33,823 nt of DNA, taken from Syntrophaceae bacterium. GTDB taxonomy: Bacteria > Desulfobacterota > Syntrophia > Syntrophales > Smithellaceae. The notes under the pieces are model-generated. The model worked only from the letters and a program-made list of their open reading frames with translations. It made no database searches and was not told the origin of the DNA. A program made the translations under genes and the position numbers. The DNA lies in the NCBI GenBank assembly GCA_016928765.1, contig JAFGKC010000058.1, forward strand, positions 1 to 33,823, read 5' to 3'. This document shows, one piece after another, positions 1 to 33,823 of the stretch; the first letter of the stretch is position 1; every line of letters begins with the position of its first letter.

Positions 1-2
1 AT

Positions 3-386
3 GGCGTTAAAGATTATTTGAATAAGGCGGGATACCAGGTTGCCGATAAAATCGCGCTTTGGGATTTAACCGAAGAAAACATACCCGGCGTGACGGCAAA
101 AATTCTTGTCGGCGGAAGCATTGACGAAATGGAAATCATCTGCCGCCGGGCATTTCCTACAAACAGCTACGCTGCTAATATTAAGTTAACCATTATTTTC
201 GCGGATGTATCAGAAGGCCATGTAGTTTATACGCGCCGGGTGGAAGCAACATCGTCGCACGAGCACGTTTATTTTTCCGAGGAGCGCATGAGCGATTACA
301 TGAGCACCCTTCTGGGCGAAGCCATCCACAATGTTTTTGAAGACAAGGCCGTAGCGGCAAAAATCAGAGAAGTCACCGCGCGCTAG
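3..386 (+). CDS. C-terminal part of a YajG-like / uncharacterised lipoprotein-type protein (5' truncated by window edge)
   Basis: Frame is open from nt 3 (GVKDYLNKAGYQVADKI...) to TAG at 386, so the annotated TTG start at 18 is probably not the real start. The ...HVYFSEERMSDYMSTLLGEAIHNVFED... tail resembles YajG-like lipoproteins; family call tentative. Confidence 0.55.
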   Translation, partial: GVKDYLNKAGYQVADKIALWDLTEENIPGVTAKILVGGSIDEMEIICRRAFPTNSYAANIKLTIIFADVSEGHVVYTRRVEATSSHEHVYFSEERMSDYMSTLLGEAIHNVFEDKAVAAKIREVTAR

Positions 387-481
387 GCATAGTTTTTGGA
401 AGGGTTAATAATCTTTATTGCGAGGCGGCAATCTCTTTCGCGCGGCAGCAGTTTAGCTGAGCTTTTAGCCTAAGTTATACT

Positions 482-979
482 TTATTCTAATCTTCTGAAT
501 CTAATTTCGCACTTATCGTAACCGTTCGCGATTGTTTCACCCAATTCCAGCTTGCAGCCGAAGGAGCTGGCAATGCCTCTATCGCCCTGCATTGCTATAT
601 CGCAAAGTTTCGCAATCTGTTCATCTGTAGCTCCCTGTGCTTGCCAGGCCGCGACCAGCGGGCAATGGTAAAAGTCAATATCCAACTGATCATCGGTACA
701 GGCTAGTATTTTCATTTCAAACACAAGGCGCGCCGGCAGATTGAAAAGTGTTTTTTTCAGGCCTTTAAGACTTTTTGTGCCCGCTTTATCCGCAAGCTGG
801 CTGCCCTGAAAGCATCCGCATCTCATAACGGCCTTTTTCGCGAACTCGTCACTTTTTAAGCCGTGCTTTTGCGCTTCATCAAGCAAGAGATATAACCAGG
901 CGGCTCTATGCTCAAGCGTTCCTCTTATCGCCTTGATAAGCTTATTTTTATGTTTCGGCTGATTTTTAATATTGGACAT
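482..979 (-). CDS. L-2-amino-thiazoline-4-carboxylic acid hydrolase-like protein
   Basis: 165 aa; C-terminal pattern DIDFYHCPLVAAWQAQGATDEQIAKLCDIAMQGDRG...GETIANGYDKCEIRF is typical of the ATC hydrolase family (FHCP.V..W and D.A..G...KC.F). Confidence 0.8.
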   Translation of the reverse strand: MSNIKNQPKHKNKLIKAIRGTLEHRAAWLYLLLDEAQKHGLKSDEFAKKAVMRCGCFQGSQLADKAGTKSLKGLKKTLFNLPARLVFEMKILACTDDQLDIDFYHCPLVAAWQAQGATDEQIAKLCDIAMQGDRGIASSFGCKLELGETIANGYDKCEIRFRRLE

Positions 980-1020
980 GGCTTTATCTCCTTATAAAAT
1001 CAAAATTACGGATAAACATT

Positions 1021-1452
1021 TCATAGTGACCACAAGGACAATCCGGTTTCTTCATCGAGGCAACGGCTAAATTCCGGCCCTTCAAAAGCTTCCAGGATAA
1101 ACTCACAGGCAAATACAATTGTGCCTTCCGCGAGATGCCCGCCGCAGGATTTGCCCGATTTATTAGCCAGCGTTATGTGCGCGTGGACAAACGGCTTGCC
1201 ATCTTTCATAGATATATTTCCGGCTAATTTTACAATTTCCTGGGGCTGGTCAAACAAATGAAACTGATATTTGCGGGTTTTTTGATTATAGAAACCAATG
1301 CGCGCTTTTTGCACCGCGCCTATCGCTTCAATTCGTCCCAATCTGATACCGCTCTCGGTGGCTACTTTAGTCAGTTCTTCCAGCAGGTCGCATCCAAAAC
1401 TTAGCTTGCCCATCATAATTTTCTTGGGAGTGACTGCCTTAAATTTAGTCAT
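1021..1452 (-). CDS. PPC / DUF296 domain DNA-binding-like protein
   Basis: 143 aa single PPC-like domain: LLEELTKVATESGIRLGRIEAIGAVQKARIGFYN ... VHAHITLANKSGKSCGGHLAEGTIVFACEFILEAFEG, with conserved metal-type His (HAHI, GGHL). Confidence 0.8.
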   Translation of the reverse strand: MTKFKAVTPKKIMMGKLSFGCDLLEELTKVATESGIRLGRIEAIGAVQKARIGFYNQKTRKYQFHLFDQPQEIVKLAGNISMKDGKPFVHAHITLANKSGKSCGGHLAEGTIVFACEFILEAFEGPEFSRCLDEETGLSLWSL

Positions 1453-1599
1453 TTTCTTATTCCCCCATTATGTTTATTTTAGCGGCATACTAATATGAAA
1501 GCGCGATAGTGTCAATTGAGTGTATGACAAGCCGATGTATAGCAATTGCATTTGTCATTGCGCATGAAGTTATGATGCGAAAGCCCTGCTTTTTGTGCC

Positions 1600-1629
1600 T
1601 GTCATTGCGAACGCAGTGAAGCAATCTCA
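1600..1629 (+). repeat. Dispersed intergenic repeat, TGTCATTGCGAACGCAGTGAAGCAATCTCA type
   Basis: Resembles the intergenic CATTGCGA...GAAGCAATCTC repeat type common in many genomes. Partial echoes at 1553-1562 (TGTCATTGCG) and 417-436 (ATTGCGAGGCGGCAATCTCT). Confidence 0.5.
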
Positions 1630-1701
1630 TGCGATATTACCTTCAGCCGGTGCGAAGTCCGGCGAATGCCGGAGCCTTTAGTCTTCAGCCATTTTTGTTT
1701 C

Positions 1702-1730
1702 TTGACACACAAGCGCCTGTTCTCTATGAT
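1702..1730 (+). promoter_or_regulatory. Sigma70-type promoter: TTGACA-N17-TATGAT
   Basis: Perfect -35 (1702-1707), 17-nt spacer, TATGAT -10 (1725-1730), upstream of the DUF5362-like gene at 1811. Confidence 0.6.
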
Positions 1731-1810
1731 TCATTTGCCTTTGGGCAGTTCTTGTAAAATTTTCACAGAAGCACAAAAAATAGTTAAATAAAAAAAGGGG
1801 GAGAGTGTTT

Positions 1811-2266
1811 ATGAACGAACAGCAAATCGGAACTTCAATTTTGAAAGTGAATGAACAAATGATTCAGTCGATGATTTCCACAAAAACCTGGACTAAATTT
1901 TTATCTATCATGGGTTTTATTACGGCAGGGTTTATAATAATTATTGGAATAATATTTGTGGCATTTGGAGGCGCTATATTAGCGAAAGAAGCAGAAGCCC
2001 CGTATGCCGCTTTAATAGGAATAGTGTATATCCTGATGTCGCTATTGTATATAATTCCATCTCGATATCTTTTTATGTATTCTTCGGCGCTTGGCCGTTT
2101 CCTGGGCGCTAAAAGTGAGTTGGAACTGGAATCCGCCCTTTCATATCAAAAATCATTTTGGAAATTCTGGGGAATACTTTTTTTGATTGGGATTATAATT
2201 GGCATTATCGGAATTTTTGCGGCAATTACAATTCCATTACTTATTGGAACAGGATTTAGAAGTTAG
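1811..2266 (+). CDS. DUF5362-like small multi-pass membrane protein
   Basis: ATG at 1811 preferred over GTG at 1805; upstream GGGGGAG. Hydrophobic segments FLSIMGFITAGFIIIIGIIFVAFGG, YAALIGIVYILMSLLYIIPSRYLF, ILFLIGIIIGIIGIFAAITIPLLIG with the 'YIIPSRYL' signature of this family. Confidence 0.65.
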   Translation: MNEQQIGTSILKVNEQMIQSMISTKTWTKFLSIMGFITAGFIIIIGIIFVAFGGAILAKEAEAPYAALIGIVYILMSLLYIIPSRYLFMYSSALGRFLGAKSELELESALSYQKSFWKFWGILFLIGIIIGIIGIFAAITIPLLIGTGFRS

Positions 2267-2278
2267 ACCAAAAAATAT

Positions 2279-2316
2279 ACCGGAGCCCGTGTGTTTTAAC
2301 CGCGGCCTCCGGTTTT
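2279..2316 (+). terminator. Rho-independent terminator
   Basis: ACCGGAG ... CTCCGGT stem followed by TTTTC, 13 nt after the stop of the 1811-2266 gene. Confidence 0.55.
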
Positions 2317-2431
2317 CACATCGGCGTGGGCGCGTTAAGTAATTCTGAGTTTTGGCAATCATTCTGTAAGAAAACGGCGCAGTTACAATTATCTTTTATG
2401 CTTACTTTTGAATAATGATTTGCGCCGGAGT

Positions 2432-2497
2432 GATAAACTGGTTTACGAGCTATACGATTTAAAGCTTGAAGAAATCGCCATCGTGGAAGGAAAATAA
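2432..2497 (+). pseudogene. C-terminal remnant of a restriction enzyme / N6-DNA methylase-type protein
   Basis: Frame reads DKLVYELYDLKLEEIAIVEGK* (2432-2497), matching the recurring C-terminal tail '..LVYELYGLTEEEI.IVEG.' of Type IIG/BREX-type DNA methylases. No preceding gene body present. Confidence 0.55.
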
Positions 2498-2500
2498 ACA

Positions 2501-2561
2501 TGTAGGGACTGTTCCCCGAACAGTCCGCAATTTAACGGCGCGTTTAGGGAAACGCGCCCTT
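2501..2561. repeat. REP/cloverleaf-like element, copy 1 (two tandem hairpins)
   Basis: TGTAGGG start; hairpin GGACTGTTC-CCC-GAACAGTCC (2506-2526) and hairpin GGCGCGTTT-AGGG-AAACGCGCC (2537-2558). Confidence 0.75.
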
Positions 2562-2588
2562 TAATAAGATGGTAATGCCGTTGTAATA

Positions 2589-2692
2589 TGTAGGGATTGA
2601 TCGCCCTGGCAGGAACTTCAGCGCATGCGGGATGCGTCGGGCAGGCTATGCAATCCGTAAACTAGCGGCGTGTTTGCGAAACACGCCCTACA
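2589..2692. repeat. REP/cloverleaf-like element, copy 2 with terminal inverted repeats
   Basis: TGTAGGG (2589-2595) ... CCCTACA (2686-2692); stem 1 GGATTG (2594-2599)/CAATCC (2651-2656) with an enlarged insert; stem 2 GGCGTGTTT-GCG-AAACACGCC (2667-2687). Confidence 0.75.
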
Positions 2693-2767
2693 TTAAAGTA
2701 AAAGAAAACGGGACAGGTAAAATTATTTTCAAATAATCAGAGGCAATAAAATTTTAAAGGAGTCCAT

Positions 2768-2965
2768 ATGAATAAAAGAATCATTAAAGTAACAGGGCTG
2801 ATGCTGCTTTTTGCAATGTCAATTTCATTTCAATCATGTACCGATGCTAAATGCATGATCGATAAACAGAAGTGCAATTTTGATTGTCCTTCAACAGTTG
2901 GAATAAAACAGGCTTGCGAACAGAAATGTAATCTTATGTATGATCTTTGCAGAAATAAAAAATAA
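2768..2965 (+). CDS. Small cysteine-rich lipoprotein
   Basis: AAAGGAG upstream of ATG; 65 aa, signal peptide with lipobox-like FQSC, then six regularly spaced Cys (CX6CX3CX9CX3CX6C). Confidence 0.7.
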   Translation: MNKRIIKVTGLMLLFAMSISFQSCTDAKCMIDKQKCNFDCPSTVGIKQACEQKCNLMYDLCRNKK

Positions 2966-3127
2966 TTGCCGGAGCTGATAAATCTCTTTAGATAGTAATT
3001 GGACGGTTCTGTTGCGTCATAAAAAGTTCCGGGCGTAGTTCCCGAAAAATAGCTTAACCTTCCTTCTGAACGATAGGTTTATACAGGCCGTATCAAAGTG
3101 TCAGTATTAGGTGTGGAGGTAATCAAA

Positions 3128-3511
3128 ATGCCGAAATTTAGCGAACAGCAGGCAGAAGAAAAGCTAAACAGGGACGCCAAAGCGGTCACCGAATATGACC
3201 TTAAAAAGGTGGTCGATAAGCGTGAAGAAATTGAAGAAAAGTTTAAAAGCAACGGGTCCCTCGGGAGATTTGTCGCGGATTTGAAACTTTTATTTTCTAT
3301 CATACAGGATTACCTGAAAGGTGAATATAGAAAAGTACCATTTTGGACAATCGCCGCAATCGTCGCCGCGCTTCTTTACGTGTTAAATCCTTTTGACCTG
3401 ATACCGGATTTTATTCCCGGCGTTGGCTTTGTAGACGATGCTTTGATTATAGGGGCATGCCTGGCATTGATAGAGAAGGACTTGCAAATCTACAAAGATT
3501 GGAAGAATTAA
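3128..3511 (+). CDS. YkvA family / DUF1232 protein
   Basis: VPFWTIAAIVAALLYVLNPFDLIPDFIPGVGFVDDALIIGACL is the DUF1232 signature (NP.DLIPDFIP..G..DD). ATG at 3128 with upstream GGAGGT preferred to the GTG at 3098. Confidence 0.9.
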   Translation: MPKFSEQQAEEKLNRDAKAVTEYDLKKVVDKREEIEEKFKSNGSLGRFVADLKLLFSIIQDYLKGEYRKVPFWTIAAIVAALLYVLNPFDLIPDFIPGVGFVDDALIIGACLALIEKDLQIYKDWKN

Positions 3512-3740
3512 CACGTACAAATCTATCCGTAATTTTAGCAAAAATAGTTTCAGTTAGGTTTCTCTAAGCAAGGGGAGGCAAGAAAACGTGTCAGGTACGA
3601 ATATCTTGTAAAAAGCAATTTTGTTCAGCCTTATCCGCTTCCGCCAAATTTTGAAGAAGTTAATCGTTAATTGATAAATTTTTATTACAAAATCTGCTAT
3701 ATTTACGATATAAAACTTTAATATAAAAAAAGGGGGAAAT

Positions 3741-4013
3741 ATGCTTAGCCTGACATATCCAGCATTTACAAAATTTTTAAAGAATTGCATAGGGCGTATT
3801 GACATCATCGGTGTTCCCGAAAGACAAGCCGTTGCTAATTATGTAAACGCGATAAACGTATCAGAAAAAGAAATGTTAATTGAGGAAACAAGTAAAGTAA
3901 TCAGTGATATTGAAAATCATATTGATGATATCGCGAAAATTGGAAACGCGAGTTTCGCGGATGTTAAAACCGCAAAAGAATATTTTATTTCTTTAGTGGA
4001 GTATATGCGATAG
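3741..4013 (+). CDS. Small hypothetical protein (90 aa)
   Basis: Strong RBS (AAAAAAAGGGGGAAATATG); no recognised family. Confidence 0.55.
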   Translation: MLSLTYPAFTKFLKNCIGRIDIIGVPERQAVANYVNAINVSEKEMLIEETSKVISDIENHIDDIAKIGNASFADVKTAKEYFISLVEYMR

Positions 4014-4041
4014 TATTTGAATGGTGGTGTTTTTTCTGGAC

Positions 4042-4062
4042 TCCCGCTAAGAGCCCGCGGGA
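4042..4062. repeat. Palindromic intergenic repeat (TCCCGC...GCGGGA type)
   Basis: CTGGACTCCCGC TAAGAGCCC GCGGGAATGACG; core TCCCGC/GCGGGA shortly after the stop at 4013; T run lies 5' of it. Confidence 0.55.
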
Positions 4063-4215
4063 ATGACGCACAGGGGCTGGATTCATCTTAAGAGCGTGCT
4101 AAAATGAAGAAGGGATAAGGACTTTGGCTTAAGTAATATTGTGCGTATTCAAAACAGCAATGAAAATTAGTTTTAAAAATGAAATTTATTTAATTCATCA
4201 AGGGAGGGCAAGAAA

Positions 4216-4986
4216 ATGAAAAAGATTATTTTTGTAGTCTTAACAATTAGTATTTCTCTTCTGCTTATTGGTGCCGGTCCTAGATCCGTATCCGGGCCTA
4301 ATCGCGCGCCGGTGGCCGTTGCTGGTATGGACAAAGTTGTGCCGCGTTACGCAACTGTTTTTCTAGATGGGAGTAAAAGCTATGATCCCGATGGAGATAA
4401 AATTACCTATGAATGGCAGGTTATTGCTGCGCCGCAAAACACATCGCCCAGAATATTTGCCGGCCAACGCACGATGAAAAACTGCCGTTTCCGCTCGGAT
4501 ATTCTCGGCCAATACCTGGTCGCCCTCACGGTTTATGACGGCAAGTTGGCTTCCCAAAGGGATGTTATGCAGATTCGCGTGCAGGATCCCCCGGGCGACC
4601 CCAACGCGACAGTCAACGAACAGGATGTCCATATTATCGCGCCGGTAAAAATTGGAAAGGCTAATCTCCGTCCCGCGCCGGAAGGCTCTAAATTCATTGT
4701 CGCGCCGGATAAGTTCAATATGTTTGTCAAGTTCATGAACCCCCTGCACGCCTACTTTAAAACAAACGCCTCGTTTATCTACGACTGGACACCTATCAAG
4801 GCTGATGGTGAAAACAAAAAACTTTTTGGGTTTCTCCTGGAAATAATGGGTGTTCAGATGATTACGCGCAATTTCGGCCCCTTTGACAGCCCGAAGAAAA
4901 AAGAATTTAAAACGCTGGCGATTCTGCGCGAGCACGAAAAGGGCTATGACGTTCTCTATACAGTCCAGATTAAACCTGATAGATAA
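4216..4986 (+). CDS. Secreted PKD-domain-containing protein
   Basis: AGGGAGGGC RBS, signal peptide, then NRAPVAVAGMDKVVPRYATVFLDGSKSYDPDGDKITYEWQV ... LVALTVYDGKLAS, a PKD/REJ-like fold signature. C-terminal ~120 aa unassigned. Confidence 0.8.
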   Translation: MKKIIFVVLTISISLLLIGAGPRSVSGPNRAPVAVAGMDKVVPRYATVFLDGSKSYDPDGDKITYEWQVIAAPQNTSPRIFAGQRTMKNCRFRSDILGQYLVALTVYDGKLASQRDVMQIRVQDPPGDPNATVNEQDVHIIAPVKIGKANLRPAPEGSKFIVAPDKFNMFVKFMNPLHAYFKTNASFIYDWTPIKADGENKKLFGFLLEIMGVQMITRNFGPFDSPKKKEFKTLAILREHEKGYDVLYTVQIKPDR

Positions 4987-5120
4987 ATTATTATCTGACA
5001 TGGCAGTAGTCTGGCAATGTTGATCGCGACTGTAATTATCGATTGACATAAAATAGCGGTTTGCCTATATTGCACCGGTAAGAGGAGATTTTATCAATAA
5101 CAAATAGAAAGGAGTTGGCT

Positions 5121-5408
5121 ATGATTAAAATAACGCGTTTCATGTCTATTGGTTTGTTTTTATTTATATTTATCATTGGCGGCTGTATAATTCAGCCCCG
5201 TCCGAGGCCTGTAGTAGTGCAACCAGCTAATCCTCCGCCGCCTGTAATAGTTCAACCGGCCAATCCTCCCCCGCCTGTGATAGTTCAGCCACCACCTCGT
5301 GTAGTGCGGCCGGCCAATCCTCCTCCGCCGGTAGTGGTGAAGCCCCCACCGCCCAAAGTAGTGCAGCCAGTTAAGCCCCCGCCACCTGTAATAGTGCATC
5401 CAAGGTAA
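5121..5408 (+). CDS. Proline-rich repeat lipoprotein
   Basis: GAAAGGAG RBS; lipobox IIGGC; body is repeats of [QRK]P[AV][NK]PPPPV[IV]V. Confidence 0.7.
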   Translation: MIKITRFMSIGLFLFIFIIGGCIIQPRPRPVVVQPANPPPPVIVQPANPPPPVIVQPPPRVVRPANPPPPVVVKPPPPKVVQPVKPPPPVIVHPR

Positions 5409-5460
5409 GGTTATTAACCAAAAATCTACGCGGGAGAATAATTATTTTTTAAACATGAAT

Positions 5461-5489
5461 CCTCCCCTCGCCACGAGGGGAGGATTTTT
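5461..5489 (+). terminator. Rho-independent terminator of the proline-rich lipoprotein gene
   Basis: CCTCCCCTCG-CCA-CGAGGGGAGG (5461-5483) followed by ATTTTTT. Confidence 0.9.
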
Positions 5490-5574
5490 TATTTCAGCAA
5501 CAGTGCCAAAGGAATAAGTTAAAACAGCCAAGGGTAAATTAAAAATTTAGCTGAATGAATCTTTTTAAAGCAAT

Positions 5575-5606
5575 AAAAAAAGGAGCAGATACAATCTGCT
5601 CCTTTT
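5575..5606 (-). terminator. Rho-independent terminator of the LEA-like gene
   Basis: AAAAGGAGCAGAT-ACA-ATCTGCTCCTTTT (5578-5606), A-run to its left = U-run in the minus-strand transcript. Confidence 0.85.
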
Positions 5607-5631
5607 GAAAAAACATGTAAATAATTTTAAA

Positions 5632-6054
5632 TTACTTCTGAGAAGGAGAAGCGGGCACAGCCGGAGTTGCAGGAATTACTTCTTTAGCTTTGCCCTTGGC
5701 TTTGTCTTCTGCACCTTTTGCCTTATCTTTAGCTTTGTCTTCTACGCCTTTAACTTTGTCTTTTGCTTTATCATCCGCGCCCTTAACTTTATCTTTAGCT
5801 TTGTCTGCCTTATTTTTGGCGTCGTCTTCTACACCTTTAACTTTATCTTTAGCCTTATCCTCCGCGCCTTTAAGATGTCCTTTCGCTTTACCCTGAGCCT
5901 TGCCTTTTTCCACATTGGCTTTATCCTTAGCCGTCTGTACAGCTTCTTTTGCTACAGTAGATGCAGGTTCAGCGGGACCAGTTTTATCCGCGGCAATTAC
6001 AACGGTGGAAAACGCAAATACTAAAGAGACAACAAACAACACTAAACGCTTCAT
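5632..6054 (-). CDS. Secreted LEA-like, Lys/Ala/Asp-rich 11-mer repeat protein
   Basis: Signal peptide MKRLVLFVVSLVFAFSTVVIAADK; repeats GAEDKAKDKVK / GVEDDAKNKADKAKDKVK / GADDKAKDKVK / GVEDKAKDKAK / GAEDKAKGKAK. AGAAAGGAGGG RBS on the minus strand. Confidence 0.8.
   Translation of the reverse strand: MKRLVLFVVSLVFAFSTVVIAADKTGPAEPASTVAKEAVQTAKDKANVEKGKAQGKAKGHLKGAEDKAKDKVKGVEDDAKNKADKAKDKVKGADDKAKDKVKGVEDKAKDKAKGAEDKAKGKAKEVIPATPAVPASPSQK
5683..5868 (-). repeat. Coding tandem repeats (33-nt units, one 54-nt unit)
   Basis: Encodes the five hendecad/18-mer units of the LEA-like protein. Confidence 0.8.
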
Positions 6055-6125
6055 ACAAAACCCTCCTTTCTAATTTACAAATTATTTTTACCTCTTACCA
6101 CTAGAAACGCTAGAAACGAGAGAGA

Positions 6126-6154
6126 TATATACTCCTCGGAAAGACGAGCGTCAA
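6126..6154 (-). promoter_or_regulatory. Candidate promoter of LEA-like gene: TTGACG-N17-TATATA
   Basis: Minus strand TTGACG (6149-6154), 17-nt spacer, TATATA (6126-6131); followed downstream by tandem CTAGAAACG x2 (6101-6118, + strand orientation). Confidence 0.45.
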
Positions 6155-6343
6155 CTAAATTAATGTTTAATAATACCTGATAGATATATTATGTCCCTTC
6201 TTTATTTTGATCAAAATAACTGGCTTTTTATCAGCAAATAAGAAGAAAAAAGGAACGATTCTATTAAACTGCAAGGCGAAAGGATAAAGAGATTGCCCTG
6301 CAGGAATTCCGTTGCATGAAAAAGTTATGCCCTTGAGAATTCT

Positions 6344-6372
6344 GGATTCCCCGGTCTCGCCGGGGAATGACA
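6344..6372. repeat. Palindromic intergenic repeat, copy A (29 nt)
   Basis: GGATTCCCCGGTCTCGCCGGGGAATGACA, identical to 7920-7948. Confidence 0.8.
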
Positions 6373-6582
6373 CAAGGGAGAGATGGATTTCTGTTGTTTG
6401 CTTCTGCGTATGCCGGATGCACAGGAATAAAAAAGGAAGGGAAGGATTCCCGCTAGGATTGTTCAGGAATTACAGAGGAGGGAATAGCTTTTTTCTCTAA
6501 TATTGACATTTATGACGCATTGTTATTGTTAATGGCTTAATAACTGAGACGAATTATTTATTATATGTCGAGAAAAGCATAA

Positions 6583-7347
6583 ATGCCTTTTGTAGAAAAC
6601 AATGGCGTAAAAATATATTTTGAGGCGCGAGGGCAAGGCCATCCTATTGTTTTATTGCATGGCTTTACCGGCAATCTTCAGCAATGGAAGTTGGCCGGCT
6701 ATAGTTCTCGCCTTGAAAAATCCTACCGCGTAATACTTATTGATCAGCGCGGACACGGTCAAAGCGATAAACCCCACGACGCGGGTGCGTACAGCCTCAA
6801 CAAAAGGATGGAAGATGTCATCAGTGTTCTTGATCACCTGGATATTAAAAAAGTTATCTTGTTTGGCTATTCCATGGGCGGATGGCTTGCGTTCGCTCTT
6901 GCCGTTTATTTTCCTGGACGGGTAGCCGGTTTGGTTATCGACGGAGCGCATCCTTTTGAGGATAACGTTGATGAATTTACCGGCGTTGATGGTTCAGATA
7001 GCAATATTTTCCTGCGTGCGCTAGCGTCTTTCATAGGCGAGGAAATCGCGCCGGAGTTCCAGCCCATCATTCTTCAAAATGATCTGGTCGCGGTTTCTGC
7101 CGCGGCACAGCCCAGAGAATCCCTTGAAAAACAATTACCCTGCATAAAGGCGCCATGTTTACTTTTTGCGGGGGAAGCCGATAAGCGGTTTGAAAAAATA
7201 AAACTTTGTGCCGAAAAGTTGCCTAATGCCAAGTTTCTTATGGTTCCTTCAGCCGGGCATGCCATGGCGCTTTTTAAGGCGGATGTTGTGCTGCCTGCAG
7301 TAATTGGTTTTTTGAAGAGAAGCTTTCCCACCAGACAAGGCAGTTAA
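6583..7347 (+). CDS. Alpha/beta hydrolase
   Basis: PIVLLHGFTGNLQQW, DQRGHGQSD, nucleophile elbow FGYSMGGW, C-terminal GHAM: canonical alpha/beta hydrolase motifs. Confidence 0.92.
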   Translation: MPFVENNGVKIYFEARGQGHPIVLLHGFTGNLQQWKLAGYSSRLEKSYRVILIDQRGHGQSDKPHDAGAYSLNKRMEDVISVLDHLDIKKVILFGYSMGGWLAFALAVYFPGRVAGLVIDGAHPFEDNVDEFTGVDGSDSNIFLRALASFIGEEIAPEFQPIILQNDLVAVSAAAQPRESLEKQLPCIKAPCLLFAGEADKRFEKIKLCAEKLPNAKFLMVPSAGHAMALFKADVVLPAVIGFLKRSFPTRQGS

Positions 7348-7472
7348 TGAAGAAGGAAAGTATTACGCGAGGTAGGTTGTTGTGCAACGTCTATTGACAC
7401 ACGCGGTAAATATTTATATCTGACTGATTATGAATAAAATACTAAACGTTATATTTCACAAGGAAGTTTAAA

Positions 7473-7901
7473 ATGCCAAAGTTTGATGAAAAAGCTATCG
7501 CGGAATTCAGGCGCCCCTTCGAAGAGAAAGGCGGCGATATTTTTATCGCGTTAGGAATCACGCCGGTGGAAATCGATGAAGGCCGCGCAGTTATGAAAAT
7601 GCCCTTTTGCCCCAACACAAGTCAATTTACGGGAGTATTCGCCGCGGGAGCTTTGATTTCGCTTGCTGATATAACCGCTACGGCGGCTTGTAGAAAAGAT
7701 GACGGTACATTTCCCTTCTCCATACAGCTAAACGCTAATCTCCTGCGTAACACAGACGCTGGTGACGTAACTGCAGAAGCGCTGGTGGTGCATTCCGGGC
7801 GCACGGTAAAAGTTGTGGAAACCACAGTCAGAGATGAAAAAGATCAGGTGCTGGTGCGTGTGACAACAACGCACCTCATTGTATCTTCAGCGAAGAAATA
7901 A
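7473..7901 (+). CDS. PaaI-like hotdog-fold thioesterase
   Basis: GRAVMKMPFCPNTSQFTGVFAAGALISLADITATAA ... INANLLRNTDAGDVTAEALVVHSGRTVKVVETTV-type layout (QLNANLLR here) of PaaI/YdiI-like thioesterases. Confidence 0.88.
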   Translation: MPKFDEKAIAEFRRPFEEKGGDIFIALGITPVEIDEGRAVMKMPFCPNTSQFTGVFAAGALISLADITATAACRKDDGTFPFSIQLNANLLRNTDAGDVTAEALVVHSGRTVKVVETTVRDEKDQVLVRVTTTHLIVSSAKK

Positions 7902-7919
7902 AAAACCGCGGGAAATCTT

Positions 7920-7948
7920 GGATTCCCCGGTCTCGCCGGGGAATGACA
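7920..7948. repeat. Palindromic intergenic repeat, copy B (29 nt)
   Basis: Exact match to 6344-6372, located 19 nt after the thioesterase stop codon. Confidence 0.8.
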
Positions 7949-8108
7949 AAATTAAAATATCAAAAAACTTGCAAAATATTTCTGAATGCATAAAATTACC
8001 AGTATTAATGATTTTGTATTTTTGATAATAACATTGCTAAATAAAGCGCAGTTATTTAAAAAATAAATCACACTGTTTATTAATGAGACAGAAGGAGAAG
8101 TTGTTATT

Positions 8109-8324
8109 ATGAGCGATGAAACCGAAGAGGAAATTTTAGACGCGGAGTTGACGGATGACGCGCTGGAAAAGACAATGAAAAAGGCGGAAAATGAAGCCGC
8201 CCGTATATTGAATCAATCAAGGGAATTGCTGAAGACGCTCAGGCCGGAAACAGTGAAGCAGGAAGAAGAAAAACCGGAAGAAAATGAAGCGGCGGGCGAA
8301 AGCGAAAATATGGAATCATCGTAG
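8109..8324 (+). CDS. Small acidic, predicted helical hypothetical protein
   Basis: GAAGGAGAAG RBS-like sequence upstream, Glu-rich 71 aa, followed by a good terminator. Confidence 0.6.
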   Translation: MSDETEEEILDAELTDDALEKTMKKAENEAARILNQSRELLKTLRPETVKQEEEKPEENEAAGESENMESS

Positions 8325-8350
8325 AATTGATAAAAGATGTATTTTAAATA

Positions 8351-8387
8351 AAAGAGGCTTGGATTTTATTTCCAAGCCTCTTTTCTG
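8351..8387. terminator. Bidirectional terminator
   Basis: AAAGAGGCTTGGA-TTTTATT-TCCAAGCCTCTTT (8351-8383) with T-rich flank on both strands; between convergent genes 8109-8324(+) and 8418-9401(-). Confidence 0.88.
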
Positions 8388-8417
8388 TCTATGGTCCATA
8401 TCGTTGTCATTTTTATT

Positions 8418-9401
8418 TCAGGGCAGGTTAGGCCGCGCCGGACGCACACCGGTTCGGGGAATCGATTTTAAAGCGGTTGGCAGCGTTATTCTTTGACCAG
8501 TCCCTCCGCTTAAAGAAAATATTATTGTTTCCAGTTGGATGCCTGCTATCAGCAATTGGCGGGCTGTGCGCGGACGCTCGGTGCCGCATACAGCCGGGAA
8601 AGCTATATCGACACTGTAATTCATGCGTGCGGGCACCAGCTCAGAGCCTAATGTTGAGTGCATTGCCTCAACAATATTTACCAAATTACGGCCAGGATTT
8701 AAGATTGAGGATGTTTGCAGCACAGTGCGTCCATCTCTTAATAAGTAAAATGTGGCGCTTCCTCTTGCTGTTGATGTGTAATCCATGTTTAATCCCAAAT
8801 TCAGCACGTTAGAACGGAGAGGATCTGTAACCGGTTCCAGATTCATCGGGGGGAAAGAGGCATTTATTCCAATAACAGTTCCTCCCACGATTGTGGGAGC
8901 GCCCGGAGCGTCACTACTGCGGTAGGCCCCCTCTGAAACTCTGTATCCTGTACCGCGATTACCCAGACGAAGCCGCGCGTTCAGACAGGCGTTGTTAATA
9001 AGAATAGCGCTGCCTAGGCCGGTTCCGGGGAAATGCGCGTACACATTGAAACACTTTCTTGCCGGAGCGGGATTAGGTATTAAGTAAGCCGCGCGGATGG
9101 TAAACGAACGCCCAGACGTGTAAGAATGCCCGCTAAGGCTTGGCCGGGCGGGATTAGGAGTTTCTGAAGCATCAACAATAGAGAAGTTTATCGGGATAGG
9201 GTCAGCAGAGGGGCTCTCTATATGAAAACGAATATCCGCAAATACCGTTTGTCCCGGTCTTGCGTCCGCGGGGGTAAAGGTTATGCCTTCTCCCACAACA
9301 ACAGTTTGCGCGGGAGAGTTTACCGGCAATAAAAATAAAACACACGCGATGAAAATAATAACGGAAATGATTATTTTGGAGATTATTTTATTTTGTTCCA
9401 T
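8418..9401 (-). CDS. Secreted hypothetical protein (327 aa)
   Basis: Signal/anchor sequence IIISVIIFIACVLFLLPVNSPAQ; minus-strand AAAAGGAGGGAATATC RBS upstream of ATG; no recognised domain. Confidence 0.75.
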   Translation of the reverse strand: MEQNKIISKIIISVIIFIACVLFLLPVNSPAQTVVVGEGITFTPADARPGQTVFADIRFHIESPSADPIPINFSIVDASETPNPARPSLSGHSYTSGRSFTIRAAYLIPNPAPARKCFNVYAHFPGTGLGSAILINNACLNARLRLGNRGTGYRVSEGAYRSSDAPGAPTIVGGTVIGINASFPPMNLEPVTDPLRSNVLNLGLNMDYTSTARGSATFYLLRDGRTVLQTSSILNPGRNLVNIVEAMHSTLGSELVPARMNYSVDIAFPAVCGTERPRTARQLLIAGIQLETIIFSLSGGTGQRITLPTALKSIPRTGVRPARPNLP

Positions 9402-9682
9402 TTTGATATTCCCTCCTTTTTATTTATTTCCGGACTTTTAATGAACCTTTATACGGGTGCCTGTAAAACTTATAAACGGGTTTATGCAACAGCACGATTG
9501 AGATTAATATAGGAAAAGAATGATCAAATATCCATGTATTTTTAATCCTTTTTATTAAGCGGGAACATGTCTGAAAATCGTCAGAATTACTCAAATATCC
9601 GCCCAAAATAATAAAGTGACTATTTATAATCCGAATAAATTTTCGCTTAAGAAAATAAAATATAGATATTTAAGCTTAAATC

Positions 9683-9718
9683 AAAGAGGCCCGGAGATTA
9701 CGCTCCAGGCCTCTTTTC
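9683..9718. terminator. Terminator of the 9755-10327 gene
   Basis: AAAGAGGCCcGGAG-attacg-CTCCaGGCCTCTTT hairpin (9683-9716); shares stem arms and downstream TTTTCTGT with the 8351 terminator. Confidence 0.7.
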
Positions 9719-9754
9719 TGTTTCAGGGAGGGATTTTTTAATATATATATTTTT

Positions 9755-10327
9755 CTATCTTCTGCGGCCTCTTCTGGAATTATCCCTTTTGTGTATATCG
9801 CCACCTCTTTTGTAATCATTTCTTTGTTGGTAATTATATCCTTGCTGCCTTTGCCGTGTATCCAGGCCGCGCACGCCCCAGTAATTTTGTTTTTCCCAAT
9901 GCCTGTCTTTTTGCCAGCCGCTCCAGTTTCGTTCAACTTCATGATGAGGAACGCGGCGCTGCTCCCATTGATGCCCTTTCCAGTGTTGCTGGTTATAGTT
10001 GGTGCGCCAGTCTGATGGAACTCGTCCGTGAAATGACGGTGTGCCTTTATAGTATGCCCAATCTCTGTCGTGATGACGAGAACGGTACCAGCGATTCTGC
10101 CAAGGGCGCCACCACCAGCCGCCATAAAAAAAGATCTCTTCTTGGATATCAGGAACGGTATAAACATCTGTTTCTGGAATAACTACCAGCCACGGCGGCA
10201 CCGGAAGCAGAAGCGGCGGCGGCAACGGAATTCTGACGCCCACGTCAACATGTCCCATTGCCAGCACCGAGGTAGGCATAAGAACCAGCAACAAAAATAA
10301 AATTGTTTTAAGAAGTATCTTTTTCAT
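9755..10327 (-). CDS. Secreted Trp/Arg/Gln-rich hypothetical protein
   Basis: Signal peptide MKKILLKTILFLLLVLMPTSVLAMG; WLVVIPETDVYTVPDIQEEIFFYGGWWWRPWQNRWYRS core; GAAAGGAGAAAAG RBS on the minus strand. Confidence 0.72.
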   Translation of the reverse strand: MKKILLKTILFLLLVLMPTSVLAMGHVDVGVRIPLPPPLLLPVPPWLVVIPETDVYTVPDIQEEIFFYGGWWWRPWQNRWYRSRHHDRDWAYYKGTPSFHGRVPSDWRTNYNQQHWKGHQWEQRRVPHHEVERNWSGWQKDRHWEKQNYWGVRGLDTRQRQQGYNYQQRNDYKRGGDIHKRDNSRRGRRR

Positions 10328-10676
10328 TTTTCTTTTCTCCTTTCAGGATGGTTTTAAATCACCATGATTTTATTTTGTTCCGCCTTTTACCGGTAATTAA
10401 GAGCAAGCACTATGCCAACCGTAAAATTTATAAGGTAACATATTGTAATAATAGATTTATTGCTGATTTTATTGAGGCCGCGATTTTTTTCAGAAAAAAA
10501 CGAGTGGATACTAATTATCCAAAGGTGTTATTCCGACTGCTAAAATATTATCCAGTTGATGATACTAAAGAGTCAAAAAGAAATAGTCTGTGTCCACCGT
10601 TTTCCGCGCGAGAGTTGACAAAAATAGCATCAATTGCCTTATTATTTTTAAATAAAGAAGGGAGGGGAAAAGCGTG

Positions 10677-10991
10677 ATGAAAAAAGCATTTACATTTGCA
10701 GCTTTTTTGTTGCTGACAATATTGGTCGCTTCCTGCGGTCCCTACGGACCAATGCACCGGTGGGGGGATGGCCCGATGATGAATTATGGTTTCGGATACG
10801 GAGGGATGTTTATGTGGATAATATTTTTGATTATTCTGGGTGTGGCGATTTATTTTATTGTCCAGACCTTGAAGAATAAAAATATAAGCGGCGATGTTCA
10901 GGAAACGCCCCTGAGCATTCTGAAAAAAAGATACGCCAAAGGTGAAATTACAAAAGAAGAATTCGACCGCATGAAAAAAGATTTAGAGTAG
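10677..10991 (+). CDS. SHOCT domain-containing lipoprotein/membrane protein
   Basis: Lipobox-like VASC, one TM segment, C-terminal SHOCT motif SILKKRYAKGEITKEEFDRMKKDLE. Strong GGGAGGGG RBS; ATG at 10677 preferred over GTG at 10674. Confidence 0.9.
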   Translation: MKKAFTFAAFLLLTILVASCGPYGPMHRWGDGPMMNYGFGYGGMFMWIIFLIILGVAIYFIVQTLKNKNISGDVQETPLSILKKRYAKGEITKEEFDRMKKDLE

Positions 10992-11002
10992 GCGCGTAGA
11001 CA

Positions 11003-11034
11003 CTTATCATTCCCGCCTGGGCGGGAATGATAAG
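11003..11034. terminator. Long perfect hairpin between convergent genes
   Basis: CTTATCATTCCCGC-CTGG-GCGGGAATGATAAG, 14-bp perfect stem, 12 nt after SHOCT stop and just before glpC stop. No strong U-run, so terminator function is inference. Confidence 0.6.
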
Positions 11035-11040
11035 CTGCGT

Positions 11041-12228
11041 TTATTTTTCATCGGTAATGCCCAATGATTCACAGATGATTTCTGCGGGATCAAGCGCGTC
11101 CATGCCGGAAAGGCCGCCCAACTGCATGCGGCAGGAGCCGCAGTCGGCCATAATATTTTCCGCGCCGGTTTTTTTAATCAGGGAAACGGCGCGCGTACCC
11201 AGTTGCACCGCTGTTTCTTCGTTTGTTTTTTTAAATCCGTAACTGCCGTTGAGTCCGCAGCAGGTGTCGTCAAATATTTCGTATTCCAGGCCCGGAATCA
11301 TCGCCATGATTTTCGCCGCGGGATAACCAATGCCCAGCGCGCGCAGGTGGCAGGGAATGTGATAAACAATTTTACGCTTTACTTCTACGAATTGCGGCTC
11401 AATATATCCGTCATCAATCAGTCCAATGATATATTCATGCAGATCATAGGTGTTTTCGGTAATTTTTTTCGCCAGTGATATTTCCAGGATGCCGGGATAG
11501 TCATGCATCAGGCACAAGCCGCAGGAAGTGCAGGTGTAAATTACATCGTAGCCCGCGTCGATGTAATTGGATAAAGACGCGGCGTTTTTTTGGGCGAAGT
11601 AGCGCGCAATTGCCAGGTTACCATTGCCCAGCGCGGGCAGGCCGCAGCACCATTGCTCTGGCAGAACTACATCAACGTCAAATGATTCCAAAAGTCGGAT
11701 TATTTTTCTGCCGATGTCGGGACGATAAAAATTTATGAAACAGCCGTAGAAAAAAGCCACTTTTTTTATTGCTTTGCTTTTCTTTTTCTTCTCACTTTTC
11801 ATAGTCTTAAAACTGAATTTGGGAAAAGGAATATAGGTCGTGATGCCCATGGCGTGAAATATTTTCTTGCCGATTTTGGTACTTGCCACTTTGTTGGCAA
11901 CGGGAGCCGTAAGCGATCCCAGCGCGCTTAAATAATAATTGTTGGCGAAAAGCAGATGAGCCAGAGTGCGGGGATGCTGCAGGCCGTATCTTTGCTGTGC
12001 CTGCAGGATAATTTCCGCCGGATCAACGCCGCAGGGGCAAGCCATATTGCAACGCTTGCACTGGCTGCACAAAAGCACCCAATTATCCACGGATTTTTCT
12101 TTTTCCATGCGAAAACGCTGCGCGTCCGGCCCCGCCTGTTTCGGACCGGGAAAATCAGGATTAACGCGGAACACGGGGCAGTTTTCCACGCAAATTGTGC
12201 AGCGTATGCAGTGCTCAAAATTAATCAT
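11041..12228 (-). CDS. glpC: Anaerobic glycerol-3-phosphate dehydrogenase subunit C
   Basis: CIRCTICVENCPVF and CSQCKRCNMACPCGVDP 4Fe-4S motifs, CCG domains (CCGLPALGNG, CCGLNGSYGFKK); ATG at 12228 overlaps the glpB stop (ATGA). Confidence 0.9.
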   Translation of the reverse strand: MINFEHCIRCTICVENCPVFRVNPDFPGPKQAGPDAQRFRMEKEKSVDNWVLLCSQCKRCNMACPCGVDPAEIILQAQQRYGLQHPRTLAHLLFANNYYLSALGSLTAPVANKVASTKIGKKIFHAMGITTYIPFPKFSFKTMKSEKKKKSKAIKKVAFFYGCFINFYRPDIGRKIIRLLESFDVDVVLPEQWCCGLPALGNGNLAIARYFAQKNAASLSNYIDAGYDVIYTCTSCGLCLMHDYPGILEISLAKKITENTYDLHEYIIGLIDDGYIEPQFVEVKRKIVYHIPCHLRALGIGYPAAKIMAMIPGLEYEIFDDTCCGLNGSYGFKKTNEETAVQLGTRAVSLIKKTGAENIMADCGSCRMQLGGLSGMDALDPAEIICESLGITDEK

Positions 12229-13421
12229 TTTATATACCCCATGCAGGAAGCTGCCGCGGCGTGCCCGGTGGCCAGAGCCATACCGTGCCCGCAGCCGTTT
12301 TTCAAAACATCCGTGTGCGCGATAATGCCGCCGCAAACAAAAACGTTTTCCCAATCCGCTTCTTTCGGGCGGAAAGACGAATCGACGATTATTCCCGCTT
12401 TGCCGATGCCGTGATTCAAAGAAAAATAATCGCTGTCAAACCAGTTGTCTCTCTGCCCGGGAACGAGGACGGGCAGGTTGAAAATATTTTCCACGATCGT
12501 GTCGCGCCGCGCCGTCAGGCCGCCGCCGACAAAAGAACCGGAAGCAAGAATAAAAGCTTTCGCGTTGAGGCTTTTGGGGCGTCCCTCTGAAGGAGAGGTT
12601 ACCGCCTCAATTATTTTTTTTGTTTTCTCCACGCCGCTCACCGGCCAGCTCCAGTAAATCATGCCGCCCTTTTTTCGGAAATAATCTTTCAGCGCGTTGA
12701 AAAGCCTGCGGCCGGGCATGGAAGGCGGAATGGTGGGGATTTCAAAAACCTTACGCCCCAGCCGCTCTTCTATTTTTTTTGTAATCATTCCCGCCGATTC
12801 CAGTCCTAAAACAGCGGGGAAGGCGATTTTCCCCTCCCGAATATTCAGTTTTTCCAGCCATGAAATAAATTTCTCCAGAAAATCTTCCCGCTCAAAATTT
12901 GTCGCCAAGCCCATGGTGGTGGACGCGCCCGCGTCATATGTCGAAAAAGAAGCGTTCTTGCGCCTAGCGGTTATGTAGCTTGGATAAAAATCTTTCAAGC
13001 CGGAAAAAGTTATTATATGCAGATCATCTTTTTCATCCTGTGGCGCGGCGGCCATGGTGGAAGGCACGAGGCATGTTGTCTTGAAAGTTCCCAGAGCGGA
13101 AAGAACATAGCGGTTGGTCTCCGGGGAACCAATATAAGAAAATCCCATCTGCGCCATTGATTCTTTGAATTTTTCAATCGATTCGCGTATCACGGCGCGC
13201 GAGACAAGATGATAAGGGTGTTCGTCGGGGAGATGGCTTACGCCGTGCAGCGGGTCATGATCGAGAGAACAAATGTCAATACAGCCTGTGGAAAGACACG
13301 CGGTAGGTTCTCCTTTGGCGACTAAGGCAACATTGTAACCTTTTTCCGCCAGAATAGCGCCCGCGGTCAATCCCGCCACACCCGCGCCGATAATAATTAC
13401 ATCATGCTGAATTACGCCCAC
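12225..13421 (-). CDS. glpB: Anaerobic glycerol-3-phosphate dehydrogenase subunit B
   Basis: VGVIQHDVIIIGAGVAGLTAGAILAEKGYNVALVAKG FAD-binding N-terminus; LSTGCIDIC; position between glpA and glpC. GTG start at 13421 overlaps the glpA stop by 1 nt; upstream extension of the ORF lies inside glpA. Confidence 0.88.
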   Translation of the reverse strand: MGVIQHDVIIIGAGVAGLTAGAILAEKGYNVALVAKGEPTACLSTGCIDICSLDHDPLHGVSHLPDEHPYHLVSRAVIRESIEKFKESMAQMGFSYIGSPETNRYVLSALGTFKTTCLVPSTMAAAPQDEKDDLHIITFSGLKDFYPSYITARRKNASFSTYDAGASTTMGLATNFEREDFLEKFISWLEKLNIREGKIAFPAVLGLESAGMITKKIEERLGRKVFEIPTIPPSMPGRRLFNALKDYFRKKGGMIYWSWPVSGVEKTKKIIEAVTSPSEGRPKSLNAKAFILASGSFVGGGLTARRDTIVENIFNLPVLVPGQRDNWFDSDYFSLNHGIGKAGIIVDSSFRPKEADWENVFVCGGIIAHTDVLKNGCGHGMALATGHAAAASCMGYIK

Positions 13422-14920
13422 TATTTCCTCTCCAACGCTAGAATGCCCATATAGATATATTCCACCAGTTGTTCTTCGCGCAACTGGTCGCCCCAAAGAC
13501 AGAATCTAATACCGCGGAAACGCCGCTGCAGAAAATCACGCAAAGCATTCATCGATTGTTCCGGCGAGATGATGCTTTTTTCATGCATTATTCCCAGCGC
13601 GCGGAAAGTGCAAAAGCCACCCTGACAGGGGCCCATACCTAGGCGCGTCCGGTGCGAGATATCTCCAACGTAGCGGGTGCCGGTCTGTTTGATAATTCTT
13701 TCTACTTCGGCGCGCGAGACCAGTTCACATTCGCACACAATATTTTTCATATCCGCTAATCTTTTGGCCAGGGGATAACCGCTGAGTTCTTCCTGGCCTT
13801 CCAGTGGTATTTCGGCTGTTTCGCACGGTTTTTTCAGCTTGAAATAATCCATGATCGTATCGACCATTTTTTCCGCCATCAAACGGAAAGTAGTAAGCTT
13901 TCCCCCGACAATGCTGTACATGCCGTCGCCGTGATTGATAATCTGAAAGCCGCGAGTGATTTCGCGGCTATCGGCTTTTGCTGATTTAAGCAAAGGGCGG
14001 ACGCCGGAAAAAGCGCGAATAATGCGCGTGTCGTCAAAGTGTGGAATCATTCTGCCCGCTTCGCTGATGATAGTATCCACTTCATGTGATTCGATGCGGA
14101 TTTTATCGGGGTCTTCCACCGCGATTGATGTCGTGCCGGCCAGACAGACGGCTTCGTTAGGAACAATAATATCACCATCCGCCGAGGGACGCATTCTGTT
14201 GACGACCATATTCGTGAGACGATGGTTGGTAATCACCAGACTGCCTTTGGAAAGAGTAAGCGGCACTTCGTTTCCCGCCAATTGAGCGACAAGATGAGAC
14301 CAGGCGCCGGTAGCGTTGATAATAACGTTGCCGTGGATTTCTCTGATCTCGCCGGATACCTGATCAGCGGCTTTCACTCCCACACAACGTCCATGTTCCT
14401 TTAATATTTCTGTTACCTTGTGGCGGATGAAAATTATTCCGTTTCTTTTCTGCGACGAGATTATGTTGAGCATGCACAGGCGGAAAGGGTCAATCGAGCA
14501 ATCCGGAACCTTTACCGCTTCTTCGATATCCGGATTGAGATTGGGCACCAGATCCAGCGCTTTGGTGGAAGAAATTATTTCGGCAGGTATGCCGATTTTT
14601 TCACAGCTTTTGAGAAAGCGATCACGATAGAGCTTGGAATCGCCGGGCAGACGCACAAAAAGGCCGCCCGTCTGTTCCACGCATTTTTCGCCGATTCTTC
14701 TTAAAATAATATTTTCATCGTAACATTCTTTGGCGGAGTGTGGGTCGGAAACAACATAGCGGCCGCCGCTGTGTAAAAGACCGTGGCAGGCTCCGGTAGC
14801 TCCCGCGGCAAAATCGCCTTTTTCGATAAGACAGTGAGGAATGCCGCGCAGCGCCAAGTCGCGGGCAATGCCGCAGCCGGTAGCGCCGCCGCCGATGATG
14901 ATTACATCTGTTTTAAGCAT
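13421..14920 (-). CDS. glpA: Anaerobic glycerol-3-phosphate dehydrogenase subunit A
   Basis: DVIIIGGGATGCGIARDLALRGIPHCLIEKGDFAAGATGACHGLLHSGGRYVVSD; C-terminal BFD-like [2Fe-2S] region VCECELVSRAEVERII...MGPCQGGFC. Confidence 0.95.
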   Translation of the reverse strand: MLKTDVIIIGGGATGCGIARDLALRGIPHCLIEKGDFAAGATGACHGLLHSGGRYVVSDPHSAKECYDENIILRRIGEKCVEQTGGLFVRLPGDSKLYRDRFLKSCEKIGIPAEIISSTKALDLVPNLNPDIEEAVKVPDCSIDPFRLCMLNIISSQKRNGIIFIRHKVTEILKEHGRCVGVKAADQVSGEIREIHGNVIINATGAWSHLVAQLAGNEVPLTLSKGSLVITNHRLTNMVVNRMRPSADGDIIVPNEAVCLAGTTSIAVEDPDKIRIESHEVDTIISEAGRMIPHFDDTRIIRAFSGVRPLLKSAKADSREITRGFQIINHGDGMYSIVGGKLTTFRLMAEKMVDTIMDYFKLKKPCETAEIPLEGQEELSGYPLAKRLADMKNIVCECELVSRAEVERIIKQTGTRYVGDISHRTRLGMGPCQGGFCTFRALGIMHEKSIISPEQSMNALRDFLQRRFRGIRFCLWGDQLREEQLVEYIYMGILALERK

Positions 14921-14925
14921 TTGAA

Positions 14926-16458
<1,533 letters not shown>

Positions 16459-16547
16459 TTAAAGTATGAAGAAAACGGCAAAGCGCCAATTTTGCCTGTC
16501 CAATGTGCTTTGGAAAATGGGAAAATAAAAAATTTAACAAATATCAT

Positions 16548-17177
16548 TTAGCGGACAGTTATTTCCACCCGGCGATTTTTTGGTTCAGCCACGCCATCCG
16601 GCCTCTTTACCAGCGGATATTTCTTGCCGAATGATGTAACTTCGATACTTTCGCGGGGAACGCCTTTCTCCACCAAAATATCCGCAACGCTGCCGGCGCG
16701 CTTTAGCGAAAGTTTTTCATTATACCAGTCCAGGCCGATGGCGTCAGTATGGCCGACAACAACGATATTTTTTGAAGCGCGCGATTTTATGGTCTCTAAA
16801 ATAGCGGGTATTTGTTTTAAAGATTCATCAGTGGGAGCGGCTCTGCCGCTGCTGAAATTTAAAATGTAAGTAACAGGCTTTGGTGGCTGCGCCGCCAGAG
16901 CCTGGCTGAACATTGATTTAACTTTTTTCTCATCAAGAACTTTGGGGGTTCCCGGCGCTCCGGTAAGCGGAGATGTTTTTACCGACTGCCAAGCCTGGTC
17001 GATTTTCTGTGTTTGTTTTCCTTCGGGATCAGAAACTTCCAGTTTACCAACGCGGCCATCCGCGTCCGGCAGAAGAACAATCTGTGTTGTTGCTCCGCAG
17101 GAGCAAAGCGTAAAAATCGCGACAAGAAGAATTGATGTTCGTACCAGAGTTTGCAGGTAAAATATATTTTTTTTCAT
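16548..17177 (-). CDS. OmpA-family C-terminal domain lipoprotein
   Basis: Lipobox TLCSC; VVVGHTDAIGLDWYNEKLSLKRAGSVADILVEKGVPRESIEVTSFGKKYPLVKR...EPKNRRVEI. Confidence 0.92.
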   Translation of the reverse strand: MKKNIFYLQTLVRTSILLVAIFTLCSCGATTQIVLLPDADGRVGKLEVSDPEGKQTQKIDQAWQSVKTSPLTGAPGTPKVLDEKKVKSMFSQALAAQPPKPVTYILNFSSGRAAPTDESLKQIPAILETIKSRASKNIVVVGHTDAIGLDWYNEKLSLKRAGSVADILVEKGVPRESIEVTSFGKKYPLVKRPDGVAEPKNRRVEITVR

Positions 17178-17250
17178 ATAGTCCTCCCGCTTTTGCCAAT
17201 GTTTATCGCGTAGTTTTGCTACCCGTATTATTTTTTATTAAAAATAACGG

Positions 17251-17712
17251 CTATTTTTCGTCAGGTGCGTCAACTTTTATGGCAAATTGCGTTCCGCGCA
17301 CGCCGCAAACAGCGGTGGGTGTTTCAAAGCGCACCGCTTTATTGTTCATTTTGGCGATTAAACCCGTCAGGTAAACGACGGTACCTTTTTTAATTTTTGC
17401 CACAAATGATAATTTATCCCCAACAGGGTCGAAGGAAAACTCGCTTAAATCGACACGCGATTTGGGGCCCAGCGACAAGACACTGTTGTCCTGAAGAATG
17501 ACGCCGAGAGAACCGTTGTCTCCCGTGATCAGATTATCACTGGCAAAAAGTTTATCGTTGGCTTTGGCGGGAATCATCACCTGCGCCCGGCTGATAAAAG
17601 CCTGGCCGGAAACATTTTTGATAAAACCGATATCTTTTCTTTCCGCCGCCATCGCCGAAAATGTGCCGGCAAGAAGAAAAAGACAACAAAAAATAAGTGT
17701 TATTTTTTTCAT
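17251..17712 (-). CDS. FecR-domain periplasmic protein
   Basis: Signal peptide; VSGQAFISRAQVMIPAKANDKLFASDNLITGDNGSLGVILQDNSVLSLGPKSRVDLSEFSF...GLIAKMNNKAVRFETPTAVCGVRGTQFAI. Confidence 0.9.
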   Translation of the reverse strand: MKKITLIFCCLFLLAGTFSAMAAERKDIGFIKNVSGQAFISRAQVMIPAKANDKLFASDNLITGDNGSLGVILQDNSVLSLGPKSRVDLSEFSFDPVGDKLSFVAKIKKGTVVYLTGLIAKMNNKAVRFETPTAVCGVRGTQFAIKVDAPDEK

Positions 17713-17844
17713 AGGGCCTCTTTGAAGTTTTGATGGTTATCGAGCTTTTTTCAATAAAATCTACATGATTACTTTACGTAAACAGGGTTTAGATGTCAAG
17801 GCAATTAAGGGTTTAGCCGGCATTTTTAAATAATATGAAATTTC

Positions 17845-17872
17845 TTGACATATAAATAAAATACGATAATAT
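17845..17872 (+). promoter_or_regulatory. Candidate promoter TTGACA-N16-TAATAT of the TetR/efflux cluster
   Basis: TTGACA at 17845-17850, TAATAT at 17867-17872, upstream of the tetR-type gene at 17933. Confidence 0.5.
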
Positions 17873-17904
17873 GAACGCATATTCAAAATCTGAACGGTGG
17901 TTCA
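17872..17904. promoter_or_regulatory. Candidate TetR-type operator (two 14-bp palindromes)
   Basis: TGAAcgcataTTCA (17872-17885) and TGAACggtgGTTCA (17891-17904), adjacent to the candidate -10. Confidence 0.5.
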
Positions 17905-17932
17905 TAAATCGTAGGGAAAGGCTCAAGTTTAA

Positions 17933-18550
17933 ATGCGGGCGGAAAGAAAAGAGCGCGAATTTAATTTCAGGCGGGCGGCTATTTTAGAGCAGGCGGAAAA
18001 GATATTCTCCGCCAAAGGATATTATAACGTGACCATGGCGGAGATTGCCGAAGCCTCCGGTTTTGCCATTGGTTCTCTATATCAGTTCTTTGAAAGCAAA
18101 GAGGATCTTTACTCCAGTATGATATTGGAAAAATTCGATCTGATGAGTGCCGCGATCCGCCAGGAAGTGAATACCGCGAAAGATGTTACCGGGAAAATCG
18201 AAGCTTTAATTGCCGCGCAGCTGCAGTTTGTCGAAAAAAACGCGGACTTCTGCCGGATATTTTTGCGTGGGCAAAGCGACGCTTTATCGGAAACAATGAC
18301 CGCGCTAAACCAAAAGATAATCGATGGTTATTTTGATAACGTAATATTTATTGAAAATATTTTAAAAGCGGGAATAAAGAGCGGAGTTTTGCGGAAAGTG
18401 CCGACGCGTGACGCGGCATCGGCATTATTTCACTTAACCAGGTCGGTTACCATCGAGTGGTTATTGAAACCCACAAAAGAGTCAATTGTATCCAAGAAAG
18501 ATTTTATTTTAGATATATTTTTTAACGGGGTGAAAAATTATGATCAATAA
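17933..18550 (+). CDS. TetR/AcrR family transcriptional regulator
   Basis: N-terminal HTH: ILEQAEKIFSAKGYYNVTMAEIAEASGFAIGSLYQFFESKEDLYSSM. Confidence 0.95.
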   Translation: MRAERKEREFNFRRAAILEQAEKIFSAKGYYNVTMAEIAEASGFAIGSLYQFFESKEDLYSSMILEKFDLMSAAIRQEVNTAKDVTGKIEALIAAQLQFVEKNADFCRIFLRGQSDALSETMTALNQKIIDGYFDNVIFIENILKAGIKSGVLRKVPTRDAASALFHLTRSVTIEWLLKPTKESIVSKKDFILDIFFNGVKNYDQ

Positions 18551-19859
18551 AAAATATTTGGTTGCTTTTTTTACGCTGATATTTTTCATCGTTTCGTCTA
18601 GTGTCGCTATCGCTCAGACTCCTCTCACTTTGGAAGAAAGCGTCGACATCGCTCTTAAAAACAGTTTTGTGCTCAATATAGCCAAAGAAGGAACAAAAAG
18701 CGCGACGGCGCAGAAAAGAGAAGCGCTGACCGGTTTTCTCCCCAAGCTTAGCACTTCCTATAGCTATAGGCGGTTAAACGAAGAACCCTATGTTCAGCTT
18801 CCGTTTCCACCCGGTGAGATGACCACGGGAACGAGAAATAATTATAACTGGAATATAGAAGCAAGGCAGCCAATTTTTGCCGGCGGCGGAATTATTGCTA
18901 ACTATATGGCAAATAAAATCGGCGAAGATGTCGCGTCAATAGAAGAGAAAGCCCGTTATCAGGATGTGGTGCAGGAAGTGAAAATCGCTTACTTTGACGT
19001 GCTGCGGGCGCAAAGGGTTCTTGAAGCGGCGGATCAGTCCGTTAAAATGCTGGAGGCGCATCGCAATGTCGCTGATAACTATTTTCAAGTCGGCTTTATC
19101 GCTAAAAATGATTTATTGCATGCCGAAGTAGAACTGGCCAACGGCAGGCAAACTTTAATCAGAGCGCAAAACGCTGTGGATATGGCAAAATCCAAGTTTA
19201 ATACATTGTTGAAGCGCAGAATATTTGAACCCGTAGAAATTGTTGATATATTGAATTACCAGCCGCTGGAACAATCCCTGGAAGAATGTTTGGCAATTGC
19301 CAAGGAGAATAGACCGGAGCTGAAAGTAGCCGCTCTAAAAGCGGAACAGGCCTCAAAAGCGGTATGGATGGCCAGAAGCGAATTATTTCCGTCTTTGAGC
19401 CTGGTCGGCAATTACGCGCGATTTGGTGATGAGGCTTCTGTTTCCGGCAGCCGTTATCAGGACGCGGAAAGCTGGTACGTAATGGCGGTAGCCAGCTGGA
19501 ATTTCTGGGAATGGGGCAGAACAAAATTCCGTGTCGATGCCAGCAAAGCAAGAGAAAATCAGGCCATTGAATCCTCAAAAGAGATTAATGACCAAATTAC
19601 ACTGGAAATAAAAAACGCCTATCTGCTTTTGCGCGAAGCTGAAAACCAGATTGTGGTTTCCGAAAAAGTTATCGAACAGGCCGAGGAAAATTTTCGTATT
19701 TCCGAAGAAAGATACAAGGAAAGAGTATCCACCTCAACAGAAGTTCTTGACGCTCAGACACTTTTGACCAGAGCGAAATCGCAGTATGCCAACGCGCTTG
19801 GTGACTACAACATCAATTACGCCAAACTGCAAAGAGCGATGGGGATTATCGCGCCTTGA
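18540..19859 (+). CDS. TolC family outer membrane efflux protein
   Basis: LTLEESVDIALKNSFVLNIAKEG...; repeated OEP domain halves; ...SEERYKERVSTSTEVLDAQTLLTRAKSQYANALGDYNINYAKLQRAMG. Confidence 0.93.
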   Translation: MINKKYLVAFFTLIFFIVSSSVAIAQTPLTLEESVDIALKNSFVLNIAKEGTKSATAQKREALTGFLPKLSTSYSYRRLNEEPYVQLPFPPGEMTTGTRNNYNWNIEARQPIFAGGGIIANYMANKIGEDVASIEEKARYQDVVQEVKIAYFDVLRAQRVLEAADQSVKMLEAHRNVADNYFQVGFIAKNDLLHAEVELANGRQTLIRAQNAVDMAKSKFNTLLKRRIFEPVEIVDILNYQPLEQSLEECLAIAKENRPELKVAALKAEQASKAVWMARSELFPSLSLVGNYARFGDEASVSGSRYQDAESWYVMAVASWNFWEWGRTKFRVDASKARENQAIESSKEINDQITLEIKNAYLLLREAENQIVVSEKVIEQAEENFRISEERYKERVSTSTEVLDAQTLLTRAKSQYANALGDYNINYAKLQRAMGIIAP

Positions 19860-19958
19860 TTTTTTTATGTGGTATATTTAAGAGGATTAATTATAGAAGG
19901 AAAATAAATATAGTTATTCAAAAAAAGGAATTATTCATTAAAATAAATGGGGTGAGAA

Positions 19959-21110
19959 ATGGGTAAAAAAAATAGAGACATATTGATGATTGCAACATCC
20001 GTTTTTATTGCGGGTCTAATATTTTATGGTTGTTCGGATAAAAAAGCCGGACCGGGTATGCTTCCCGAAGTTGCTGTCTTAACGGTGCAACCGAAACAAG
20101 TAGAAATGACCACGGAATTGCCTGGTCGAACATCCGCTTATCTTATTGCCGAGGTAAGGCCGCAGGTCGGAGGCATTATTCAAAAACGCATGTTCAGGGA
20201 AGGGTCCAACGTCCGAGCCGGTCAGGCCCTGTTCCAGATAGATCCCGCTCTTTATCAGGCAACACTGGCCAGAGCGGATGCTAATCTTACGTCTCTTCAG
20301 CTAAGGGCGGAACGTTTAAAAGAACTGGTCGCGGAAAAGGCGGTTAGTCAGCAGGAATACGATGACGCGACAGCGGCATTTAAGCAGATTCAGGCGGAGG
20401 TACAGACAGCGCAAATCAATTTAAGATATACGACAATTAGCGCGCCTATTTCAGGACGCATTGGGAAATCCAGCGTTACCGTGGGAGCCCTGGTAACGGC
20501 TCATCAGCCCACCGCTTTGGCTACTATTCAGCAGATGGACCCAATGTATGTTGATGTTACCCAGTCTACTTCCGATATTGCGCGTTTAAGGCGTCAATTT
20601 AAAGAAGGTCAGCTACAACAAAAAAACAAGAAACAACAAAAGGCTAGTCTTATTTTGGATGACGGCACCGAATATCCTCAGAAAGGTATTCTTCAATTTC
20701 GTGATATAACCGTTGACCCAACAACAGGTTCGGTTATTTTACGCATTGTTTTCCCAAATCCCAACGGAGTTTTGCTGCCAGGTATGTTTGTTCGTGCCGT
20801 TTTGCAGGAAGGCATTAACGATAAAGCGATTTTGGTTCCCCAGCAGGCGGTATCGCGTGACCCTAAAGGTAATCCTTATGCATTAATTGTGGACAAAGAA
20901 AACAAAGTTCAGCAACGCCCTCTTATACTTGATCGCGCTCTTGGGGATGCCTGGTTGGTGACAGCGGGTCTTGTGCCCGGCGATAGGGTAATTGTGGAGG
21001 GGATGTTAAGGGTAAGACCAGGTATTCCTGTGAACGTCGTTCCCTTTGAGAAAACCAAACAAAAAGATGAGAAAGCGAATGACCCAAAACCGCCTGTAAA
21101 AACCAAATAA
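19959..21110 (+). CDS. RND efflux periplasmic adaptor (AcrA/MexA-like lipoprotein)
   Basis: Lipobox FYGC; ELPGRTSAYLIAEVRPQVGGIIQKRMFREGSNVRAGQALFQIDPALYQA; YTTISAPISGRIGKSSVTVGALV. Confidence 0.96.
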   Translation: MGKKNRDILMIATSVFIAGLIFYGCSDKKAGPGMLPEVAVLTVQPKQVEMTTELPGRTSAYLIAEVRPQVGGIIQKRMFREGSNVRAGQALFQIDPALYQATLARADANLTSLQLRAERLKELVAEKAVSQQEYDDATAAFKQIQAEVQTAQINLRYTTISAPISGRIGKSSVTVGALVTAHQPTALATIQQMDPMYVDVTQSTSDIARLRRQFKEGQLQQKNKKQQKASLILDDGTEYPQKGILQFRDITVDPTTGSVILRIVFPNPNGVLLPGMFVRAVLQEGINDKAILVPQQAVSRDPKGNPYALIVDKENKVQQRPLILDRALGDAWLVTAGLVPGDRVIVEGMLRVRPGIPVNVVPFEKTKQKDEKANDPKPPVKTK

Positions 21111-21122
21111 CGGGAGACTGTA

Positions 21123-24100
21123 ATGTTATCTAAATTTTTTCTTAATCGTCCGGTGTTTGCTTGGGTCATCGCCATTATCATCATGTCGGTTGGTATGCTG
21201 GCTATTTATAATCTTCCTATTTCTCAATATCCTCAAATGGCTCCGCCTACTATTGCTATTTCTGCATCCTACCCGGGAGCTTCGTCCGATACCGTGGAAA
21301 ACAGCGTTACTCAGGTAATCGAGCAGAATATGACCGGCTTGGATAATCTGCTGTATATGTCTGCTTCCAGCGATTCGGCGGGTTATTCACGCCTTGAATT
21401 AACTTTCGCTCCGGGGACGGACCCAGACATTGCCTGGTCCAAAGTACAAAACAAGGTTCAGGCCGCGATGCCGGCCCTGCCCGATGTTGTGCAGGATCAA
21501 GGAGTTGATGTCCGCAAATCCACGCGTAATTATCTGATGATTGTCGGCCTGATTTCACAAGACGGCAGTATGGACGGCACTGATTTAAGAGATTACGCCA
21601 AATCTAATCTGGAAAAAATTCTGGCGCGAGTTCCTGGAGTAGGTGAGGTGCAATCGTTTGGTGGCGGATATGCCATGCGCGTTTGGCTCAATCCCGAAAA
21701 ATTAATAAATTATAACCTTACTGTTGAAGATGTATTGGCGTCGCTCAGAGCGTATAACGTCGAGGTTTCTGCGGGACAATTCGGCGGCGCGCCTGCCGTC
21801 GTAGGCCAGCGTTTAAACGCGCCAATTGTTGTTCAAAACATGCTTTCGACTCCCGAACAATTTGCGGCCATTCCCTTACGCACAAGGATAGATGGTTCCA
21901 TCGTGCGTGTTGGTGATGTAAGCCGCATTGAATTGGGTACTGAAGTTTATGATATTTTGGTAGCCGCTAACGGTAAGGCTTCGGCAGGTATCGCTATTCG
22001 TCAGGCCCCCGGCGCTAACGCTTTGGATACGGCTGACGCGGTGAAAAATAAAATGGAAGAGATGAGCCGGTTTTTCCCCGCGGGAATAAAAGTTATTTAT
22101 CCTAATGATTCCACGGTATTTATTAAAGTGGCTATTGCTGAAGTTGTTAAAACCCTGGTCATAGCGATTTTTCTGGTTTTCATGGTTATGTGGCTTTTTC
22201 TTGGCAGTTTACGAGCTACTTTAATACCAACTATCGCGGTGCCAGTAGTTATCCTTGGTACCTTCGCTGCTTTATGGCTTTTTGGATTTAGCATTAATAT
22301 GCTGACCATGTTCGCGATGGTTTTGGCTATTGGTCTTTTAGTTGATGACGCGATAGTAGTAGTCGAAAATGTGGAGAGAATAATGCGGGACGAGGGTCTT
22401 TCTCCAAAAGAAGCCACGGCTAAATCTATGGAACAAATTACCAGCGCGCTTATCGGCATCGGCCTGGTTCTTTCCGCTGTTTTTGGACCGATGGCTTTTT
22501 TCCCCGGTTCCACGGGAGTTATCTATCGCCAGTTTTCTATTACTGTTATTTCGGCGATGCTTCTTTCAGTGGTTGTAGCGCTGATTCTGACGCCAGTACT
22601 TTGCGCCGCTTTGCTAAAACCGATTAAACCGGGGCATGATCCTTCGGAAAACACAGTTTCTTTTCTGCGTCCCTTTTTTATCTGGTTTAATAACACGTTT
22701 TTTAAATTTCGTGAGTGGTACGTGGGATTAGTTAAAAACTCTTTTTCCTATAAGACGCTCTATTTGCTTGTTTTTTTGGTTGTTATTGGATTCATGGGTT
22801 ATTTGTTTATGCGTATGCCCACGGCATATCTGCCTGATGAAGATCAGGGTATATTATTTGCTCAGGTGATGATGCCGACTGGTTCTACGTTGGAACAAAC
22901 CGGGGAAGTCGTCAGGCAAATAGAAACATATTTTAATGAAAGAGAAAAGGAAGCGGTTGAAACAGTGATGGCAATTCAAGGCATGGGCTTTTCCGGCCGG
23001 TCACAAAATAACGGTATGTTATTTATCAGGCTGAAAGATTGGCATTTGCGTGACCGGGCTGATCTAAAAGCGAAAGCTATAGCGCAAAGAGCTATGGGCG
23101 CTTTTTCCGGTATCCGCAACGCCATGGTGTTTGTCTTTCAGCCTCCCCCAGTTGTTGAATTAGGTATGTCCATTGGTTTTGATTTTCAGCTTCTGGATAG
23201 AGGAAATCTTGGCCAGCGAGCGTTGATGGCCGGGCAGTACCAGTTACTGGGTATTGTGGCCCAGGACCCACTTGTAACCAAAGTTCGCCCCAACAGTCTT
23301 CCCGATGTGGCCGAATACCGTATTGATGTGGATTGGGAAAAAGCAGGGGCTTTAGGCGTTCCGATCACTTCGATTCACAGGACCATATCGACATCATTTG
23401 GCAGTTCTTATGTTAATGATTTCACGCATGGCGGACGTGTTAAAAAAGTTTTTCTTCAGGCGGACGCTCCTTTCCGTATGTTGCCCAAAGATCTGGAAAA
23501 AATTTATGTTCGCAACACTCAGGGGAAAATGGTGCCTTTTTCTTCATTTGCCACTGGCCGGTGGGTATCAGGACCTCAGAAAAGAGATCGTTTTAACGGA
23601 TTTCCATCTATTAATATCTGGGGTGAACCAGCGCCGGGTAAAAGCTCAGGTGAAGCTATGAAAGCTATGGAAGAAGCGTTGAAAAAACTTCCCAGCGGCT
23701 TTGGTTTTGACTGGAGCGGGCTTTCATATCAGGAACGTATGGCCAGTACTCAGGCGCCTCTGCTTTACGCGTTCTCCATTTTTGTTATCTTTCTGTGTCT
23801 GGCCGCTCTCTATGAAAGTTGGACTGTTCCTATTTCAATTTTGATTGTTATTCCTTTAGGAGTTTTAGGGGGAATTATCGCGTCCAGCGCGAGGGGATTA
23901 AATAATGATGTTTATTTTCAGATAGGCCTTCTCACCACTCTAGGCCTCGGTACCAAAAACGCGATTCTGATCATCCAGTTCGCCAAAAGCGGACTGGAAA
24001 AAGGAATGGGAATCATCGAAGCGACGATTGAAGGAGCCAGGTTAAGATTTCGGCCGATTATCATGACATCGCTCGCATTTGGTTTTGGTGTTCTGCCGCT

Positions 24101-24365
24101 GGCGCTTTCGACAGGCGCGAGTGCTGGAGCCCAAAACGCTATCGGAACAAGCGTGCTGGGAGGAATGATTACCGCCACTATCTTTATTGTTGTTTTCGCG
24201 CCCCTGTTTTATGTTTTGATTGAAAAACTTTTTGGCAGACAGCAAAAGCAAGAAAAACCCAAAACAAAAAACGCGAAACCTTTCTTTTCGACGTTAAGCG
24301 AAAGCCTCGCGCGTAAGTTGGAACAATGGAGATTGGACAGAAAGAAAAAAGTTTCTCAAAGGTAA
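21123..24365 (+). CDS. RND multidrug efflux permease, HAE1/AcrB-MexB type
   Basis: FFLNRPVFAWVIAIIIMSVGMLAIYNLPISQYPQMAPPTIAISASYPGASSDTVENSVTQVIEQNMTGLDNLLYMSASS; VDDAIVVVENVERIM; FFPGSTGVIYRQFSITV. Confidence 0.98.
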   Translation: MLSKFFLNRPVFAWVIAIIIMSVGMLAIYNLPISQYPQMAPPTIAISASYPGASSDTVENSVTQVIEQNMTGLDNLLYMSASSDSAGYSRLELTFAPGTDPDIAWSKVQNKVQAAMPALPDVVQDQGVDVRKSTRNYLMIVGLISQDGSMDGTDLRDYAKSNLEKILARVPGVGEVQSFGGGYAMRVWLNPEKLINYNLTVEDVLASLRAYNVEVSAGQFGGAPAVVGQRLNAPIVVQNMLSTPEQFAAIPLRTRIDGSIVRVGDVSRIELGTEVYDILVAANGKASAGIAIRQAPGANALDTADAVKNKMEEMSRFFPAGIKVIYPNDSTVFIKVAIAEVVKTLVIAIFLVFMVMWLFLGSLRATLIPTIAVPVVILGTFAALWLFGFSINMLTMFAMVLAIGLLVDDAIVVVENVERIMRDEGLSPKEATAKSMEQITSALIGIGLVLSAVFGPMAFFPGSTGVIYRQFSITVISAMLLSVVVALILTPVLCAALLKPIKPGHDPSENTVSFLRPFFIWFNNTFFKFREWYVGLVKNSFSYKTLYLLVFLVVIGFMGYLFMRMPTAYLPDEDQGILFAQVMMPTGSTLEQTGEVVRQIETYFNEREKEAVETVMAIQGMGFSGRSQNNGMLFIRLKDWHLRDRADLKAKAIAQRAMGAFSGIRNAMVFVFQPPPVVELGMSIGFDFQLLDRGNLGQRALMAGQYQLLGIVAQDPLVTKVRPNSLPDVAEYRIDVDWEKAGALGVPITSIHRTISTSFGSSYVNDFTHGGRVKKVFLQADAPFRMLPKDLEKIYVRNTQGKMVPFSSFATGRWVSGPQKRDRFNGFPSINIWGEPAPGKSSGEAMKAMEEALKKLPSGFGFDWSGLSYQERMASTQAPLLYAFSIFVIFLCLAALYESWTVPISILIVIPLGVLGGIIASSARGLNNDVYFQIGLLTTLGLGTKNAILIIQFAKSGLEKGMGIIEATIEGARLRFRPIIMTSLAFGFGVLPLALSTGASAGAQNAIGTSVLGGMITATIFIVVFAPLFYVLIEKLFGRQQKQEKPKTKNAKPFFSTLSESLARKLEQWRLDRKKKVSQR

Positions 24366-24371
24366 AATGAT

Positions 24372-25784
24372 ATGAACAGAAAAATAAATCTTTTATTGAT
24401 TGTTTTTACGCTTTTTCTTGGTGGATGCACGCTCGCGCCCAAATACACACGTCCGGAAGCGCCAGTTCCTGCTGAATGGCCTGCCGGCAAAGCCTACAAG
24501 GAAAAAACAGCTGACGCGTCAGCGCCGGCAGCCGCAGAGCTGCCGTGGCGGGATTTTATAACGGATAAAAAGTTGCAGGAGGTCATTGAGATCGCGCTGA
24601 AAAACAACCGTGATTTGCGTGTGGCCGCCCTGAACGTGGAACAGGCGAGGGCGCTTTACGGTATTGGAGAAGTTTCGATTTTACCTTCGGTCAACGCGAT
24701 CGGCAATTGGTATAAAGAACGAGTTCCGGCGGATCTTTCTGCTACGGGAAGCAGGCATACAACTGAAAAGTATAGTGTTAATCTTGGTATTACTTCCTGG
24801 GAAATAGATTTTTTCGGCCGTATCCGCAGCCTGAAAGACAAAGCACTGGAAGAATATCTGGCCTCGGACCAAGCCCGTCGCGGTACGCAAATTATGCTTA
24901 TATCCACTGTAGCGCAAACATATCTTACCCTGGCCGCGGACAAAGAAGCCCTTCAATTGGTTTCCTCCACTCTAGATGCACAGGATGCCGCGTATAATCT
25001 GATTCGGAAACGTTACAATGTCGGCATGGCATCAGAGTTGGATCTTCGCCGGGCGCAAAGCCAGGTGGACATAGCCAGAGGCGATGTTGCCCGTTACACG
25101 CAATTGGTCGCGCAGGATGAAAACGCTTTAAATCTGCTGGTCGGTTCTCCCATTCAGGAGGAATTGTTACCTGAACATTTGGCAGATATTAGCGCTCTCA
25201 AAGATATTTCGCCCGGCCTAACCTCGGACCCGTTATTATTGCGTCCAGATGTATTGGCGGCGGAACACAGGCTCAAAGCGGCTAATGCTAATATAGGCGC
25301 CGCCCGCGCGGCTTTTTTCCCCCGAATCTCTTTGACCACTACAATTGGAACCGCAAGCGCTGATCTTTCCGGTCTTTTTAAATCCGGATCAGGTGTATGG
25401 AGTTTCGCGCCGCAGATTGTGATGCCGATTTTTGACGCCCGTACCTGGTTTGCCTATGATGTCTCCAAAATCGACAAAGAAATATCCATTGCCCAGTATG
25501 AAAAATCAATTCAGGCAGCTTTTCGTGAGGTAGCGGACGCGCTGGCTGCAAAGGGAACAATTGGCGAGAGAGTCGCGGCGCAGCAATCATTAGTTGATGC
25601 CTTTACGGAAACATATCGTCTTTCACAATTGCGTTATAATCAAGGTATCGACAGTTATCTTTCAGTTCTGGACGCGCAGCGGTCTTTATATGGCGCTCAG
25701 CAGGGTTTGATTATGCTGCGCTTGGCTGAGATTAACAACATTGTCACGCTTTACAAAACGCTAGGCGGCGGCAAAGAAAATTAA
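24372..25784 (+). CDS. Efflux transporter outer membrane lipoprotein, OprM/NodT-like
   Basis: Lipobox FLGGC; TLAPKYTRPEAPVPAEWP...LPWRDFITDKKLQEVIEIALKNNRDLRVAALNVEQARALYGI. Confidence 0.96.
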   Translation: MNRKINLLLIVFTLFLGGCTLAPKYTRPEAPVPAEWPAGKAYKEKTADASAPAAAELPWRDFITDKKLQEVIEIALKNNRDLRVAALNVEQARALYGIGEVSILPSVNAIGNWYKERVPADLSATGSRHTTEKYSVNLGITSWEIDFFGRIRSLKDKALEEYLASDQARRGTQIMLISTVAQTYLTLAADKEALQLVSSTLDAQDAAYNLIRKRYNVGMASELDLRRAQSQVDIARGDVARYTQLVAQDENALNLLVGSPIQEELLPEHLADISALKDISPGLTSDPLLLRPDVLAAEHRLKAANANIGAARAAFFPRISLTTTIGTASADLSGLFKSGSGVWSFAPQIVMPIFDARTWFAYDVSKIDKEISIAQYEKSIQAAFREVADALAAKGTIGERVAAQQSLVDAFTETYRLSQLRYNQGIDSYLSVLDAQRSLYGAQQGLIMLRLAEINNIVTLYKTLGGGKEN

Positions 25785-25816
25785 AATTCCAGAAAAAAAG
25801 GATTTTTTTGATAAAG

Positions 25817-26866
25817 ATGAGATACTTTCTATTGTTCATGTTCATTTTTTTAAATTTTTTTTCCCTTCAGCCAGTTTTTGCCGCTGATGAAAAAGCAAGA
25901 AACGCGGATACCTTAACTGTTTATTTAGAAAACGATCTTTTTGGCTTTAAAAATAAAGATCGTTACTATACTCACGGAACAAAAATATCATGGGTTTCCC
26001 GCGACCTGACAAATTATCGCGATGCTTTACCCGCGCCACGATGGATCCACAGGATGATTGAACGATTGCCTTATCTTAACGATCCCGAAAACCTGCGCAC
26101 GGTTTCTATATCGCTTGGCCAGAATATTTATACCCCTCAAGATAAAGAACGGGAAGATTTAATCAGGGATGATCGTCCCTATGCCGGATTTACTTACCTG
26201 GGACTCGGCCTTCACAGTCGAAACAAGCGGTATATGGATACCTTTGAATTAAATTTGGGAATTGTCGGACGCCATTCGTATGCGGAAGATTGTCAAAAAG
26301 TGATTCATGAATGGATTGGTTCGGTAGATCCTAACGGCTGGAAAAACCAGCTTCATGACGAACCTATCCTAAATTTTTATTTAGAACGTAAATGGAAAAT
26401 ACTGCAAAATAGAAACAAAGAAGGGTTTGGGTTCGATCTCATCCCTCATATTGGCGCGGGTATCGGCAACTCTTATACGGGTGCTAACTTGGGCGGACAA
26501 TTGCGCTTTGGCTGGAATATCCCCAATGATTTCGGTACGTATCTTATCCGTCCAGGTTCCGACAGCAGTGCTCCTCTTGATGATAATGATCCACGGTTTT
26601 TTATTCCCTTTCACCGTTTTGGCATTCATTGCTTTTTGGGTGCTGATGGAAAAGCAATCGCGCGTAATATTCTTTTGGACGGAAACACGTTTCGCGATAG
26701 TCATAGCGTGGACAAAAAGCCTTTTGTTGCTGATTTTATCGGAGGGATAGGAATAATTGTTCATCAGGTAAAAATAACCTATTCTTATGTATATCGTACA
26801 AAAGAGTTCGATGAACAGAAAGAAGAACATATTTTTGGAGCTGCCTCTGTATCATTTACTTTTTGA
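25817..26866 (+). CDS. LpxR-like lipid A 3'-O-deacylase (DUF2219 family)
   Basis: Signal peptide; DTLTVYLENDLFGFKNKDRYYTHGTKISWVS; DDRPYAGFTYLGLGL; LNLGIVGRHSYAEDCQKVIHEWIGSVDPNGWKNQLHDEPILNF, including the His expected at the active site. ATG at 25817 preferred to the TTG at 25808. Confidence 0.88.
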   Translation: MRYFLLFMFIFLNFFSLQPVFAADEKARNADTLTVYLENDLFGFKNKDRYYTHGTKISWVSRDLTNYRDALPAPRWIHRMIERLPYLNDPENLRTVSISLGQNIYTPQDKEREDLIRDDRPYAGFTYLGLGLHSRNKRYMDTFELNLGIVGRHSYAEDCQKVIHEWIGSVDPNGWKNQLHDEPILNFYLERKWKILQNRNKEGFGFDLIPHIGAGIGNSYTGANLGGQLRFGWNIPNDFGTYLIRPGSDSSAPLDDNDPRFFIPFHRFGIHCFLGADGKAIARNILLDGNTFRDSHSVDKKPFVADFIGGIGIIVHQVKITYSYVYRTKEFDEQKEEHIFGAASVSFTF

Positions 26867-26970
26867 TAGAGGTGATATACCAAAAAAATATTTGGTTGTG
26901 ATTATGGCCGTAATTTGAAACCAGAATAAATTATAGAAAAACAATTTATTATTGTTTTGGAGGCAACAAA

Positions 26971-27264
26971 ATGAAAATGTTTTTTATCATTTACGCCGCG
27001 TATTTTGATAAGCGTATAACAGACGCGCTTAAAAAAGCTGGTTACAAAGCTTATACGAAAATGCATGATGTAACGGGTGAAGGAGAAGAAAGCGAGCCCA
27101 AGCTGGGCACATCTTACTCGCCAGGTAAGAACAAGACAATTTGGATGGCGGTGCCGGAGGAAAAGGTTAAGCATCTTATCGAGCTGGTAAGAAAAATAAA
27201 AACTGAACATCCAGGCGCCGGTTTACGCGCTTTTACTTTTCCTTTGGCGGAGGAAAAAATTTAA
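26971..27264 (+). CDS. PG0541-like, PII-fold transporter-associated small protein
   Basis: 97 aa; MKMFFIIYAAYFDKRITDALKKAGYKAYTKMHDVTGEGEESEPKLGTSYSPGKNKTIWMAVPEEKVKHLIELVRKIKTE... resembles small PII-like proteins encoded next to RND/ABC transporters; GGAGGC RBS. Confidence 0.65.
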   Translation: MKMFFIIYAAYFDKRITDALKKAGYKAYTKMHDVTGEGEESEPKLGTSYSPGKNKTIWMAVPEEKVKHLIELVRKIKTEHPGAGLRAFTFPLAEEKI

Positions 27265-27424
27265 AGTGAAAATGGTTGGTCAGAAAGTAACGCGCAGACA
27301 GAAAGATATTTCCCGCCTCCTGCGGGAGAAAAAGCACAATCCTGCCCGCCATTCTTTTAAAAGAGAGCGGTTTCCTGTAAAAAAACGGGATAATTGAAAA
27401 CAAATATTTGCTTGTTTTGATTAG

Positions 27425-27694
27425 TTATTTGCGGGATAACAATAAACCGAGAGTAATACCGATTGCCGCGCCGATAACCGCAATGGTCATCATGTTGTTG
27501 AAAGAAGATTGCGCCATCGGAACCAGCACCTGTTCCACGCCTTTAAGGTTTGCTCCTCTGGTTATTACAGTGCTAAAAGGCAATTGGCCAATGATGAGTG
27601 CCGAAGGGCGGTACAGAAAACCGATTAAACCGCCAGTGATCAAGCCGACAATGCCTAATTTTAGCGTCAACCAGCCGGAATCTTTTGAGGCCAT
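27425..27694 (-). CDS. Small hypothetical membrane protein (two predicted TM segments)
   Basis: WLTLKLGIVGLITGGLIGFLY and MMTIAVIGAAIGITLGLLLS hydrophobic segments; minus-strand AAAGGATGCGAATATG start context. Confidence 0.6.
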   Translation of the reverse strand: MASKDSGWLTLKLGIVGLITGGLIGFLYRPSALIIGQLPFSTVITRGANLKGVEQVLVPMAQSSFNNMMTIAVIGAAIGITLGLLLSRK

Positions 27695-27738
27695 ATTCGC
27701 ATCCTTTTGTTAAAATATATTTTAAATTAAAGAGAAAA

Positions 27739-28797
27739 TTATTGCGAGTTAATTTTTTGCGCGCCGCTGAGCTGACCGCAGGCGGCGCAGATGTCCGCGC
27801 CGCGGCTGGCTCGCAGTATTGTGGTAAAATGGTTTTTGATGAGTATCTCCTGAAAAAGATGAACATTCTCCGGCGCGGGCGACTTGAATTCAGAACCGGG
27901 GAATTCATTGAATATGATCAGGTTTATTTTACAGCGCTGATTCTTTAGGAGCGCGGCCAGTTTTTCCGCGTCTTGTTCGGAGCAGTTTACGTTGTCAATC
28001 AGGATGTATTCGAAAGTTAGCAATCTTCTGCCGGGCATGGGATATTTGCGGCAGGCGGCAAGCAATTTATTCAACGGATACTTTTTGTTTATCGGCATAA
28101 GCTTGCTTCTGGTTGTGTCGTCCGCGGCGTTGAGCGATACGGCCAGATTGATGCAGACATCTTTTCCCAATTGAATAATTTCCGGCGCCAGCCCGCAAGT
28201 GGATACGGTAACTTTTCTGTTGGAAAAGGCCGCGCCAAAATCAGAGGTAAGAATTTGTATCGCTTTGAGCGTGTTTTCGTAATTGGCCAGCGGTTCACCC
28301 ATGCCCATCATCACGATATTCTTAATGTCATTGCCTTCCGACGTTCCCCGTTTCAGCGCTATAAGCTGGCCAATGATTTCTGAAGGAGTCAAATTTCTTT
28401 TGAACCCCTGACGGGCGGTAAAGCAAAATTTGCAGCCCATGGCGCAGCCGACTTGCGTTGATATGCAGATTGTCCAATGGTTTTTTCCTGGAATTAAAAC
28501 GCTTTCGATGAAGTATCCGTCTTCGAGGCGCAGTAACGCTTTTTTTGTAGTGTCCTGAGATGTTTGAATTTTTACAATTTGTGGCAGAGTGATGCGAGAA
28601 ATTTGAGATAGTTTTTCGCGAAAATCACGGGAAAGAGTGGTCATCTCTTCAAAAGATGATATGTTCTTCTGGTGCAGCCATTTCATAATCTGCCGCGCGC
28701 GGAACTTTTCTTTTCCCAGTCCGGTGATAAAAATTTCCATTTCTTCCAGCGTGAAATCAAGAAGATTGGGGCGGGAATTTTCGGCGTTTCTAGGCAT
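27739..28797 (-). CDS. rlmN: 23S rRNA (adenine2503-C2)-methyltransferase
   Basis: Radical SAM motif [46 protein letters not shown]-terminal [15 protein letters not shown]. Confidence 0.96.
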
Positions 28798-30013
28798 GAA
28801 GTTTTTTACTCAGGTTTTCGGCAATGGTGTCGATAAAGCCCTGTGTGTTCACTTTTTTATTGGAAGACTTTTTATCGGCCAGAGCAAGCAAATCGCCGGT
28901 CATCGTTCCGCCTTCCACGGTGCCCAACGCCGCTTTTTCTAGCTTGTCGGCAAAATTAATAACTTCCGGAGTGCTGTCGAGTTCGCCCCGCTTGCGCAGG
29001 CCGCCAGACCAGGCAAAAATTAGTGCCATAGAATTGCTGGATGTCTCTTCGCCTTTCAGATGTTTGTAATAATGTTTCTGAACCGTGCCGTGCGCCGCTT
29101 CATATTCATACCAGCCGTTGGGTGAAACAAGAACCGATGTCATCATGGCCAGCGAACCACAGGCGGAGGCAATCATATCCGACATGACGTCGCCGTCGTA
29201 ATTTTTTAGAGCCCAGAGCATGCCACCTTCGCTTTTCATGATGCGCGCGACGGCATCGTCAATAAGAGTGAAGAAATATTCAATTCCATTATTTTTGAAT
29301 TTATCTTTCCAGTTCTTTTCAAATTCGACGTCAAATATTTCGCGGAAACCCGCGTCATAAATTTTGGAAATAGTGTCTTTGGTGGAGAACCATAAATCAA
29401 TTTTTTCGCTAAGCGCGTAGGTAAAACAGGCGCGGGCAAAACTTAAGATGGATTTTTCCAGATTGTGATTTACCTGAATAACGCCCGCCGAGGGAAAATC
29501 GAATACAGGAATATTCTGCGGGGTGCTACCGTCGCGCGGAGTAAAAACAATTTCCGCCTTTCCCGCTTGGGGAATTTTGAATTCAAAATTGTTATATACG
29601 TCGCCATAGGCGTGACGGCCAATCGTTATAGGTTTTTTCCAAGAAAAAACAGCGGGTTTGATATTAGTGACCAAAATAGGCTTTCTGAAAACCGTTCCGT
29701 CTAGAAGCGCACGAATAGTGCCGTTCGGGCTTCTCCACGCTTTTTTTAAACTGTATTCCTTCACGCGGTCTTCATTGGGTGTGATTGTGGCGCACTTGAT
29801 TCCCACGCCGTACTTTTGAATGGCGCGCGCCGCGTCGAAAGTTACCTGGTCATCAGTATCATCGCGATGTTTGACGTGAAGGTCATAGTAATCTATATCC
29901 ATGTCCAGATAGGGGAAAAGAAGTTTTTCCTTAACCATCTGCCACATGACGCGGGTCATTTCATCCCCGTCCATTTCGACAAGTGTGGTTTTAACTTTTA
30001 TCTTTTTACTCAT
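28790..30013 (-). CDS. icd: NADP-dependent isocitrate dehydrogenase (eukaryote-like homodimeric type)
   Basis: [112 protein letters not shown]. Confidence 0.96.
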
Positions 30014-30036
30014 AAAACAATTTTGCTCCGGTAGAT

Positions 30037-31971
30037 TTAATTTGTATCGCGAAGATTAAGGGCGCCGCCGGCCAGAATTATTTTTCTTTGCCGGGCAGAC
30101 AAGGCGCATGATGTATTAAAGGATATGCCTTTAGTTTTGTTTTGTATCAGAATGTGGCCGCCGGAAGAAATGATATCGCGGATTGATGATATAATCAGTT
30201 CGTCTTCCTGCTCTAATTTATCATAGTCTTTTTCGGCAATAAAAGTAAGCGGCAAAATACCAAAGTTTACTAGATTGGCGGCGTGGATTCTTTCGAATGA
30301 TTTGGCGATAACCACGCGCACGCCGAGATACATAGGGCAGATAGCGGCATGTTCCCGCGAAGAACCCTGTCCGTAGGACAAACCAGCTACAATAATATTT
30401 TGTTTACCCAATTCTTTAATGTGGCGAGCGCGTGAGGCAAAAGAAGCATCAACGTTTTCAAAAACATACTCCGCGTACTTAGGAATATTTGAACGGTATT
30501 TCATCCGCGCGCCCGCGGGAATAATATGATCAGTCGTTATTTTATCACCGACTTTTATAGTTATTTTAGCTTCAATGGTTTCTGGAAGTTCAGTATTTTT
30601 TGGCGGCGCGCCGATATTGGGGCCGCGATAAACTTTTATCGAATGGTTGTTTTTTTTTGGCCATTCGATAAGCGAATCGTCAACAAGAAATGTTTTTGGC
30701 ATCTTTACTTGAGGATATGGTTTTTTCAAATCGCGCGGATCAATGAATTTACCGGTGAGCACCGCAGCTGCGGCTGTTTCGGGGCTTACAAGATAAATAT
30801 CCGCGTCCTTCGTTCCGGAACGGCCCAAGAAATTACGGTTTGATGTGCGCAGGGATACAGCGCCCGATTGCGGGCTCTGGCTGTTGCCGATACAGAAACC
30901 GCAGGCATTTTCCATCAGCCTGGCGCCGGAAGAAATAAGCATTGCCAAATAGCCTTCTTTTGCCAGGTTTTCTAAAACCTGTCTTGAGCCGGGTGCTAAA
31001 ATAAAACTCACCTGCGGATGGGCGACTTTGCCTTTTAGAATTTTGGCCACAGTAACCAGATCTTTATATGAAGAATTGGTACAGCTTCCCAAGCATACCT
31101 GATTTACCGGCAGTTTTTTCATGCTTTTTACCGTGGCGATATTTTCCGGACTGTGCGGCTTTGCTGTCAGCGGTTCTATTTTGGATAAGTTGATTTCTAC
31201 AATCTTGCTGTAATTCGCGTCTTTATCCGCTTCCAGTTTGATGAAATCTTTTTTTCTTTTTTGTGATGCCAGAAATTTCAGTGTTTGCTCATCGCTGGGG
31301 AAAACGGATGTCGTCACGCCGCATTCTGCTCCCATATTCGCGATAGTCGCTCGTTCGGGAACGCTCAGTGTTTTCAGTCCGCTTCCTCCATATTCGAATA
31401 TGGTGCCCACGTTTCCCTTGGTGGTAAAAATTTGTAGAATTTTAAGGATGACATCCTTGGCGGATACCCATGGTTTGAGTTTGCCGGTGAGATTTATTTT
31501 TACTACTTTCGGGCAGGTCAGGTAAAACGGCTTGCCGGCCATGGCCAGCGCGACATCCAGGCCGCCCGCGCCGATAGCAATCATGCCCAGCGCGCCTCCG
31601 GTGGGTGTGTGGCTGTCCGAGCCGATAAGCGTTTTGCCCGGTATGCCAAATCTTTCCAGGTGAACCTGATGACAGATTCCGTTTCCCGCGCGCGAAAGAA
31701 CAACGCCGAATATTTTCGCCACCGACTGCAAATAACGATGATCATCGGCATTCTCGAATCCAACCTGAATTGTATTGTGATCGATATAACTGACCGATAA
31801 TTCGGTTTTTACTTTCGGCAGATTCATGGCTTCGAACTGTAGATAAGCCATGGTTCCCGTGGCGTCCTGCGTGAGGGTCTGGTCTATAAGGATGCCAATT
31901 TCTTCTCTGTGAACGAGATTTCCGGAAAGTAAATGGCGCTCCAGAATTTTTTCAACGAGGTTTTTCCCCAT
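30037..31971 (-). CDS. Aconitate hydratase (Aquifex-type, ~644 aa)
   Basis: [100 protein letters not shown]. Confidence 0.95.
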
Positions 31972-31974
31972 TAG

Positions 31975-32646
31975 TTAATCCTTAGGCAAAAGAATTATGG
32001 CAATGCGGCGGTTTTTCGCGCGTCCCTCCGGCGTGGAATTATCCGCGATAGGCTGATATTCTCCGTAAGCTGTCGCGGAGAGAATGCGCGGATCAATCCC
32101 TTTTTCCTGTAAATATCTGGTGACGTTAATAGCGCGCGCGTGAGAAAGTTCCCAGTTTGTGGGATATCTCTGCGCTAATCTGCCGACGATAGGCACATTA
32201 TCCGTATGTCCTTCTATGAGAATATTCTTGTCTTTCACGTTCTTTAAAATATCCACAACTCTTTGCAGAACGGCAAGGCCTTCTTCTTTTACCTTGGCTT
32301 CACCGGAATCGAAAAGGATTTTATCCACCACATCCATGGTAAGTTTTCCCTTTAGTTCCTTAATCGTAATTTGCCCTTCGTCGATTTCCGCCTTCATTTC
32401 CTTAAGCAGTTGTTGGTAAGTGCTACTCGTTTCTTCGGCTTTTTGCGCTAACTTGGTTGTGTTTTCTTTGAGTGCCAGATTTTGTTGGGTCAGCGCTTGA
32501 TTTTTTTCTCTTTCCAGAGCCAGTTCCTGGGCCAGTTTGTCGGCCTCTTCTGATTTTTTAATGTATTTATTTTCCGTAACCAGGCATCCGTTGAGAAAAA
32601 ACGCTATGATCATAATTGAGGTAAAAGCAAAATATCTCTTTTCCAT
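31975..32646 (-). CDS. OmpA/Pal-type lipoprotein with coiled-coil N-terminus
   Basis: Lipobox LNGC; long Glu/Lys/Gln coiled coil; NILIEGHTDNVPIVGRLAQRYPTNWELSHARAINVTRYLQEKGIDPRILSATAYGEYQPIADN...RAKNRRIAI. Confidence 0.92.
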   Translation of the reverse strand: MEKRYFAFTSIMIIAFFLNGCLVTENKYIKKSEEADKLAQELALEREKNQALTQQNLALKENTTKLAQKAEETSSTYQQLLKEMKAEIDEGQITIKELKGKLTMDVVDKILFDSGEAKVKEEGLAVLQRVVDILKNVKDKNILIEGHTDNVPIVGRLAQRYPTNWELSHARAINVTRYLQEKGIDPRILSATAYGEYQPIADNSTPEGRAKNRRIAIILLPKD

Positions 32647-32765
32647 TTCTAACCCTCCTTTTTGTTTAAGCTTATTCTCCGTCCGGAGTCGAGTATAAGC
32701 AAAAGTTTAATTAAATAACCTGTAATACATATAATAAACAAAGGGTATTATCAACTGGCAAAAAA

Positions 32766-32818
32766 GTATCAAACAGGCAATAAAAAGATTAAATATTCAG
32801 ATATTTTGCGTTTGATAC
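32766..32818. repeat. Inverted repeat upstream of the transglycosylase gene
   Basis: GTATCAAAC(ag)GCAA ... TTGC GTTTGATAC (left arm 32766-32780, right arm 32806-32818). Confidence 0.55.
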
Positions 32819-33073
32819 ATTAATTGTCAGGTACAGTCTGCGGCAAGCCGTTTTGCGCGCACAGTGCGCTGAAATCTTTTCTGAAAATAAGGGCTATCCA
32901 GGCTGTCTATGCGGATGATTTTACATGTATAAGAGGCATGAACAAACTGATTGTTGCCGGCATTGTTTTTTTCAACTTGGAGGGCTTTTTTACTAAAAAA
33001 GTTTTTATCTGTCAAATATATTTTGCAATCTCTTTCAAAAGGGTATAGGAAACCACAAAAAATAATTTACTAG

Positions 33074-33823
33074 ATGCGCAGAAGAAAAAAAGACAAGGTA
33101 TTTATTATGCAGCGCTGGGAGAAAATTGTATCGATCATATTAATTCTGATCGTGGCCGCTTTTGTTATTGATATCGGCCGCTATTTTTTTTATCCTGATA
33201 TAAAATATTTAAAAAAATATAATCCCGAAAAAACAGCTTTTATGAAGTACCGGGAAATGTCCTGGGAACAAAAAAAAGTGAAAAGAAAAATCAGAAAGGT
33301 GTGGGTGCCGCTTTCCCAGGTGTCTCCGTATGTGAGCAAAGCCGTGATTATCTCGGAAGATCATAAGTTCTGGACGCACGAGGGATTTGATTTTGAAGCC
33401 ATGCAAATGGCGCTGGAAAAAAATATCAAGCAGAATAAAGTGAAGGTGGGCGGAAGCACGATTTCACAGCAATTGGCTAAAAATATGTTTCTTACGCCTG
33501 ATAAAGACCCAATAAGAAAAATAAAAGAAGCTATCCTGACCTGGCGTCTGGAAAAGCACTTAAGCAAACGAAGGATTCTTGAGCTTTATCTGAATGTGGC
33601 CGAATGGGGAGACGGAATATTCGGCATTGAAATGGCCGCGCGTCATCATTATGGTAGAAGCGCGTCTCAATTGACCGCCCGGGAGGCGGCGACTTTGGCG
33701 GTTATTTTGCCAAATCCCAGGCTTTACCGCACGGATGGATCATCGCGATATGTGCAAAAGCAGGCCGATAGAATTTACCGGATTATGGTGCGCCAGGGTG
33801 TTGTCAATGAATATGAAGATACG
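33074..33823 (+). CDS. mtgA: Monofunctional biosynthetic peptidoglycan transglycosylase (3' truncated)
   Basis: Open to window end, hence absent from the ORF track. VPLSQVSPYVSKAVIISEDHKFWTHEGFDFEAMQMAL...GGSTISQQLAKNMFLTPDK...RKIKEAILTWRLEKHLSKRRILELYLNVAEWGDGIFGIEMAARHHYG: GT51 motifs. ATG at 33107 is an alternative start. Confidence 0.94.
   Translation, partial: MRRRKKDKVFIMQRWEKIVSIILILIVAAFVIDIGRYFFYPDIKYLKKYNPEKTAFMKYREMSWEQKKVKRKIRKVWVPLSQVSPYVSKAVIISEDHKFWTHEGFDFEAMQMALEKNIKQNKVKVGGSTISQQLAKNMFLTPDKDPIRKIKEAILTWRLEKHLSKRRILELYLNVAEWGDGIFGIEMAARHHYGRSASQLTAREAATLAVILPNPRLYRTDGSSRYVQKQADRIYRIMVRQGVVNEYEDT

What the first reader, a model, noticed from the sequence alone, without database searches (positions are those of the whole stretch)
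2501..2692. Two-copy cloverleaf-like element with compensatory stem changes
Unit 1 (2501-2561) and unit 2 (2589-2692) share TGTAGGG + stem 1 + CYGYAA + stem 2 + CGCCCT. Stem 1 differs as GGACTG/CAGTCC versus GGATTG/CAATCC, and stem 2 as GGCGCGTTT/AAACGCGCC versus GGCGTGTTT/AAACACGCC, i.e. in both cases both arms change so pairing is kept. Unit 2 has terminal inverted repeats TGTAGGG...CCCTACA, so it can fold as a multi-branched cloverleaf. Unit 2 also carries an enlarged stem-1 insert with an internal hairpin (CGCAT-gcggg-ATGCG). This looks like a REPIN/MITE-type mobile element or a structured RNA under selection for pairing.
Basis: partly seen in the sequence, partly recalled or inferred. Interest (0 to 1): 0.68.

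Follow-up and report, generated by a model that had tools for sequence, protein, structure and literature searches.

The report
GTAG REP/REPIN hairpin repeat (RAYT-type)
The two hairpin units are ordinary REP (REPIN/BIME-type) repeats, tiny non-coding DNA hairpins very likely spread by a single-strand-acting RAYT transposase; the enzyme gene is found embedded in the same repeats in a sister species but was not detected in this genome assembly.

Summary
The window comes from a Syntrophaceae/Smithellaceae MAG (Desulfobacterota). The repeat unit is a 26-nt REP: TGTAG plus a 9-bp perfect stem and a 3-nt loop. It comes in two stem types: A (GGACTGTTC or GGATTGATC) and B (GGCGCGTTY). Unit 1 is A>..<B. 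Unit 2 is the same, but its A loop was replaced by about 43 nt of another palindromic repeat. A covariance model finds 15 copies in this genome and hits in 36 of 51 family genomes. In 125 copies GTAG is kept in 115, and stems covary strongly. Close inverted neighbours are always one A and one B (28 head-in and 24 head-out pairs). A RAYT gene with HUH and catalytic Tyr lies inside these same REPs in the sister species G002. The six RAYTs flanked by these REPs form one clade (97/97), and the sister RAYT clade carries a different GTAG hairpin. The window's own assembly has no detectable RAYT, and the orthologous site has a single B REP instead. G·T and A·C mismatches are equal, so there is no sign of RNA-level selection. 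New family of a known kind (GTAG REPs and BIMEs).

The parts
2501..2526 (+). REP type A, intact (TGTAGGGACTGTTCCCCGAACAGTCC)
   Evidence: sequence; R1 model E 1.0e-6 in whole genome; fold
2537..2563 (-). REP type B of unit 1, GTAG tag decayed (..CCCTTTA on + strand)
   Evidence: R1 model E 3.8e-5
2501..2563 (.). Unit 1: head-in A/B pair (REPIN / BIME-type, GTAG tags outside), 10-nt spacer; the same unit is present in sister genome G002:C22 with B tag intact
2589..2654 (+). REP type A of unit 2 (TGTAGGGATTGATC...CAATCC) with an enlarged loop
   Evidence: compare intact TGTAGGGATTGATCGCCTGATCAATCC on own contig C166
2602..2644 (.). Nested second palindromic repeat inserted in the A loop (GCCCTGGCAGGAACTTCAGCGCATGCGGGATGCGTCGGGCAG); homologous element stands elsewhere in genus genomes G003, G004 and G006
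   Evidence: local alignment score 42 vs shuffle maximum 28 in 1000
2667..2692 (-). REP type B of unit 2, intact (TGTAGGGCGTGTTTCGCAAACACGCC on - strand)
   Evidence: R1 model E 5.1e-6
2564..2588 (.). Spacer between the two A/B pairs (head-out side), similar to the spacer in the own-genome array on contig C166
   Evidence: visual comparison; alignment of query 21-129 to C166
2432..2498 (+). Short fragment ending in an in-frame stop just upstream of unit 1; repeated elsewhere in genus genomes; unit 1 begins directly after its stop

Best explanation
These are two BIME/REPIN-type elements, each made of two different GTAG-tagged REP hairpins (A and B) in head-in orientation. SHOWN: they belong to a dispersed intergenic family in this genome and in most sampled genomes of the family; A and B always alternate in close inverted pairs; and a RAYT gene clade is embedded in exactly these repeats in six other genomes. 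INFERRED from the E. coli and Stenotrophomonas/Marinomonas TnpAREP work (PMC8266576): the RAYT binds the folded single strand (GTAG + hairpin), cleaves next to it and rejoins, so A/B pairs are excised or copied in trans into intergenic sites, typically just downstream of stop codons. Both stem arms change together because only a pairing stem is a substrate and because copying spreads whole stem variants. In the window's genome no RAYT was found; the copies are therefore most likely non-autonomous, and inherited (unit 1 is shared with the sister species) rather than newly inserted. Unit 2 was then disrupted by a second palindromic repeat landing in its A loop.
For: 15 copies in own genome at E<=1e-3; 125 copies in 48 sampled loci with GTAG in 115; 96.9% of stem cells paired vs 76.4% shuffled, covariation score 0.547 vs 0.188, slid controls <=0.11; 28 head-in and 24 head-out close pairs, all A+B, no AA or BB; RAYT of G002 over NCBIfam cut-off (NF047646, 101 vs 80 bits), matches E. 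coli TnpAREP 4ER8 at 3.6e-9 with HUH at H69-L-H71 and Y130 aligned to chain residue Y115; REPs within 33-400 bp on both sides of this RAYT in 5 of 6 loci, one side only in the sixth, which lies at a contig end; 0 of the other 24 RAYT loci scanned have them, and the six are one clade, 97/97; the sister RAYT clade has its own GTAG hairpin TGTAGTGCGGG..; genomes with the cognate RAYT hold more REPs, median 16.5 vs 3, P=0.0016, not corrected for phylogeny; own REPs mostly lie outside the main ORFs, several within tens of bases of a stop codon.
Against: No RAYT in the window's own assembly and none of the cognate clade in 30 of 36 REP-bearing genomes, several >=95% complete. No precise empty site or fresh insertion was caught, so mobility itself is not shown here. 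Copy numbers are low (about 15) compared with classic REP-rich genomes.
Confidence: 0.93

Rival explanations
1. Structured RNA: the hairpins are kept because they fold in a transcript (sRNA, mRNA 3' stabiliser or riboswitch-like).
For: Strong pairing and real covariation; several own copies sit just after stop codons, where REPs in other species can act on mRNA 3' ends.
Against: G·T and A·C mismatches equally frequent on the tagged strand (10 vs 11), whereas RNA selection should favour G·U; the GTAG tag is unpaired yet among the best conserved parts; no Rfam match; presence and number differ widely between relatives (0 to 115 copies).
Confidence: 0.03
2. TIR-type MITE moved by a DDE transposase, with TGTAGGG..CCCTACA as terminal inverted repeats.
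For: Unit 2 ends in TGTAGGG/CCCTACA; head-in pairs are common.
Against: Single REPs and head-out pairs are also common, so the pair is not a unit with fixed ends; no target duplication seen by eye at the unit 2 or C166 copies; the repeats flank a Y1 (HUH) transposase clade specifically.
Confidence: 0.03
3. Dead relics only: the repeats were spread by a RAYT in an ancestor and are now inert in this species. (A refinement of the main explanation, differing only in current activity; its probability overlaps with that of the main explanation.)
For: No RAYT in own assembly; own RAYT-locus ortholog holds a single B REP; unit 1 shared with the sister species and unit 2 truncated there; B of unit 1 has lost its tag.
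Against: Own assembly is only 86% complete and in 222 contigs, and contigs may break at repeats; many copies are still perfect palindromes.
Confidence: 0.45

Closest known systems
GTAG-tagged REP superfamily (Di Nocera et al. 2013, PMC3733652)
   Same: GTAG tag in 92% of copies, 9-bp stem, 3-nt loop, intergenic, HH (head-in) and TT (head-out) dimers, heterodimers with complementary stem variants, RAYT gene flanked by the repeats.
   Different: Found in Smithellaceae/Syntrophaceae MAGs; that paper's main text does not mention any Syntroph- taxon. Close inverted pairs are strictly A+B here. Whether the sequence equals one of its 24 families could not be checked (its Figure 1 is not held).
E. coli BIMEs (REP and inverted REP of classes y, z) with TnpAREP
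   Same: Alternating inverted A and B REPs, sometimes in arrays (A B A B A B A in L206); RAYT homologous to TnpAREP 4ER8.
   Different: Perfect short stem without the bulge that E. coli TnpAREP requires (PMC8266576).
Group 3 REPtrons (S. maltophilia Sm, Marinomonas Mb; Corneloup et al. 2021, PMC8266576)
   Same: Short perfect palindrome after GTAG, small loop, RAYT with matching REPs beside it.
   Different: Formal RAYT group assignment was not made here.
REPINs (REP doublets of Pseudomonas, from own knowledge)
   Same: Two head-in REPs with tags outside as the basic doublet.
   Different: Two different stem types per doublet; low copy number.

Membership tests
GTAG REP / REPIN-BIME | Short palindrome preceded by a conserved GTAG (GTRG) tetranucleotide | tested here: met
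   115 of 125 copies GTAG; stems 96.9% paired
GTAG REP / REPIN-BIME | Dispersed, multi-copy, intergenic | tested here: met
   15 copies on 8 contigs of own genome, outside the main genes; 36 of 51 family genomes
GTAG REP / REPIN-BIME | Inverted pairs or arrays with tags outside | tested here: met
   28 head-in, 24 head-out, few tandem
GTAG REP / REPIN-BIME | RAYT gene flanked by the same repeats | tested here: met
   Six RAYTs in related genomes, one clade
GTAG REP / REPIN-BIME | Cognate RAYT in the same genome (frequent, not strictly defining: REPs are non-autonomous and persist as orphans) | tested here: inconclusive
   None found in the own assembly, but it is only 86% complete and in 222 contigs
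GTAG REP / REPIN-BIME | Single-strand cleavage at GTAG hairpin by RAYT | not testable with these tools
   Needs protein and oligonucleotides
RAYT (TnpAREP) family, for the G002 gene | NCBIfam REP-associated tyrosine transposase score, HUH motif and catalytic Tyr | tested here: met
   101 bits vs cut-off 80; H69-L-H71, Y130 aligned to 4ER8 Y115
Structured RNA (any Rfam family) | Match to a curated family | tested here: not met
   0 matches
TIR MITE (DDE) | Fixed TIR ends with target-site duplication | tested here: inconclusive
   No duplication seen by eye at the unit 2 and C166 copies; orthologous loci too diverged for exact empty sites

The most novel reading that the evidence does not exclude
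In this family the transposition substrate is obligatorily a heterodimer: the RAYT needs one A and one B hairpin together (as left and right ends), so A and B are the two distinguishable ends of one element rather than variants of one REP, and the strict A/B alternation is a readout of that.
Probability: 0.2. Interest if true: 0.45.

Novelty: new member of a known kind. Interest (0 to 1): 0.27.

Why it matters
It shows that hairpin pairs with compensatory stem changes in an uncultured syntroph genome are REP mobile DNA and not a new RNA, and supplies a RAYT/REP pairing with a sister clade that has a different hairpin: a natural set for testing how RAYTs and REPs co-evolve and whether left and right ends are distinguished.

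Tried and rejected
Structured RNA (no G·U bias, no Rfam match). Full cloverleaf via terminal repeats (bases shared with the hairpins). RAYT in own genome by PF01797, NF047646 and direct protein search: none. Large Y1 proteins (231-322 aa) in G001 and G006 as the responsible enzyme: not in the cognate clade and not flanked by these REPs. Precise empty sites at own C64 versus G001, G003, G004: REP pair absent there, but flanks too diverged to give exact junctions. Whether CGTC-tagged repeats cluster by any RAYT: no enrichment (0.7 vs 1.1 per 10 kb). A first pass at the Pfam scan of the window's small genes failed on a mistyped reference and was not repeated.

Full report
Observation. Unit 1 folds as two clean 9-bp hairpins (z -6.2 against 200 shuffles). 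Unit 2 folds less well (z -2.35) because its first hairpin is interrupted. The proposed cloverleaf is largely an overlap effect: the GG of TGTAGGG opens hairpin 1 and the CC of CCCTACA closes hairpin 2, so only TGTAG/CTACA is free to pair, and the computed structure does not pair them.

What the unit is. The window is contig C113 of a 2.1-Mb, 222-contig assembly (86% complete) whose nearest named relatives by its aconitase are Syntrophaceae MAGs (UBA4810, 93% identity), with Smithella and Smithellaceae below them. A DNA search of the own genome returned further copies, and these show that the repeating unit is the single hairpin: TGTAG, then a 9-bp stem, a 3-nt loop, and the closing arm. There are two stem types. 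Type A is GGACTGTTC/GAACAGTCC or GGATTGATC/GATCAATCC. Type B is GGCGCGTTY or GGCGTGTTY with its complement. Both window units are A> ..10-12 nt.. <B.

Family and covariation. A covariance model of twelve copies finds 15 copies in the own genome and 25 in one sister species, G002, and hits in 36 of 51 genomes of the family, from 1 to 115 copies. On 125 copies, GTAG is kept in 115 and stems pair in 96.9% of cells against 76.4% in shuffles; the covariation score is 0.547 against 0.188, and sliding the partner by 1-3 bases drops it to 0.11 or less. That alignment was fitted to the model, so part of the excess is built in, but the 12 hand-collected copies show the same. Stem mismatches are 10 G·T and 11 A·C: there is no sign of the G·U tolerance that RNA selection leaves.

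Architecture. Neighbouring REPs less than 60 bp apart are head-in in 28 cases and head-out in 24, and all 52 pairs are one A and one B; only a few tandem or unclassified pairs occur. One locus is a perfect A B A B A B A array (L206). This is BIME organisation with two REP classes. In the own genome the copies lie outside the main genes, several within tens of bases of a stop codon; the overlaps seen are with short frames on the other strand of the neighbouring gene.

Mobiliser. No Y1 transposase or RAYT was detected in the own assembly. In sister genome G002 a 157-aa RAYT gene (L096:1423-1896, minus strand) has REPs of this family on both sides. It passes the curated NCBIfam RAYT cut-off and matches E. 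coli TnpAREP (4ER8), with the HUH pair and the catalytic tyrosine (Y130 aligned to Y115) in place (that Y115 is the catalytic residue is my own knowledge). Thirty RAYT loci of the family were scanned: only six have these REPs, on both sides in five of them (the sixth, L212, lies at a contig end). Those six proteins form one clade at 97/97 support and are separated by a wide identity gap (63-100% against at most 42% for any other long match). The sister RAYT clade carries another GTAG hairpin, TGTAGTGCGGGGTTTTAACCCCGC and variants. This enzyme-repeat matching is the strongest argument that this RAYT clade spreads these REPs. Genomes with the cognate RAYT hold more copies (median 16.5 against 3, P=0.0016, uncorrected for relatedness), but 30 of 36 REP-bearing genomes lack it, so orphan copies are common.

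The own genome's RAYT site. Aligning the G002 RAYT locus to own contig C79 gives continuous flanks, with the ~550-bp RAYT stretch (itself between direct B REPs) replaced by a single B REP. Either the gene was lost, for example by recombination between the direct B copies, or a REP stood there before. G003 and G004 have no REP downstream of the same flanking gene. I cannot tell the direction.

The window locus in relatives. G002:C22 holds unit 1 at 93% identity over 242 bp, with the B tag intact (CCCTACA) where the window has lost it, and the beginning of unit 2. So the pair is inherited, not new. The enlarged loop of unit 2 aligns to a separate palindromic repeat that stands in other contexts in G004, G006 and G003 (score 42 against a shuffle maximum of 28). 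Another A REP, next to the G002 RAYT, has a palindrome inserted in its loop too. Hairpin loops may thus be favoured landing places; this is a lead, not a result.

Compared with what is known. GTAG REPs in head-head and tail-tail dimers, including heterodimers, with RAYT genes flanked by the repeats, are described by Di Nocera et al. (PMC3733652). Corneloup et al. (PMC8266576) show that TnpAREP acts on single-stranded GTAG hairpins, and that one group of enzymes uses short perfect palindromes like these. The present family meets the testable defining features. It is a new family, in a lineage which that paper's text does not mention, of a known kind. Its mildly unusual feature is the strict A/B pairing.

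Limits. Mobility itself was not shown; copy counts rest on fragmented MAGs; the model was built from own-genome copies and may miss divergent ones; pair statistics mix related copies.

Noticed in passing
window 6338-6375, 7914-7951, 4068 (-), 1600-1630, 1553: CGTC/TGTC-tagged palindromes (TGTCATTCCCCGGCGAGACCGGGGAATCC; TGTCATTGCGAACGCAGTGAAGCAATC), resembling the CGTC REP superfamily, for which no transposase is known (PMC3733652). They are not enriched beside the RAYTs scanned.
   Followed up: partly
window 2602-2644; L167:2020-2074 and 3148-3202; L110:166-220; L135; L175: Second palindromic repeat (about 45-55 nt, folds with a three-way junction, e.g. CTGCTTGCCCTGCCGGGAATCCCAGCGCATGCAGGGTATGCTCGGGCAG) found nested in the loop of REP A of unit 2 and beside CATTGCGA..GCAATC repeats in G004.
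   Followed up: partly
L210:1266-1413, L211:2003-2029, L215, L217, L219: Sister RAYT clade flanked by its own GTAG hairpins (TGTAGTGCGGGGTTTTAACCCCGC and relatives), a ready second RAYT/REP pair in the same bacterial family.
   Followed up: partly
window 2432-2498: Fragment ending in ..LVYELYDLKLEEIAIVEGK* repeated in G001, G002, G003, G004 (about 79-91% identity): looks like the C-terminal end of a DNA methylase or restriction-type gene (from memory, untested) left as a remnant just upstream of the REPs.
   Followed up: no
G000:C36:9019-9384 and G000:C79:475-841: Two own contigs carry similar flanks (GCGCGTTT hairpin next to a TTTAAAAAAGGGGG palindrome, then a shared coding flank); either a duplication or strain mixture in the assembly.
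   Followed up: no
window 5632-6054 (-): Low-complexity repeat protein gene with 33-bp repeats.
   Followed up: no
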